Of a DNA stretch of 64,000 nucleotides, positions 1 to 64,000 are shown one piece after another. Under the pieces are notes generated by a model. The model worked only from the letters and a program-made list of their open reading frames with translations. It did not search any database and was not told where the DNA came from. Position 1 is the stretch's first letter; the number at the start of each line of letters is the position of its first letter. Source of the stretch: Pseudomonas viridiflava (lineage in GTDB: Bacteria > Pseudomonadota > Gammaproteobacteria > Pseudomonadales > Pseudomonadaceae); NCBI RefSeq assembly GCF_003702045.1, contig NZ_RBTP01000042.1, positions 1 through 64,000 on the forward strand, read 5' to 3'. The position numbers and the translations under genes were made by a program.

Positions 1-1414
1 TGCCCACGGTGTAGCCGGGCAGATGCAGACTGCCGGGCGCGTCGCCAGGAACGGCCTTGATGGTGCCCGGCTGCGCGGTCGCAGGACCGTCGGCCTTGGC
101 GCTCTTGCCATCGTCGGCTTGACGGTTCTGGTAGAAGTCACGCAGACCGAAGAACGCCAGCGTTGCGTAGGCCAGAACCAGGGTCGCCACTTGCAGACCG
201 GTGAGGCTTGCGCGGTTGAGCTCGGACAGCTGCCATTCGCCAAAGCTGAACATCGCGCCGTACATACGGGCTGCGACGTGCAGGTTTTCTGCGCGGAAGA
301 TCACCCAGCCGACGACCACCAGCAGGAAGGTCAGTGCCCAGCGAATCACGTTGAAGTTGTAAGGCTTGGTATTGATGCCCAGCGCTTTCTCGATCGCCAG
401 CCACATGCCGTGCCAGGCACCCCAGATGATGTAGGTGACGTTGGCGCCGTGCCACAGACCGCCCAACAGCATGGTCAGGAACAGGTTGCGGTAGGTTGCG
501 AACTTGCCGCCACGGTTGCCGCCCAAAGTGATGTACAGGTAGTCACGCAGCCAGGTGGAGAGGCTGATGTGCCAGCGACGCCAGAACTCGGTGATCGATT
601 GGCTGATGTAGGGCTGTTTGAAGTTTTCCATGAAGCGGAAACCCATCATCAGACCCAGGCCGATGGCCATGTCGCTGTAACCGGAGAAGTCGAAATACAG
701 CTGAGCGGTGTACGCCAGCGCACCAAGCCAGGCGTCGCCTGTGGTCGGGTTCTGCAAGGCGAAGCAGTGGTCCGCCACGACCGCGAGGGTGTCGGCGATG
801 AACACTTTCTTGATGAAGCCCTGCATGAAGCGTGTGGCGCCTTCGGAGAATTTGTCCAGCGTGTGTGTACGGTTGTTGAACTGGTCGGCCAGATCACGGA
901 AACGCAACACGGGACCTGCGATCAGGTGCGGGAAGATCGCCACGAACGCAGCAAAGTCGATCAGGTTGCGGGTGGCCGGTGTGTCGCCGCGATACACGTC
1001 GATGATGTAGCTGATCGACTCGAACACGTAGAACGAAATACCAATCGGCAGCAACACGTGCGTCAGGATGAACGGTTCCAGACCCATCGAGGTCATGGCC
1101 GCGTTTATGCTGTCCACGCCGAAGTTCGCGTACTTGAAGTAGCCCAGAATGCCGAGGTCCACGACCACGCCGAGCAACAGCCAGCGCTGTGCCGGTTTGG
1201 TCCGCACGCCTGCTGCGCCCACTTTGAGGCCGATCCAGTAGTTCCAGACGGTGACGCCTATGAACAGGGCCAGGAAGTCCACACGCCACCAGGCGTAGAA
1301 GATATAGCTGGCGATCAGCAGCAGCAGATTGCGATAGCGTTGCCCGCTCAAGTAGTACAAGCCGAGGAAGATCGGCAAGAACAGGAACAGGAACACGTTG
1401 GATGAGAAAACCAT
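1..1414 (-). CDS. algI: AlgI, alginate O-acetyltransferase membrane subunit (3' end outside window)
   Basis: MBOAT-family membrane protein. It is thought to take acetyl groups from a cytoplasmic donor and pass them across the inner membrane for O-acetylation of mannuronate by AlgJ/AlgX. 471 codons are visible; the family is about 520 residues, so only the C-terminal tail is missing. The protein is strongly hydrophobic throughout. The MBOAT core includes EFWRRWHISLSTWLRDYL near residues 286-303 and GGLWHGAN with the invariant His at residue 322, the number used for the P. aeruginosa enzyme. GGAGAG sits 6 nt before the ATG. It is the most distal alginate gene visible and is separated from algL by an unusually long 165-bp gap carrying a repeat. 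Confidence 0.95.
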   Translation of the reverse strand, partial: MVFSSNVFLFLFLPIFLGLYYLSGQRYRNLLLLIASYIFYAWWRVDFLALFIGVTVWNYWIGLKVGAAGVRTKPAQRWLLLGVVVDLGILGYFKYANFGVDSINAAMTSMGLEPFILTHVLLPIGISFYVFESISYIIDVYRGDTPATRNLIDFAAFVAIFPHLIAGPVLRFRDLADQFNNRTHTLDKFSEGATRFMQGFIKKVFIADTLAVVADHCFALQNPTTGDAWLGALAYTAQLYFDFSGYSDMAIGLGLMMGFRFMENFKQPYISQSITEFWRRWHISLSTWLRDYLYITLGGNRGGKFATYRNLFLTMLLGGLWHGANVTYIIWGAWHGMWLAIEKALGINTKPYNFNVIRWALTFLLVVVGWVIFRAENLHVAARMYGAMFSFGEWQLSELNRASLTGLQVATLVLAYATLAFFGLRDFYQNRQADDGKSAKADGPATAQPGTIKAVPGDAPGSLHLPGYTVG

Positions 1415-1579
1415 CCTTATCTCTCCGTTTGTCCAACATTCAAGGGCCCAAAGCCCCCCCAAACCCCCCATCGAAAACAGGGGGGTAAATCACTCTGGGA
1501 GCGGACGTGTCCAGGAAAACAGGACAGCCTGAACATCTTCGCGGACATGTCCGCTCCCACTATTCAAAACCGCATCGAA
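1415..1579. repeat. REP-like inverted repeat between algL and algI
   Basis: The two arms, GGGAGCGGACGTGTCC (1497-1512) and its near-exact reverse complement (1543-1558), differ at one pairing position and are separated by 30 nt. The outer bases read TGGGAGCGGAC...GTCCGCTCCCA. A C-rich stretch with a CCCCCC / GGGGGG pair lies at about 1464-1485. The same GTGGGAGC...TTGTCCGCG family recurs near 17566 and 29507. Unlike those copies, this one lies inside an operon. Confidence 0.75.
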
Positions 1580-2713
1580 TCAGGAACCGTCCTTGTCGCC
1601 TTTTTCATGAGACGGGTCGTAGACCTTGGTCAGGTCGCCACCCAGACGGAACGTCTTGAACGGCTGCTTTTCGTGTTTCTCTTCAAGCGTTTCCGGGTTG
1701 CAGGTGTAGAGCGAGCAGTACGGTTCCAGCCAGGCGAATTTCGGGTCCTTTTTCAGGTCCGTCATGTCCTGCTTCTCACCGTTGTGCTCGGCGAACATCG
1801 AAGGATCCTTCACGCCAGCCAGCACACGGTCAGCCAGACGCTTGAGCGCACCGTTGTTTTCCGGACGCAGATCCACACCATTGGCCTGGGCGAAGCTGGC
1901 GATCATGGCCAGTGGCGGCAAGGCATAGTTGTGATACGAAAGGGCGCGTTGACGGCGCTTCATTTCGTTAGGCAGGAAGCCGTCCTTGTCCACCTGATTG
2001 GCGGCAACCTTGAACTCCTTGATCGCCCAGTCGAACAGGTCCTGACGATTGGTGGCGACGGCCGTTGACATCACTGACCAGGCGGCCCAGTACGAGTGGT
2101 TGTTAATTTTTTCCAGCGGCAGATTGCTCCAGTCGCTGACCACCTGATCGGCCAGTTTGCTGAACCAGGCTTCGATGATCTGCGCGTCCTGCTGACGGTT
2201 GGCCAGCGGCTTGGAGTCGGAGAACTTCAAGCGCAGGTACGCCGACGACATGCTGCCCAGCGCCCATTTGCGCATGGACTTGCCGGTATGGTTGAACTCG
2301 CGGGACTCCAGCGCATCGGCCTTGGCCCAGGTGGTCATCATGTTCAGCGCGCAATCGAGCTGCTCGGGACGACCGTCGCGCATGTACTGCATCACGACTT
2401 TGCTCACGCCGCGCTCAAGGGTGGTGATGTCCTTGGTCGCATCGCGAAAGGCTTCTTCGGACTTCAGGTTCAGGGTGGCGCGAGCCTTGTCCGAACCTTC
2501 GTACTTGCTGCGAAACACCAGTTTGTCGGTGTAAGGCGTCGGGATGGCATCACAGGTAAAGTTGTGATCACCGGTCTTCATCTTTTCGATCGGTGCGTCA
2601 TAGCCTTTTGGTGGAACCAGCGTCGCGGATGCGGACGCACCCATTGCCCACGCCATCGATGACAGGATTGCCATCGACAGCAGGGTAGGGCGTATCAGTT
2701 TCGGAGTCTGCAT
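1580..2713 (-). CDS. algL: AlgL, periplasmic alginate lyase
   Basis: Poly-beta-D-mannuronate lyase of polysaccharide lyase family 5. It clears misdirected alginate from the periplasm during secretion. The 377-residue length is normal for the family. The N-terminus is a Sec signal peptide (hydrophobic stretch at residues 8-28, ending ASASA). The family motif NNHSYW is at residues 204-209, with H206 the likely catalytic neutraliser, and the second catalytic cluster [11 protein letters not shown] is at residues 253-263. The gene starts 8 nt after the algX stop, so the two are translationally close. No truncation is seen. Confidence 0.96.
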
Positions 2714-2721
2714 ATGTCACC

Positions 2722-4161
2722 TCATAGTCCGGCTTGAGCGGTGTGTTTCGCAGCGCTCGGGAACACGTTGCGTTTGCATACTTTCGCTTCGACTTTCTGT
2801 GGCTCTGCTCCTGCTTCCGGTCCCTGGATCTCGAGCGCCAGCAACTGCTGATCAGCCCAGTCCTCGTCTTCGCGCAATTCAAAGGCGAAGCGTCCATCGG
2901 TGTCCGAGGTTTCCGGCTTTTCGATTTTCAGGTCTTCGTGACGACCGTTCATGTACCAGAGCCTGGCTTGAAGGACTTTCACGGAGGTGTCGTCGAAGCG
3001 GATATCGATCTGGTTGTTACCGTTACGAATATCCTTGATGCCGTTCTTGCCGTTGACCAACACTTCGTTGTTGCCCGGCTTGAGGGTGGTGCTGGCACTC
3101 ATGATGGCAGGCTTGCCTTCACAGCCGTTGTCCAGCAGCGCCATCATCTGGCGATAGATGGTTTCCTGATCCAGGCGGTACAGCGGCGAGAATTCCCAGA
3201 TGAGAATTTTCGGCGGACGTTTCTGGAAGTCTTCGCTGCCCAGGTACTGCAACATCGAGCCTTCCAGACCGCCGCCGGGGAACGCGACGTTTAGCACATC
3301 GGCGCTGAGGTATTCCTGAAGGAAACCGCCAAAGTTGTAGTTCTTGCCACTGTGGCTGGTGCCGACCAGGGTGATTTCCGGGTTCCCGGAATCGCCGAAC
3401 AGATCGCCGTCACCGGCTTCGCCCTTGGGCTCGGTGCTGAACTGGTCCATGTATTGAACCGCGTAGCTGGTGCCACACAACTGGCCTGCCATGTTGTGCA
3501 GGGTGCCGTTCTTGCCCATGCGCCCGGAGATATGGCTTTCGAACTCACGCTTGGGAATGTCCGAGTAGCCCGGGACTTTCTTCACGGTTTCGGCCACGAT
3601 CTTCGCCGTGCGCTGCGCGCCGTAAGGCGTCCAGTGCTGGTCGCCGCGGAAGTAGAAATCGTGCGCCTGCTGTTCGTTGGTCAACGGCGACAGGTCTGGC
3701 ACCCAGTAGCCCATCTTGCTGAAGCGCCCCAGCATGGCTTGATAGTTCTTCAAGGCCTTGTTGTAGTCGTACTTGTCGCGTTCGGCGGGGAGCAACTTGT
3801 TACGGTCTACCAGGCCACGGGTTGGCTGGTAAACCACTACCAGCTCAACGCCTTTGCTCTTGAACGCATCGTGCAGTTCTTTCATGCGGCGGTAGCCGGC
3901 AGGCGTGGTGTCGAATTCCGTACGCAGGTCTTCCTGAGTACGGAACAGCCAGTCGCCTTCGGCTTGCACCAGCGTGGTGAAGTTCTGCTGATAGCGCGTG
4001 GTGTAGTTCTTCGCGTCGTGCGCAGCCGGGCACAGGCTGCAGCAGGGCTCGGCGGTAAAGGTAGGCGCTTGCGAGTCGTCCGCGCGAGCGACACCGGCGG
4101 CGGCCATCAGCGCGGCGGTGAGGCTGGACAGGCTCAACAGCTTGATCAAATGTGCGTGCAT
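2722..4161 (-). CDS. algX: AlgX, periplasmic alginate O-acetyltransferase
   Basis: Two-domain periplasmic protein: an SGNH-like acetyltransferase domain followed by a carbohydrate-binding module. It transfers acetyl groups to mannuronate and belongs to the alginate export complex. An in-frame ATG exists at 4179, overlapping the algG stop, but I place the start at 4161. AGGAAGG lies 8 nt before it. With this start the catalytic residues fall at D174 and H176 (GDQHW) and S269 (GTSHS), exactly the published P. aeruginosa numbers. A signal peptide covers residues 1-27 (ends GVARA). The length becomes 479 residues. Confidence 0.96.
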   Translation of the reverse strand: MHAHLIKLLSLSSLTAALMAAAGVARADDSQAPTFTAEPCCSLCPAAHDAKNYTTRYQQNFTTLVQAEGDWLFRTQEDLRTEFDTTPAGYRRMKELHDAFKSKGVELVVVYQPTRGLVDRNKLLPAERDKYDYNKALKNYQAMLGRFSKMGYWVPDLSPLTNEQQAHDFYFRGDQHWTPYGAQRTAKIVAETVKKVPGYSDIPKREFESHISGRMGKNGTLHNMAGQLCGTSYAVQYMDQFSTEPKGEAGDGDLFGDSGNPEITLVGTSHSGKNYNFGGFLQEYLSADVLNVAFPGGGLEGSMLQYLGSEDFQKRPPKILIWEFSPLYRLDQETIYRQMMALLDNGCEGKPAIMSASTTLKPGNNEVLVNGKNGIKDIRNGNNQIDIRFDDTSVKVLQARLWYMNGRHEDLKIEKPETSDTDGRFAFELREDEDWADQQLLALEIQGPEAGAEPQKVEAKVCKRNVFPSAAKHTAQAGL

Positions 4162-4175
4162 AACAATACCCTTCC

Positions 4176-5786
4176 TCATTCCCGCAGCTCGGTCTGGCTT
4201 TCGACGGGGTCGATCAATACGGCTTTCTTCTGGCGAACCAGCAGGTCGAGGATCTCGCTCTGGCGCTCGCCGAGAATGCCGTTGAGGCTGATGCCGACTT
4301 CCTTGGTCGGGGCCAGCATCGAAACGCGATACAACTCGACACTCAGGGGTGAGTCGATGGACAGCGGGCCGGAGCCGTTGCTGGCCAGCTCGCCGCCGAC
4401 CATGATCAACGACACCTGGGCGTCGAACGGATCGAGGTCGATGTCGCGGTCGGTTTCGCTCAGGTCCTTGATGTGGCCGTAGACGCCCATCAGGCCGTTG
4501 GCCGTGGCGATGTTTTCGTACAGCTTGATGTTCACGCTGTTACGCACGCGGATACCGTGGCGGCGGTTGGCAATCACACGGTTGCCCCACAGCAGGTTGT
4601 TGCCGCTTTCGTACAGGGTGATGCCGTCGGTATGGTTCTGGAAAATCTCGTTGTAGGCGACGATGTTGCCCACGCTGTTACGGTCCAGGACCACGCCGGA
4701 CAACTTGTTGTCGTGGCTTTTGTTGCGGAAGATGAAGCTGTTGTCGACTTCCCGGGAAATAATGATCCCGTGTTTCTTCTTGGTCCCGTAGACATCGTTC
4801 TCGGCAATGATCAGGCCGTGGGAGCGGTCGTGCGGGTCAATGCCGTAGACGATGTTGTCGCGATAAGTGTTGCCCTTGATCACGAAGTCACGCGTCTCGT
4901 AGCAGTAGAAGCCGTACCACATGTCCGAGAATTCCGAATCGACGATCCAGCCGGTCGGCTCGGCGCGCTTGAGAATTTTCGCGGTGTTCGGCGTGTACTG
5001 GGAAATACTCACGCCGTAGGACTTGCTCTGGTCATAGCCCATGCTCGCCATCTTGGTGTTGGCGATCCAGGTTTCCGAGCCGCCCCAAGTCAGCACGAAC
5101 GGGCGAAACTCGTCAGGCTTGCGATACGTCGCCAGGCTGTTGCGGGTTTCGCTCCAGGCATTGACCTGAGTGTGGGTGATCAGCATCTTGCCTTCGCTGA
5201 CGATGAACGAGCCTTTTTCCTGAGACAGACGCAGTTCTTTGGTCTTGCTGTCGATCTCGAAGATGCCGGTTTCCTTGACTAGAATCGGCAGGCGGGCCAC
5301 GTAGACGCCCGGCGACACTTCATTTAGAAACTGCTTGGGCACTTTCCTGACCAGGTCCTGAAGGTTCACGTAGCCGTCGGAGATCATGATGGCCTGCGGG
5401 ATACCCTTTTGACGGGCGACCCATTCAGCCATCTTGTTATCACCGCCGATGAATTCCTTCAGGCCGGTTTCTTCCATCATCCGGGCGACGGTGATCTTGC
5501 CCGGCTTGTTGCGCACGATCTTTTTCAGCGCCGCTTCTGCGGTGTAGCCGCTGACGTCCGGCAGTACCGGCTTGGCCATTTCCAGCGGCGCGGTGGGCGG
5601 GCTGGTGATGGTGTAGGTCTTGGCCTTTTGCAGCTCCTTGACCACCGCCTTCGGCGCCTCGGGGGTGACAGGCGCGTTGGCCAGTGCCGCGCTGCTGGCG
5701 ATCAGCAGGGCGCTGCTCAGCACGGCGCTTTCGAGCAGGGCGTGCGGCCAGGTGCGATTGCGCCCGTTGCTTGCTTGACTGTTCAT
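4176..5786 (-). CDS. algG: AlgG, mannuronan C-5-epimerase
   Basis: Periplasmic right-handed beta-helix enzyme that converts D-mannuronate residues to L-guluronate in the polymer; also part of the secretion complex. The long central part shows repetitive Asn/Gly-rich helix rungs. The catalytic motif DPHD is at residues 317-320, giving H319, the base reported for P. syringae AlgG. An upstream in-frame ATG at 5813 overlaps the algE end, but AAAGGAG sits 8 nt before the ATG at 5786 and only that start gives the correct residue numbering. A signal peptide lies at roughly residues 12-36. 536 residues. Confidence 0.96.
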   Translation of the reverse strand: MNSQASNGRNRTWPHALLESAVLSSALLIASSAALANAPVTPEAPKAVVKELQKAKTYTITSPPTAPLEMAKPVLPDVSGYTAEAALKKIVRNKPGKITVARMMEETGLKEFIGGDNKMAEWVARQKGIPQAIMISDGYVNLQDLVRKVPKQFLNEVSPGVYVARLPILVKETGIFEIDSKTKELRLSQEKGSFIVSEGKMLITHTQVNAWSETRNSLATYRKPDEFRPFVLTWGGSETWIANTKMASMGYDQSKSYGVSISQYTPNTAKILKRAEPTGWIVDSEFSDMWYGFYCYETRDFVIKGNTYRDNIVYGIDPHDRSHGLIIAENDVYGTKKKHGIIISREVDNSFIFRNKSHDNKLSGVVLDRNSVGNIVAYNEIFQNHTDGITLYESGNNLLWGNRVIANRRHGIRVRNSVNIKLYENIATANGLMGVYGHIKDLSETDRDIDLDPFDAQVSLIMVGGELASNGSGPLSIDSPLSVELYRVSMLAPTKEVGISLNGILGERQSEILDLLVRQKKAVLIDPVESQTELRE

Positions 5787-5812
5787 CTGTGGCACTCCTT
5801 TGGCGGTTCGCA

Positions 5813-7294
5813 TCAGAAGCGCCAGATGACGTCGACAATGGCGCGATGCATGTATTCATCCACGCCGTTGTGGTACGCGTCGCCGGGCTTGAAGACACCG
5901 GCACGCAAGCGCACCAGGGCCGACGGTTCGTCGAAGGACTGGCTCAGCGATGCTGGCAACAGACCCTGTTTAAAGTACTTGGTCACGACCAGGTCCATTT
6001 CCTGACCCAGGTCTTTGCGACCGTCTTCCAGCGGCAGCGAGCTGAAGGTATTGCTGTCGCCGTTCTCGCGAACCGCGTTGATACCCGAGCCACCGATGCC
6101 GGTGTTGCCGTCTACACGGCGGAACTTGTGGTAGATCAGCGAGGCGTCGTATTCCTCATTCATCTGCCAGGAGGCGAACAGCGAGCCGGTTTCCACGTTG
6201 GCCATTTCGCCCTGGAAGGCTTCGCCGAAGCGATGGATGCGCGAGCGCGTGCCGGTCCAGTTCGAACGGTTGCTTTCCAGGCCGTTCTGAACGTAGTCCT
6301 TGCTGGCGCGCGAGTAGGCCGCACCGACTTGCCATTGAGGATCCAGACGCAGGCGCAGGCCCAGGTCGGTGGCCCAGCCGTTCATGTCGCGGCTGTTTTT
6401 CTCGCCGGCAAAGTACTGATCGTTCACGCCGTTGACACCGATCTCGTCACGAGTGCCGTTGAGCCAGGTCAGGCTGCCCCAGTAATTGAGCTGATGGGTG
6501 TTGCGGTAGTTGTAAGCGTCGCTGTCGGCTTGCAGACCCAGCCAGGTGAGGTCGCCGTTGGACGTCTTGTCCAAGTCGTCGAGTTCCTGGCCCTGGTCCT
6601 TGAGCTTGCCGTCGTCGTGGCTGTAATGCGCACGCACGCCTGCCCAGTGACCCGGTGTCCACTGATAGCTGGCCGAGCCAAACAGATGCTGGCGATCTTC
6701 GTCGTCGGGGGCCAGTTCTGTCAGGTCGGTGCGGTATTCGCTGAAACGTTGCGCGGCGCCCAGTTCGGCCCGCAGCAGCGTGGTGTCGAACGTCCAGTTG
6801 ATGGCTTCGATGTTGGTGTCGTGCCATTGGCCATCGTCATTGCGCAGACGCTGGCGACCGACTTTCAGGATCTCGCCAGGGTAGGGCGTGAATCCGCTGT
6901 AGCCGATCCAGAATTCGCGCAGTGCAGCGTAGGTTTTGTCGACTTCGCGCTCGCTGGCCGTGCCGCGAGACACTTGAGTCTGGCCGTCGGCTGCGCCGGT
7001 GGACTGTTCCAGCGGGTCTGTCTGAATGGTGTCGGTGGCGGTGACCACTTGGCCCATCGCGTAAGCACTCCAGTTGCCGCGCTCGCCGTAGACCCACGGA
7101 CGCAGGTCCAGACCCAGACCGCTGACGTCGCCGCCCGAGCGGGTGCCCAGATCGCGGTCGTCTTCAAGCTGACCGGTTGCTTTCACTTCCAGACCGAAGT
7201 TCTGTTGTTCGGTCAGCGCTGCCAGCGTCGGGCAGGCCCACAGCAGGCTGAAGCCAAGGCCCACGCCAGCGGCCATCAGGGGATTCAACTTCAT
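5813..7294 (-). CDS. algE: AlgE, outer-membrane alginate export porin
   Basis: Outer-membrane beta-barrel (18 strands in P. aeruginosa) through which alginate leaves the cell; interacts with the lipoprotein AlgK. 493 residues. A Sec signal peptide covers residues 1-25 (ends PTLA). The mature protein alternates polar and aromatic residues as expected for barrel strands and ends in VDVIWRF, with the terminal Phe used by the BAM insertion machinery. Its ATG overlaps the algK stop by 4 bases. Confidence 0.96.
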
Positions 7295-8703
7295 AGTGCT
7301 TCCTCACCGTCTTTTTCTTCTTGCAGGGCCTGCATCGCCATCACGCTCTGGTTGGCGGCTGCGCCCCGGACTTTTTGCTCACGTGCCAACAGATCCTTGG
7401 CGCCGGCGAGCTTTTCAGGCGGCAGTGTGGTGCTCAGTTGCTGGGCCAGTTCAGTGGCCTGCGGGGTTTCGCTGGCCAGCGCCAGTTGGGCGAATACCCA
7501 GGCGTTGACCGGGTCAGGCTTGGTGCCTTTGCCTTGTGAGAACAGTTGCGCAAGGGCGTAGTCGGCGCTGTTCTGGCCGCCACGTGCGGCGGTCAGCAGC
7601 TCGTCAACCGCTTTTTGCGGATAGACCTGGCCGAGGTAGCCACGGCGATAGATCTGACCCAGGTAGTAGTGAGCCGAGATTTCCGTCGCAGTGGCTTTCT
7701 TCAAATGCTCTTCAGCTTTGAAGGCATCGGGCGTGACCCATTTGCCTTCGTAATACAAACGACCCAGCAGCAGCTCAGCGCGTGGCTGGTCAGCGGCGCG
7801 ACCGTTTTCCAGGTATTCCATCATCTTGTTGACGTCGCCCAGTTCGGGGAAGTCGTAAAGCAGTTTGGCCAAGGTGACCCACGACGCCGGATAGCCCGGG
7901 GCGATGCCTTCCAGCAATTGCTGGGCAGTCTTTTCGTCCGGAGTACCGATGGTCGAGTCGCCCAGTACGCGCGCCACGCTGTCCACTCGCTGAGCGCTGA
8001 TGCGGCCAGCGGCGTGTTCGCTTTTCAGGCGTTCGATCAGCGCGGCCTGCGGTTCGGCCTGGCCGCGTGTCTGGTACACGGTGGCCAGTTCGACATAGCA
8101 GATGTCTGTGGTGTTCAGCGCCTGCTTGCAGATGCTTTCCACTTCATCCAGATGCTCGGCGTAGGTGCCTTGGGTGCGATACAGCAGCACTTGGGCCAGA
8201 CCGGCTTCCGGGTAACCGGCGGCGCGCCACTCGCTGATCTTCTGCTGCGCATTCACTTGCGGGAAGGTATGCGGGTATTGCAGATACAGCATGGCCAGCG
8301 GGACCAGCGTGCCTGACTCGCCGTTGGCGAAGGCTTTCTTCAGCAGCGCTTCGGCTTCGTGGCGTTCGGCATCGGTGGCGTCCGGCTTGGCGGCCAGCAG
8401 ACGGCCCAGACGCGATTGCGCCCGTGGCGAAGTCTCGGCGGCCGCACGGTAAGTGGCTTCGGCCTGTTTGAGCAGGGCCGGGTCGCGGGTGTTGACCTGA
8501 ATATCTGCCAGGCCAACCTGTGCATCGCTGTAGCCCAGGTCCGCCAGCTGCCGATAGTTCTGCTCCGCCAATGCAGTGTCGCCGTTTTTCAAGGCTTCAT
8601 TGGCAAGACGTTGGTCAGGCAGGCCGGCACAGCCGCTCAGGCCGAGCGCGACGGCGAGGCTCAATAGCGTGGGGGTCGACAGGCGTCGTAGTGGGCTGCT
8701 CAT
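7291..8703 (-). CDS. algK: AlgK, outer-membrane lipoprotein with Sel1/TPR repeats
   Basis: Scaffold of the alginate secretion complex; helps localise AlgE and bridges periplasmic partners. The lipobox LSGC places the lipidated Cys at residue 25. The rest is built of helical Sel1-like (TPR-type) repeats, for example around residues 90-125, 280-330 and 335-400, rich in A-x-x-x-L-x-x-A patterns. 470 residues, normal length. Overlaps algE by 4 bases; only 2 nt separate it from alg44. Confidence 0.95.
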
Positions 8704-8705
8704 GA

Positions 8706-9878
8706 TTACAGACCCGCAGCCACGGCTTTGTCGATCAGCCAGTTCACGGAAGGACCGCGATCACTGACCACTTCGACAGGACGGCCGGCCAGCGAGCTGC
8801 TCAGGCTTTCGTCAGGCTTGATCTGCACACGGATGTCAGTAGACAGGTCGGTGTCGCTCAGGTTGGTGCTGCTGACGATTTCGCCGGTGCGCAGTTTGTT
8901 TTCACCGGCAACCTGGAAGCTGACACGGGTGCCTGGCTTGACGTCGTTGAACTGGCGATAGGTAAAGCGTGCTTCAACCGTGGCCGGTGCGTTGCGTGGC
9001 ACCAGTTGGAAGATCACCTGGCCTTTGCTGGCGTACTGACCATCACCCACCAGTTGGCGAGCCACAACGCAGTCGCATGGGCTGGTCAGGGTGCCGCTCA
9101 TTTGCTTGCCGTACAGTTCTTCGATCTTGGCTGGCTGCAGGTCTTCACCGGTCAGGCTGCCTTTGAGCATTTCCAGCATGCTGGTGTTGAACGTGGCCAG
9201 CGGGGCGCCTTTGGTGGTTTCGCCGTTAGGCTGGACCAGGCTCTGTACGGTGCCCTCGCGAGGCATGGTGATGTCCATGCTCGGGATCGACACCAGGCCG
9301 GCCGAGGCGTGGCTGACGAAATACAGGCCGTAGATGGTCTTGAAGATAAAGCCGAACGCCGCCAGACCCACGATGAAGATGCCAAGGCTGAACGTCACCG
9401 CGCGCAGGCGACCCATTGCGCTCATGCCGCCGTCGTTGCCCTTGACCTTGCGCGCCTTGGTGAAGTTGTCGCGCTGCAGGGTGGCCAGCACTTCGCCCAG
9501 GCTGACGATGTCGCCGGACAGGTGCGAGGTGATCAGGTGGCGCAACGTGGCGATGTCCTGAGCTTCCAGATTCTGAAACTGGCAGCCCACGCGGCCACTG
9601 GCGTTATCCACCGAGCGGACCTGCATTTCCACGTCCATCGCCAGACCGAGGTTGTCGATCAGAAACTGCAGACGACCCTTGATGACTTCACCTGCGGTGT
9701 AGCGTTGACCTTGGGGGGCGATGAAGCTCAGGCCACCGGCCGACAGGTCTTCGATACGCACCAGTGGCGCGTTCGGCTGGTCGTTCAGCAGGCGCAGCTT
9801 GGCAGGGATCTTGACCCGGGCGTGTTGGCGCTGGGCTTCGGATTCATGTACGACGTTCGCATTCACGGCTGTATTCAT
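8706..9878 (-). CDS. alg44: Alg44, c-di-GMP receptor of the alginate polymerase complex
   Basis: Inner-membrane protein that binds cyclic-di-GMP through an N-terminal PilZ domain and activates the polymerase Alg8. The PilZ ligand residues are present at the P. aeruginosa positions: R17 and R21 (QRQHAR) and D44-L-S46-AGG. A single membrane helix is near residues 160-185, followed by a periplasmic HlyD-like region (residues about 200-380). 390 residues. Lies 40 nt after alg8. Because of this receptor, polymer output should depend on the c-di-GMP level as well as on transcription. Confidence 0.95.
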   Translation of the reverse strand: MNTAVNANVVHESEAQRQHARVKIPAKLRLLNDQPNAPLVRIEDLSAGGLSFIAPQGQRYTAGEVIKGRLQFLIDNLGLAMDVEMQVRSVDNASGRVGCQFQNLEAQDIATLRHLITSHLSGDIVSLGEVLATLQRDNFTKARKVKGNDGGMSAMGRLRAVTFSLGIFIVGLAAFGFIFKTIYGLYFVSHASAGLVSIPSMDITMPREGTVQSLVQPNGETTKGAPLATFNTSMLEMLKGSLTGEDLQPAKIEELYGKQMSGTLTSPCDCVVARQLVGDGQYASKGQVIFQLVPRNAPATVEARFTYRQFNDVKPGTRVSFQVAGENKLRTGEIVSSTNLSDTDLSTDIRVQIKPDESLSSSLAGRPVEVVSDRGPSVNWLIDKAVAAGL

Positions 9879-9918
9879 GGCTATTTTTCCTACTTAAGCG
9901 ATTAATCCGTTGGCCCGG

Positions 9919-11400
9919 TCAAACCATCGTCAACAGCACGGCGACGAAGATGGTGCCAGCCGAGAAAGTCATGGTTCGGGACGACCACGTGTTGAACCAA
10001 CCTTGGAAGCTGGCCATGTCGCGGCTGAGTTTGGTGTCCTGGCGCGTCCAGGACTGGCGGTCCAGGCGGAAGAAGACGTAGATCTTCATCAGGGCGCCGA
10101 CGATCTGGTTGTAATAGAGAATCAGGGGGTAGGCAGGGCCGATCCTGTGTCCCGAGAAGGACAGCAGCAGCGTGAGGATCAGGCGAGTCATGCCGATCCA
10201 CAGCAGGTACATCAGCAGGAAGGCTCCGCCATACTTGAAGCTGGCGATGATGGCGACCGTCAGACCCAGAATGGACGTCCACATCGACACACGCTGGTCG
10301 AACAGCACCACACTGGTGAACAGGCCAAGGCGACGAACACCCAGGCCCAGCGCACGGGAGTTTTGACGCAGATTGTTGCCGTACCAGCGGTACATCAGTT
10401 TGCGGCTTGCCTTGAGGAAGCTCTTCTCCGGCGGGTGCTCGACCGTGTTGATCGCGGCATCCGGCACGTAGAAGGTGTCGTACCCCAGGCGCATCAGACT
10501 GAACCAGCTGGATTTGTCGTCGCCGGTCAGAAACCGGAACGTGCCCAGACGCCAGTGGTTGAGCGAGTCGCTTTCCACGTCGGCGATGAACTCGGGGTCG
10601 GTGACCACGGTGGCGCGGAATACCGACATGCGGCCGGTCATGGTCAGAACGCGCTTGGACAGGGCCATCGAGCACATGTTGATGTGACGCTGAGCGAAAC
10701 GCAGCTTGTGCCACTCGCTCATGATGTAACCGCCGCGCACTTCACAAAACTCGTTAGTGGTCAGGCCGCCGACATTGTCGAACAACTGGAACCACGGCAC
10801 GGTCTTGGCCACAACGCCTTCGTTCAGCACGGTGTCGCCGTCGATGACGGCTACGACGGCGCGTTCATCCGGAAGGTGACGGGAAATCGCACGGAAACCG
10901 TAGGCCAGGCCATCACGCTTGCCGGTGCCAGGGATGCGCACGAAGTCCAGCTTCACGCGGTCCGGCGGGTTGAGTCTGGCCCACATCGCCTTGACCAGCA
11001 GCTCATCGGACATTTCCACCAGCGAGCAGACGATGGTGGTCGGCAAACCGCAGTTGATCGCTTCACGAATGACCGAGCTGTACACCTGAGCGGTGGTCAG
11101 CGCGTCGATACGAAAGCTGGTGACCATCAGAAACACATGGGACGGATCTGCGGCGTTACCCAACTTGCGAACCTTGCGGCGCAAGTGCGGATAAACGATG
11201 TACAGAAAGATCATCCCGCGCACGAAGTGCGTAATACCCATCGAATAACGCCAGATACCCACAGCGCCAATCAGAAAGATAAAGTTCTTCGACTGTGAGT
11301 CGAAGATACTGGTGGGCAATGCCGTGGCAATACCCATTAATAAACTGAGATAAAACAGCCAACCGGCGGCCTGTAAAAGGCCGTGTTTTAGCCTCTGCAT
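9919..11400 (-). CDS. alg8: Alg8, alginate polymerase (family 2 glycosyltransferase)
   Basis: Inner-membrane GT2 enzyme that polymerises GDP-mannuronate. N-terminal membrane helices (residues about 10-65) precede the cytoplasmic catalytic domain, which has the nucleotide-binding VIDGDT motif near residue 192 and the TGDDKSSW segment near residue 295; further membrane helices follow to the C-terminus. I start at 11400 ([13 protein letters not shown], as in P. aeruginosa) rather than the in-frame ATG at 11433: GGGA lies 8 nt before the chosen ATG and the upstream extension falls next to an intergenic hairpin. 493 residues. Confidence 0.94.
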
Positions 11401-11498
11401 AATCTGTATCCCTAAGTCAGTTGCAAGCCTCAAGCCCCAGGCCCAAGCAATGCTTGAACGAGTGGCCTGGAGCTTGGCGCTTGTGGCTTGCGGCTGAT
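11401..11498 (-). repeat. Nested hairpin between algD and alg8
   Basis: The 98-bp gap holds an imperfect inverted repeat. The outer arms are GCAAGCC (11423-11429) and GGCTTGC (11485-11491), the inner arms are CAAGCCCCAGGCC and GGCCTGGAGCTTG, and the tip is CAAGCA-AT-GCTTG. In RNA this would fold as a long stem between the first and second genes of the alginate operon. No T-tract follows, so it is not a canonical terminator. Confidence 0.7.
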
Positions 11499-12815
11499 TT
11501 ACCAGCAGATACCTTCGGCACGGCCATTTTCACTGGTGGCCTTGGACATGAAGCCCACCAGGTCGATGACGCGCTTGCCTTCAGGGGTCTTGTCGGCGAG
11601 TGCACGGAAGCGCTCGTCGCGGTTGCCCAGGATGATGACGTCAGAGTCGTTGATGACTTGGTCGAAGTCGGAATTCAGCAGCGAGGAAACGTGCGGGATT
11701 TTCGATTCGATGTAGTCTTTGTTGGCGCCGTGAACACGTGCGTATTCAACGTTGCTGTCGAAGATGCTCAGGTCGAAACCTTTGCCGATCAGCATTTCGG
11801 CCAGTTCTACCAGCGGGCTTTCACGCAGGTCGTCGGTGCCGGCCTTGAAGCTCAGACCCAGCAGTGCAACTTTGCGGGTGTCGTAGCTGGCGACCATATC
11901 GAACGCGTTCTGTACCTGGGATACGTTGCTGCGCATCAGGGAGTTGAGCAGTGGAGCCTCGACGTCCAGGGTGCTGGCGCGGTAGGTCAGGGCGCGCACG
12001 TCCTTCGGCAGGCAAGAGCCGCCGAACGCGAAGCCTGGGCGCATGTAGTACTGGGACAGGTTCAGTGCCTTGTCCTGGCAGACCACGTCCATCACTTCAC
12101 GGCCATCGACGCCGACTGCTTTGGCAATGTTGCCGATTTCGTTGGCGAAGGTCACCTTGGTGGCGTGCCACACGTTGCAGGTGTACTTGATCATTTCGGC
12201 AACGGCGATGTCCTTGCGGATGATCGGTGCGTCCAGTTCTTCGTACAGCGATTGCAGAACGTCGCCGGAGGCCTTGTCGAACTCGCCGATGACCGTCATC
12301 GGTGGCAGGTCGTAGTCCTTGATCGCGGTGCTTTCACGCAGGAACTCGGGGTTCACTGCAACGCCGAAGTCCACGCCGGCTTTCTTGCCGGAGCAGTCTT
12401 CCAGGATCGGGATTACTACGTTGGCCACGGTGCCCGGCAGTACGGTGCTGCGTACCACGATGGTGTGACGAGAAGTCTTGTCGCGCAGGACATAACCGAT
12501 TTCGCGGCAGACGGATTCGATGAAATCGAGTTCCAGATCACCGTTCTTCTTGCTCGGTGTACCCACGCAGATCATGGACAGATCGGTTGCGCGAATCGCT
12601 TCGGAGAAGTCCGTAGTGCCGCGCAGTTTGCCGGTGCGGATACCTTGTGCCAGCAGGTCTTCCAGACCCGGCTCAACGATTGGCGATTTGCCGTTATTGA
12701 TCAGGTCGATCTTGGCGCTGGAAATATCCACGCCGACAACATCGTGACCACGTGCAGAAAGGCAACCGGCACAGACTGCACCGACATAACCCAAACCAAA
12801 GATGCTGATACGCAT
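11499..12815 (-). CDS. algD: AlgD, GDP-mannose 6-dehydrogenase
   Basis: Cytoplasmic NAD-dependent enzyme that oxidises GDP-mannose to GDP-mannuronate, the committed step of alginate synthesis. N-terminal Rossmann fold GLGYVG (residues 7-12); catalytic motif GGSCLPKD with the nucleophile at C268, matching the P. aeruginosa number. The ATG at 12815 is preceded by GAGGAGA at a 5-nt spacing; an in-frame ATG at 12836 has no comparable site and would add seven unconserved residues. 438 residues. First gene of the operon, with a leader of about 470 nt. Confidence 0.97.
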
Positions 12816-13293
12816 CGTACTCTCCTCGATTTTCACGCCATAAGTTGGCTGGATATTAATTTTGGCCAGCAGATGTCACACGCGAGTCATGACAGCGTGT
12901 AAGGCCATCTAACTAACGCAGGCATAATTTAAGAGTGAGTGCCCAAACAAACGAGGCGAACCCAAATGACACTAAGTACAAGCGGCAAGTGACCTGGCCT
13001 TCCGGACAGGGTCCTGCTCTCTTGGATGCAGTAAACCACTCCATGTATAGCGATCGACGGCGGATCAGGAACTGAAAGCCGCTGGCCAGAGCCTTGGCAG
13101 TCCTTGTCGAGTCCTGCGCGCCACACCGTTCCGGTGCTTCGCCTGTCTACCTACTTCAACTAGTGATATGAGTCTTAATTTCGGTACCTGCAGCCTCATC
13201 CAGTGGAAAAGGACTGCCTGCTGGTAACTCCCTTTTACCCTCGCTGCGCTGTAGGTGATCTCCTACAGAGTGGCCGAGAATTGTTACGGGATG

Positions 13294-13321
13294 TAGGAAC
13301 GTAAGGTTTCCCATTTAGTTC
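13294..13321 (-). promoter_or_regulatory. Sigma-22 (AlgU/AlgT)-like promoter of algD
   Basis: On the minus strand GAACTA (13316-13321) and TCCTA (13294-13298) are separated by 17 nt, close to the extracytoplasmic-function consensus GAACTT-N16/17-TCtgA. Transcription would begin near 13287, giving a leader of about 470 nt before algD; a leader of several hundred nt is known for algD in P. aeruginosa. A hairpin CTGTAGG-TGATCT-CCTACAG (13249-13268) would lie near the 5' end of the transcript. Confidence 0.6.
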
Positions 13322-13439
13322 CTGGCCGCCCGTCCTGTTTTGGGGAATTTGATGTATCAAGTACGTGACATACACAATTGCATACTGATGGCACTGAAAG
13401 ACGAAGTCCCATGTTTACGGGGGTGTAACTAGGGTGGGC

Positions 13440-13530
13440 GTTAAAGTGCCAGCACTCTAAAAAGTTAAAGTGCTACCACGTAAAAAAATCGTTTATTTTT
13501 TGAGAAAAATATCTTGTCGGACAAACGACG
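13440..13530 (-). promoter_or_regulatory. Direct repeats and AlgR-like box upstream of algD
   Basis: GTTAAAGTGC occurs twice, at 13440-13449 and 13464-13473, with a 24-bp period and an inverted partial copy (AGCACT, 13451-13456) between them. Further upstream, on the minus strand, 13520-13528 reads TCGTTTGTC, matching 7 of 9 bases of the AlgR core CCGTTCGTC. Between them is an A/T-rich segment (about 13480-13512). These are about 150-240 nt upstream of the proposed start site. Binding proteins are not known from the sequence. Confidence 0.4.
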
Positions 13531-13591
13531 CACTAGATGACATTTGTCTGACGTCATAAAGCTGTCGTCGGGGCGGGGAGATAGAGGAACT

Positions 13592-13623
13592 AAGTTGCGT
13601 AGCCGCATCGCGCTACGCAACTT
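13592..13623 (-). terminator. Hairpin at the end of yaaA
   Basis: A perfect 12-bp stem (AAGTTGCGTAGC / GCTACGCAACTT) with an 8-nt loop begins 9 nt after the yaaA stop codon. No good T-tract follows on the minus strand, so termination strength is uncertain; it may instead protect the 3' end of the mRNA. Confidence 0.6.
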
Positions 13624-13631
13624 TGACGCCG

Positions 13632-14411
13632 TTAGTGGTCGACGCTGTCGCGCAGAAAGACCAACTTGGAAGGGGACGATAGTTCTGTGTCATAACGATA
13701 ACCCTGCACATCAAACGCTCTAAGCGCTTCGGGGCTGTCGATACGCTCTTCGATGACAAACCGGCTCATCATGCCGCGGGCTTTTTTGGCGTAGAAGCTG
13801 ATGATCTTGTACTGACCGTTTTTCCAGTCCTTGAATTCGATATCGATAACCCGGGCGTTCAAGGCTGAACGCTTCACTGCCGAGAAGTATTCCGTCGAGG
13901 CCAGATTGAGCAGCAGGTCGTCACCCTGATCGGTCAGCGCTTGATTGAGCCATTCGCTGATGCGCGTGCCCCAGAAGGCATACAGGTCTTTGCCGCGGGC
14001 ATTGGCCAGCCGCGTGCCCATTTCCAGCCGGTAAGGCTGCATCAGGTCCAGCGGGCGCAGCAACCCATAAAGGCCTGAGAGCATGCGTAAATGGTCCTGC
14101 GCATAGCTGAGCTGATCTTCAGTCAGGGTGTCAGCCTGAAGCCCCGTATAAACGTCACCTTTGAACGCAAACAGCGCCTGCTTGGCGTTTTCTGGCGTGA
14201 ATGCGGGTGTCCAGCTACCGAAACGCGCGGCATTGAGTCCCGCCAACTTGTCGGACAGGTGCATCAGTTCGGCGATCTGCGCAGGCGTCAGTTCGCGAAG
14301 CTGGCTGATCAGTTCCTGGGAATGGTCCAGGTATTGCGGCTGGGTATAGCGCTCGGTGGCGGGCGGTGTTTCGTAATCGAGGGTTTTTGCTGGGGAAATC
14401 ACCATCAGCAT
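13632..14411 (-). CDS. yaaA: YaaA, peroxide stress protein (DUF328)
   Basis: Member of the YaaA/UPF0246 family; in E. coli it is induced by OxyR and lowers free intracellular iron during hydrogen peroxide stress. The family N-terminus ISPAKTLD is at residues 5-12, and conserved blocks such as [18 protein letters not shown] and [10 protein letters not shown] are present. 259 residues, normal length. AGGAG lies 8 nt before the ATG. It stands alone, divergent from the deacetylase-like gene and separated from algD by the long control region. Confidence 0.93.
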
Positions 14412-14623
14412 GAAGTCGTCTCCTTTTATCGTCGGGGGATTTTAGGGGCTGAGGGCGCTCGACTCCAGCTATGGTGGCGATAGAGACAGGTCTTGTTTGG
14501 GTACGATGGCCGTGGCGGTCTGTGCAGGGGGTTTGTATGCGTGCCGACATAAGAAGCGGTGCGTATATCAGCTATAGTGGCGCGCTGGTCAGCACGCGAC
14601 AGTCAACCGAGAGGACATTGGGT

Positions 14624-15802
14624 TTGCGTATTGTTTTAGCCGTTTGCGCAGTGCTGTTAGGGGGGCAGGCCCAGGCAGCCGCGCCAATCATCGCCACGAT
14701 GGACCGCAGCGTCTGGCCTGAGCGCCTTGAAACGCCAGCGTTGTTCGATGTGGCGTCGCGTGCCGAGATCCTGTCCTTCGCTCATCAGTTGTACCTGAGC
14801 GAGAAACTGGACGAAGAGGGGCTCAAGCAGCGCCTCGGTCTGCGCTACGTCAACGTGTCTTCATTGAACGTGGTTCGACACCGGCTGTGGTCACGCTTGC
14901 TGGAAAACTACCTGAGCGCCCAGAAAAGCTGCGACCAGGACGCCAACTTCTGTGTGCTGGTTGAGGACATGGACCAGTTGCGTCAGCGCGCCGAGGAATA
15001 CCAGGTTTCCGATGACTCGTTCTATACCGCTTGGGCAAGACCGAGCGCCACGTTCCATCAGCGTTACCTCAATGAGTTGCTGTTTCTCGCCGCGCTGTTT
15101 CCGCAGACCAGCAGCGAGATCGAGCGCTACAACTCCGATGAGATGAGTGGCGACGAGATGCCGGACCGTACGTTCAAGCTCAATTTCGACAGCGGTCCCA
15201 GCGCGGCTGATGGCGCGACGGACTGGCTCGCCGACTTCATGCGTCAGCAGAAAATGACAGCCACCTTCCACGTTCTGGGCAAGAGCCTGCAAGAGCGCCT
15301 GGACAGCACATCGGCGCTCAGTCTGCAGACGTTGTACCGTCAACAATGCGTGGGCATCCAGGGCTGGGAGTACCGCTCGCACAGCCAGTGGCTCGACTGG
15401 CAGGATTCGATTCAACGCAGTGCGGCACTGGTTCAACAGATTCTTCCCGACAATTTCGTGCCGTTGTTTCGCCCCCCTTATGGTCATCGGCGTGCCGACA
15501 GTGGCGATTACTTCCGCTCACAGCATCTGCGGGTGTCGTTGTGGAATATCGATGCGCAGGACGCAACCGGCCGGCTCACTGCCGATCAGTCGGGCGACCG
15601 GGTACTGACGCTCATGCTGCTCTGGCGACGGGGTACGGTGGTTTTCCATGACACGGCCAATAAAGCGCAGTCTGCCGTACCCTTGCTGCTGGCCAATACC
15701 GCGCAAAGCGAACTGACCTGGGATGACTGTCGAAATCTGTATGAAACGCCCGTGGATAAAGGGCTGGAGGGCAGTGAGGAAGAGGCGCCCGAGGGGGAAT
15801 AA
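14624..15802 (+). CDS. Secreted polysaccharide-deacetylase-like protein with degenerate metal motifs
   Basis: NodB-like carbohydrate esterase fold, predicted periplasmic. I start at TTG 14624 (MRIVLAVCAVLLGGQAQAA): it gives a compact signal peptide and has GAGG 9 nt upstream; in-frame starts further upstream (14471, 14537) would bury the signal peptide. The N-terminal 160 residues are a helical region. The NodB-type domain follows: motif 1 reads NFDSG instead of TFDDG, motif 2 reads RSHSQWLDW with only the first of the usual two His, motif 3 RPPYG is intact. Two metal ligands thus appear lost, so a canonical metal-dependent deacetylase activity is doubtful. Substrate unknown. Confidence 0.75.
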   Translation: MRIVLAVCAVLLGGQAQAAAPIIATMDRSVWPERLETPALFDVASRAEILSFAHQLYLSEKLDEEGLKQRLGLRYVNVSSLNVVRHRLWSRLLENYLSAQKSCDQDANFCVLVEDMDQLRQRAEEYQVSDDSFYTAWARPSATFHQRYLNELLFLAALFPQTSSEIERYNSDEMSGDEMPDRTFKLNFDSGPSAADGATDWLADFMRQQKMTATFHVLGKSLQERLDSTSALSLQTLYRQQCVGIQGWEYRSHSQWLDWQDSIQRSAALVQQILPDNFVPLFRPPYGHRRADSGDYFRSQHLRVSLWNIDAQDATGRLTADQSGDRVLTLMLLWRRGTVVFHDTANKAQSAVPLLLANTAQSELTWDDCRNLYETPVDKGLEGSEEEAPEGE

Positions 15803-16097
15803 ACGGTCAATCGGCTGTGGCTGACTTCCGACTGTAAACGTGCCGTGAACGTCCGCCAAGCGCTATTCGTCATCCTGTGAAATAAACTTCAAAAAACTGT
15901 CAAAGAGCTTTTTTCTGTCATCCCTTTTGCTGTATTACGAATACAGACCGCCGAAACCTGCAACACAGGTGGCGTCCTCAAAGACCCACCTTGAGCAACA
16001 TTTCTACCCTGCCTGAAGGGAAGAAAACCGGCGGCCTTTTCGTGGCGCAGCACTGTCGTGGTTCTGCGTCGCCTGGCTTCTACAAAGGTGAGCGAGT
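15803..16097 (+). other. 295-bp gap before the PhoH-like gene
   Basis: Non-coding. It presumably carries the promoter of the PIN-PhoH gene. I see no convincing terminator or operator; short A- and T-runs (about 15886-15926) and a weak CAGGTGG / CCACCTTG pairing are the only features. Confidence 0.5.
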
Positions 16098-17492
16098 ATG
16101 GATGATCACGGACGCAGCCCCTCTACTAACCAGCCAATCCTTTACGTGCTCGATACCAATGTTTTGATCCACGATCCAAACGCATTATTGAATTTCGAAG
16201 AACACCACGTCGCCATTCCCATGACTGTTCTGGAGGAACTGGACAAACTCAAAGCAGGCAAGCATTCAGTGGCTGCCGAGTGCCGGCAGGCAATTCGCCT
16301 GATCGACAAGACACTGGGCGAGGCGTCACCCGAAGAAGTGGAAAAGGGTGTGCCGATCGACCGTGGCACCGGCGTTTTCAAAGGTTTCCTGTCGATTCTG
16401 ATGAGCAAGCGCGAGGAACCCAACAGCCTGCTTCCCGAGCATTTGAACGACAACATCATCATCAATCAATTGATCGACCTGCACGCGCGCAACAAGGACT
16501 TGAGCGTGGTGCTGGTGACCAAAGACATCAACATGCGTCTCAAGGCACGCGCCTGTGGCATCGATGCCGAGGATTACAGCACTGACCAGCTGGTGGACGA
16601 TGTCTCGCTGTTGTCCCGTGGCTACCACGACATGACCGGTTCGTTCTGGGATCGGGTCAACAAGGTCGATACCCGTCAGGAACGCGGGCGTACCTGGCAT
16701 CGGGTGCAGCTCACTGAGGCCTTGCCTGCGGTTCACATCAACGAGTTCATCGTCGACGAGCAAGGGTTTGTCGGCTGGATCAAGGGCGTCAAGAATGACG
16801 AGTTGCTCATTCTGGACATGCACCAGGAGCCGCTGCTGCATCAGGAAGCCTGGGGCCTGAAGCCGCGAGACATTTATCAAGGGCTGGCGCTGTTTGCCTT
16901 GCTCGATCCGGATATCCATCTGGTCAACCTGTCGGGCGCGGCAGGTTCGGGTAAAACCATTCTGGCTTTGGCGGCTGCCATCGAACAGACAATGGTCACC
17001 AAGCGCTATCGCCGCATCATCGCGACCCGCAGCGTGCAAGGGCTCGATCAGGAAATCGGCTTCCTGCCGGGCACCGAAGCAGAAAAGATGGAGCCGTGGC
17101 TTGGGGCAATTACCGATAACCTCGAAGCGCTGCATATGGACGACGAAAGCACGCATGGCAGCGTCGACTACATTCTCAGCAAGGTGCCGCTGCAGTTCAA
17201 ATCCCTCAACTACATCAGGGGCCGCAGCTTTCAGCAGAGTCTGATCCTGATCGACGAATGCCAGAACCTGACCCCGCACCAGATGAAAACCATCATCACC
17301 CGTGCCGGTGCCGGTTCAAAAGTGGTCTGCCTGGGTAACCTGGCGCAGATCGACACCCCTTACCTGTCGGCCACCAGTTCCGGGCTGACCTACCTGACGG
17401 AGCGCTTCAAGGACTTCCCCAACGGCGTTCACATCACCCTGCAAGGTGTGCCTCGCTCGATACTGGCCGAGTACGCGGAGAGCCATTTGTAA
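16098..17492 (+). CDS. PIN domain-PhoH fusion ATPase (PhoH2-like)
   Basis: Fusion of an N-terminal PIN-type RNase domain (residues about 14-150, starting LYVLDTNVLIHDPN with the acidic residues expected for metal binding) to a C-terminal PhoH ATPase. Walker A GAAGSGKT is at residues 280-287 and Walker B LILIDECQN near residue 380. Homologues called PhoH2 are described as ATP-dependent RNA helicase/RNase enzymes; the substrate here is unknown. 464 residues. Start supported by AAAGGTGAG upstream. It stands alone between non-coding gaps and has no antitoxin-like neighbour. Confidence 0.9.
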   Translation: MDDHGRSPSTNQPILYVLDTNVLIHDPNALLNFEEHHVAIPMTVLEELDKLKAGKHSVAAECRQAIRLIDKTLGEASPEEVEKGVPIDRGTGVFKGFLSILMSKREEPNSLLPEHLNDNIIINQLIDLHARNKDLSVVLVTKDINMRLKARACGIDAEDYSTDQLVDDVSLLSRGYHDMTGSFWDRVNKVDTRQERGRTWHRVQLTEALPAVHINEFIVDEQGFVGWIKGVKNDELLILDMHQEPLLHQEAWGLKPRDIYQGLALFALLDPDIHLVNLSGAAGSGKTILALAAAIEQTMVTKRYRRIIATRSVQGLDQEIGFLPGTEAEKMEPWLGAITDNLEALHMDDESTHGSVDYILSKVPLQFKSLNYIRGRSFQQSLILIDECQNLTPHQMKTIITRAGAGSKVVCLGNLAQIDTPYLSATSSGLTYLTERFKDFPNGVHITLQGVPRSILAEYAESHL

Positions 17493-17813
17493 GTTGTTGA
17501 CTGTGCCCACGCTCTGGCGCTCATCGTTATACACAAGTCCTCATGGAGGAATGCGATGCCAGAACGTGGGAGCGGACAGGGCGGCGCGCCGCTTGTCCGC
17601 GAATACAATATTTCGGCCGCTGCATAGTTGTCGGATGTATCAGTTTCGATGATCGTTCCCACTCCTGCGTGGTAACGCCGCTCGGGACGCTCCTTGTTCG
17701 CTCTGGAATGTGATGCACAGCATTGGCACGATCAAGTGCCAACCCGGCAGCGCCCCCAGCCCTATCCCTCACATTTAGGTTTACAATCTCCGCTCCTGTT
17801 CAGGAGTAGAACT
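17493..17813. repeat. Two dispersed repeats between the PhoH-like gene and moaC
   Basis: 17566-17633 holds a REP-like unit (GTGGGAGCGGAC...CTTGTCCGCG followed by a TTTCGGCCGCTG tail). 17651-17735 holds a copy of the GATCGTTCCCAC...GGTAACGCC...GGGACGCTC family seen again at 19089, 31814, 53057 and 54066. The moaC promoter must lie in or after the second repeat. Confidence 0.7.
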
Positions 17814-18299
17814 GTGCTGACTCATCTCGATTCCCAAGGCCGCGCCAATATGGTCGATGTCACCGATAAAGCGGTGACGTCCCGTGAAGCCGTGGCCTGT
17901 GCGCGTGTGCGCATGCTGCCTGCCACGCTACAAATGATTGTCAGCGGTGGTCACCCCAAGGGCGACGTATTCGCTGTGGCCCGTATTGCGGGTATTCAGG
18001 CAGCAAAGAAAACCAGCGACTTGATCCCGCTTTGCCATCCGTTGATGCTGACCAGCGTCAAGGTCGAACTCACCGCCGAAGGCGACGACGCCGTGCGCAT
18101 CATGGCGCGCTGCAAGTTGGCCGGGCAGACGGGCGTGGAAATGGAAGCGCTGACAGCCGCCAGTGTTGCGGCCTTGACGATTTATGACATGTGCAAGGCG
18201 GTGGATCGCGGCATGGTCATTGAGTCGGTGCGCCTGCTGGAAAAACTCGGTGGCAAGAGCGGTCACTTCATCGCTGACGATGTGGAGGCCGGTCAATGA
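17814..18299 (+). CDS. moaC: MoaC, cyclic pyranopterin monophosphate synthase
   Basis: Second step of molybdenum cofactor synthesis: converts the GTP-derived cyclic intermediate made by MoaA into cyclic pyranopterin monophosphate. 161 residues with the family blocks [22 protein letters not shown] and GVEMEALTA, including the conserved His and Lys of the active site. I choose GTG 17814 because CAGGAG sits 7 nt before it and the protein then matches family length; the reading frame is open further upstream, but that extension is repeat-derived. Overlaps moaD by 4 bases. Confidence 0.96.
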
Positions 18300-18541
18300 A
18301 GCTGCAGGTTCAGTATTTCGCGCGCTATCGCGAAACGCTCGGGCTCGACAGCGAGCGGGTCGAGGGCGATTTCGCAACCCTGGACACCTTGCGCCAGCAC
18401 CTGCTGCAACGCGGCGAGGCCTGGCAGGTGTTGGGCGAGCAGAACCTGATGTGCGCCCGCAATCAGGAGCTGTGCCAACTGGATGAGCCGTTGCAGGATG
18501 GCGATGAAGTCGCGTTCTTTCCGACCGTGACCGGGGGCTGA
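18296..18541 (+). CDS. moaD: MoaD, small subunit of molybdopterin synthase
   Basis: Ubiquitin-like sulfur carrier of 81 residues. It ends in the diagnostic C-terminal Gly-Gly (TVTGG), which is adenylated and thiocarboxylated before donating sulfur to the pterin in complex with MoaE. Starts within the moaC stop (ATGA overlap) and ends 2 nt before moaE, indicating one transcript and coupled translation. Confidence 0.96.
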
Positions 18542-18543
18542 TC

Positions 18544-18993
18544 ATGACGATTCGCGTGCAGTTGGCAGCGTTCGATCCAGGCACTGAGGTCAACGCGTTG
18601 CATGCGGCCAACGTCGGCATCGGTGCGGTGGTCAGTTTTGTGGGTTACGTGCGCGACTTCAATGATGGTCGCGACGTGTCCGGCATGTTCCTGGAGCACT
18701 ACCCGGGCATGACCGAAAAGGCGCTGGCCAGGATCGTCACCGAAGCCGAGCAGCGCTGGCCATTGTTGCGCCTGGATGTGCTGCATCGGGTCGGTGCGCT
18801 GGAGCCGGGTGAGCCGATCGTTTTCGTCGGCGTCGCCAGTGCGCATCGTCAGGCCGCATTCGAGGCCTGTGATTTCGTCATGGATTACCTGAAAACCCGC
18901 GCACCGTTCTGGAAGCGTGAGAACACGCCGGAAGGTCAGCGTTGGGTGGAAGGGCGCGACAGCGATCATGCGGCGGCTGACCGCTGGAAGTGA
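18544..18993 (+). CDS. moaE: MoaE, large subunit of molybdopterin synthase
   Basis: Catalytic subunit that converts cyclic pyranopterin monophosphate into molybdopterin using sulfur from MoaD. 149 residues. Conserved segments include GAVVSFVGYVRDFN, LEHYPGM, HRVG and the C-terminal ARAPFWKRE-like block (here TRAPFWKRENTPEG) with the active-site Lys. Third gene of the moaCDE unit. Confidence 0.96.
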   Translation: MTIRVQLAAFDPGTEVNALHAANVGIGAVVSFVGYVRDFNDGRDVSGMFLEHYPGMTEKALARIVTEAEQRWPLLRLDVLHRVGALEPGEPIVFVGVASAHRQAAFEACDFVMDYLKTRAPFWKRENTPEGQRWVEGRDSDHAAADRWK

Positions 18994-19193
18994 GTCTGCG
19001 TGAAAAGGACGATCAGTGTTGAGGCAGACTTGTGGATAACGATGAGCGCGGCGCGTAGGGAACGATCGATGAAGCGGCAGGTTTGACTGATCGTTCCTCA
19101 TGCTCTGCGTGTGAATGCCTCTCAGAACGCTCTGCGTCCCGGGCAGCGTGCCAACGCGAAGCATTGGCGCGGCCATCTTTCAGGTGAAAACAC
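18994..19193. repeat. Dispersed repeat between convergent moaE and rhlB
   Basis: 19089-19170 is a divergent copy of the GATCGTTCC...CTCTGCGT...ATGCCTCTCAGAACGCTCTGCGTCC family. It lies between the 3' ends of moaE (+) and rhlB (-), where it may act as a transcription boundary. No classical terminator is visible. Confidence 0.65.
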
Positions 19194-20660
19194 TCAGGTC
19201 GTACGACGCACCACTGCACGCAGCAGTTCGGTCGGCGGCGTTTCGCAACTGATCTTGCGGCCCAGCTTTTCTTCGATGGCAGGCAACTGATACGAGTCGT
19301 CTTCACCGGCGAAGCTGATCGACACGCCATCTGCACCTGCGCGGCCGGTACGGCCGATGCGGTGTACGTAATCATCCGGCACTTCCGGCAGCGTGAAGTT
19401 GATCACGTGGCTGATACCATCGATGTGGATGCCGCGACCGGCAACATCAGTGGCCACCAGTACGCGAATCTTGCCTTCGCGGAAGCCTTCGAGGGTCTTG
19501 ATCCGCTTGTGCTGCGGCACATCACCTGACAGTTGCGCGGCATTGACGCCGTCCCGCACCAGCCGTTCTTCGATGCGGCGCACCTCGTCCTTGCGGTTGG
19601 CGAAGACCATCACGCGTTCCCAACTATTATCGTTGACCAGGTTGTACAGCAACTTGTACTTGTCGGCGCCAGCCACTGCATAGATATGCTGCTCAACATT
19701 GTCACTGGCCACGTTCAACGACTCGATCTCGACAATGGACGGATCTGTCGTCCATTGTTTGGCGAGGTTCATGACGTCTTCGGTGAAGGTCGCCGAGAAC
19801 AGCAACGTCTGGCGCTCGCCCTTGTGCGGTGTCTGGCGAATGATTTGACGCACCTGCGGAATGAAGCCCATATCCAGCATGCGGTCCGCTTCGTCCAGCA
19901 CCATGACTTCGACCATGTCCAGATGCACTTCGCCGCGCTGGTTGAAGTCCAGCAGGCGGCCCGGTGTGGCGACCAGAATGTCGCAGTGACGCGCTTCCAG
20001 TTGCTTGAGCTGTTTGTCGAAGTCCATGCCGCCGACGAATGTCATGACGTTCAGGTTCGTGTACTTGGTCAGGTCGGTGGCGTCCTTGGCGATCTGCACG
20101 ACCAGTTCCCGGGTCGGCGCAATGATCAGTGCGCGCGGCTCACCCATGTATCGCTCGGCAGGCGGCGGGGTCTGAGTCAGTTGCTCGATGATCGAAATCA
20201 GGAATGCCGCAGTCTTGCCAGTGCCGGTCTGGGCGCGGCCGATAGCGTCTTTGCCTTTGAGGGTGTAACCCAATACGCCCGCCTGGATCGGCGTGCAGTA
20301 CGGGAAGCCCAGATCCTGAATGGCGTGCATCAGCTCAGGGGCAAGGTTGAAATCGTGAAAACGGGTTTTGCCTTCCTGCGGTTCAACGACGAAATCTTCG
20401 AGTTTCCAGGCAGGGGCGGGCGGCTTCTCTACACGTTCGCGACGCGGGCGCTCGGCCTTTGGCTTGTCGGCGCGTGGCGCTCTGACACGAGCAGGCTCAA
20501 TGGCCGTTTCGGCTACCTGAGCGGAGTGATCCGGGTTCTGACCCTGATTCAGGTCGTGAACAGGCATGGCAGGGGCGGGGATAGGTGCTGCCGGAACGGG
20601 CGCGAGTGGTTCGGCCTCGCTTTTACCGAACATCTTTTTGAGTGCTTTGAGCACGGTCAT
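19194..20660 (-). CDS. rhlB: RhlB-type DEAD-box RNA helicase
   Basis: ATP-dependent RNA helicase; in gammaproteobacteria RhlB works with RNase E in the degradosome. Residues 1-95 form a low-complexity Ala/Pro- then Arg/Lys-rich extension, longer than in E. coli RhlB. The helicase core follows: Q motif region near 105-125, Walker A AQTGTGKT at 143-150, DEAD box [13 protein letters not shown] near 265, SAT near 300, and [10 protein letters not shown] near 445. 488 residues. The assignment as RhlB rather than another DEAD helicase rests on overall similarity and is good but not certain. Confidence 0.85.
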
Positions 20661-20682
20661 CTCGTCAATTGGTTAAGGAATG

Positions 20683-20721
20683 TACGCCGAGCAGTGTAAA
20701 GCAAGAACCGTGCTCGGCGTA
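20683..20721 (-). repeat. Inverted repeat between the esterase gene and rhlB
   Basis: Perfect 11-bp arms (TACGCCGAGCA / TGCTCGGCGTA) separated by 17 nt, between the esterase stop and the rhlB start. No T-tract. It could be a 3' hairpin of the esterase mRNA or an operator for rhlB. Confidence 0.5.
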
Positions 20722-20777
20722 GTGTCATCCGTGTTGCGCTACAGAACGGCTCGGGCCAGAGCGCTGCGGATCGGATT

Positions 20778-21918
<1,141 letters not shown>

Positions 21919-22947
21919 ATGAAGATGTTGAAATCCACCCTGGCGGTTGTAACAGCATTGGCAGCATTGGGTGTGGTGGGGGCTGCTAACGCAGGTGCCA
22001 CGCTCGATGCTGTGAAGAAAAAAGGGTTTGTTCAGTGCGGCGTCAGCGATGGCCTGCCAGGGTTTTCCGTGCCAGACGCGTCGGGCAAAATCACCGGCAT
22101 CGACGCCGATGTGTGCCGCGCAGTTGCCGCTGCCGTGTTTGGCGACGCCACCAAAGTCAAGTTCAGCCAGTTGAACGCCAAAGAGCGTTTCACGGCATTG
22201 CAATCGGGCGAAATCGATGTTCTTTCGCGTAACACCACCTGGACCAGCTCCCGCGATTCGGGCATGGGTCTGGTGTTCACCGGCGTGACTTACTACGACG
22301 GCATCGGCTTTCTCGTGAACAACAAGCTGGGCGTCAAAAGCGCCAAGGAACTGGACGGCGCCACCGTATGCATCCAGGCAGGCACCACCACCGAGCTGAA
22401 TGTCTCCGACTACTTCCGCTCCAACGGCCTGAAGTACACCCCGATCACTTTCGACACCTCCGATGAAAGCGCCAAGTCGCTGGAAGGCGGCCGTTGCGAC
22501 GTGCTGACTTCCGACCAGTCGCAGCTCTACGCACAGCGCAGCAAGCTGGCCAAGCCGGACGATTACGTCGTTCTGCCGGAAGTGATTTCCAAGGAGCCCT
22601 TGGGCCCTGTCGTACGTAAAGGCGACGAAGAGTGGTTCTCCATCGTCAAGTGGACCCTGTTCGCGATGCTGAACGCAGAAGAGGCCAAAATCACTTCTCA
22701 GAACGTTGAGGCTGAAGCCAAGTCGACCAAGAACCCGGACGTTGCCCGTATGCTCGGCGCTGACGGTGCCTACGGTGCAGACCTGAAGCTGCCAAAGGAC
22801 TGGGTCGTGCAGATCGTCAAGCAAGTGGGTAACTACGGCGAGATGTTCGAACGCAACCTGGGCGAGGCCACCCCGCTGAAAATCAAGCGCGGTCAGAACG
22901 CTTTGTGGAACGCTGGCGGCATCCAGTACGCTCCACCTATCCGCTGA
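21919..22947 (+). CDS. aapJ: AapJ, general L-amino acid ABC transporter binding protein
   Basis: Periplasmic solute-binding protein (family 3) of the broad-range amino acid transporter AapJQMP. 342 residues. Signal peptide at residues 1-25 (ends GAANA). The ligand-binding core has the family pattern: VQCGVSDGLPGFS, then GIDADVCRAVAAAVFGD, and GTTTELNVSDYF in the second lobe. TGGAG lies 8 nt before the ATG. It is separated from aapQ by a strong hairpin, which may keep binding-protein mRNA in excess. Confidence 0.95.
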   Translation: MKMLKSTLAVVTALAALGVVGAANAGATLDAVKKKGFVQCGVSDGLPGFSVPDASGKITGIDADVCRAVAAAVFGDATKVKFSQLNAKERFTALQSGEIDVLSRNTTWTSSRDSGMGLVFTGVTYYDGIGFLVNNKLGVKSAKELDGATVCIQAGTTTELNVSDYFRSNGLKYTPITFDTSDESAKSLEGGRCDVLTSDQSQLYAQRSKLAKPDDYVVLPEVISKEPLGPVVRKGDEEWFSIVKWTLFAMLNAEEAKITSQNVEAEAKSTKNPDVARMLGADGAYGADLKLPKDWVVQIVKQVGNYGEMFERNLGEATPLKIKRGQNALWNAGGIQYAPPIR

Positions 22948-22955
22948 TTGACCCG

Positions 22956-22987
22956 ACGCCCGGCAGGCTTCCCGGCCTGTCGGGCGT
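22956..22987 (+). terminator. Hairpin between aapJ and aapQ
   Basis: 13-bp stem (ACGCCCGGCAGGC / GCCTGTCGGGCGT, one G-U pair) with a 6-nt loop, 9 nt after the aapJ stop. No immediate T-run, so partial termination or protection of the aapJ 3' end is more likely than full termination. Confidence 0.65.
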
Positions 22988-23017
22988 TGTTCTGTTCGAT
23001 TTTTCCTGGGGCATTTC

Positions 23018-24199
23018 ATGGAAAAGCAAATCGTCGCACCCAAGCAAAAGCTCACTCTGAGCGATCCGAAAGTGCGCGCGTGGTTGTTTCAGATCATCAC
23101 GGTCATCGCGGTGGTCTCGTTAGGCTGGTTCATGTTTGACAACACCCAGACCAACCTGCAGCACCGGGGAATCACCTCCGGCTTCGACTTTCTTGAACGC
23201 AGTGCCGGTTTCGGTATCGCTCAGCATTTGATCGACTACACCGAAGCGGACAGCTATGCCCGCGTGTTTGTCGTCGGCCTGCTCAATACCCTGCTGGTTT
23301 CAGTCATCGGGATCATCCTGGCGACCCTACTGGGCTTCATCATTGGTATTGCCCGTCTGTCTCCCAACTGGATGATCAGCAAGCTGGCGACGGTGTATGT
23401 GGAAGTCTTCCGCAACATTCCGCCACTGCTGCAGATCCTGTTCTGGTACACCGCGGTCTTCCTGACGCTGCCCGGTCCGCGCCAGGCGCATGGCTACTTC
23501 GACATGTTTTTCGTCAGCAGCCGTGGCCTGAACATGCCCCGGGCGTTGCCTGCCGAAGGCATGGTGGCGTTTCTGGTCAGCGTGTTGATCGCCGTCGTTG
23601 CCGTGGTCATGATGGTCCGTTGGGCCAACAAGCGTTTCGAGGCCACCGGCCAGCCGTTTCACAAGTTCTGGACAGCGCTGGCGTTGCTGCTGGTCATTCC
23701 GGGCCTGAGCATGCTGATCGTCGGCAGCCCCGTGCACTGGGAAATGCCACAGCTCAAAGGCTTCAACTTCAGTGGCGGCTGGGTACTGATCCCGGAGCTG
23801 ATCTCGTTGACCCTGGCGTTGACTATTTATACCGCAGCGTTCATCGCTGAAATCGTACGTTCGGGCATCAAGTCGGTCAGCCACGGCCAGACCGAGGCTG
23901 CTCGTTCGCTGGGGCTGCGTCCGGGTCCTACGTTGCGCAAGGTCATCATCCCGCAGGCATTGCGAGTGATCATCCCGCCGTTGACCAGCCAGTTCCTTAA
24001 CCTGGCGAAGAACTCATCGCTGGCGGCTGCCATCGGTTATCCGGAAATGGTTTCTCTGTTTGCCGGTACGGTGCTCAACCAGACCGGGCAGGCGATCGAA
24101 GTCATTGCCATCACCATGAGCGTGTACCTGGCGATCAGTATCAGCATTTCCCTGCTGATGAACTGGTACAACAAGCGCATTGCGCTGATCGAGCGGTGA
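23018..24199 (+). CDS. aapQ: AapQ, amino acid ABC transporter permease
   Basis: Inner-membrane permease of the HisMQ type. 393 residues, longer than short HisM/HisQ proteins because of an extra N-terminal helix and a large loop, typical of the Aap group. The cytoplasmic EAA loop is QTEAARSLGLRPGPTLRKVIIPQALRV at about residues 290-315 (first part QTEAARSLGL). Eleven nt separate it from aapM. Confidence 0.94.
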   Translation: MEKQIVAPKQKLTLSDPKVRAWLFQIITVIAVVSLGWFMFDNTQTNLQHRGITSGFDFLERSAGFGIAQHLIDYTEADSYARVFVVGLLNTLLVSVIGIILATLLGFIIGIARLSPNWMISKLATVYVEVFRNIPPLLQILFWYTAVFLTLPGPRQAHGYFDMFFVSSRGLNMPRALPAEGMVAFLVSVLIAVVAVVMMVRWANKRFEATGQPFHKFWTALALLLVIPGLSMLIVGSPVHWEMPQLKGFNFSGGWVLIPELISLTLALTIYTAAFIAEIVRSGIKSVSHGQTEAARSLGLRPGPTLRKVIIPQALRVIIPPLTSQFLNLAKNSSLAAAIGYPEMVSLFAGTVLNQTGQAIEVIAITMSVYLAISISISLLMNWYNKRIALIER

Positions 24200-24209
24200 G
24201 GAAACGCGC

Positions 24210-25307
24210 ATGACGACCCATACTTTCAAACCTGATATGCCACCACCGGGTAAAGTGTTCGGCCCCGTGGCGTGGATGAGGGAGAACCTGTTCTCCAGCT
24301 GGATCAACACGATCCTGACACTGCTGTCGCTGTACCTGATCTACCTGATCGTCCCGCCGATGATCAGTTGGGCCCTGCTGGATGCGAACTGGATCGGCAC
24401 CACCAAGGAAGATTGCACCAAGGCTGGCGCCTGCTGGGTATTCGTTCAGCAGCGCTTCGGCCAATTCATGTATGGATACTTTCCCACCGAGCTGCGCTGG
24501 AGGGTCGATCTGACCGCTATCCTCGCCATCGTGGGGGCTGCACCGCTGTTCATTTCGAAATTCCCGCGCAAGGCCCTCTACGGTATCGCTTACCTGGTGA
24601 TCTACCCGGTCGTTGCGTTCTACCTGCTGCACGGCGGTGCGTTCGGTCTGTCGACCATACCGACCAGCCAGTGGGGCGGCTTGATGCTGACCCTGGTGAT
24701 TGCCACGGTCGGCATTGCCGGTGCGTTGCCGCTGGGCATTCTGCTGGCGTTGGGGCGTCGTTCCAACATGCCGGCGGTACGCGTGGTGTGCGTGACCTTC
24801 ATCGAGTTCTGGCGCGGCGTACCGTTGATTACGGTGCTGTTCATGTCCTCGGTCATGCTGCCGCTGTTCATGCCTGAAGGGATGAACTTCGACAAGCTGC
24901 TGCGTGCGCTGATCGGCGTCATCCTGTTCCAGTCGGCCTACGTGGCTGAAGTGGTGCGCGGTGGCATGCAGGCGATTCCAAAGGGTCAGTACGAAGCGGC
25001 CGCTGCAATGGGCCTGGGCTACTGGCGCAGCATGGGTCTGGTGATCCTGCCGCAGGCGTTGAAGATGGTCATCCCCGGCATCGTCAACACCTTCATCGCC
25101 CTGTTCAAGGACACCAGCCTTGTGATCATCATCGGCCTGTTCGACCTGCTCAACAGCGTCAAGCAAGCCACCGCCGACCCTGCATGGCTGGGTATGGCGA
25201 CCGAGGGGTACGTGTTCGCGGCCCTGGTGTTCTGGATCTTCTGTTTCGGTATGTCCCGCTATTCCATGCATTTGGAACGTAAGCTGGACACAGGCCACAA
25301 GCGTTAG
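24210..25307 (+). CDS. aapM: AapM, amino acid ABC transporter permease
   Basis: Second permease of the transporter; pairs with AapQ. 365 residues with several membrane helices and the EAA loop ([20 protein letters not shown]) near residues 260-280. The N-terminal half has a periplasmic insertion containing two Cys. Separated from aapP by 10 nt. Confidence 0.94.
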
Positions 25308-25317
25308 GAGTTTTGAC

Positions 25318-26082
25318 ATGAGTGAAGTTATCACCAAGCCTCTGGGCGCTGAAGGCATGATCCGCATGGAGGGCGTCCACAAGTGGTACGGCCAGTTCCA
25401 TGTACTCAAGGACATCAACCTGAACGTGCGTCAGGGCGAGCGAATCGTACTGTGCGGCCCATCGGGCTCCGGCAAGTCGACCACGATTCGTTGCCTGAAC
25501 CGTCTGGAAGAGCACCAGCAGGGCCGGATCGTCGTCGATGGCACCGAGCTGACTTCGGACTTGAAGCAGATCGAAACCATCCGCCGGGAAGTCGGCATGG
25601 TGTTCCAGCATTTCAACCTGTTCCCGCACTTGACCATCCTGCAGAACTGCACGCTGGCGCCGATGTGGGTTCGCAAGATGCCGAAGAAGAAAGCCGAAGA
25701 AATCGCCATGCATTACCTGGAGCGCGTACGCATTCCAGAGCAGGCGCATAAATTTCCGGGCCAACTCTCCGGTGGTCAGCAGCAGCGTGTGGCGATTGCC
25801 CGTGCGCTGTGCATGAAGCCCAAGATCATGCTGTTCGACGAGCCCACCTCGGCACTCGACCCGGAAATGGTCAAGGAAGTGCTCGACACAATGGTCGGCC
25901 TGGCGGAAGAAGGCATGACCATGCTCTGCGTGACTCACGAGATGGGCTTTGCCCGTACCGTGGCGAACCGGGTGATCTTCATGGACAAAGGCGAAATCGT
26001 CGAACAGGCTGCGCCAAACGACTTCTTCGACAACCCGCAAAGCGACCGTACCAAACTGTTCCTCAGCCAGATCATTCACTGA
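25318..26082 (+). CDS. aapP: AapP, amino acid ABC transporter ATPase
   Basis: Cytoplasmic ATP-binding subunit, 254 residues. Walker [10 protein letters not shown] at residues 47-55, signature LSGGQQQR near 150, Walker B IMLFDEP near 172, and the switch His in CVTHEMGFA. Last gene of the aapJQMP operon; a rho-independent terminator follows 20 nt after the stop. Confidence 0.96.
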
Positions 26083-26102
26083 GTCGTCAGTTGCAACACA
26101 GG

Positions 26103-26129
26103 AAAACCGGGCCTTGCGCCCGGTTTTTT
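26103..26129 (+). terminator. Rho-independent terminator of aapJQMP
   Basis: Stem AACCGGGC / GCCCGGTT with a 5-nt loop (CTTGC), flanked by A's and followed by six T's. Confidence 0.9.
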
Positions 26130-26249
26130 CTTGTCTGGGCAGGTGTCGCGTTTGTATGCAGTCTCGCCTGAACCTTGTATTCGTGATCGTTCTCCAACAG
26201 GATACTTGCCCCCTGAAACGGGTCGACATACCTGATTGCCGAGAAACTG

Positions 26250-27482
26250 ATGACTGCCAAGGCTCAACCCAGCCCCGATCCTGCCACCGCACCGACTCAC
26301 CCGATCCTCAAGCGCCCCTGGCTGTTGCTGTTTGGCCTGGTGCTGGTCGCCCTCAATTTGCGTCCGGCGCTCTCCAGCATCGCACCGCTGCTCAACAACG
26401 TCTCCGACAGCCTTGGCATGTCTGCCGCCGAGGCGGGTTTGCTGACTACCTTGCCCGTGCTGTGCCTGGGCCTGTTCGCGCCGCTGGCACCGATTCTGGC
26501 GCGTCGCTTCGGTAGCGAGCGTGTGGTGCTGGTGATCCTGCTGGTGCTGGCGTCTGGGCTGGCGGTGCGCAGCCTGTTCGGCGAGTTCGGCCTGTTCACC
26601 GGCAGCCTGATGGCCGGTGCGAGCATCGGGATTATCGGCGTGCTGCTGCCGGGTATCGTCAAGCGCGATTTTCCGAAGCAGGCGGGTGCCATGACGGGCG
26701 TCTACACGATGGCGTTGTGTCTAGGCGCGGCTATTGCTGCCGGCTCGACCGTTCCCTTGAGCCACTATTTCGATGACAGCTGGAAGATCGGACTGGGTTT
26801 CTGGTTGATTCCGGCAATTATCGCGGCGCTGTTCTGGCTGCCCCAGGCGTGGGAAACGCATGGCACCCACCGTGATGTGTATCGCGTTCAAGGGCTGCTG
26901 CGTGACCGGCTCGCCTGGCAGGTCACGCTGTATATGGGCTTGCAATCGTCGCTCTCCTACATTGTATTTGGCTGGTTGCCGTCGATTCTGATCGGTCGTG
27001 GCCTGACCCCGACCCAGGCGGGTCTGCTGCTATCGGGGTCGATCATCGTGCAAGTCATCAGCGCCCTGAGCGCGCCGTGGCTGGCTACCCGTGGCAAGGA
27101 TCAGCGCCTGGCGATCATGCTGGTCATGTCGCTGACCCTGACCGGGTTGTTCGGCTGTCTGTATGCGCCGCTGGACGGGCTTTGGGGTTGGGCGATTCTG
27201 CTGGGGCTGGGGCAGGGCGGTACGTTCAGTCTGGCGCTGGCGCTGATCGTGCTGCGTTCCCGGGACTCTCACGTGGCGGCCAACCTGTCGAGCATGGCTC
27301 AGGGGTTTGGCTACACCATTGCGTCGATGGGACCCTTTGCCGTCGGGGTCGTGCATGACGTGACGGGCAACTGGAATGCACTCGGCTGGATTTTTGCCGT
27401 GTTGGGTGTCGGCGCCATGATCGCGGGCATGGGCGCGGGGCGCTCGCTGTATGTTCAGGTGAGCAGTGAGAAGGTCCAATAA
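26250..27482 (+). CDS. MFS transporter of the CynX/NimT type
   Basis: 410 residues of alternating hydrophobic helices, about 12 predicted. The opening segment NLRPALSSIAPLLNNVSDSLGMS and the loop after helix 2 (APLAPILARRFGSERVV) are typical of the CynX/NimT family (cyanate or 2-nitroimidazole transport). Substrate not determinable here. Transcribed alone after the aapP terminator. Confidence 0.85.
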   Translation: MTAKAQPSPDPATAPTHPILKRPWLLLFGLVLVALNLRPALSSIAPLLNNVSDSLGMSAAEAGLLTTLPVLCLGLFAPLAPILARRFGSERVVLVILLVLASGLAVRSLFGEFGLFTGSLMAGASIGIIGVLLPGIVKRDFPKQAGAMTGVYTMALCLGAAIAAGSTVPLSHYFDDSWKIGLGFWLIPAIIAALFWLPQAWETHGTHRDVYRVQGLLRDRLAWQVTLYMGLQSSLSYIVFGWLPSILIGRGLTPTQAGLLLSGSIIVQVISALSAPWLATRGKDQRLAIMLVMSLTLTGLFGCLYAPLDGLWGWAILLGLGQGGTFSLALALIVLRSRDSHVAANLSSMAQGFGYTIASMGPFAVGVVHDVTGNWNALGWIFAVLGVGAMIAGMGAGRSLYVQVSSEKVQ

Positions 27483-27566
27483 CCTTATTTGTTTGCTAAA
27501 TGTTGGTAGCTCCCGAGGCGTTTGCCGCTTATCGTGCACGCATCTTTTGCCAAGGGATCTGCACGC

Positions 27567-28058
27567 ATGAGTTACGAAGAAGAAAGCCAGGCCAACAGCG
27601 CGCTCATTACCCGTTTCTACGAGGCGTTCGCTCAACTGGATGCCGAGGCGATGAGCGCCTGTTACACCGAGGATGTGCTGTTCAGCGATCCGGTGTTTGG
27701 TGAGTTGCGAGGCCGTCAGGCAGGCGACATGTGGCGCATGCTGACCTCGCGAGCCCAGAATTTTTCGGTGGTGTTCGATCAGGTACGCGCAGACGACCGC
27801 GCCGGAACAGCCCATTGGGTGGCGACCTACCTGTTCAGCCAGACCGGGCGCACCGTGGTCAACGACATTCAGGCGCGGTTCGTGTTTCGCGACGGCTTGA
27901 TCTGCGAGCACCATGACCACTTCGATCTGTGGCGTTGGTCGCGTCAGGCGCTGGGTGCCAAGGGCCTTTTGCTGGGCTGGACGCCGCTGGTTCAGAATGC
28001 GATTCGCGGTCAGGCCCGGAAGGGGCTGAAAACGTTCACCGAGAGCCGCCGTGCCTGA
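27567..28058 (+). CDS. NTF2/SnoaL-like protein
   Basis: 163-residue cone-shaped NTF2-fold protein of unknown role: [20 protein letters not shown] at the N-terminus, then [18 protein letters not shown] and a [16 protein letters not shown] segment. I start at ATG 27567, with AAGGGA 9 nt upstream; an in-frame ATG at 27522 has no such site. Overlaps the following GIY-YIG gene by 8 bases, so the two are probably co-transcribed. Confidence 0.8.
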
Positions 28059-28404
28059 TTCACGTCCGGTTGCCTGTGAAACTATCAACGAACCTGTGCT
28101 CGGCAAGCCCTGGTTCGTCTATCTGGTGCGCGCTGCCAATGGTTCTCTGTATTGCGGCATCAGCGATGACCCGGTTCGACGTTTTGCCGCTCACCAGAGC
28201 GGCAAAGGTGCGCGGTTTTTCTGTTCAAGCCCCGCAGTGGCGCTGGTGTATGTCGAGCAACACCTCAGCAAGGGGGAAGCGCTGCGTCACGAGCGGCTGA
28301 TCAAGAAGCTGCGCAAGTCCGCCAAGGAGTCGCTGGCGGCCAGCTATGAAGGCGTGGCGGTGCGTGTGTCCATCCATGAGCGTGATGTCGGGTCATCCGG
28401 CTGA
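28051..28404 (+). CDS. GIY-YIG domain protein (UPF0213)
   Basis: Small single-domain GIY-YIG nuclease-fold protein of 117 residues. [20 protein letters not shown] contains the degenerate signature (VYL...YCG for GIY-YIG), followed by the conserved Arg in PVRRFAAH and the acidic [13 protein letters not shown] start within the end of the NTF2-like gene. Function of the family is not established. Confidence 0.87.
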
Positions 28405-28467
28405 GTCCGTAGGCGGGGCGGTAAGCGCGGGTTAAGCTGTTGGCTTTCCCAATGCCCGAGGCCGAAC

Positions 28468-29400
28468 ATGTCCGAGTTGATTCTTCACCACTACTCCACC
28501 TCGCTGTTTGCCGAAAAAGCGCGCTTGATGTTGGGGTTCAAAGGCCTTTCCTGGCGATCGGTGACCATCCCTTCGATCATGCCGAAACCTGACCTGACGG
28601 CGCTCACCGGCGGCTACCGCAAGACACCGGTGTTGCAGGTGGGCGCGGATATCTATTGCGACACGGCACTGATGGCGCGGCGTCTGGAGCAGGAAAAGGC
28701 GTCCCCGACGTTTTACCCCGAAGGGCATGAGTTCACGGTGGCCAGTCTGGCTGCGTGGGGCGATTCAGTGCTGTTCATGCACGCGGTGAGTCTGGTGTTC
28801 CAGCCGGAGTCGCTGGCGGTGCGCTTCGCCAAGGTTGCGCCTGAAGCGGCCAAGGCGTTCGTGGCAGATCGTTCATCGCTGTTCACCGGCGGCAGCGCCA
28901 CGCGCTTGAGTGCCGAACAGGCCAAGCATCAATGGCCGGTGTTCATGGCGCGCCTTGAGTCGCAGTTGTCGCGTAACGGCGATTTCCTATTCGGTGAGCC
29001 GTCCATTGCCGATTTCAGCGTCGCGCACACCTTGTGGTTCCTCAAGCAGACGCCCGTGACCGCTCCGTTCGTCGACGATTATCCGGACGTCAGCGCCTGG
29101 CTTGGTCGTGTGCTGGGCTTCGGTCATGGCGCGCACAGCGACCTGAGTTCGGCCGAGGCGGTCGAGATCGCCCGAAACGCTACACCTGCGCCACTGCCCG
29201 ACGAGTCCTTTCTTGATCCCAATGGGTTCAAGGCCGGTGACCGGGTTGCAGTATCAGCCGTCGATTACGGCGTTGATGCCGTGGAGGGGGAGTTGGTGTT
29301 TGCCGGGTCTGAAGAGTTGATCCTGCGCCGCGAAGACGACCGTGCGGGTGTCGTGCATGTGCATTTCCCTAGGCTGGGATTCAAGATCGATAAACGGTGA
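28468..29400 (+). CDS. Glutathione S-transferase family protein with C-terminal extension
   Basis: 310 residues, about 90 longer than an ordinary GST. Residues 1-80 form the thioredoxin-like N-domain (LILHHYSTSLFAEKARLML, with YRKTPVLQVG supplying the cis-Pro motif). Residues about 90-215 form the helical C-domain, including FGEPSIADFSVAHTLWF. The extra residues (about 225-310), beginning around LPDESFLDPNGF, look like a small beta domain. A CxxC or CxxS motif is absent. The glutathione site and substrate are unproven. Confidence 0.82.
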   Translation: MSELILHHYSTSLFAEKARLMLGFKGLSWRSVTIPSIMPKPDLTALTGGYRKTPVLQVGADIYCDTALMARRLEQEKASPTFYPEGHEFTVASLAAWGDSVLFMHAVSLVFQPESLAVRFAKVAPEAAKAFVADRSSLFTGGSATRLSAEQAKHQWPVFMARLESQLSRNGDFLFGEPSIADFSVAHTLWFLKQTPVTAPFVDDYPDVSAWLGRVLGFGHGAHSDLSSAEAVEIARNATPAPLPDESFLDPNGFKAGDRVAVSAVDYGVDAVEGELVFAGSEELILRREDDRAGVVHVHFPRLGFKIDKR

Positions 29401-29702
29401 TGTGGAACCCGGCGATTGATCGTTTCTACGCATATGACTATCCAGTGGGAGGCCGCTCCACGTCTTTGACGTGGCGCTGCCGCGCAGCAAACACCGGGCC
29501 GTGGGAGCTGACTTGTCCGCGAGCGCTACATTTCAGTCGCTGAACCTTCATCGGCTATGCAACCTTTTCGCGGACAAACGGAACGCCGCCCGGTCTGCTC
29601 CCACACAATCGTGCGTCTTCAGTCAGTGACAGGCTGTTTGATAAGAGAAGGCTCGCTCCTACGTTGGCCTTTATTCTCTGCGCGTGGGGCGACGCAATCC
29701 CG
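29401..29702. repeat. REP-like repeats between convergent genes
   Basis: Contains GTGGGAGCTGACTTGTCCGC (29502-29521) with an ACATTTCAGTCGCTGAA tail, and an inverted arm TTCGCGGACAAACGG...TCTGCTCCCACA (29567-29606). It is the same family as the units at 1497-1558 and 17566-17633. Also a short GTGGGAGGCCGCTCCAC palindrome near 29447. No coding sequence. Confidence 0.7.
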
Positions 29703-30053
29703 CTACTTCAGCGCCGCCAATATGTCATCAGGCGCAAAACCGCGGATAAGCGTGCCGTTGACGTCAATCAACGGGATGCCGCGTCCGCCAAGCGCTTCGT
29801 AAGCCTTGCGGCCTTCTTCGGATTTTTCGATGTCGTATTCCCGATAGGGAATGCCTTTGCTGTCGAGGAAGCGGCGGGTCTGTTTGCAGTAGCCGCACCA
29901 ATCGGTCGCGTACATCACCACCTTCGCCTGGCTGTAGCTCTGCGCAACGCTTTCGGGCGGCGGATTGACGAAGTGTTCGATCCTGCCCCAATTCTGATAG
30001 ATCACCACCACCAGCATGATCAGGGCGACTTTTTTGAGCGTGCGCATCAGCAT
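29703..30053 (-). CDS. Membrane-anchored glutaredoxin-like protein
   Basis: 116 residues. Residues 7-21 are hydrophobic (VALIMLVVVIYQNW), predicting a signal anchor, followed by a linker and a glutaredoxin domain with the CGYC active site near residues 54-57 and the cis-Pro GIPLIDVNG. It would reduce disulfides or bind an Fe-S cluster, probably facing the periplasm or held at the membrane (inference). An in-frame ATG two codons later is an alternative start. It begins 5 nt after yejK and is likely co-transcribed. Confidence 0.85.
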   Translation of the reverse strand: MLMRTLKKVALIMLVVVIYQNWGRIEHFVNPPPESVAQSYSQAKVVMYATDWCGYCKQTRRFLDSKGIPYREYDIEKSEEGRKAYEALGGRGIPLIDVNGTLIRGFAPDDILAALK

Positions 30054-30058
30054 CTCGG

Positions 30059-31060
30059 TTACCGCCGCTTCAACTGATCGGTCAGTTGGGTCGGCAGACC
30101 CTTGATGATCAATGTGCCTGCGGTTTCGTCATACTCGATCTTGTCACCCAGCAGGTGTGCTTCAAAGCTGATCGACAAGCCTTCAGCGCGCCCGGTGAAG
30201 CGGCGGAACTGATTGAGCGTGCGCTTATCGGCTGGAATCTCTGGCGACAGGCCGTAGTCCTTGTTGCGGATGTGATCGTAGAACGCGCGTGGCCGTTCTT
30301 CATCGATCAGTTCGGACAGCTCCTCCAGCCCCATCGGCTCGCCCATCTTGCTCTGGCTGCTGGCGTAATCGACCAGTGTCTTGGTCTTCTCGCGCGCTGA
30401 ATCTTCGGGCAGGTCTTCGCTTTCCACGAAGTCGCTGAACGCCTTGAGCAGCGTGCGGGTTTCGCCTGGCCCATCGACGCCTTCCTGACAGCCGATGAAA
30501 TCGCGGAAGTATTCCGACACCTTCTTGCCGTTCTTACCCTTGATGAACGAGATGTACTGCTTGGACTGTTTGTTGTTCTGCCATTCGGACATATTGATCC
30601 GTGCAGCAAGGTGCAGTTGGCCCAGGTCCAGGTGGCGGGAAGGGGTCACGTCCAATTCTTCGTTCACCGCCACACCTTCGCTGTGGTGCAGCAGGGCGAT
30701 GACCATGTAATCGGTCATCCCTTGCTGGTAGTGAGCGAACAACACATGTCCGCCGACCGACAGGTTGGACTCCTCCATCAACTTCTGCAGGTGCTCCACC
30801 GCAACGCGGGAGAACGCAGTGAAGTCCTTGCCGCCGTCCAGGTACTCTTTCAGCCAGCCGCTGAAAGGATGGGCGCCGGACTCGGCGTGGAACAGCCCCC
30901 ATGCCTTGCCTTGTTTGGCGTTGTAGCTTTCGTTGAGGTCAGCCAGCATGTTCTCGATGGCCTGGGACTCAGCAAGTTCGGAGTCACGTGCATGGAGAAC
31001 AGCGGGCGTACCGTCGGGTTTCTTGTCGATCAGGTGGACGATGCAATGGCGGATCGGCAT
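30059..31060 (-). CDS. yejK: YejK, nucleoid-associated protein
   Basis: Nucleoid-associated protein of the YejK/NdpA family, 333 residues. Starts [17 protein letters not shown], the typical N-terminus, and contains the family blocks [19 protein letters not shown] and [12 protein letters not shown]. The frame stays open upstream to 31186, but GAGAAG precedes the ATG at 31060 and the length then fits the family. Divergent from hupN, so two nucleoid proteins share one intergenic region. Confidence 0.94.
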
Positions 31061-31454
31061 GGGCTTCTCGGCTGGAAAAAGAGGAAGAGCGTGCAGCTCG
31101 TTGCAAGGCCGCCAGTGTAACGCAGGCTCGCATTGAATGGCCTGGAGGGGGCTGGTTTTCGCCGCCGACGCCTGAATGCAGGTCAAATAGTGGACAATTA
31201 CTGTTAAAACCTGACCAAAAGGATAGGTAGAGGCGGATATTTACCCGGCTCTGTGCTAGTTTTGCGCGGTCTTGCGCACCTTAGCGCGTCAAGCATGCAG
31301 TTTGTGTACGCGTAGGCCGAACCAATACCCGGTTTCAGAATCTACATTTCGCGATTAATCGTGGCTGCTAGCGTGTGGCCAGGTTCATTGCCTGGCTGCT
31401 GGCCGACGTTGCGCTCTGCAATCCAAATGAATTTGATAGGGAAGGAACACCACC
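31061..31454. other. 394-bp divergent region between yejK and hupN
   Basis: Non-coding. Near the hupN side, 31377-31404 can form two mutually exclusive hairpins: CCAGG-TTCATTG-CCTGG, or GGCCAG paired with CTGGCC. GGAAGGA precedes hupN. No confident promoter assigned. Confidence 0.5.
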
Positions 31455-31736
31455 ATGGCTCTTACTAAAGACCAATTGATCGCCGATATCGCTGAAGCTA
31501 TCGACGCGCCAAAAACCACCGCGCGTAATGCTCTTGAGCAATTGGGCCAAATTGTTGCCGACCAATTGGAAAACGGTGCCGAAATCACTCTGCCGGGCAT
31601 CGGCAAACTGAAAGTGACCGAGCGTCCAGCTCGCACTGGCCGTAACCCTTCGACTGGCGCAGCCATCGAAATCGCTGCCAAGAAAGTCATCAAGTTCGTA
31701 CCGGCCAAAGTGCTGAACGACTCGATCAACAAGTAA
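31455..31736 (+). CDS. hupN: HU-family DNA-binding protein (HupN-like)
   Basis: 93-residue HU/IHF-fold protein that bends and compacts DNA. Helical N-terminus MALTKDQLIADIAEAIDAPK, then the beta-arm region with the intercalating Pro in GRNPSTGAAIEI. Pseudomonas has several HU paralogues; the context next to yejK, rlmF and valS fits hupN of P. putida (from memory). A strong terminator follows. Confidence 0.88.
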   Translation: MALTKDQLIADIAEAIDAPKTTARNALEQLGQIVADQLENGAEITLPGIGKLKVTERPARTGRNPSTGAAIEIAAKKVIKFVPAKVLNDSINK

Positions 31737-31753
31737 GCACACGCTTGCTGTTG

Positions 31754-31790
31754 AAAAAGCCGCGCACCGGATACCGGGCGCGGCTTTTTT
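31754..31790 (+). terminator. Terminator of hupN (possibly bidirectional)
   Basis: Stem AAAAAGCCGCGC / GCGCGGCTTTTTT with an inner CCGG-ATA-CCGG hairpin, followed by T's on the plus strand and T's on the minus strand as well. Confidence 0.9.
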
Positions 31791-31813
31791 GTGGGCGCTG
31801 TGAATGCATGATC

Positions 31814-31870
31814 GATCGTTCCCACGCTCCAGCGTGGTAATGCCTCTCAGGACACTCTGCGTCCGCTCGT
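31814..31870 (+). repeat. Dispersed GATCGTTCCCAC repeat copy
   Basis: GATCGTTCCCACGCTCCAGCGTGGTAATGCCTCTCAGG... is the clearest copy of the family also present at 17651, 19089, 53057 and 54066. Lies between the convergent genes hupN and rlmF. Confidence 0.75.
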
Positions 31871-31906
31871 TGCTATCACATTCACTTCAAGTCGCAGGCA
31901 ATTCCG

Positions 31907-32914
31907 TCATTGCGAGACAGTCGTCTGCCGCCATGCACTCTGCTGCGCCTTGTCCAGAAACGTCCAGGCCACGAAGCGGCTCTGCTTTTGCCCTTGGCCC
32001 ATCTCCACGACCTTGACGTCCAGCGCGCCGGCTTTCTTGAGAGCGCTTTGGATCGGTGGCAGGTTGGAGGCTTTGGACACCAGCGTGCTGAACCACAGCA
32101 CCTGAGTCGGTATGAGTGCGCTTTCCTGGATGAGTTGGGTCACGAAACCGATCTCGCCGCCTTCGCACCACAGCTCCTGGGATTGCCCGCCAAAATTGAG
32201 CACCGGCAGTTTGCGTTTCGGATCAGCTTTACCCAAGGCGCGCCATTTACGCTGGCTGCCACGCTGCGCTTCTTCCAGTGAGGCGTGGAAGGGCGGGTTG
32301 CAGAGGCTCACATCGAAGCGTTCGTTGCTGTCGAGCAGTTCCACCAGGATGTGCTTGCGATTGGCCTGCAGGCGCACGCTGATGGCCTTGTGCAGGGCAT
32401 TGGCCTTGACGATGGTGGTCGCTGCGGCAATCGCCGTGCTGTCGATGTCCGAGCCTACGAAATGCCAGCCGTAATCACTGTGCCCCACGAGCGGGTAAAT
32501 GCAGTTGGCGCCGGTGCCGATGTCCAGCGCCTTCACCGAAGCGCCGCGCGGGATCACGCCGCCGTTGCCCTCGGCCAGCAGGTCGGCCAGGAAGTGCAGA
32601 TAATCGGCACGGCCCGGAATCGGCGGGCACAGGTAATCGGCTGGAATGTCCCAATGCGCGATGCCATAGAACGCTTTGAGTAACGCACGGTTGAATACCC
32701 GCACGGCCTGTGGGTTGGCAAAGTCGATGCTCTCCTTTCCATAAGGATTGAGGATCACGAACGTCGCAAGCTCAGGGCTGGCTTTGATCAGCTTGGGAAA
32801 GTCGTAATGGCCCTGGTGCCTGTTGCGCGGGTGCAGCGTGGCCTTCTCGCGAGGCGGCGCAGGCTTGACGTTGCGCTGAGGTTTTTTGCGGGGAGGTTTT
32901 GGTTTATCGATCAT
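31907..32914 (-). CDS. rlmF: RlmF, 23S rRNA (adenine-1618-N6)-methyltransferase
   Basis: SAM-dependent methyltransferase that modifies A1618 of 23S rRNA. 335 residues. A Lys/Arg-rich N-terminus ([14 protein letters not shown]) probably helps bind RNA. The SAM motif is [14 protein letters not shown] and the catalytic motif is NPPF (in [10 protein letters not shown]), typical of N6-adenine methylation. Stands alone on the minus strand. Confidence 0.94.
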
Positions 32915-32947
32915 GGGAATGATTTCAGCCGTTGTGTCGCGTTAGCG

Positions 32948-33054
32948 GGCCTATTCGCGAGCAAGCTCATGTCCACGGTCCTGTGCCAGCTGCGAGACAG
33001 CACATGCCCACAGGTGCTCGACACTGGCTCAGCGGCAGCGTGTTCGCGAATAGG
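32948..33054. repeat. REP-like element between rlmF and valS
   Basis: The outer arms CTATTCGCGAGCA and GTGTTCGCGAATAG are near-complementary and enclose about 80 nt with further short inverted segments. TTCGCGAGCAAGCTC is typical of Pseudomonas REP sequences. Confidence 0.55.
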
Positions 33055-33076
33055 TCAGCGTTTATGTATGCCAAAT

Positions 33077-33105
33077 AAAAAGCCAGCCCGCGAACGGGCT
33101 GGCTT
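33077..33105 (-). terminator. Rho-independent terminator of valS
   Basis: Perfect 11-bp stem AAGCCAGCCCG / CGGGCTGGCTT with tetraloop UUCG on the minus strand, followed by T's, 10 nt after the valS stop. Confidence 0.92.
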
Positions 33106-33114
33106 GTGGTCGCC

Positions 33115-35961
33115 TTACAGACTGGCGATACGTGCGTGCTGCTCGGCCAGCTTACCCAGAGCCTGCTCGGCTTCGGTCAGTTTGGCGCGTTCCTTGGCGA
33201 TGACTTCAGGCGGTGCCTTGTCGACGAAGGCTGCGTTGGACAGCTTGCCGCCCACGCGTTGCACTTCGCCTTGCAAGCGCTGGATTTCCTTGTCCAGACG
33301 CGCAAGCTCGGCGCCCTTGTCGATCAGTCCGGCCATCGGCACCAGCACTTCCATATCGCCGACCAGCGCGGTCGCCGACAATGGCGCTTCGGCACCGTCG
33401 GTCAGCACGGTCATGGATTCCAGCTTGGCCAGCTTCTTGAGCAGGTAATCGTTTTCGCTCAGGCGACGCTGGTCTTCGGCGGTCACATTCTTGAGGAACA
33501 GTTGCAGGGGCTTGCCCGGACCGATGTTCATTTCCCCACGAATGTTACGCACGGCCAGCATCAGGCCCTTGAGCCATTCGATGTCGTCTTCGGCGGCTTG
33601 ATCGATGCGTGCTTCGTTGGCCACCGGCCAGGCTTGCAGCATGATGGTCTTGCCTTCGACACCGGCCAGCGGCGCAAGGCGCTGCCAGATTTCTTCGGTG
33701 ATGAACGGCATGAACGGGTGCGCCAGACGCAGCGCAACTTCCAGAACGCGAACCAGTGTGCGACGTGTACCGCGCTGACGCTCGACCGGTGCGGTTTCGT
33801 CCCACAGTACAGGCTTGGACAGCTCCAGATACCAGTCGCAATACTGGTTCCAGATGAACTCGTATAGCGCCTGGGCCGCGAGGTCGAAGCGGAACTGGTC
33901 CAGTTGACGGGTCACTTCGGCTTCGGTTCGTTGCAACTGCGAGATGATCCAGCGATCTGCCAGCGACAGCTCGACAGCCTCGCCGTTCTGGCCGCAGTCT
34001 TCGCCCTTGTCGAGCACATAGCGCGCGGCGTTCCAGATCTTGTTGCAGAAGTTGCGATAGCCTTCGACGCGGCCCATGTCGAACTTGATGTCGCGACCGG
34101 TGGACGCCAGCGAGCAGAAGGTAAAGCGCAGGGCGTCGGTGCCGTAGCTGGCGATGCCTTCGGCGAATTCCTGACGGGTCTGCTTCTCGATCTTCTTGGC
34201 CAGTTGCGGCTGCATCAAACCACTGGTGCGTTTCTCCACCAGGGTTTCCAGATCGATGCCGTCGACGATGTCCAGCGGGTCCAGCACATTGCCCTTGGAC
34301 TTGGACATTTTCTGACCCTGGCCATCACGCACCAGACCGTGTACGTACACCGTCTTGAACGGCACTTGTGGTGTGCCGTCTTCGTTTTTCACCAAGTGCA
34401 TGGTGAGCATGATCATCCGGGCAACCCAGAAGAAAATGATATCGAAACCGGTCACCAGCACATCGGTGGAGTGGAAGGTTTTCAGCGCTTCGGTCTTTTC
34501 CGGCCAGCCAAGGGTGGAGAACGTCCACAGCCCCGAACTGAACCAGGTGTCGAGCACGTCGTTGTCCTGTTGCAGTGCAACGTCCGGCCCCAGGTTGTGC
34601 TTGGCACGGACTTCGGCTTCATCGCGGCCTACATAGACCTTGCCGGACTCGTCGTACCAGGCCGGAATGCGGTGGCCCCACCAGAGCTGACGGCTGATGC
34701 ACCAATCCTGGATGTCGCGCATCCACGAGAAATACATGTTTTCGTACTGCTTGGGTACAAAGGCGATGCGGCCGTCTTCGACCGCAGCGATGGCAGGCTC
34801 GGCCAGCGGCTTGGTGGACACGTACCACTGGTCTGTCAGCCACGGCTCGATGATGGTGCCGGAACGGTCGCCTTTCGGGACCTTCAGCGCGTGGTCATCA
34901 ACGCTGACCAACAGGCCGGCGGCGTCAAAGGCGGCGACGATGCGCTTGCGGGCTTCGAAGCGGTCCAGGCCTGCGTACTCGGCAGGCAGGGTACCGTCAA
35001 CGGTTTCATTCAGCGTGCCGTCGAGGTTGAATACCTGAGCGGCAGGCAGAACAGTGGCGTTCTTGTCAAAGATGTTCAGCAGCGGCAGGTTGTGGCGCTT
35101 GCCGACTTCGTAGTCGTTGAAGTCATGGGCCGGGGTGATTTTCACGCAGCCGGTGCCGAATTCAGGATCGCAGTAGTCATCGGCAATGATCGGAATGCGA
35201 CGGCCGACCAGAGGCAGTTCCACGAACTTGCCGATCAACGCCTTGTACCGCTCGTCCTCAGGGTTTACCGCGACGGCGGCGTCACCGAGCATTGTTTCCG
35301 GACGCGTGGTGGCGACGATCAGGTAATCCAGACCTTCAGCGGTTTTCGCACCGTCTGCCAGTGGATAACGCAGATTCCACAGGTGACCCTTCTCGTCGTG
35401 GTTCTCCACTTCGAGGTCCGAGATGGCCGTGTGCAGTTTGGTGTCCCAATTGACCAGGCGCTTGCCGCGATAGATCAGGCCGTCTTCATGCAGGCGCACG
35501 AAGGCTTCTTTAACAGCCTCGGACAGGCCATCGTCCATCGTGAAGCGCTCGCGGCTCCAGTCGACGGACGAACCCAGACGACGGATCTGACGGCTGATGT
35601 TGCCACCGGACTCGGCTTTCCATTCCCAGATATTGTCCAGAAACTTCTCGCGGCCGATGTCATGACGGCTCACGCCTTGCGCTTCAAGACGGCGCTCTAC
35701 CAGCATTTGCGTGGCAATACCGGCGTGGTCGGTGCCTGGCTGCCACAGGGTATTGCGGCCCTGCATGCGACGGAAACGGATCAGGGCGTCCATGATTGCG
35801 TTATTGAAACCGTGGCCCATGTGCAGACTGCCGGTGACGTTCGGCGGCGGGATCATGATGGTGTACGCGTCACCAGCCCCCTGCGGAGCGAAATAGTTCT
35901 CTGACTCCCAGGTCTGGTACCAGGAAGTTTCGATGGCGTGCGGCTGGTAAGTCTTGTCCAT
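33115..35961 (-). CDS. valS: ValS, valyl-tRNA synthetase
   Basis: Class I aminoacyl-tRNA synthetase, 948 residues, full length. HIGH-type motif HMGH in [15 protein letters not shown] (residues about 38-52) and KMSKS in [10 protein letters not shown] (about residues 550-560), with the editing domain between them (about residues 190-340). The C-terminus is a charged coiled coil ([20 protein letters not shown]...). Follows an unknown gene and holC on the same strand. Confidence 0.98.
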
Positions 35962-36161
35962 GCGCGGCGGGAACCTGTGGCATTGATTCGGAAACCGGCA
36001 AGTATAGCCCTGTGAGCAAGTGACAAGCCACAGGCGCTGGGCGACTGGTTGACTGCTTTCCTGGTAGATCTGCCCGTTAACGGCGGTTGGGCGAGGGGCG
36101 ATACTTGCGTTTCAAACGTCAATGGCAAGGAGGGCGTGGCGTTAAGAATCCGCCGCACACC

Positions 36162-36608
36162 TCACTTATTCTGCTGCGCCAACAACCGCTCCAGTCTAGC
36201 TTCCAGGCGTCGTTTGATCTCGTTCTCGATGTGCGGCGCGAAGTCGTCGATCACATCCTGCAGGATCAGTTGGGCTGCGGCACGAAGCTCACTGTCCAGG
36301 TGCAACAGGGCATCGGGTTCAGGTGTAGCTCCGACGGGTGCGGGTGCCTGAAGTACGGGCGTCGCCGGCGGCTCTGGCAGAACAGGCGTATCTGTCGTCA
36401 GGGTCGGAATCTCGCTGTCATCGAAATCGTCGTCATGGGCAGTCGTGTGCTTGTTGCCGACCACGTCGAACAACAAAGGAATCTGTCCTTCACGATGAAC
36501 CGTGTCGGTCAGCAGTGGTGGTTGAATCGAGTCGTCGCCGAGCAGTTGGCGGATCGATTCGAGATCGTCCAGCAAATGCGCGGATTCAGCTTTTTTTGAA
36601 GTGTCCAT
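36162..36608 (-). CDS. Conserved protein of unknown function between holC and valS
   Basis: 148 residues, acidic N-terminal half with a Pro/Ala-rich middle (about residues 70-105) and a C-terminal amphipathic helix AAAQLILQDVIDDF...EIKRRLEARLERLLAQQ. No enzyme motif. Start at ATG 36608, 7 nt after the holC stop with GAGGA in between; the frame is open further upstream into holC, but that part is only the antisense-shifted reading of holC. Closeness to holC suggests co-transcription. In P. aeruginosa a gene lies in a similar position (from memory). Function unknown. Confidence 0.8.
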   Translation of the reverse strand: MDTSKKAESAHLLDDLESIRQLLGDDSIQPPLLTDTVHREGQIPLLFDVVGNKHTTAHDDDFDDSEIPTLTTDTPVLPEPPATPVLQAPAPVGATPEPDALLHLDSELRAAAQLILQDVIDDFAPHIENEIKRRLEARLERLLAQQNK

Positions 36609-36615
36609 CGTGTCC

Positions 36616-37044
36616 TCAAAGACGCTGCAATCGGTGATCTTGCGGAGGATAGCCTTGTTCGCGGTAAGAACGGAAACTCTCGCGTGCGGCAAGACGTATG
36701 GCCGGGTCTTCCACCACCACTTCCGCCACTCGGGCGAAGCGTTTGAAGAAGGCCGGAATACGCAGGTCCAGATTGACCAGCAAGTCTTGGTGCGTGCCCG
36801 CATCATCGCCAATGCCCAGCACAACGGGGGCGTCGTGATCGCTCTCGGCATCGCCGTGGGGCAAAAAGACTTCGCCCCGGAAACGCCAGAGTCGGGCATC
36901 GAGGTCGTCGCGTTGCGCCGCATCGCTGCAGTGCAGGTAGACCTTGTGCCCCAGACGCCAGGCTTTTTCGGTGAGCTTGCAGGCAAAATCCAGACGAGCT
37001 GCCGGATCCTGAGTGGGGAGAATGTAGAAGTCGACTTGAGTCAT
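36616..37044 (-). CDS. holC: HolC, DNA polymerase III chi subunit
   Basis: 142 residues. Chi links the polymerase III clamp loader (via psi) to single-stranded DNA-binding protein. The family starts with a short beta strand (VDFYILP) followed by ARLDFACKLTEKAWRLGHKVYLHC and LLVNLDLRIPAFFKRFARVAEVV. Lies downstream of pepA and upstream of the unknown 148-residue protein, in the order also seen in other gammaproteobacteria with valS. Confidence 0.93.
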   Translation of the reverse strand: MTQVDFYILPTQDPAARLDFACKLTEKAWRLGHKVYLHCSDAAQRDDLDARLWRFRGEVFLPHGDAESDHDAPVVLGIGDDAGTHQDLLVNLDLRIPAFFKRFARVAEVVVEDPAIRLAARESFRSYREQGYPPQDHRLQRL

Positions 37045-37060
37045 GTTCGTTCCGGAAAGT

Positions 37061-37091
37061 GTGGTGTATCGATCTGCGATCGGTACACCAC
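37061..37091 (-). terminator. Hairpin between pepA and holC
   Basis: 14-bp stem GTGGTGTATCGATC / GATCGGTACACCAC (one G-U pair) with a 3-nt loop, between the pepA stop and the holC start. No T-tract, so partial termination or RNA processing is possible. Confidence 0.55.
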
Positions 37092-37101
37092 GTCACGTTC
37101 C

Positions 37102-38909
<1,808 letters not shown>

Positions 38910-40031
38910 TTGATTGTCTTTCGTTATCTGTCCCGAGAAGTGCTGGTTACCTTGAGCGCGGTCAGCGCCGTGCTGCTGGTCATCATCATGAGCGGACGCT
39001 TCATCAAATACCTGGCTCAGGCCGCCTCTGGCGCGCTGGATCCCGGTGTGCTGTTCATGATCATGGGCTTTCGTCTGCCAGGGTTCCTGCAACTGATTCT
39101 GCCGCTTGGGCTGTTTCTGGGCATCCTGCTGGCTTACGGTCGCCTGTATCTGGAAAGCGAGATGACCGTTCTTGCCGCAACCGGCATGAGTCAGCAGCGC
39201 CTGCTGGCCATCACGATGGCCCCGGCTGCGCTGGTGGCCCTGCTGGTTGCGTGGTTGAGCTTCAGTCTGGCTCCGCAGGGCGCGACGCAGTTTTCGCTGC
39301 TCATCAACAAACAGGACGCCATGACCGAGTTCGACACGCTGGTGCCGGGTCGCTTCCAGGCGTTGCGTGACGGCACGCGTATCACCTACACGCAGGCGAT
39401 GTCCGAGGACCGCTCTGTGCTGAGCGGGGTGTTCATCTCTGAGAAGCGCTTGTCCACGGACAAGAGCAAGGAGCGCGGCATCACCGTGCTGGTGGCCCAG
39501 CAGGGGCACCAGGAAGTGCGGCCTGACGGCAGTCGGTTCCTGATTCTGGAAAACGGCTACCGCTACGACGGTAACCCGGGCCAGGCCGATTATCGCGCGA
39601 TCAAATACGACACCTACGCAGCGATGTTGCCCAAGCCGGAAATCAGCAACGAGGTCAGTGACCGTGAGGCGATTCCAAGTACCGAGCTGTTCGGCAACAC
39701 CACGCCGCGTTACGTCGCAGAACTGCAATGGCGTATCTCGCTGCCGATCCTGGTCTTTATCGTGACCTTGATGGCGGTGCCGCTGTCCCGGGCCAACCCG
39801 CGTCAAGGGCGCTACCTGAAACTGCTGCCTGCCATCCTGCTGTACATGGCCTACCTGACCATCCTCATCGCGGTTCGCGGTGCACTGGAAAAGGGCAAGC
39901 TGCCGCTGGCGCTGGGCATGTGGTGGGTTCACGGGCTGTTTCTGCTGATAGGTCTGGGGCTGTTTTACTGGGAGCCATTACGGCTGAAGATGGCGAGTCG
40001 CCGTAGTGTTGCGGAGGTGGCTCGTGGTTAA
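38910..40031 (+). CDS. lptF: LptF, lipopolysaccharide export permease
   Basis: Inner-membrane component of the LptB2FG ATP-driven exporter that extracts LPS and feeds the LptC-LptA bridge. 373 residues with six predicted helices and a central periplasmic beta-jellyroll (residues about 130-260). I choose TTG 38910 (MIVFRYLSREV): GGAG lies 8 nt upstream, whereas the in-frame GTG at 38901 overlaps that site. Followed by lptG with an 8-base overlap. Confidence 0.94.
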   Translation: MIVFRYLSREVLVTLSAVSAVLLVIIMSGRFIKYLAQAASGALDPGVLFMIMGFRLPGFLQLILPLGLFLGILLAYGRLYLESEMTVLAATGMSQQRLLAITMAPAALVALLVAWLSFSLAPQGATQFSLLINKQDAMTEFDTLVPGRFQALRDGTRITYTQAMSEDRSVLSGVFISEKRLSTDKSKERGITVLVAQQGHQEVRPDGSRFLILENGYRYDGNPGQADYRAIKYDTYAAMLPKPEISNEVSDREAIPSTELFGNTTPRYVAELQWRISLPILVFIVTLMAVPLSRANPRQGRYLKLLPAILLYMAYLTILIAVRGALEKGKLPLALGMWWVHGLFLLIGLGLFYWEPLRLKMASRRSVAEVARG

Positions 40032-41085
40032 GCTCGATCGGTATATCGGTAAAAGCGTTTTCACGGCGATCCTTGCGGTATTGGGGATTATCCTGGGTCT
40101 GGCTTCGCTGTTCGCGTTCATCGACGAGATGGGCGATATCTCGGACAGTTACACGTTGTGGGATGCCAGCAGCTTCGTGATGCTGACCGCGCCGCGACGT
40201 GTCTACGACATGCTGCCGATGGCTGCGCTCATTGGTTGCCTGATCGGCCTGGGCAGCCTGGCGAGCAGCAGCGAGCTGACCATCATGCGCGCGGCGGGTG
40301 TTTCCATCGGCCGCATCGTGTGGGCAGTGATGAAACCCATGCTGTTGCTGATGGTGGCTGGCGTGCTGGTGGGTGAGTATGTCGCGCCTTATGCCGAGAA
40401 TCAGGCACAGGCCAATCGTTCGCTGGCACAGGGCACGGGTGACTCACAAAGCGCCAAGCATGGTCTATGGCATCGTCAGGGTGATGAATTCATCCATATC
40501 AACACGGTTCAGCCCAATGGGCTGATGTACGGCGTGACCCGTTACCGGTTTGACGATCAGCGCCACATGCTGACATCGAGTTTCGCCCGTCAGGCGAATT
40601 TCAAGACTGATTACTGGGAATTGAAAGACGTAGCCACCACGTATTTCCGTGAGGGCAGGACCGAGGTGATCAATACGCCTTTGGAGCGCTGGGACGTTGC
40701 CCTGAGCCCTCAACTGCTGAACACGGTGGTCATGCCGCCCGAATCGCTGTCGATCAGCGGCCTGTGGAGCTATTCCCGCTACCTGGCGGACCAGGGCCTG
40801 AGCAACGGCCGTTACTGGCTAGCGTTCTGGACCAAGGTGCTGCAGCCGTTAGTGACCGTAGCGTTGGTGCTGATGGCGATCTCGTTCATCTTCGGCCCGC
40901 TGCGCTCGGTGACGCTGGGTCAGCGGGTGTTCACGGGTGTTCTGGTAGGCTTCACGTTCCGCATTGTGCAAGACTTGCTGGGCCCTTCGAGCCTGGTGTT
41001 CGGGTTCCCGCCGCTGCTGGCAGTGCTGCTGCCTGCGACGGTATGTGCGATTGCGGGGCTGTGGTTGCTGCGCCGCGCGGGTTGA
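40024..41085 (+). CDS. lptG: LptG, lipopolysaccharide export permease
   Basis: Partner of LptF in the LPS exporter. 353 residues, same layout: membrane helices at the N- and C-termini, periplasmic jellyroll in the middle. GTG 40024 (MVKLDRYIGKSV) has GGAGG 6 nt before it and overlaps the lptF end; the frame is open a little upstream but lacks a site there. A bidirectional terminator follows. Confidence 0.95.
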   Translation: MVKLDRYIGKSVFTAILAVLGIILGLASLFAFIDEMGDISDSYTLWDASSFVMLTAPRRVYDMLPMAALIGCLIGLGSLASSSELTIMRAAGVSIGRIVWAVMKPMLLLMVAGVLVGEYVAPYAENQAQANRSLAQGTGDSQSAKHGLWHRQGDEFIHINTVQPNGLMYGVTRYRFDDQRHMLTSSFARQANFKTDYWELKDVATTYFREGRTEVINTPLERWDVALSPQLLNTVVMPPESLSISGLWSYSRYLADQGLSNGRYWLAFWTKVLQPLVTVALVLMAISFIFGPLRSVTLGQRVFTGVLVGFTFRIVQDLLGPSSLVFGFPPLLAVLLPATVCAIAGLWLLRRAG

Positions 41086-41100
41086 CCGTCAACCGATAGG

Positions 41101-41127
41101 AAAAAGCCGACATGATGTCGGCTTTTT
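41101..41127. terminator. Bidirectional terminator between lptG and the RDD gene
   Basis: AAAAAGCCGAC / GTCGGCTTTTT, 11-bp stem with a 5-nt loop; runs of A and T on the two sides allow termination of lptG (+) and of the RDD gene (-). Confidence 0.92.
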
Positions 41128-41142
41128 CATGGGTGACTGTTT

Positions 41143-41628
41143 TTACGTTCGCTTGGGTAATCGCAACAGCCGGGTGCTGGAGAATCGATCGTGCCAGGTG
41201 CGCTGCTGCGGGTCGAGCAGGCTCCAGATGAAGCCGAGCCCTGCACACAGGCAGGATACGAGTGCGCAGAAGAAGCGCAGCAGTGCCTGCATGAGCGTTA
41301 TCGCCGTCCCGTCTGCGTTCTGTACGCGTATTCCCCACACCTGCATACCGAGTGTCTGGCCTGCGTGGGTCCAGAATTTGGCGAAAAAACCGAACGTCAC
41401 CAGCAGCAGAATGGAAGAGAGCACAGGGTCGCCATCCAGTGCGCCTGATTCGGACAGTTCACGCAGCCGTGTCTCGCCAATAAAGGCCATTTGCACCAGT
41501 TTGTAGATAAAGGCAGTGACCAGCTGGATGGCCAGACAGAGCAAGGCGTCGTAGCTGATGGCGGCCAGGCGGCGTGGCAGGCTTGCAGGTTGAAAGTCGC
41601 CTTGAGGGTGAAGCACGTGTCGGGGCAT
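41143..41628 (-). CDS. RDD family membrane protein
   Basis: 161 residues with about three predicted helices and the RDD-type opening ASLPRRLAAISYDALLCLA, a WTHAGQTLGMQVWGIRV segment and a positively charged tail. Function of the family is unclear (transport of solutes has been proposed for some). An in-frame ATG at 41685 falls inside the terminator hairpin of the upstream cold-shock gene, so I use ATG 41628 (MPRHVLHPQGDF), although its ribosome-binding site is weak. Confidence 0.82.
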   Translation of the reverse strand: MPRHVLHPQGDFQPASLPRRLAAISYDALLCLAIQLVTAFIYKLVQMAFIGETRLRELSESGALDGDPVLSSILLLVTFGFFAKFWTHAGQTLGMQVWGIRVQNADGTAITLMQALLRFFCALVSCLCAGLGFIWSLLDPQQRTWHDRFSSTRLLRLPKRT

Positions 41629-41668
41629 CGGGCGGCTCTGATCACGATGAGTGTTGCGGTTCACCTGC

Positions 41669-41701
41669 AAAAAAGCCTCTGGCATCGCTGCCAGAGGCTT
41701 T
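41669..41701 (-). terminator. Rho-independent terminator of the cold-shock gene
   Basis: 12-bp stem AAGCCTCTGGCA / TGCCAGAGGCTT; on the minus strand the loop is GCGA (GNRA type) and it is followed by six T's. Starts 10 nt after the stop codon. Confidence 0.93.
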
Positions 41702-41711
41702 CGGGTTTTGC

Positions 41712-41924
41712 TTAGGCTTCGGCTTGAACTTCGTCAGCCTGCATGCCTTTCTGACCTTGCACTGCGACGAAGGTGACTTTCTGGCCTTCTTTCAGGCTTT
41801 TGAAGCCGTTACCCTGAATCGCGCGGAAGTGTACGAACAGATCCGGACCGCTTTCTGGAGTGATAAAACCAAAACCCTTTTCGTCGTTGAACCACTTGAC
41901 GGTACCGCTCTGACGTGTGGACAT
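41712..41924 (-). CDS. Cold-shock domain protein (CspA family)
   Basis: 70-residue single-domain RNA/DNA chaperone. Both nucleic-acid motifs are present: RNP1 KGFGFI and RNP2 DLFVHF. Start [17 protein letters not shown] with AGGAAAT upstream; the frame is open further upstream but that part is non-conserved. The acidic tail (QADEVQAEA) is usual. In the family mRNA leaders and cold-induced translation are common, but I see no definite cold-box. Confidence 0.95.
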
Positions 41925-42320
41925 TTGCTTATTTCCTTGACGCTTGAATTGATGACAGTCCCTTTCACATGAAAGAGTACTGGGGCTGGTTGCAGGAAGT
42001 AAGAAACGTAGAGCGGGATGTAGCAAACCTAGAGCTACTGCCCAGGTCCCGATTCAGCGACCTATGCAAACACAGTTCAGAAACTCTACGCCAAGTCTCG
42101 TGACAAAAACAAGCCCCCGCTTAGTACCCTGTTTGCAGGGGGTTGAGGCTCACAGGGCAGTGTTTCCCTGAATCAGTGCAGTGAATGTTCTGCTGCGTTT
42201 TTTTTGCACTTCGTCGGTGCGTTTTCGAGCCATTCAAACAGCTGTTCGCACCCCCCTAAAGAGGGTGCGCAAACAGTACTCGATGCACTTCTGTAGTTGC
42301 TGTTTTTTTGACGCTGATAT
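41925..42320. other. 396-bp gap between the cold-shock gene and gcvT
   Basis: The cold-shock promoter and leader must lie in the left part. On the gcvT side a 7-bp stem CGCACCC / GGGTGCG (42247-42269, 9-nt loop) lies 52 nt after the gcvT stop and may close the operon; no T-tract follows. A run of eight T's at about 42196-42203 is unexplained. Confidence 0.5.
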
Positions 42321-43445
42321 TCAACCGCGGAAGTAACGCTGCGCAACGAAAGGCATTTTTGCCACGCGCATCGGGACTTTCTTGCCTCGCACCATTGCCC
42401 AGACCGGGGTATCGAGCGCTGTGTACCGAGTGTCCAGGTAACCCATTGCCAATGGGCCGCCCAGGCTGGGTCCGAAACCACCGCTGCACACGCTGCCGAT
42501 TACATGGTCTTGTGCATCGACAATCTGGGTTCCTTCGCGCACCGGTGTGCGTTCCTGGGGCAAGAGGCCGACGCGTTTGTTGTCCACCCCTGACTGCTGC
42601 TGAGCAAAAATCTGCTCGGCGCCCGGGAAACCCCCAGCACGTGCGCCGTCGGCACGTCGGACCTTGGAGATGGCCCACAGCAGGCTGGCCTGAATGGGCG
42701 ATGTGTCGGTGTTCATGTCATGGCCATACAGGCACAGGCCGGCTTCGAGACGCAGCGAATCTCGGGCGCCCAGGCCGATGGGGGACACTTCCGGTTCTTC
42801 AAGAAGACGCCGGGCAAGTGCCTCTGCTTTATCTGAAGGGACGGAGATTTCATAACCGTCTTCGCCGGTGTAACCCGAGCGGCTGACATAGCACGGCACA
42901 CCCATCAACGTGACGCTTTTGAATTGCATGAACGTCATGTTCGCGACTTCAGGTGCCAGACGCGCCAGTACGGTCACAGCGGCAGGGCCTTGCAAAGCAA
43001 GCAGGGCACGCTCTTCGAACAGCGGCTCGATCTTGCAGTGACCCGCCAGTTGCTTGCACAGGTGCGCCAGGTCCTGATCCTTGCAGGCGGCGTTGACCAC
43101 CAGCATCAGTTGATCATTGCCCAGGTTGGCAACCATCAGGTCGTCGAGAATACCGCCGGTTTCGTTGGTGAACATGGCGTAGCGCTGCATGCCGACCGGC
43201 AGGTCGATGATGTCCACCGGGACCAGGGTTTCCAGTGCCTTGGCGGCATCGGTGCCGGTCAGGCGAATCTGGCCCATGTGCGAGACGTCGAACAGACCCG
43301 CTTGGGCGCGGGTGTGCAGGTGTTCTTTCATGACGCCTGCGGGGTATTGCACAGGCATGTCATAACCGGCGAACGGTACCATCTTGGCACCCAGTTCACG
43401 GTGCAGGGCGTGCAGCGGTGTGGTCAGCAGGGATTCTGTGGACAT
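42321..43445 (-). CDS. gcvT: GcvT, glycine cleavage T protein (aminomethyltransferase)
   Basis: Transfers the methylene group from lipoyl-GcvH to tetrahydrofolate, releasing ammonia. 374 residues. Folate-binding core with FDVSHMGQIRLTG, YTGEDGYEIS and LRLEAGLCLYGHD. I start at ATG 43445 (MSTESLLTTPLHALH) with AAGGAA 6 nt upstream. Third gene of gcvH-gcvP-gcvT; a 74-nt gap with a strong hairpin separates it from gcvP. Confidence 0.95.
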   Translation of the reverse strand: MSTESLLTTPLHALHRELGAKMVPFAGYDMPVQYPAGVMKEHLHTRAQAGLFDVSHMGQIRLTGTDAAKALETLVPVDIIDLPVGMQRYAMFTNETGGILDDLMVANLGNDQLMLVVNAACKDQDLAHLCKQLAGHCKIEPLFEERALLALQGPAAVTVLARLAPEVANMTFMQFKSVTLMGVPCYVSRSGYTGEDGYEISVPSDKAEALARRLLEEPEVSPIGLGARDSLRLEAGLCLYGHDMNTDTSPIQASLLWAISKVRRADGARAGGFPGAEQIFAQQQSGVDNKRVGLLPQERTPVREGTQIVDAQDHVIGSVCSGGFGPSLGGPLAMGYLDTRYTALDTPVWAMVRGKKVPMRVAKMPFVAQRYFRG

Positions 43446-43480
43446 GTTCAATTCCTTGTAAGTCGGGCCGTGCATGACAG

Positions 43481-43504
43481 CGCTGCCCGTCAATACGGGC
43501 AGCG
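43481..43504 (-). terminator. Hairpin between gcvP and gcvT
   Basis: Perfect 9-bp stem CGCTGCCCG / CGGGCAGCG with a 6-nt loop, extendable by GACA / TGTC across a one-base bulge. Starts 15 nt after the gcvP stop. No T-tract; may tune gcvT level. Confidence 0.6.
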
Positions 43505-43519
43505 TGTCGGCATCCGTGA

Positions 43520-46384
43520 TCAGGCTTCCTGATAACTCTCGATGGACGGGCAGGCGCAGACCAGATTACGGTCGCCGAACACGTTGTCGACGCGGCCGAC
43601 CGGCGGCCAGTACTTGTTCTCGATCAGTGAGGCAACCGGGTATACGGCCTGTTCGCGGCTGTACGGATGAGTCCACTGACCGACGATTTCGGCGGCGGTG
43701 TGCGGCGCGTTTTTCAGCGGGTTGTCGTCCTTGTCCAGGGTGCCGTTTTCCACTGCACGAATTTCTTCGCGGATCTTGATCATGGCGTCGCAGAAGCGGT
43801 CCAGCTCTTCGCGGGATTCGCTTTCGGTCGGTTCGATCATCAGCGTGCCTGCCACCGGGAACGACATGGTCGGTGCGTGGAAACCGAAATCGATCAGGCG
43901 CTTGGCGACGTCATCGACGCTGATGCCGCTGCTGTCTTTGATTGGGCGCAGGTCCAGAATGCATTCGTGCGCCACCAGGCCGTTGCTGCCGGTGTACAGA
44001 ACCGGGTAGTGATCTTCCAGACGGCGGGAGATGTAGTTGGCATTGAGGATCGCCAGTTGCGAGGCGCGCTTCAGGCCTTCACCGCCCATCATGCGAATGT
44101 ACATCCAGGTAATCGGCAGGATGCTGGCGCTGCCGAACGGTGCTGCGCAAACCGCACCTTCCTTGCGCTCCATGCGGGCGTGGCCCGGCATGAACGGGGC
44201 GAGGTGGGATTTCACACCAATCGGGCCGACGCCCGGGCCGCCACCGCCATGAGGAATGCAGAAGGTCTTGTGCAGGTTCAGGTGGGACACGTCGCCACCG
44301 AACTTGCCCGGCGCGCAGAGGCCGACCATCGCGTTCATGTTGGCACCGTCGATATAGACCTGGCCGCCGTTGTCATGAACGATGCTGCAGATTTCGCGGA
44401 TGCCTTCTTCGAACACCCCGTGGGTCGACGGGTAGGTGATCATCAAAGCGGCCAGTTGGTCGCGATGCTGAAGTGCTTTGGCGCGCAGGTCTTCGATGTC
44501 CACGTTGCCGCGTGCGTCGCAGGCCGTCACGACGACGCGCATGCCCGCCATGTTGGCGGTAGCCGGGTTGGTGCCGTGGGCAGAAGAAGGAATAAGGCAG
44601 ATATCACGATGCTCGTCGCCACGGCTCTGGTGATAGGCGCGGATGGCCAGCAGGCCTGCGTACTCGCCTTGAGAACCTGCGTTGGGCTGCAGCGAAATGG
44701 CGTCATAGCCGGTGGCCGCGCAGAGCATGGTTTCCAGTTCATCGGTCAACTGCTGATAGCCCGCACTCTGCTCGGCAGGTGCGAACGGATGCAGGTTGCC
44801 GAATTCGGCCCAAGTGACCGGGATCATTTCGCTGGCGGCGTTGAGTTTCATGGTGCACGAGCCCAGCGGGATCATGGTGCGGTCCAGCGCCAGGTCCTTG
44901 TCGGCCAGTTTGCGCAGGTAGCGCATCAGCTCGGTTTCGGAGTGGTAGCGGTTGAATACCGGGTGGCTGAGGATCGCCGACTGACGCGTCAGTGCGGCAG
45001 GCAGACGCGATTGAACGCTGCCTGAGAGGGCTGCGAAGTCCGGCAGGCTCTGGCCGTCAGCAACGAAGATGGCCCACAGGGTTTCAATGGCGGACGGTGA
45101 GGTCGTTTCGTCGAAAGACACGCCGAGGTGTTCGTCGTCGATCTCGCGCAGGTTGATGTACTGCGCGCGGGCGGCGGCATGCAGCGCGGCGGTTTTGCCG
45201 GCCGTGTGCAGGGTCAGGCTGTCGAAGAAGGAGTGCTGCTGGACCGTATAACCCAACTGACCCAGGCCTTCGGCGAATATGGCGGTCAGGTGGTGAACGC
45301 GGTTGGCGATCTGTGTCAGCCCCTTTGGTCCGTGATACACGGCATACATGCTGGCGATGTTGGCCAGCAGCACCTGCGCGGTGCAGATGTTGCTGGTGGC
45401 TTTCTCGCGGCGGATATGTTGCTCGCGGGTCTGCATGGCCAGCCGCAGGGCCTGTTTGCCATGACGGTCCACCGACACACCGACCAGACGGCCCGGCATG
45501 TCGCGTTTGAAGGCGTCACGAGTCGAGAAGTACGCCGCATGCGGCCCGCCGAAGCCCAGCGGTACACCGAAGCGCTGCGCGGTGCCGATGGCAACGTCCG
45601 CACCGAACTCGCCTGGCGGCGTCAGCAGGGTCAGGGCCAGCAGGTCGGCTGCCACTGCAACCAGCGCATTGGCAGCATGGAAGCGCTCGACCAGATCGCG
45701 GTAATCGAACACGTCGCCATTGCTGGCCGGGTACTGCAGCAGCGCACCGAAGTAATCGCTGACATCGCCCAGCTCGGCCTCATCGGCCACCACAACGGTG
45801 ATGCCCAACGGCTCGGCACGAGTGCGCAGCACGTCCAGGGTTTGCGGATGGCAGTGGCTTGAGGCGAAGAACTGCTGGCTGTTTTTGTTCTTGCTCAAGC
45901 GTTTACAGAAGGTCATGGCTTCGGCGGCCGCAGTGGCTTCGTCCAGCAGCGAGGCGTTGGCGATCGGCAGGCCGGTCAGGTCGCTGATCAGCGTCTGGAA
46001 GTTGAGCAGCGACTCCAGACGGCCTTGAGATATTTCCGGCTGATACGGGGTGTAGGCGGTGTACCAGGCCGGGTTTTCCAGCAGGTTGCGCAGGATGGGC
46101 GCGGGCGTGTGGGTGTTGTAGTAACCCTGGCCGATGTAAGTCTTGAATAGCTGGTTTTTGCTGGCGATGGCCTTGATGGACGCTAGCGCGTCGGCTTCGC
46201 TTTGCCCGGCAGGCAGATTCAGCACACTGGTGCCCTTGATGCTTTCCGGGATGACGCTTTCGCTCAGCGCTTCGATGGAATCGAAACCCAGGGTTTGCAA
46301 CATGGCCTGCTCGTCAGCGGCGCGCGGGCCAATGTGGCGGGCGATAAATTCGTTGGCGGTGCTCAGTTCAATGCGGTCGGTCAT
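43520..46384 (-). CDS. gcvP: GcvP, glycine dehydrogenase (decarboxylating)
   Basis: P protein of the glycine cleavage system: a PLP enzyme that decarboxylates glycine and loads the aminomethyl group onto the GcvH lipoyl arm. 954 residues, full-length fused two-lobe form. The PLP lysine is in [18 protein letters not shown] in the C-terminal lobe, followed by a typical Gly-rich loop. Starts 10 nt after gcvH. No glyA or sdaA gene lies between gcvP and gcvT, unlike the P. aeruginosa operon. Confidence 0.97.
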
Positions 46385-46394
46385 GGCTCGCTCC

Positions 46395-46778
46395 TCAGGC
46401 TTCGGCGTTGGCTTTGATCAGGCGGTCGTAGGCGTCCTGATTCAGCAGGCCGTGGATGGCGTTGGCATCTTGCGGAATGAAGCGAAAGAACCAGCCGGCG
46501 CCCAGGGCGTCTTCATTGACCAGTTCCGGCGTGGCGTCGAGGGCAGAGTTGACGTCGACCACTTCACCGTCCAGCGGCATATTGATGCTGCTCGCGGCTT
46601 TGACGGACTCCACCACCGACACTTCGGCGTGCTGAGTGTAGACCTGCAATTCAGGGAGCTGAACGAACACCACGTCGCCCAGCGATTCCTGCGCATAGGG
46701 GGTGATGCCAACCGTGACACTGCCATCGGCCTCGGCGCGCAGCCATTCGTGATCGACAGTGAAGCGCAACTCGCTCAT
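46395..46778 (-). CDS. gcvH: GcvH, lipoyl carrier protein of glycine cleavage
   Basis: Small carrier of 127 residues whose lipoylated lysine shuttles intermediates between P, T and L proteins. The lipoylation motif [14 protein letters not shown] places the lysine at residue 60. GAGGAG precedes the ATG. First gene of the operon, downstream of a sigma-54-type promoter. Confidence 0.97.
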
Positions 46779-46833
46779 AAAAACTCCTCGGGACTGAATC
46801 TCGCGCTGGGCGCGAATTTATCCCTGGAACTAA

Positions 46834-46848
46834 GCAATTTTGCGGCCA
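46834..46848 (-). promoter_or_regulatory. Sigma-54 promoter of gcvHPT
   Basis: On the minus strand TGGCCGC-AAAA-TTGC fits TGGCACG-N4-TTGCW; the GG and GC pairs are exactly 10 nt apart. Start site near 46822, leader about 44 nt to gcvH. Confidence 0.78.
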
Positions 46849-46912
46849 TTTTTAATAAATCTAATAAAATCAATTGGTTATGTTTTTTGGCGGCACAACG
46901 AGTAGCTTGCCC

Positions 46913-46930
46913 TGTAGCGAAATCGCTACA
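46913..46930. promoter_or_regulatory. GcsR-like site 1 (proximal) upstream of gcvH
   Basis: TGTAGCG-AAAT-CGCTACA, inside a 28-bp palindrome (46908-46935, TGCCCTGTAGCGA arms). Centre about 100 bp upstream of the proposed start. Matches the half-site pattern TGTAACG-N4-CGTTCCG described for GcsR in P. aeruginosa (consensus from memory). Confidence 0.6.
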
Positions 46931-46992
46931 GGGCAGGTCGTTGAGAAAACGGTGCCCGATCAAAGCCTTGATTACACAGCGTCACGACCGAT

Positions 46993-47029
46993 TGGAATGA
47001 ATTCATTCCGTTGTAACGATATCGCTACG
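46993..47029. promoter_or_regulatory. GcsR-like sites 2 and 3 (tandem) upstream of gcvH
   Basis: Two 18-bp units one base apart: TGGAATG-AATT-CATTCCG (46993-47010, containing a perfect 16-bp palindrome) and TGTAACG-ATAT-CGCTACG (47012-47029). Both fit TGTAACG-N4-CGTTCCG. They lie about 180-200 bp upstream of the start, enhancer distance. Confidence 0.62.
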
Positions 47030-47066
47030 ATTTGCCTGGAGCGGTTGACGGCTACGGGTCACCCGC

Positions 47067-49181
47067 TTAGGCCACATGGCTGTGTGCTGCGCGCAAAAAC
47101 GCTTCCAGTTCGGCGAGCCGCAGTGGCTTGCTGACCAGATAACCTTGCACCTGATCACAGTGGTTATCGGTCAGAAAGGCCCGTTGTTCGGGCGTTTCTA
47201 CGCCTTCGGCAATCACCTTGAGGTCAAGGCTGTGAGCCAGTTCGATGATCGCTCGTGCGATGGCGGCATCTTGTGGATTACTGGTCACTTCACGAATGAA
47301 CGCGATGTCGATCTTCAGCTTGTCGATAGGGAATCTGCGCAAATAAGCCAGACTGGAATAGCCGGTGCCGAAGTCATCGATGGAGATACTGACGCCCATA
47401 CTCTTGAGCGTTTGCAGGGTTTCGATGGTGTGCGAAGTGTTTTCCATCAGTGAGCTTTCCGTGAGTTCGACCTCAAGCCACTTCGGGTCCACCTGATGCT
47501 GTTCGAGCGCGTTGCGAATGTCGGCGAGCAGGGTGGTTCCGGCGATCTGCTGACCGGAAACGTTCACGGCGACCTGGAGCGGGCCCAGCCCCGAACGTGC
47601 CCACTCGGCGATCCGGGCGCAGACACTGTCGATCACCCAGCTGCCGACTTCGCTGATCAGCCCAAGGCTTTCCAGCACCGGGACAAACACGGCGGGAGAT
47701 ACGGGCGGCAGGTCAGGGCGCGGCCATCGCAGTAAGGCTTCAAGGCCGCAGACGCTACCGTCGTCCAGCCTGACTTTGGGTTGGTAGGCGATTTCGAACG
47801 TGCGCTGTCGCACGGCCTCACGCAGGGCGTTTTCAAGATCCAGGCGCTCCGTAACCTCAGCGTTCATCTGGGCGGTGTAGAACCGGTAACCGTCCACGCC
47901 TTTCTTCTTGGCGTTGTTCATGGCCGTGTAGGCGTGGCGTACCAGTTCGCGGGCGTCCTCGCCGTCCTCGGGGAACAGTGCGACGCCGATGCTGGCCGTC
48001 AGCACCACACGCTGGTCTTCGATCTGAAAGGGCGTGCGCAAGGTGGTGCGGATGCGTTCCAGTATCTGGTGGGTATCGGCCTGACCCTCGCGGATCATCA
48101 GAATCAGCGCGAATTCGTCGCCGTCCACCCGACCGAGCGTGTCACTGGCATTCAGGCACCTCGCCAGGCGCTTGCTGACCTCAAGCAACGTCCGGTCGCC
48201 GAGAACGTGCCCCCAGGTTTCGTTGATGTTCTTGAAACCATCCAGATTGACGGTCATCACCGCCAGCTTCCAGCGGCTGACCGCAGCCTGGGTCAGGCCC
48301 ATTTGCAGGCTGGTGTAAAACAGGTCGCGGTTGGGCAGGCCGGTCAGGTTGTCATAGTGAGCCATCTTCAACAGGCGCCGGTCCGATTCCTTGCGACGGG
48401 TGATGTCGTGCACGATGCCGACAATGATCCAGTCGTCGCCCGCCTGATAGGCCTGGCGATGAATTTCCACGGATACGTCATGGCCGCTCTTGTCCCGGAT
48501 CATGGTTTCCAGCGGTTCGCTCGGGCCCCTACCAGCAATGATCTGGTCGTAGACCTCTTCCAACTGTTCCGTGGAACTCTCGCCCAGATCCGCAGGCGTC
48601 TTTTTATGCAACTCTTCAGCGGTATACCCCAGCAACTGACAGGCTCGCCGGTTGAATTCGATCAGGCTCATGGTGTTGCGATTGATTAGGAAAATCGCAT
48701 CGTCCGAGGCATCCATGACCGAGCGGAAGCGTTCCAGGTCGATGGTGCGCAGTTGCAACTGTTCCTCAAGCGCCAGGTTATGGCTTTTCAGGTAGTCGCC
48801 AAAGGTCTTGAGCCTCAGCAGATTGCGCACACGCAGCCAGAGCTCGGAGCTGTCCACCGGCTTGTTGAGGTATTCCTCGGCGCCAGCTTCCAGCCCTGAC
48901 AGGCGAGCACTTTGCTCATCGAGGGCCGAGAGCATGATGATGGGGATATTGGCGGTTTCTCTGGAGGACTTGAGGCGGTTGGCAACCTCGAAGCCGTCCA
49001 TGCCCGGCATCATGATGTCCAGCAGGATCAAGTCGGGTGGCTGTTGCTGGATCATGGCCAGCGCCTTTTCGCCTGACTCGGCGGTCTGCGTCAGATAGTT
49101 CTGGTTGCGCAGCAGCACTTCCAGCAGGTCGCGGACGTGAACATCATCGTCCACGATCAAAATGGTTGCGTTCTGAGTCAT
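47067..49181 (-). CDS. Response regulator with PAS, degenerate GGDEF and intact EAL domains
   Basis: 704 residues. Receiver domain residues 1-120 (D12, phospho-acceptor D55, K107), coiled linker, PAS domain (about 150-265), GGDEF-like domain with DGDEF (353-357) instead of GGDEF and no RxxD inhibitory site (NASD at 344-347), EAL domain from about 455 with EAL 481-483 and the motifs NVSGQQI, ELTESSLME, DDFGTGYSSL, AEGVET and QVQGY. It therefore probably degrades c-di-GMP, with a weak or allosteric GGDEF (inference). Overlaps the next small response regulator by 4 bases. Confidence 0.93.
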   Translation of the reverse strand: MTQNATILIVDDDVHVRDLLEVLLRNQNYLTQTAESGEKALAMIQQQPPDLILLDIMMPGMDGFEVANRLKSSRETANIPIIMLSALDEQSARLSGLEAGAEEYLNKPVDSSELWLRVRNLLRLKTFGDYLKSHNLALEEQLQLRTIDLERFRSVMDASDDAIFLINRNTMSLIEFNRRACQLLGYTAEELHKKTPADLGESSTEQLEEVYDQIIAGRGPSEPLETMIRDKSGHDVSVEIHRQAYQAGDDWIIVGIVHDITRRKESDRRLLKMAHYDNLTGLPNRDLFYTSLQMGLTQAAVSRWKLAVMTVNLDGFKNINETWGHVLGDRTLLEVSKRLARCLNASDTLGRVDGDEFALILMIREGQADTHQILERIRTTLRTPFQIEDQRVVLTASIGVALFPEDGEDARELVRHAYTAMNNAKKKGVDGYRFYTAQMNAEVTERLDLENALREAVRQRTFEIAYQPKVRLDDGSVCGLEALLRWPRPDLPPVSPAVFVPVLESLGLISEVGSWVIDSVCARIAEWARSGLGPLQVAVNVSGQQIAGTTLLADIRNALEQHQVDPKWLEVELTESSLMENTSHTIETLQTLKSMGVSISIDDFGTGYSSLAYLRRFPIDKLKIDIAFIREVTSNPQDAAIARAIIELAHSLDLKVIAEGVETPEQRAFLTDNHCDQVQGYLVSKPLRLAELEAFLRAAHSHVA

Positions 49182-49579
49182 GACGAGCGCTCATGTGGTT
49201 GGCCATTAGAGAGGGGGTTTTCCAGCAGGGCGTTTATAACCCGGTACAGCTCCTTGTAGCGCAGCGGCTTGGTGATGTAAGCGTTGCAGCCCGCGAGCCG
49301 GATTTTCTCTTCGTCTTCTTTCATGGCCATTGCGGTCAGGGCGACCACAGGAATAGCCGCTGTGAGGGGGTCTTTTTTCAGCAGTGACGTCGCGTTCAAC
49401 CCATCCATTCCCGGCAACTGTATATCCATGAGGATCAGGTCGGGCTGATGTTCACGCGCCTGTTTCAGGCCGGTTTCTGCATCGGCGGCGCACAACACGC
49501 TGTGGTGGGCGCTGGTCAGCAGCAACTCCGCCAGTCGCATGTTGGCTTCATTGTCCTCAACGATCAGGATTTGGGCCAC
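49178..49579 (-). CDS. Single-domain response regulator (CheY/DivK type)
   Basis: 133 residues: receiver domain only, with acidic pair E8-D9 and phospho-acceptor D52, LTAMAM switch region and conserved Lys in YITKPLRYKEL. Its 5' end overlaps the kinase stop by 16 bases, and its 3' end overlaps the REC-PAS-GGDEF-EAL gene. A phosphorelay or signal-splitting role is likely. Confidence 0.93.
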   Translation of the reverse strand: MAQILIVEDNEANMRLAELLLTSAHHSVLCAADAETGLKQAREHQPDLILMDIQLPGMDGLNATSLLKKDPLTAAIPVVALTAMAMKEDEEKIRLAGCNAYITKPLRYKELYRVINALLENPLSNGQPHERSS

Positions 49580-51279
49580 GGCGCCTCCACAGGTGCGAAG
49601 GGGCGAATGGGCAGCCAGGCCATGAAGCGTGCCCCCAGATCCTTGACACTGGCCACCGCAACGGTGCCGCCGTGCAGTTCTGCCAGCTGTTTGACCATTG
49701 CCAGGCCCAGCCCGGTGCCTTCGAATTTGCGCGCAAGGCTGCTGTCAATCTGGCTGAACGCCTTGAACAGCTTGTTCATGTCGCTCTGGGCGATGCCGAT
49801 GCCCGTGTCGCTGACGCTCAGTTCAAGGAACTGCGGGTAGTCGCTGTCTGGCAAATCGAAGCCATAAACGGGCCAGTCGCCTTCGATGATGCCAGCCTGT
49901 GATCGTGGAACGATGCGTACCGCCAGCGTCACCCACCCGCCTGCGGCGCTGAATTTGACGGCGTTGGCCAGCAGGTTGTAGACGATCTGTTTGGTCTTGC
50001 GCCGATCCAGTTCAAGCAGTCCGAACTCGGCTTCGGACTCCAGCTTCAACTGAATGCGTTGCAGTGCGGCCTGCTCCCGCACGATCAGCAGGCTGTTGCT
50101 CAACAGTTCGTCGAGGTCGACGGGTTCCAGCTCCAGCGCCATCATCCCGGCCTCGACCTTGGACAGGTCGAGAATATCGTTGATCAGCGACAGCAGATGC
50201 TGGCCACTGTTGAAGATATCGCCGATGTACCGGCGCTGGTCATCACTCATCTCGCCGACCATGCCATCCCTGAGCGCCTCGGAAAATCCTATGATGGCGT
50301 TCAGCGGGGTACGCAGTTCATGTGACATGGTCGCCAGAAACTCGGACTTCATGTGACTGGCATGTTCCAGCTCGATGTTCTTCTCTTCCAGCGTGCGCTC
50401 GAAGCGTTTGCGCTCGGTCACATCGCGGGCGGCGGCGAACACACCCTTGAGTTTGCGGTCCCGATCGTGAAAGGTCGCAGCGTTGTAGGACACCACGGTT
50501 TCGGTGCCGTCGTAGGCGCGCACGGTGAGTTCGTAGTCGCTGACCGTATGTTCGCTGAGTACGCGCTTGATGGCCGCTTCAGCGCTGGCCGGGTCGGTAA
50601 AGAAGTTCTTGCACGGCGCGCCGATCAGTTCGTCCCGGGTTCGTCCGGTGAGCGCCATCATCTGTTTGTTGACGTCCGAGATGATGCCCTGCGGATCGGT
50701 CATCATCAGCGCATCGATGTTGGATTCGATCAATGAGCGGGTATAGAAATGCTGATCGCGCAAACGCTGGTCCAGAAGCGCCTGGGTTTCTTCCTCTTGC
50801 TTGCGTGCCGTGTTGTCGGTGCCGATCAGCAGGTAGCCGATGATGGCTTCCGTGCTGTCACGCAGTGCCGTCACTGACACCATTGCCGACAACCGACTGC
50901 CGTCCTTGCGAATGTAGGTCAGTTCGTAGATGTCTTCGAGGCCGCGAGAGGCTTTGAACACCAACGCTTCGAAACCGGGCGTGATCGGCGTATTGAGCTC
51001 GTAGCTCAAGGCGGCGGCGCGGGTGATCAGCTCGTCGGGATCGGAGATGTCGGCGGGGGTGATCTTGTTGACCACATCTTCAGACTGATAGCCGAGCATG
51101 CGTTCGGCACCCACATTGAAAATCTGGATGACGCCATGTTCATCGGTTGCAATGCTGGAGAAGTGCGCGCTGCTGACAATGGCGTCTTGCAGTGCACCGG
51201 TCTTCAACAGGTTTTTCTGTCGGAGGGATTCAACGATTCTTTCGTCACGAGACTCATGCCCTACTGGCGGGGTCTGCAT
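49564..51279 (-). CDS. PAS-PAS sensor histidine kinase
   Basis: 571 residues without predicted membrane helices, so a soluble sensor. Two PAS domains (about residues 33-155 and 180-290), HisKA with the phospho-acceptor H320 (FLATMSHELRTPLNAIIGF), and HATPase with N box LANAVKFS, G1 VSDTGIGI and G2 GTGLGL. No attached receiver domain; instead two separate regulators follow in the same operon. GGGAGC precedes the ATG. Ligand unknown; the first PAS lacks an obvious heme- or flavin-binding motif. Confidence 0.92.
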   Translation of the reverse strand: MQTPPVGHESRDERIVESLRQKNLLKTGALQDAIVSSAHFSSIATDEHGVIQIFNVGAERMLGYQSEDVVNKITPADISDPDELITRAAALSYELNTPITPGFEALVFKASRGLEDIYELTYIRKDGSRLSAMVSVTALRDSTEAIIGYLLIGTDNTARKQEEETQALLDQRLRDQHFYTRSLIESNIDALMMTDPQGIISDVNKQMMALTGRTRDELIGAPCKNFFTDPASAEAAIKRVLSEHTVSDYELTVRAYDGTETVVSYNAATFHDRDRKLKGVFAAARDVTERKRFERTLEEKNIELEHASHMKSEFLATMSHELRTPLNAIIGFSEALRDGMVGEMSDDQRRYIGDIFNSGQHLLSLINDILDLSKVEAGMMALELEPVDLDELLSNSLLIVREQAALQRIQLKLESEAEFGLLELDRRKTKQIVYNLLANAVKFSAAGGWVTLAVRIVPRSQAGIIEGDWPVYGFDLPDSDYPQFLELSVSDTGIGIAQSDMNKLFKAFSQIDSSLARKFEGTGLGLAMVKQLAELHGGTVAVASVKDLGARFMAWLPIRPFAPVEAPWPKS

Positions 51280-51458
51280 TATTGCTCCCGTTACTGCATG
51301 AATATGCCTGAAAGATAGGTTTTGCTGCGGGGCGCAGAGTTTCAGGTGATGATTGACATGAGATGTGTTGACAGTAACAGATCGACCGTCAGTCGATAGC
51401 TATTAAATGGCTAACAGTGCTTTTACATGCAAGCCATGTGCCCGTGGGGAGTGCCTGA

Positions 51459-52967
51459 TCAGGACTTGCCGGAAATGCCGTACTTGCGCAACCGATGTGC
51501 AATGGCCGTATGGGATGTATGCAGGCGCGCAGCCAGTTGCCGGGTAGAGGGATAGTCGGCATAGAGCTTTTCAAGCAACTCTTTTTCGAACGCTTCGACC
51601 GCGTGCTCGAGGCTGTCGACTCCAAGGGTGTTCTGGCCTGCGACGGCAGTGCCCGCAATGTCCAGATCACCGATGTCCACCAGCGCGCTTTCACTGATGG
51701 CTGCCGCACGGAAAATCACGTTCTGCAATTGACGGACATTGCCGGGCCAGCGATTGCCCAACAGGGCGGGATAAGTACCGGGTGCCAGACGACAGACCGG
51801 GCGCTGGATCTGTGCGCAGGCCTGCTCCATGAAATAGCGGGCCAGCAGCAGAATGTCCTGGCCGCGCTCGCGCAAGGGGGGGACGTCCAGGTTCAGAACG
51901 TTAAGGCGGTAGAACAGGTCTTCGCGAAACGTGCCTTCGCTGACCATTTTTTCCAGATCGCGGTGGGTGGCGCTGAGGATGCGCACATTGACCTTGACCT
52001 CGCGGTCGCCGCCCACGCGCCGGAAACTGCCATCATTCAGGAAACGCAGTAATTTGGCCTGTAGATAGGGCGACATTTCACCGATCTCGTCCAGAAATAC
52101 CGTGCCTTGGTTGGCCAGTTCCATCAAGCCTGGCTTGCCGCCGCGCTGGGCGCCGGTGAAGGCGCCGGGGGCGTAGCCGAACAGTTCGCTTTCGGCGAGG
52201 TTTTCCGGCAGCGCTGCGCAGTTGAGGGCCAGAAACGGTTCGCCGTGCCGGGCGCTGCTGGCGTGACAGGCACGGGCGACCAGTTCTTTGCCGGTGCCGG
52301 TTTCTCCCTGGATCAACAACGGCGCGTCCAGCGCTGCAATCCGCTGTGCGCGGGCCTTGAGCGTGCGGATGGCGGCTGACTCGCCGAGCAGCGCATCGAA
52401 GCCTTCGGCATGATCATGGTGCAGCGCCGACAGGCGTTCGCCGATCCGGCTGGGCAGGTACAAGGTGATCAGCGCGCCAGCCTCGGTGATGGGCGTTGCG
52501 TCGAGCAGCAATGCCTCGCCATTGAGGGTGATTTCACGCAGGGGCAAGCGAAAGCCATTTTCCAACAGCGCGTTTTGCAGGCTGGGATCGGCGAGCAGAT
52601 CGCCAATGGCTTCGCCTGCCGGTTCGCGGCCGATCAGCGTAATCAGTGCCGGATTGGCCAGCAGCACATGCCCGGCACTGTCCAGCGCCAGAACCGGGTC
52701 GGTCATGGCGGCCAGTAGTGCATCGAGCTGTAAATGACGGCGCTGGCCCGGCAGGATATCCACCACCGTGATGGCCTCTACCCCTCGCACCCTGAACAGC
52801 GCGTCCTTGAGCTCTTCGAGCATTTGATGGCTCAAGGTCGGCGCGTCGATATAGACGTTAGGCGGCACCATTTCCACTGCGTCCAGGTTCAGATTACGCC
52901 CGCCCAGAATCGCCAGCACTTCCTGGGTAATACCGACACGGTCGATGAAACTGACATGGATACGCAT
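51459..52967 (-). CDS. gcsR: GcsR, TyrR-like sigma-54 activator of glycine cleavage
   Basis: 502 residues: ACT domain (1-75, MRIHVSFIDRVGITQEVL), PAS domain (about 80-190), AAA+ domain (about 205-430) and HTH (about 455-500). The AAA+ domain has Walker A GETGTGKE, the sigma-54-contacting GAFTGA, and DEIGEM. It resembles TyrR/PhhR/GcsR. Linkage to gcvHPT, whose promoter is of the -24/-12 type and carries GcsR-like sites, supports GcsR, the glycine-responsive activator known in P. aeruginosa. PhhR is the main alternative. Confidence 0.88.
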   Translation of the reverse strand: MRIHVSFIDRVGITQEVLAILGGRNLNLDAVEMVPPNVYIDAPTLSHQMLEELKDALFRVRGVEAITVVDILPGQRRHLQLDALLAAMTDPVLALDSAGHVLLANPALITLIGREPAGEAIGDLLADPSLQNALLENGFRLPLREITLNGEALLLDATPITEAGALITLYLPSRIGERLSALHHDHAEGFDALLGESAAIRTLKARAQRIAALDAPLLIQGETGTGKELVARACHASSARHGEPFLALNCAALPENLAESELFGYAPGAFTGAQRGGKPGLMELANQGTVFLDEIGEMSPYLQAKLLRFLNDGSFRRVGGDREVKVNVRILSATHRDLEKMVSEGTFREDLFYRLNVLNLDVPPLRERGQDILLLARYFMEQACAQIQRPVCRLAPGTYPALLGNRWPGNVRQLQNVIFRAAAISESALVDIGDLDIAGTAVAGQNTLGVDSLEHAVEAFEKELLEKLYADYPSTRQLAARLHTSHTAIAHRLRKYGISGKS

Positions 52968-53056
52968 GGGGTAGAACGGGTTCGCGAACGAAGGGGTGGC
53001 AAGTATGCCCTGTGGTGCGGTGTTTGGTGAAATTCAGCGTGATGATCAGAGGATGT

Positions 53057-53130
53057 AACGCGAAGCGTCACGGGCGGCATGCTCATCGCTCCGCGTGGTA
53101 ATGCCGCCCAGGACGTTCTGCGTCCGGTAG
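53057..53130. repeat. Dispersed repeat copy upstream of gcsR
   Basis: GCGTCACGGGCGGCAT...ATGCCGCCCAGGACGTTCTGCGTCC forms an inverted repeat. It belongs to the family at 17651, 19089, 31814 and 54066. It lies between gcsR and the DUF5064 gene, both on the minus strand. Confidence 0.65.
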
Positions 53131-53135
53131 AGGCC

Positions 53136-53492
53136 TTACTCCAGATGTTCAGGCTTCACCGGTTCGCCGGATTTGGCGTCGAGCTTGTCGCGAATGTCTT
53201 CGAACATGCGGTCGTAGTCCGGGTGTTTGGCAATCGGCAACGAATCGCTGTGGGGCAGGCCATGCTTGAGGGCGATGCGTCCTGCGTCATGGGCGAAGTT
53301 GAAGGCCAGGTCGCGGGGCAGGTCGAACTCCTCCGAGAAGCTCTTGCCGTCGATCTCGCCCTGCATCGTGAAGTGAATGCCGGTTCCTTCCTTGGGATCC
53401 TGACTCACCTCGTAACGCAGATGAATGTCGTAGGCGACATCCGATTGCTGAAACGCTGCGTGAGTCATGTGCAGATGGCCTGGCTCGAACAT
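53136..53492 (-). CDS. DUF5064 family protein
   Basis: 118 residues, no signal peptide or helices; begins MFEPGHLH, typical of the Pseudomonas-restricted DUF5064 family (recognised by pattern, not by search). Contains FTMQGEIDGKSFSEEFDLPRD, and a charged C-terminal half. Function unknown. An ATG eight codons later is an alternative start. No clear partner gene. Confidence 0.72.
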   Translation of the reverse strand: MFEPGHLHMTHAAFQQSDVAYDIHLRYEVSQDPKEGTGIHFTMQGEIDGKSFSEEFDLPRDLAFNFAHDAGRIALKHGLPHSDSLPIAKHPDYDRMFEDIRDKLDAKSGEPVKPEHLE

Positions 53493-53550
53493 GGAGATTG
53501 CCCCATTGAAATTGAGTGTTCATGTAGGACATCCCTCGCGTCTGGGCGGT

Positions 53551-53961
53551 TCAGTTGGCGTCGGGGCGTTCGTCCTTGGCAGGCTCGGGCCTCGACCAGA
53601 TCCACAGATTGCCCAGGCCCATGCCGGCAATCGCCAGGTATAGCCACCAGACATGTGTCAGCAGACTTAGCATCATCACCGCACAGAACAGCATGCTCAC
53701 CGTGGCGCTGATCTTGGCTCGCCGGGTGACCAGTCGGCCGTTGCGCCAGTTGTACAGAATCGGACCGAACACGCGGTGGTTTTCCAGCCAGGCATTCAGT
53801 CGCGGTGAACTACGCGTTGCCGCCCAGGCCGCGAGGAGGATGAACTCGGTGGTCGGCAGCCCGGGAATGAAAATTGCGGCAATGCCGATGCCCAGGCTGG
53901 CATACGCAAGAATGCCAAACAGAAAGCGTGAAAGTCTGGAACCGGGTGGTTTGTACGTCAT
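53551..53961 (-). CDS. YbaN family inner-membrane protein (DUF454)
   Basis: 136 residues with about three or four hydrophobic helices: LSRFLFGILAYASLGIGIAAIFIPGLPTTEFILLAAWA contains the GLPTTEF family signature (near residue 39), and another helix pair lies near 85-120. Basic cytoplasmic loop SSPRLNAWLENH. The frame is open upstream, but ATG 53961 (MTYKPPGSRLSR) fits the family start. Function unknown. Confidence 0.85.
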   Translation of the reverse strand: MTYKPPGSRLSRFLFGILAYASLGIGIAAIFIPGLPTTEFILLAAWAATRSSPRLNAWLENHRVFGPILYNWRNGRLVTRRAKISATVSMLFCAVMMLSLLTHVWWLYLAIAGMGLGNLWIWSRPEPAKDERPDAN

Positions 53962-54065
53962 GGTCTCTACAGGCAGGTTTGAAAAGCCCGGCCAGCTTAA
54001 CAGCACCGGGCGCTTTTTCATGCGTGTAGGAAATGGACACACAAATGTGCTGCAAATTGCGCCCA

Positions 54066-54137
54066 TCACTCTGCGTGGGGGCGGTCCCCAATATCGCTCT
54101 GCGCCAGGGTCAGACGCAGAGCGTGGCGACGATCAGG
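54066..54137. repeat. Dispersed repeat copy between the YbaN-like gene and gapA
   Basis: CACTCTGCGTGGGGGCGG...CGCTCTGCGCCAGGGTCAGACGCAGAGCG includes a stem-loop (GCTCTGCG / CGCAGAGC). Divergent member of the family at 17651, 19089, 31814 and 53057. Confidence 0.55.
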
Positions 54138-54142
54138 GTAGG

Positions 54143-55144
54143 TTACTCGGCGTTATGCAACGCCAGGCAGTTGTCCAGCATGCGGTTGGAGAACGCCCAT
54201 TCGTTGTCGTACCAGGACAGCACCTTGAGCAGTTTGCCGCTCACTTTGGTGTGGTTGGCGTCGAAGATCGACGACAGTGGGTTGTGGTTGAAGTCGTGGG
54301 AAACCAGCGGCAGGGTGTTGTAGCCCAGGACCTTGGAATGCTGGCTGGCTTCTTTCATCAGCGCGTTGACTTCTTCTGCGGTGGTTTCGCGCTTCAGGGT
54401 GACGGTCAGGTCCACCAGCGACACGTTGATCACTGGAACCCGTACCGCCATGCCAGTCAGCTTGCCAGCCAGTTCCGGCAATACCAGACCGACCGCTTCG
54501 GCGGCACCGGTCTTGCTCGGGATCATCGACTGCGTGGCCGAACGAGCACGGTACGGGTCGGTGTGGTAGACGTCGATCAGGTTCTGGTCGTTGGTGTAGG
54601 CGTGAATGGTGGTCATCAGGCCGCTTTCGATACCCAGTTCACGGTGCAGCACCTGGGCAACCGGCGCCAGGCAGTTGGTGGTGCAGGAAGCGCTGGAGAT
54701 GATCTGGTGCGATTGACGCAGGGTGTCGTGGTTCACGCCATAGACGATGGTCGCATCTGCGCCGCTGGCAGGAGCGGAGATGATGACCTTGCGTGCGCCA
54801 GCTGTCAGATGAGCAGCGGCCTTGTCGCGGCTGGTGAACAAGCCGGTGCATTCGAAAACCACATCGATGTTGTGTGACTTCCACGGCAGGTCCGCCGGGT
54901 TGCGGATCGCGCTCACTGCAATACGGTCACCGTTGACCGTCAGGCTCTCTTTGTCACATTCCACGGTGCCGCTGAACGGGCCGTGTACAGTGTCGAAACG
55001 CAGCAGGTGAGCGTTCATTTCGCTGTCGCCCAGATCGTTGATGGCGACGACCTGCAGGTCCTGTCGGTAGCCTTGGGTATAGAGTGCGCGTAGGACGTTG
55101 CGGCCGATGCGGCCAAAACCGTTGATTGCGATACGAAGAGTCAT
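54143..55144 (-). CDS. gapA: GapA, glyceraldehyde-3-phosphate dehydrogenase
   Basis: NAD-dependent enzyme linking triose phosphate to 1,3-bisphosphoglycerate. 333 residues. Rossmann motif INGFGRIGR (residues 6-14) and catalytic Cys in [15 protein letters not shown] 55144 ([14 protein letters not shown]) has AAGGA 7 nt upstream; a longer frame to 55159 is not conserved. Divergent from edd-glk across a region with two HexR-type operators, as for gap-1 in other pseudomonads. Confidence 0.95.
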
Positions 55145-55166
55145 ACAGCCGTCCTTCATGAATTTG

Positions 55167-55181
55167 TTGTTGGAATTACAA
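55167..55181. promoter_or_regulatory. HexR operator 1 (gapA side)
   Basis: TTGT-TGGAATT-ACAA matches the HexR consensus TTGT-N7/8-ACAA known from P. putida. Ends 23 nt before the gapA start, so binding would block gapA transcription or its early elongation. Confidence 0.75.
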
Positions 55182-55228
55182 GATTATTCTCATAGAAATA
55201 GAAAACAAGCCTTTTTAGTGGCAATATT

Positions 55229-55243
55229 TTGTTTTATCTACAA
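55229..55243. promoter_or_regulatory. HexR operator 2 (edd side)
   Basis: TTGT-TTTATCT-ACAA, a second perfect match to TTGT-N7-ACAA, 48 bp from the first and 120 bp upstream of edd. HexR, which releases DNA on binding 2-keto-3-deoxy-6-phosphogluconate, would control both directions. Confidence 0.78.
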
Positions 55244-55363
55244 CTACAAGCCTGAAAGGCATGCCCCATTGATCGAAACCAGGCCTTTGCGCTACAGCAT
55301 TCGGCCCCGATCATCGGAACCGTCTTTACGGGTGACCATAGACGTTAGCCTGGAGTTCATCAC

Positions 55364-57190
55364 ATGCATCCCCGCATTCTTGAGGTAACCGAGCGGCTGA
55401 TCGCTCGCAGTCGTGATACCCGCGAGCGCTATCTTCAATTGATCCGTGGCGCAGCCAGCGAAGGCCCGATGCGCGGCAAGCTTCAATGCGCCAACTTCGC
55501 TCATGGCGTCGCGGCCTGCGGCCCGGAAGACAAGCAAAGCCTGCGGATGATGAACGCCGCCAACATCGCCATCGTCTCCTCCTACAACGAAATGCTCTCC
55601 GCGCATCAACCCTACGAACACTTCCCCAACCAGATCAAACAGGCTTTACGTGACATTGGTTCGGTCGGTCAGTTTGCCGGTGGCGTGCCGGCCATGTGCG
55701 ATGGCGTGACCCAGGGCGAGCCGGGCATGGAACTGGCGATTGCCAGCCGTGAGGTGATTGCGATGTCCACGGCGGTGGCGTTGTCGCACAACATGTTCGA
55801 TGGCGCGCTGATGCTGGGCATTTGTGACAAGATCGTACCCGGCTTGATGATGGGGGCACTGCGCTTTGGCCATCTGCCCACCATTTTCGTACCCGGCGGG
55901 CCGATGGTTTCCGGTATCTCCAACAAGCAGAAAGCCGATGTGCGTCAGCGCTATGCCGAAGGCAAGGCGACCCGCGAAGAGCTGCTGGACTCGGAAATGA
56001 AGTCCTACCACAGCCCCGGCACCTGTACGTTCTATGGCACCGCCAACACCAATCAGTTGGTGATGGAGGTGATGGGCATGCACTTGCCGGGCGCCTCGTT
56101 CGTCAACCCGTACACCCCGCTGCGCGACGCGCTGACCGCCGAGGCCGCGCATCAGGTCACGCGCCTGACCAAACAGAGCGGCAGCTTCATGCCGATCGGT
56201 GAGATCGTCGACGAGCGCTCGTTGGTCAACTCCATCGTGGCCTTGCACGCAACCGGCGGCTCGACCAACCACACCCTGCACATGCCCGCCATCGCGATGG
56301 CTGCCGGTATCAAGCTGACCTGGCAGGACATGGCCGACCTGTCGGAAGTCGTACCGACCCTCAGTCACGTCTACCCGAACGGCAAGGCTGACATCAACCA
56401 CTTCCAGGCGGCAGGCGGCATGTCGTTCCTGATCCGCGAACTGCTGGCGGCCGGTCTGTTGCACGAAAACGTCAATACCGTGGCCGGTTATGGTCTGAGC
56501 CGTTACACCCAGGAGCCATTCCTGGAGGACGGCAAGCTGGTCTGGCGCGAAGGCCCGCTTCAAAGCCTGGACGAGAACATCCTGCGTCCGGTGTCCCGCC
56601 CGTTCTCGGCGGAAGGCGGGCTGCGCGTGATGGAAGGCAACCTGGGCCGAGGCGTGATGAAAGTGTCGGCCGTGGCCCTCGAGCACCAGATCGTCGAGGC
56701 CCCTGCCAAGGTGTTTCAGGATCAACAGGAACTGGCCGACGCGTTCAAGGCCGGTGAACTTGAGCGTGATTTTGTTGCTGTCATGCGTTTCCAGGGTCCA
56801 CGCTCCAACGGCATGCCCGAACTGCACAAGATGACCCCGTTCCTTGGCGTGTTGCAGGACCGAGGCTTCAAGGTCGCGTTGGTAACCGATGGACGGATGT
56901 CCGGTGCTTCGGGCAAGATCCCGGCAGCCATTCATGTCTGCCCGGAAGCCTTCGTGGGTGGCCCGCTGGCGCTGGTGCGCGATGGGGACGTGATTCGCGT
57001 CGATGGCGTCAAAGGAACGTTGCAAGTTCTGGTCGAAGCGTCAGAATTGGCCGCCAGAGAACCCGCCACCTGCCAGATCGACAACAGCGTCGGCTGCGGT
57101 CGGGAGCTGTTTGGATTCATGCGCATGGCCTTCAGCTCCGCAGAGCAGGGCGCTTGCGCCTTTACCTCTAGTCTGGAGACGCTTAAGTGA
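55364..57190 (+). CDS. edd: Edd, phosphogluconate dehydratase
   Basis: Fe-S dehydratase of the Entner-Doudoroff pathway: 6-phosphogluconate to 2-keto-3-deoxy-6-phosphogluconate. 608 residues, full length. ILVD/EDD family signatures include [17 protein letters not shown] and [11 protein letters not shown]; the cluster cysteines are in place (for example [12 protein letters not shown]). GGAG lies 8 nt before the ATG. Overlaps glk by 4 bases (GTGA). Confidence 0.97.
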
Positions 57191-58152
57191 AGTTGGCCCT
57201 GGTCGGTGATATAGGCGGTACCAATGCACGTTTTGCCATTTGGGAAGACAATGCGCTGCATTCTGTCCGGGTATTCCCGACCATCGACTACGTCGGTCCG
57301 GAAAAAGCCATCGAGGTCTACCTGCAGGACCTCGAGCTGCAACGCGGCGACATCGGCTATGTCTGCCTGGCGGTTGCAGGCCCCGTGGATGGCGATCTGT
57401 TCCAGTTCACCAACAGCCATTGGGAACTGAGCCGTACTGCGTTCTGCGAAGACCTGAAAATCGACCACCTGTTGCTGATCAACGACTTCACTGCGATGGC
57501 GCTGGGCATGACCCGGCTCAAGGATGATGAGTACCTGACGGTCTGTCACGGTATCGGCAAGGCGGATCGTCCGCGCGCCGTGGTCGGCCCGGGCACCGGG
57601 CTGGGGGTTGGCACGCTGATCAAGGAGAGCGAGTCCCGCTGGATGGCGTTGCCGGGCGAGGGCGGGCATGTCGATTTGCCAATCGGCACGGCGCGTGAAG
57701 CCCTGCTGTGGACGCGACTGATGGCCGAGCACGAGCATGTCAGCGCCGAAGTGGTGCTCAGCGGTGCGGGTCTGTTGCTGCTTTATCAGGTCAGTTGCGC
57801 GCTGGACGACGTCGAGCCTGAGCTCAAGTCGCCGGCTGCCATCACCACCGCAGCACTGGCGGGTGATCCGGTTGCCGCTGCCGTGCTGGAGCAATTCTGT
57901 GTGTTCCTGGGACGCGTGGTGGGCAATCAGGTGTTGACCGTGGGCGGTCTGGGCGGCGTCTACATCACGGGCGGCGTGGTGCCACGGTTCACCGACTTTT
58001 TCATGAACAGCGGTTTCAAACGCGCACTCGCCGAAAAGGGCGTGATGAGCGATTATTTCAAGGGGTTGCCGGTCTGGCTGGTGACGGCTGAATACCCCGG
58101 CCTCATGGGGTCGGGTGTTGCGCTGCAACAGGCTTTTGGTTCGCACATCTGA
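57187..58152 (+). CDS. glk: Glk, glucokinase
   Basis: Phosphorylates glucose to glucose-6-phosphate. 321 residues of the bacterial ROK-unrelated glucokinase family: phosphate motif [14 protein letters not shown] near residue 4, GPGTGLGVG near 140, and the GEGGH sugar-binding block near 158. GTG start within the edd stop codon region. Together with Edd it feeds imported glucose into the Entner-Doudoroff route. Confidence 0.96.
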
Positions 58153-58217
58153 ACGGCTCAGAAGCATGAGCCGGGCCACTGACAACAAAAATCAACAGCC
58201 AGCGAGGGCGCCTTCAC

Positions 58218-58955
58218 GTGAGTTCAGTCAGTAAATCGATCCTGCTGGTGGATGACGACCAGGAGATTCGGGAGTTGCTGGACACTTACCTGAGTCGTGC
58301 CGGCTTTCAGGTGCGCACGGTCGGCGATGGCGCAGGCTTTCGTCAGGCCTTCAACGAAGCGTCCAGCGACCTGTTGATTCTCGACGTCATGCTGCCCGAC
58401 GAAGACGGCTTCAGCCTGTGTCGGTGGGTGCGTCAGCATCCACGCCAGCCGCATGTGCCGATCATCATGCTCACTGCCAGCTCCGACGAGGCCGACCGGG
58501 TGATCGGGCTGGAACTGGGGGCCGACGATTATCTGGGCAAGCCTTTCAGTCCGCGTGAACTGCAAGCGCGGATCAAAGCGCTGTTGCGCCGTGCCCAGTT
58601 CGGTCAAGAACGCCCTGGCGGCGATGTCATTCTGTTCGATGAGTGGCGACTGGACATGGTCAGTCACCGGCTTTTTCACAGCGATGGCGAGGAAGTGATT
58701 CTGTCCGGCGCCGACTTCGCGCTGCTCAAACTGTTTCTGGACAACCCCCAACAGATTCTCGACCGCGACACCATCGGCAACGCCACTCGTGGCCGTGAGC
58801 TGATGCCGTTGGAGCGTATCGTCGACATGGCGGTTAGCCGCCTGCGTCAGCGTCTGCGTGATACAGGCAAGTCGCCACGCCTGATCCGTACCGTGCGCGG
58901 CAGCGGTTATCTGCTGGCCGCTCAGGTCAACGCGCAGTCAGGCAACGGTTATTAA
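58218..58955 (+). CDS. gltR: GltR, OmpR-family response regulator
   Basis: 245 residues: receiver domain (acidic D13-D14 pair, phospho-acceptor in LLILDVMLPDEDG near residue 57) and winged-helix DNA-binding domain (from about residue 140, ending LIRTVRGSGYLLA). GTG start with GAGGG 9 nt upstream. In Pseudomonas GltR represses glucose uptake and metabolism genes until GtrS signals. It is followed by gtrS after 16 nt. Confidence 0.92.
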   Translation: MSSVSKSILLVDDDQEIRELLDTYLSRAGFQVRTVGDGAGFRQAFNEASSDLLILDVMLPDEDGFSLCRWVRQHPRQPHVPIIMLTASSDEADRVIGLELGADDYLGKPFSPRELQARIKALLRRAQFGQERPGGDVILFDEWRLDMVSHRLFHSDGEEVILSGADFALLKLFLDNPQQILDRDTIGNATRGRELMPLERIVDMAVSRLRQRLRDTGKSPRLIRTVRGSGYLLAAQVNAQSGNGY

Positions 58956-58971
58956 CGCGCCCACGGCAGGC

Positions 58972-60423
58972 GTGAAAAAACGCAGCCTGCCACTGCCTCG
59001 CTCCTTGCTGGGCCGCATGCTGCTACTGACGCTGTTGGCGGTGCTGATGGCCCAAACGCTGTCCAGCGTGATCTGGCTGTCGCAATTGCGGGCCACCCAG
59101 ATGGAAGGACTGGTGACCAGCGCACGCAGCCTGGCGTATTCGATGGCCGCCAGCGTCAGTTACTTCCGTTCCCTGCCACTGGCCTATCGCCCTCTGGTGC
59201 TGGATCAATTGCGCAGCATGGGCGGGACGCGCTTCGTGGTGTCGCTCAACGATCACCCGCTGGACATGCAGATCCTGCAGCCCACGCCGCGCAAGCAGGC
59301 CGTTCTCGATGTGGTGGGTCAGGTGTTGCGTCAGCATCTGGGCAACGATCCGGACATCGCCGTGTGGTTCGTCAAGCCTGACGACCTGCGGATCTTCAAC
59401 AGTGGTCTCAAGCTTGATGAACTGCCGCGTTCCTGGGCGCATTACGCGTTGACCCTGGAGCCGGTCAACCCGCCGGTGCTGGTCACGCAGATCGAAATGG
59501 CACCGGGCGAATGGTTCTACATCGCCTCGTTGCTGCCCGAGCCTTATACCACCCTGGAAGATCAGGACCTGCCCGTTCAGCAGGTCTGGTTCATCGGCCT
59601 GACCAGCGCGTTTCTGCTGTTGTTCATCGGGCTGCTGGTGCATTGGCAAAGTCGGCCGCTCAAGCGCCTGGCGCGTGCAGCGCGGGACATGTCGCTGGGC
59701 GCGGATGTCGAGCCGGTGGTGGAGGGCGGCGGCAGCGAAGTGGTCGAAGTCAGCCGTGCGTTCAACGCCATGCGCACCCGAATCAGCCGTTATCTTACCG
59801 AGCGCGGTCAGCTGTTCAGCGCCATTTCCCACGACCTGCGCACGCCCATTACCCGACTGCGGTTGCGGGTCGAACTGCTGGAAGACGAGCAACTGCAATA
59901 CAAGTTCGGTCGCGACCTGGATGAGCTGGAGCTGCTGGTCAAGGGCGCGCTGCAATGCGTCAAGGACACCGATATCCATGAAAACATCGAGCAGGTGGAC
60001 CTCAACGTACTGCTCGACTGCCTCGTCGAACCCTACCTGCGTCCGGATGGGGAAGGGCGTGTCACCCAGACCGGCGCAGCGCTGTCGTGCTATCCCGGCA
60101 AGCCGCTGGCGTTGCGTCGCTGCATTGGCAACTTGATCGACAACGCCCTCAAGTACGGTGATCGCGCGCACCTCAAGGTCGAGGACAACGCGCTGGCCTT
60201 CGTGCTGCATGTCGATGACGAAGGGCCGGGTGTGCCCGAACAACGGCTGGAGCATGTGTTCGAGCCACATTTTCGTCTGGCGGGCAGTCATCAGCAGGGC
60301 TATGGCCTGGGCTTGGGCATCGCTCGCAACATTGCGCACAGTCATGGCGGCGAGGTGAGCCTGCAAAACCTTCGCGAGGGCGGGCTGCGCGTCACGCTGT
60401 ACCTGCCCCGAACCGTCGAATGA
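58972..60423 (+). CDS. gtrS: GtrS (GltS), sensor histidine kinase for glucose metabolism
   Basis: 483 residues. Two membrane helices (about 14-33 and 205-225) flank a periplasmic sensor domain, followed by a HAMP linker, HisKA with AISHDLRTPITRLRLRVELL, and HATPase with LIDNALKYG and DDEGPGVP. GTG start. In P. aeruginosa GtrS senses 2-ketogluconate/6-phosphogluconate and acts on GltR. Last gene of edd-glk-gltR-gtrS. Confidence 0.92.
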   Translation: MKKRSLPLPRSLLGRMLLLTLLAVLMAQTLSSVIWLSQLRATQMEGLVTSARSLAYSMAASVSYFRSLPLAYRPLVLDQLRSMGGTRFVVSLNDHPLDMQILQPTPRKQAVLDVVGQVLRQHLGNDPDIAVWFVKPDDLRIFNSGLKLDELPRSWAHYALTLEPVNPPVLVTQIEMAPGEWFYIASLLPEPYTTLEDQDLPVQQVWFIGLTSAFLLLFIGLLVHWQSRPLKRLARAARDMSLGADVEPVVEGGGSEVVEVSRAFNAMRTRISRYLTERGQLFSAISHDLRTPITRLRLRVELLEDEQLQYKFGRDLDELELLVKGALQCVKDTDIHENIEQVDLNVLLDCLVEPYLRPDGEGRVTQTGAALSCYPGKPLALRRCIGNLIDNALKYGDRAHLKVEDNALAFVLHVDDEGPGVPEQRLEHVFEPHFRLAGSHQQGYGLGLGIARNIAHSHGGEVSLQNLREGGLRVTLYLPRTVE

Positions 60424-60530
60424 TCACGAATGTAACCATCCTGTGACATTTGCGCATCCCTTCGTTACCGTCCTCGCGATTCGCTTGGTTAGACTCCAAC
60501 GAAGCGCAAGCATCAGACTTGCTCATGCAT

Positions 60531-60552
60531 AACAACAAGAAAGGTCAATTCG
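60531..60552 (+). promoter_or_regulatory. Hfq/Crc-type CA motif over the gtsA ribosome-binding site
   Basis: AACAACAAGAA (60531-60541) fits the AAnAAnAAnAA target of Hfq-Crc and runs into AAAGG, the ribosome-binding site of gtsA. Predicts catabolite repression of glucose uptake when preferred organic acids are present. Confidence 0.65.
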
Positions 60553-61839
60553 ATGAATTCAATGTCACGCCTCGCCGTTGTCATCTCCCTCGCCTCCCTG
60601 TTCCCGCTGAGCGCTCATGCTGCTGATGCCAAAGGCACGGTAGAAGTCGTGCACTGGTGGACTTCGGGTGGCGAAAAAGCTGCGGTCGATGTCCTGAAAG
60701 CGCAAGTTGAAAAAGACGGTTTCACCTGGAAAGACGGTGCCGTCGCCGGTGGTGGCGGTTCCACTGCCATGACCGTGCTCAAAAGCCGCGCCGTTGCCGG
60801 CAACCCGCCCGGCGTTGCCCAGATCAAAGGTCCGGACATCCAGGAATGGGCGTCTACCGGTCTGCTCGACACTGACGCGCTGAAAGACGTCGCCAAGGCA
60901 GAAAAGTGGGATTCGCTGCTGGACAAGAAAGTCTCCGATACCGTGAAGTACGACGGTGATTACGTGGCCGTGCCGGTGAACATCCACCGCGTCAACTGGC
61001 TGTGGATCAACCCTGAAGTCTTCAAGAAAGCTGGCATCGAGAAAGCACCCACCACCCTCGAAGAGTTCTACGCCGCTGGCGACAAGCTCAGGAAAGCCGG
61101 CTTCATCCCGCTTGCCCACGGCGGTCAGCCTTGGCAGGACAGCACCGTGTTCGAAGCGGTCGTGATGTCGGTTATGGGCGCCGATGGTTACAAGAAAGCC
61201 CTGGTGGATCTGGACAAGGATGCGCTGACCGGCGAAGGCATGGTCAAGTCGCTTACCGAACTCAAGAAAGTCGCGACCTACATGGACGCTGACGGCAAGG
61301 GTCAGGACTGGAACCTGGAAGCGGCCAAGGTCATTAACGGCAAGGCCGGCATGCAGATCATGGGTGACTGGGCCAAGAGCGAATGGACCGCCGCCAAGAA
61401 AGTCGCGGGCAAGGACTACCAGTGCGTAGCCTTCCCGGGCACCGACAAGGCGTTCACCTACAACATCGACTCGCTGGCCGTCTTCAAGCAGAAAGACAAG
61501 GGCACCACCGCGGCCCAGCAGGACCTGGCCAAAGTAGCGATGGGTGAGGACTTCCAGAAAGTCTTCAGCATCAACAAAGGCTCGATCCCGGTTCGCGAAG
61601 ACATGCTCAATGACATGGCCAAATACGGCTTCGATTCCTGCGCTCAAACCGCAGCCAAGGACTTCCTGGCGGATTCGAAAACCGGCGGCCTGCAGCCGAG
61701 TATGGCCCACAACATGGCCACGTCGCTGGCAGTACAGGGCGCGTTCTTTGATGTGATCACCAATTACATCAACAACCCGTCTGCCGATCCGGCCGCGACC
61801 GCCAAGCAGTTGGCTACCGCCGTCAAGTCAGCCCAGTAA
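60553..61839 (+). CDS. gtsA: GtsA, glucose ABC transporter binding protein
   Basis: Periplasmic glucose-binding protein (family 1), 428 residues. Sec signal peptide residues 1-23 (ends LSAHA). The ligand-binding core starts [20 protein letters not shown], typical of the Pseudomonas glucose/mannose binder. Separate promoter region after gtrS; AAAGG precedes the ATG. A very strong hairpin separates it from gtsB. Confidence 0.95.
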
Positions 61840-61869
61840 TCCGTATCACCTGACGTACCGCTGCAGTCA

Positions 61870-61904
61870 GCACGGGTGGAATCGAACCTCGATTCCACCC
61901 GTGC
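61870..61904 (+). terminator. Strong hairpin between gtsA and gtsB
   Basis: Perfect 16-bp stem (GCACGGGTGGAATCGA / TCGATTCCACCCGTGC) with a 3-nt loop, 30 nt after the gtsA stop. No T-run. Probably stabilises the gtsA part of the mRNA or reduces read-through so that binding protein exceeds permease. Confidence 0.75.
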
Positions 61905-61943
61905 CTGTGGCCTGAATTCGATACACCGAATGGGATACTCCCG

Positions 61944-62852
61944 ATGAGCTCTGTCGCTGTGTTCAGCAAAGCCTCGCCACTGGATACATTGCAACGCTGG
62001 CTACCGAAACTGGTGCTGGCGCCAAGCATGTTCATCGTGTTGGTTGGTTTCTATGGTTACATCCTGTGGACGTTTGTCCTCTCGTTCACCAACTCGACGT
62101 TCCTGCCGTCCTACAAGTGGGTCGGCCTGGCGCAATACGCGCGCCTGATGGACAACGACCGCTGGTGGGTCGCGAGCAAGAACCTGGCGGTGTTCGGTGG
62201 CATGTTCATCGGCATCAGTCTGGTGATCGGTGTTTTTCTCGCCATCCTGCTGGACCAGCGCATCCGCCGCGAAGGCGCGATCCGCACCATTTATCTGTAC
62301 CCGATGGCGCTCTCGATGATCGTCACCGGTACGGCCTGGAAGTGGCTGCTCAACCCGGGCCTGGGCCTGGACAAGATGCTGCGCGACTGGGGCTGGGAAG
62401 GCTTTCGCCTGGACTGGCTGATCGATCCTGACCGCGTGGTTTACTGCCTGGTGATCGCTGCCGTCTGGCAGTCTTCGGGCTTTGTGATGGCGCTGTTTCT
62501 GGCGGGCCTGCGTGGCGTCGATCAGTCGATCATACGTGCCGCACAGATGGATGGCGCGAGTCTGCCGATGATCTATTGGCGCGTAGTGCTGCCAAGCCTG
62601 CGTCCGGTGTTCTTCAGTGCCGTGATGATCCTGGCGCACATCGCCATCAAGAGCTTTGACCTGGTGGCAGCGATGACTGCCGGGGGTCCTGGTTACTCCT
62701 CGGACCTGCCCGCGATGTTCATGTATTCCTTCACCTTCAGCCGTGGCCAGATGGGCATGGGTTCGGCGAGTGCGATTCTGATGCTCGGCGCGATCCTGGC
62801 GATTCTGGTGCCGTACCTGTACTCCGAGCTGAGGACCAAGCGCAATGACTAG
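61944..62852 (+). CDS. gtsB: GtsB, glucose ABC transporter permease
   Basis: 302-residue inner-membrane permease of the MalF type with six helices and the EAA loop (RAAQMDGASLPMIYWRVVLP, near residues 195-215). Overlaps gtsC by 8 bases, so the permease pair is translationally coupled. Confidence 0.95.
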   Translation: MSSVAVFSKASPLDTLQRWLPKLVLAPSMFIVLVGFYGYILWTFVLSFTNSTFLPSYKWVGLAQYARLMDNDRWWVASKNLAVFGGMFIGISLVIGVFLAILLDQRIRREGAIRTIYLYPMALSMIVTGTAWKWLLNPGLGLDKMLRDWGWEGFRLDWLIDPDRVVYCLVIAAVWQSSGFVMALFLAGLRGVDQSIIRAAQMDGASLPMIYWRVVLPSLRPVFFSAVMILAHIAIKSFDLVAAMTAGGPGYSSDLPAMFMYSFTFSRGQMGMGSASAILMLGAILAILVPYLYSELRTKRND

Positions 62853-63690
62853 TCTTGTAGGCAAACCAGGCATCAGCCTCAGCCGCGTGGTGATTCACGC
62901 CGTGCTGCTGCTGGCCTGTCTGATTTATCTGGTTCCACTGGTGGTCATGCTGTTCACCAGCTTCAAGACCCCCGAGGACATCGGCACCGGCAACCTGTTG
63001 AGCTGGCCGAGCGTTGTCACCGTGATTGGCTGGGTCAAGGCCTGGGACATCGTCGATGGCTACTTCTGGAACTCGCTGCGCATCACGGTTCCGGCGGTGA
63101 TCATCTCCACCGCCATTGGCGCACTCAACGGCTACGTGTTGTCGATGTGGAAATTCCGCGGTTCGCAACTGTTCTTCGGTTTGCTGCTGTTCGGCTGCTT
63201 CCTGCCGTTCCAGACCGTCCTGCTGCCAGCGTCCTTCACGCTGGGCAAGATGGGGCTGGCCAACACCACCACCGGGTTGGTGTTCGTTCACGTGGTCTAC
63301 GGCCTGGCGTTCACCACGCTGTTCTTCCGTAACTACTACGTGAGCGTGCCGGATGCACTGGTTCGGGCTGCACGTCTGGATGGCGCCGGGTTCTTCACTA
63401 TCTTCGGCCGCATCATTCTGCCGATGTCGACGCCCATCGTGATGGTGTGTCTGATCTGGCAGTTCACCCAGATATGGAACGACTTCCTGTTCGGTGTCGT
63501 GTTCTCCAGTGGCGAATCGCAGCCCATCACCGTGGCGCTGAACAACCTGGTCAACACCAGCACCGGGGCCAAGGAATACAACGTTGACATGGCGGCGGCG
63601 ATGATCGCCGGGCTGCCGACACTGCTGGTGTACGTACTGGCTGGCAAGTATTTCCTGCGTGGGCTTACAGCCGGCGCGGTCAAGGGGTAA
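62845..63690 (+). CDS. gtsC: GtsC, glucose ABC transporter permease
   Basis: 281-residue permease of the MalG type, partner of GtsB. Six helices; the EAA loop is ALVRAARLDGAGFFTIFGRI near residues 172-191. The gtsD start follows 2 nt after its stop. Confidence 0.95.
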   Translation: MTSLVGKPGISLSRVVIHAVLLLACLIYLVPLVVMLFTSFKTPEDIGTGNLLSWPSVVTVIGWVKAWDIVDGYFWNSLRITVPAVIISTAIGALNGYVLSMWKFRGSQLFFGLLLFGCFLPFQTVLLPASFTLGKMGLANTTTGLVFVHVVYGLAFTTLFFRNYYVSVPDALVRAARLDGAGFFTIFGRIILPMSTPIVMVCLIWQFTQIWNDFLFGVVFSSGESQPITVALNNLVNTSTGAKEYNVDMAAAMIAGLPTLLVYVLAGKYFLRGLTAGAVKG

Positions 63691-63692
63691 TC

Positions 63693-64000
63693 ATGGCGAC
63701 TCTCGAGCTACGCAACGTCAACAAGACATACGGCGCCAACCTGCCGGACACGCTGAAAAACATCGAACTGTCGATCAAGGATGGCGAATTCCTGATCCTG
63801 GTCGGTCCGTCCGGTTGTGGCAAATCCACGCTGATGAACTGCATCGCCGGTCTGGAAAACATCAGCGGCGGGGCGATTCTGATCGATGGCGAAGACGTCA
63901 GCGGCACCAGCCCCAAGGACCGTGACATCGCGATGGTGTTTCAGTCCTACGCGCTGTACCCGACCATGAGCGTGAAGGAGAACATCGCGTTCGGTCTCAA
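63693..64000 (+). CDS. gtsD: GtsD, glucose ABC transporter ATPase (cut by window end)
   Basis: First 102 residues of a MalK-type ATPase. Walker A GPSGCGKST at residues 38-46 and the Q-loop VFQSYALYPTMSV near residues 83-95 are present; the signature and Walker B lie beyond the window. Confidence 0.92.
   Translation, partial: MATLELRNVNKTYGANLPDTLKNIELSIKDGEFLILVGPSGCGKSTLMNCIAGLENISGGAILIDGEDVSGTSPKDRDIAMVFQSYALYPTMSVKENIAFGL

Follow-up and report, generated by a model that had tools for sequence, protein, structure and literature searches.

In P. aeruginosa PAO1, the binding of GcsR to the gcvH2 promoter, the response of this promoter to glycine and its requirement for RpoN have been published, and putative GcsR sites have also been reported in P. 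putida KT2440, P. fluorescens Pf0-1 and P. syringae DC3000 (PMC4894688). In Table 3 of that paper, which lists the probes used, a single oligonucleotide carries mutated site 1 together with the start of site 2, with a two-base gap between them, and the flanks of PAO1 site 3 match neither of the other two, indicating that site 3 is non-adjacent (PMC4894688). Going by these probes and the text accompanying them, the word 'tandem' used there for the three sites is loose wording.

The locus described here comprises a 288-bp intergenic gap upstream of gcvH (46779-47066) within the 64-kb stretch of DNA that was analysed (the window). Its features are collected in Table 1. On the 5' side the gap is bordered by a gene for a receiver-GGDEF-EAL protein on the same strand as gcvH, and at its other end gcvH is followed by gcvP and then, within 26 bp (43493-43520), by gcvT, with neither glyA nor sdaA between these two. 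In transcription order (minus strand), the gap consists of site 1, 1 base, site 2, 62 bases, site 3, 64 bases, a GG-N10-GC element and 54 bases before gcvH. Site 2 starts 19 bp after site 1, and site 3 begins 80 bp after site 2, within a 28-bp palindrome (46908-46935; 13-bp arms, 2-bp centre, 93% self-match). The -24/-12 element is likewise conserved before gcvH in relatives, and its position points to a transcription start near 46822.

Table 1 Features of the gcvH upstream region and its neighbourhood in the 64-kb window
Feature	Position	Strand	Remarks
gcvT	42321..43493	-	directly after gcvP; NF010093, TIGR00528
gcvP	43520..46384	-	TIGR00461, 1510 bits
gcvH	46395..46778	-	PF01597, TIGR00527
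Sigma-54 -24/-12 element TGGCCGCAAAATTGCT (GG-N10-GC)	46833..46848	-	82 bp after site 3 start
Promoter-proximal IHF consensus TAACCAATTGATT	46868..46880	-	exact; 50 bp after site 3 start, between site 3 and promoter
GcsR-type site 3 TGTAGCGATTTCGCTACA (plus strand TGTAGCGAAATCGCTACA)	46913..46930	-	10/14 consensus letters; matrix 28.1, best in window
Enhancer-internal IHF-like block CAAGGCTTTGATC	46958..46970	-	40 bp after site 2 start, between sites 2 and 3
GcsR-type site 2 CGGAATGAATTCATTCCA (plus strand TGGAATGAATTCATTCCG)	46993..47010	-	11/14 consensus letters; matrix 17.7, third in window
GcsR-type site 1 (distal) CGTAGCGATATCGTTACA (plus strand TGTAACGATATCGCTACG)	47012..47029	-	12/14 consensus letters; matrix 26.5, second in window
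Receiver-GGDEF-EAL gene	47067-49181	-	5' of the gap
Single-receiver gene	49178-49579		upstream of the receiver-GGDEF-EAL gene
PAS histidine kinase gene	49564-51279		between the single-receiver gene and gcsR
gcsR, TyrR-like sigma-54 activator	51459..52967	-	PAS, AAA+ and TyrR-type HTH domain matches; ACT domain not among the listed matches

The sites were compared with an 18-bp consensus, TGTAACG-N4-CGTTCCG, which has 14 specified letters, and were scored with a matrix built from 36 sites at 12 other Pseudomonas loci, the window excluded. This matrix ranks the three sites first to third among all positions of the 64 kb, the next best scoring 13.8. Among 5000 dinucleotide shuffles of the gap, none contained even one site that reached 17.6, about the score of the weakest real site (maximum 17.3), and the best score in 160 tiles of 288 bp (window 1-46000) was 5.8 versus 17.7-28.1 in the gap. 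The same distinction was seen among gcvH genes: the lowest best score upstream of the gcsR-type gcvH was 18.1 across 112 upstreams (12 of which had trained the matrix), whereas upstream of the other gcvH copy it was at most 0.2 in 20 genomes. These 20 control stretches, assumed to be distant from gcsR, precede gcvH copies that are 50-55% identical to the gcvH of the window in 19 of the 20, those with a value. A search of the genome with a loose palindromic pattern yielded 25 places as compared with 47 for the reversed control; three of the 25 fall within these 117 bp and there was no second cluster in the genome, and a wide GcsR regulon was therefore rejected. Single unclustered GcsR-like sites were seen elsewhere in the genome for L188, L194 and L195 (matrix 15.4-15.9).

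In a profile search, the product of the putative gcsR gene matched sigma-54-activator domains and, above its cut-off, the TyrR-type helix-turn-helix, while its match to the NCBIfam TyrR model fell below the cut-off (455 versus 576 bits). It is 94% identical to the P. tremae copy and 83% identical to the copy in a P. aeruginosa-like genome (G126). The first of these identities suggests a Pseudomonas from the neighbourhood of P. syringae. By sequence, the window genome encodes a GcsR ortholog near the gcv cluster. Most of what the sequence-only reading had proposed for this region was borne out. The -24/-12 element and all three 18-bp palindromic units are present at the positions it gave, and the chance tests and matrix ranks agree; two of the units are in tandem with a one-base spacer and the third lies within a palindrome with perfect arms, as it had described; and the TyrR-like activator it placed upstream has sigma-54-activator domains and a TyrR-type helix-turn-helix. 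Its overall proposal, that gcvHPT is preceded, near gcsR, by a sigma-54 promoter and three GcsR-type sites, is in line with the conservation of both sites and promoter in relatives.

The comparison with relatives comprised 114 upstream rows (the window, 14 named loci and 99 loci from genomes of the same family), of which 112 were distinct. The named Pseudomonas loci numbered 17 before L012, L013 and L015, which have no gcvH in the stretch, were set aside; L109 and L126 (identical to L003 and L009 over 260 bp) and L178 (the same place as L100) were dropped. Sites were assigned by a script that allowed a pair spacing of 18-21 bp and placed site 3 55-95 bp before the -24 box. One geometry, with 80-83 bp from site 2 to site 3 and 79-84 bp from site 3 to the -24 element, was found in 95 of the 112 distinct upstreams, a set chosen from match lists rather than at random and rich in close kin (the 95 loci form 55 clusters, the largest of 29). 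Outside the matrix training set the figure was 83 of 100. The spacing between sites 1 and 2 was 19 bp in 110 upstreams and 20 bp in two. At a score of at least 9, three sites were found in 104 of the 114 rows and two sites in the other ten, and in none of the 114 did three sites lie in tandem (18-21 bp steps, same threshold). Seven loci of one genus (g6; L101, L102, L103, L181, L182, L184 and L185) share a compact variant of 19, 42-43 and 69 bp. The remaining site 2-3 spacings were 69 bp in two loci, 91 bp in two, and 55, 59, 79, 134 and 168 bp once each, with one further locus having 83 and then 69 bp. When the spacings of 42, 55, 59, 69, 91, 134 and 168 bp were inspected by hand for helical phasing, nothing convincing emerged. 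In L011 and L124, the 134- or 168-bp spacer contains a GC-rich stretch resembling an inverted repeat, which gives the appearance of a repeat inserted into the enhancer.

The two-plus-one layout is the common one in the Pseudomonas relatives examined. The sequence-only reading had taken the displaced third site for a different enhancer architecture; since 95 of the 112 distinct upstreams have this layout, it is not unusual. The contrast with P. aeruginosa, whose sites were said to be reported in tandem, rests on that one word, because site 3 stands apart both in the published oligonucleotides, where sites 1 and 2 alone are neighbours, and at the locus L100. At L100 (G126), the spacings are 20, 81 and 83 bp, with 2 bp between sites 1 and 2, and PAO1 has the identical site 2. 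A LysR-like gene lies between gcsR and gcvH, as in the gene order of PAO1. The -24 box is 79 bp before gcvH, the distance given for PAO1 (PMC4894688). From the identical site 2, the 2-bp spacer, the promoter distance and the LysR-like gene, we infer that L100 is P. aeruginosa-like. A PAO1 oligonucleotide had no match in 398 genomes of the family with up to 3 mismatches.

The gene 5' of gcvH varies among relatives, being gcsR at some loci (e.g. L086, L087, L113 and L115), the GGDEF-EAL gene at others (the window, L003 and L106-L108) and other genes elsewhere, and the promoter block is present in all. In four genomes (G173, G322, G379 and G507; loci L088, L111, L112 and L114), which are draft assemblies with no gcsR within ~6 kb upstream, gcsR and gcvH are on separate contigs and the sites are kept before gcvH; at L088 the spacer between sites 2 and 3 is 55 bp. 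That the block is kept with differing upstream genes or a distant gcsR speaks for elements of the gcvH promoter and against a terminator or the tail of gcsR.

Between gcsR and gcvH, the window encodes a kinase, a single receiver and the receiver-GGDEF-EAL protein (47067-51279). The same three genes lie between gcsR and gcvH in L003, L106, L107, L108 and G577 (L221), and are absent in L086, L087, L113, L115, L116 and L117, where gcsR adjoins gcvH; they are a clade-limited module predicted to act in c-di-GMP signalling. In L221 (G577:C274:1600-20000), gcsR and gcvH are ~20 kb apart, with further genes beyond the signalling module, and their translations gave us the impression of a pump for secretion and of repetitive reading frames of very large size.

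The gap also contains two conserved IHF-like blocks, which the sequence-only reading had overlooked while recognising the sites and the promoter. The IHF consensus is WATCAANNNNTTR, and its reverse complement, YAANNNNTTGATW, is matched exactly by the block between site 3 and the promoter. A close form of the consensus, WATCARNNNNTTR, is quoted in a general account (PMC7962754). Among the 95 loci of standard geometry, 78 (39 of 55 by sequence cluster) have a match with at most one mismatch that begins 49-51 bp from the start of site 3, as compared with a mean of 0.5 loci (maximum 6) at other offsets. Across 47 loci that share one exact geometry, conservation is highest in the columns of the three sites, both blocks, a T-run and the -24/-12 element, and the mean information per column is 1.39 bits in the proximal and 1.00 bits in the internal block versus 0.38 bits in the remaining columns. 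The genome has ihfB, above cut-off in the profile search. Together these data make the proximal block a good candidate for an IHF site of the kind usual at sigma-54 promoters. Elsewhere in the window (31464-31733), a reading frame matches the ihfB model weakly (47.6 bits versus a cut-off of 119.95), and therefore perhaps encodes an HU-like protein.

The second block, between sites 2 and 3, is one letter off YAANNNNTTGATW, and an overlapping AATCAAGGCTTTG (46961-46973) is exact in the other orientation. Of the 95 standard-geometry loci, 51 (21 of 55 by sequence cluster) have it at an offset of exactly 40 bp from the start of site 2 and 44 lack it, with a mean of 0.03 loci and a maximum of 1 at other offsets. 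A T-run follows it in 46 of these 51 loci versus 9 of the 44 that lack the block, and in the window TTTT (46946-46949) stands ~9 nt after the TTGAT of the block. This is about the distance of the T-run in the lambda H' site. In our view the internal block would be bound either by IHF, with some further constraint on its sequence, or by a different factor.

Several other explanations for these elements were weighed. A reading of the 28-bp palindrome as a terminator or a dispersed repeat, not a GcsR site, could appeal to its perfect arms and its place downstream of a same-strand gene; we rejected it, along with that of a hairpin, as scarcely credible. A T-run follows on neither strand, a search of the genome gave no second match at E 0.001 or better, and relatives have a site at equal distance though their upstream genes differ. 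Outside the 18-bp core, pairing between the flanks exceeded that of shuffled sequence only modestly at two of six offsets (37 versus 27.8 and 35 versus 27.1, of 112), and the remaining four gave values close to or under the shuffled ones. It is also very unlikely that the sites serve PhhR, the aromatic-amino-acid relative of TyrR. The genome does encode a second TyrR-like activator (C30), 43% identical over its length, and TyrR-type sites resemble one another (PMC4894688); however, sites 1 and 3 have the CG pairs that this paper describes as special to GcsR (site 2 has TG/CA), and no such site precedes the other gcvH in the 20 genomes.

Two further alternatives accept the GcsR/sigma-54 promoter or leave it untouched, and concern what the blocks do. 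The internal block may be the target of another factor tuning gcvH, which we hold to be possible though not the better bet. All 14 letters of its core, CAAGGCTTTGATCC, are conserved in 47 loci, the four positions left 'free' by IHF included (1.20-1.75 bits, versus 0.41-0.56 in the proximal block), and the last letter of the block is C in 44 of 47 loci, deviating from IHF. Moreover, the block with its T-run at fixed distance occurs in 17 of 59 genomes, once each, and in all 17 before gcvH. Against this, the block differs from the IHF consensus at a single letter, its T-run stands at about the distance known from the lambda H' site, and the bare 14-mer is also found away from gcvH: of 35 matches in the 59 genomes, 24 are before gcvH, nine elsewhere and two unassignable, the position of gcvH being unlisted (reversed control, 0). 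The 14-mer is thus not strictly confined to gcvH, yet no wide regulon is visible. The window copy, which reads CAAGGCTTTGATCG and has its T-run two bases nearer, fits neither search pattern. Alternatively, spacing may be set by the assembly of GcsR itself, with the IHF-like blocks as helpers at most, a proposal to which we give some weight without favouring it. Neither block (at most one mismatch) is present in 12 of the 95 loci, and these keep the 80-83 and 79-84 bp, so that IHF bending cannot be the sole fixer of spacing; among them is L100, with its standard distances and a GC-rich palindrome in the place of the proximal block. This long palindrome at L100 lies where relatives have the IHF consensus. 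On the other hand, in loci that have them the two blocks keep a fixed position and rank with the best conserved columns of the region, and other lineages differ in spacing (42-43 plus 69 bp in seven loci; 55, 59, 69, 91, 134 and 168 bp between sites 2 and 3).

We return to the explanation that we consider likely, an ordinary GcsR/sigma-54 promoter whose enhancer is split, in which the proximal gap would be bent by IHF and the internal gap possibly bent too. The gcvHPT promoter would be glycine-inducible, sigma-54-dependent and activated by GcsR, two dimers of which would lie side by side on sites 1 and 2 (centres near -199 and -180 relative to the predicted start), with a third on site 3 (near -99). 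In the presence of glycine, the dimers would form an AAA+ hexamer, leading to opening of the sigma-54 polymerase complex. IHF would most likely act between site 3 and the -24 box, folding the activator onto the polymerase, and in the window species and about half of its relatives a bend in the DNA at the block between sites 2 and 3 may let the third dimer meet the other two. It is more doubtful whether the enhancer is closed by bending as such, with the internal block dedicated to folding the 81-bp spacer, bringing three dimers, each bound separately, into one hexamer and a second bend handing this hexamer to the polymerase. In a rough rod calculation, sites 2 and 3 are 27.5 nm apart on straight DNA versus 5-7 nm with a 160-degree bend, the bend centre and angle being assumed. 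If the enhancer is indeed closed by bending, an activator array would be assembled by an architectural protein rather than by adjacency. From the small spread of distances, together with the two bending-like blocks, comes a clear prediction on how TyrR-type hexamers assemble on DNA. These results also correct a reading that made the species seem exceptional and give a precise layout for a promoter class known across Pseudomonas. In the literature on GcsR with IHF, PhhR with IHF and sigma-54 enhancers with IHF, a search mostly of freely accessible papers found no account of this layout; GcsR and IHF do co-occur as words in a paper, but unconnected.

The closest known system is the PAO1 gcvH2 (gcs2) promoter, which likewise has a TyrR-like activator gene nearby, a sigma-54 element and three 18-bp sites, two adjacent and one apart going by its published oligonucleotides (PMC4894688). 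The kind of system is already described there, and the geometry and the two blocks are a refinement, the blocks being new here. The operon differs, being gcvH-gcvP-gcvT here and gcvH-gcvP-glyA-sdaA-gcvT in PAO1 (PMC4894688); because the wider claim made there covers glycine metabolism clusters of other species, the missing glyA and sdaA are a difference of operon content and not of the promoter. Further differences from PAO1 are the spacer between sites 1 and 2 (1 bp here, 2 bp there), the kinase, receiver and GGDEF-EAL genes between gcsR and gcvH, and the IHF-like blocks, the main text of the GcsR paper containing no mention of IHF, bending or looping (PMC4894688). The locus also resembles IHF-assisted sigma-54 promoters such as the CbrB targets in P. 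putida (PMC6296734; in general, PMC7962754), in which an IHF consensus separates the activator sites from the -24 box. By contrast with these promoters, where CbrB subsites are 20-25 bp apart (PMC6296734), the gcvH upstream region has a second IHF-like block inside the enhancer, between two activator sites.
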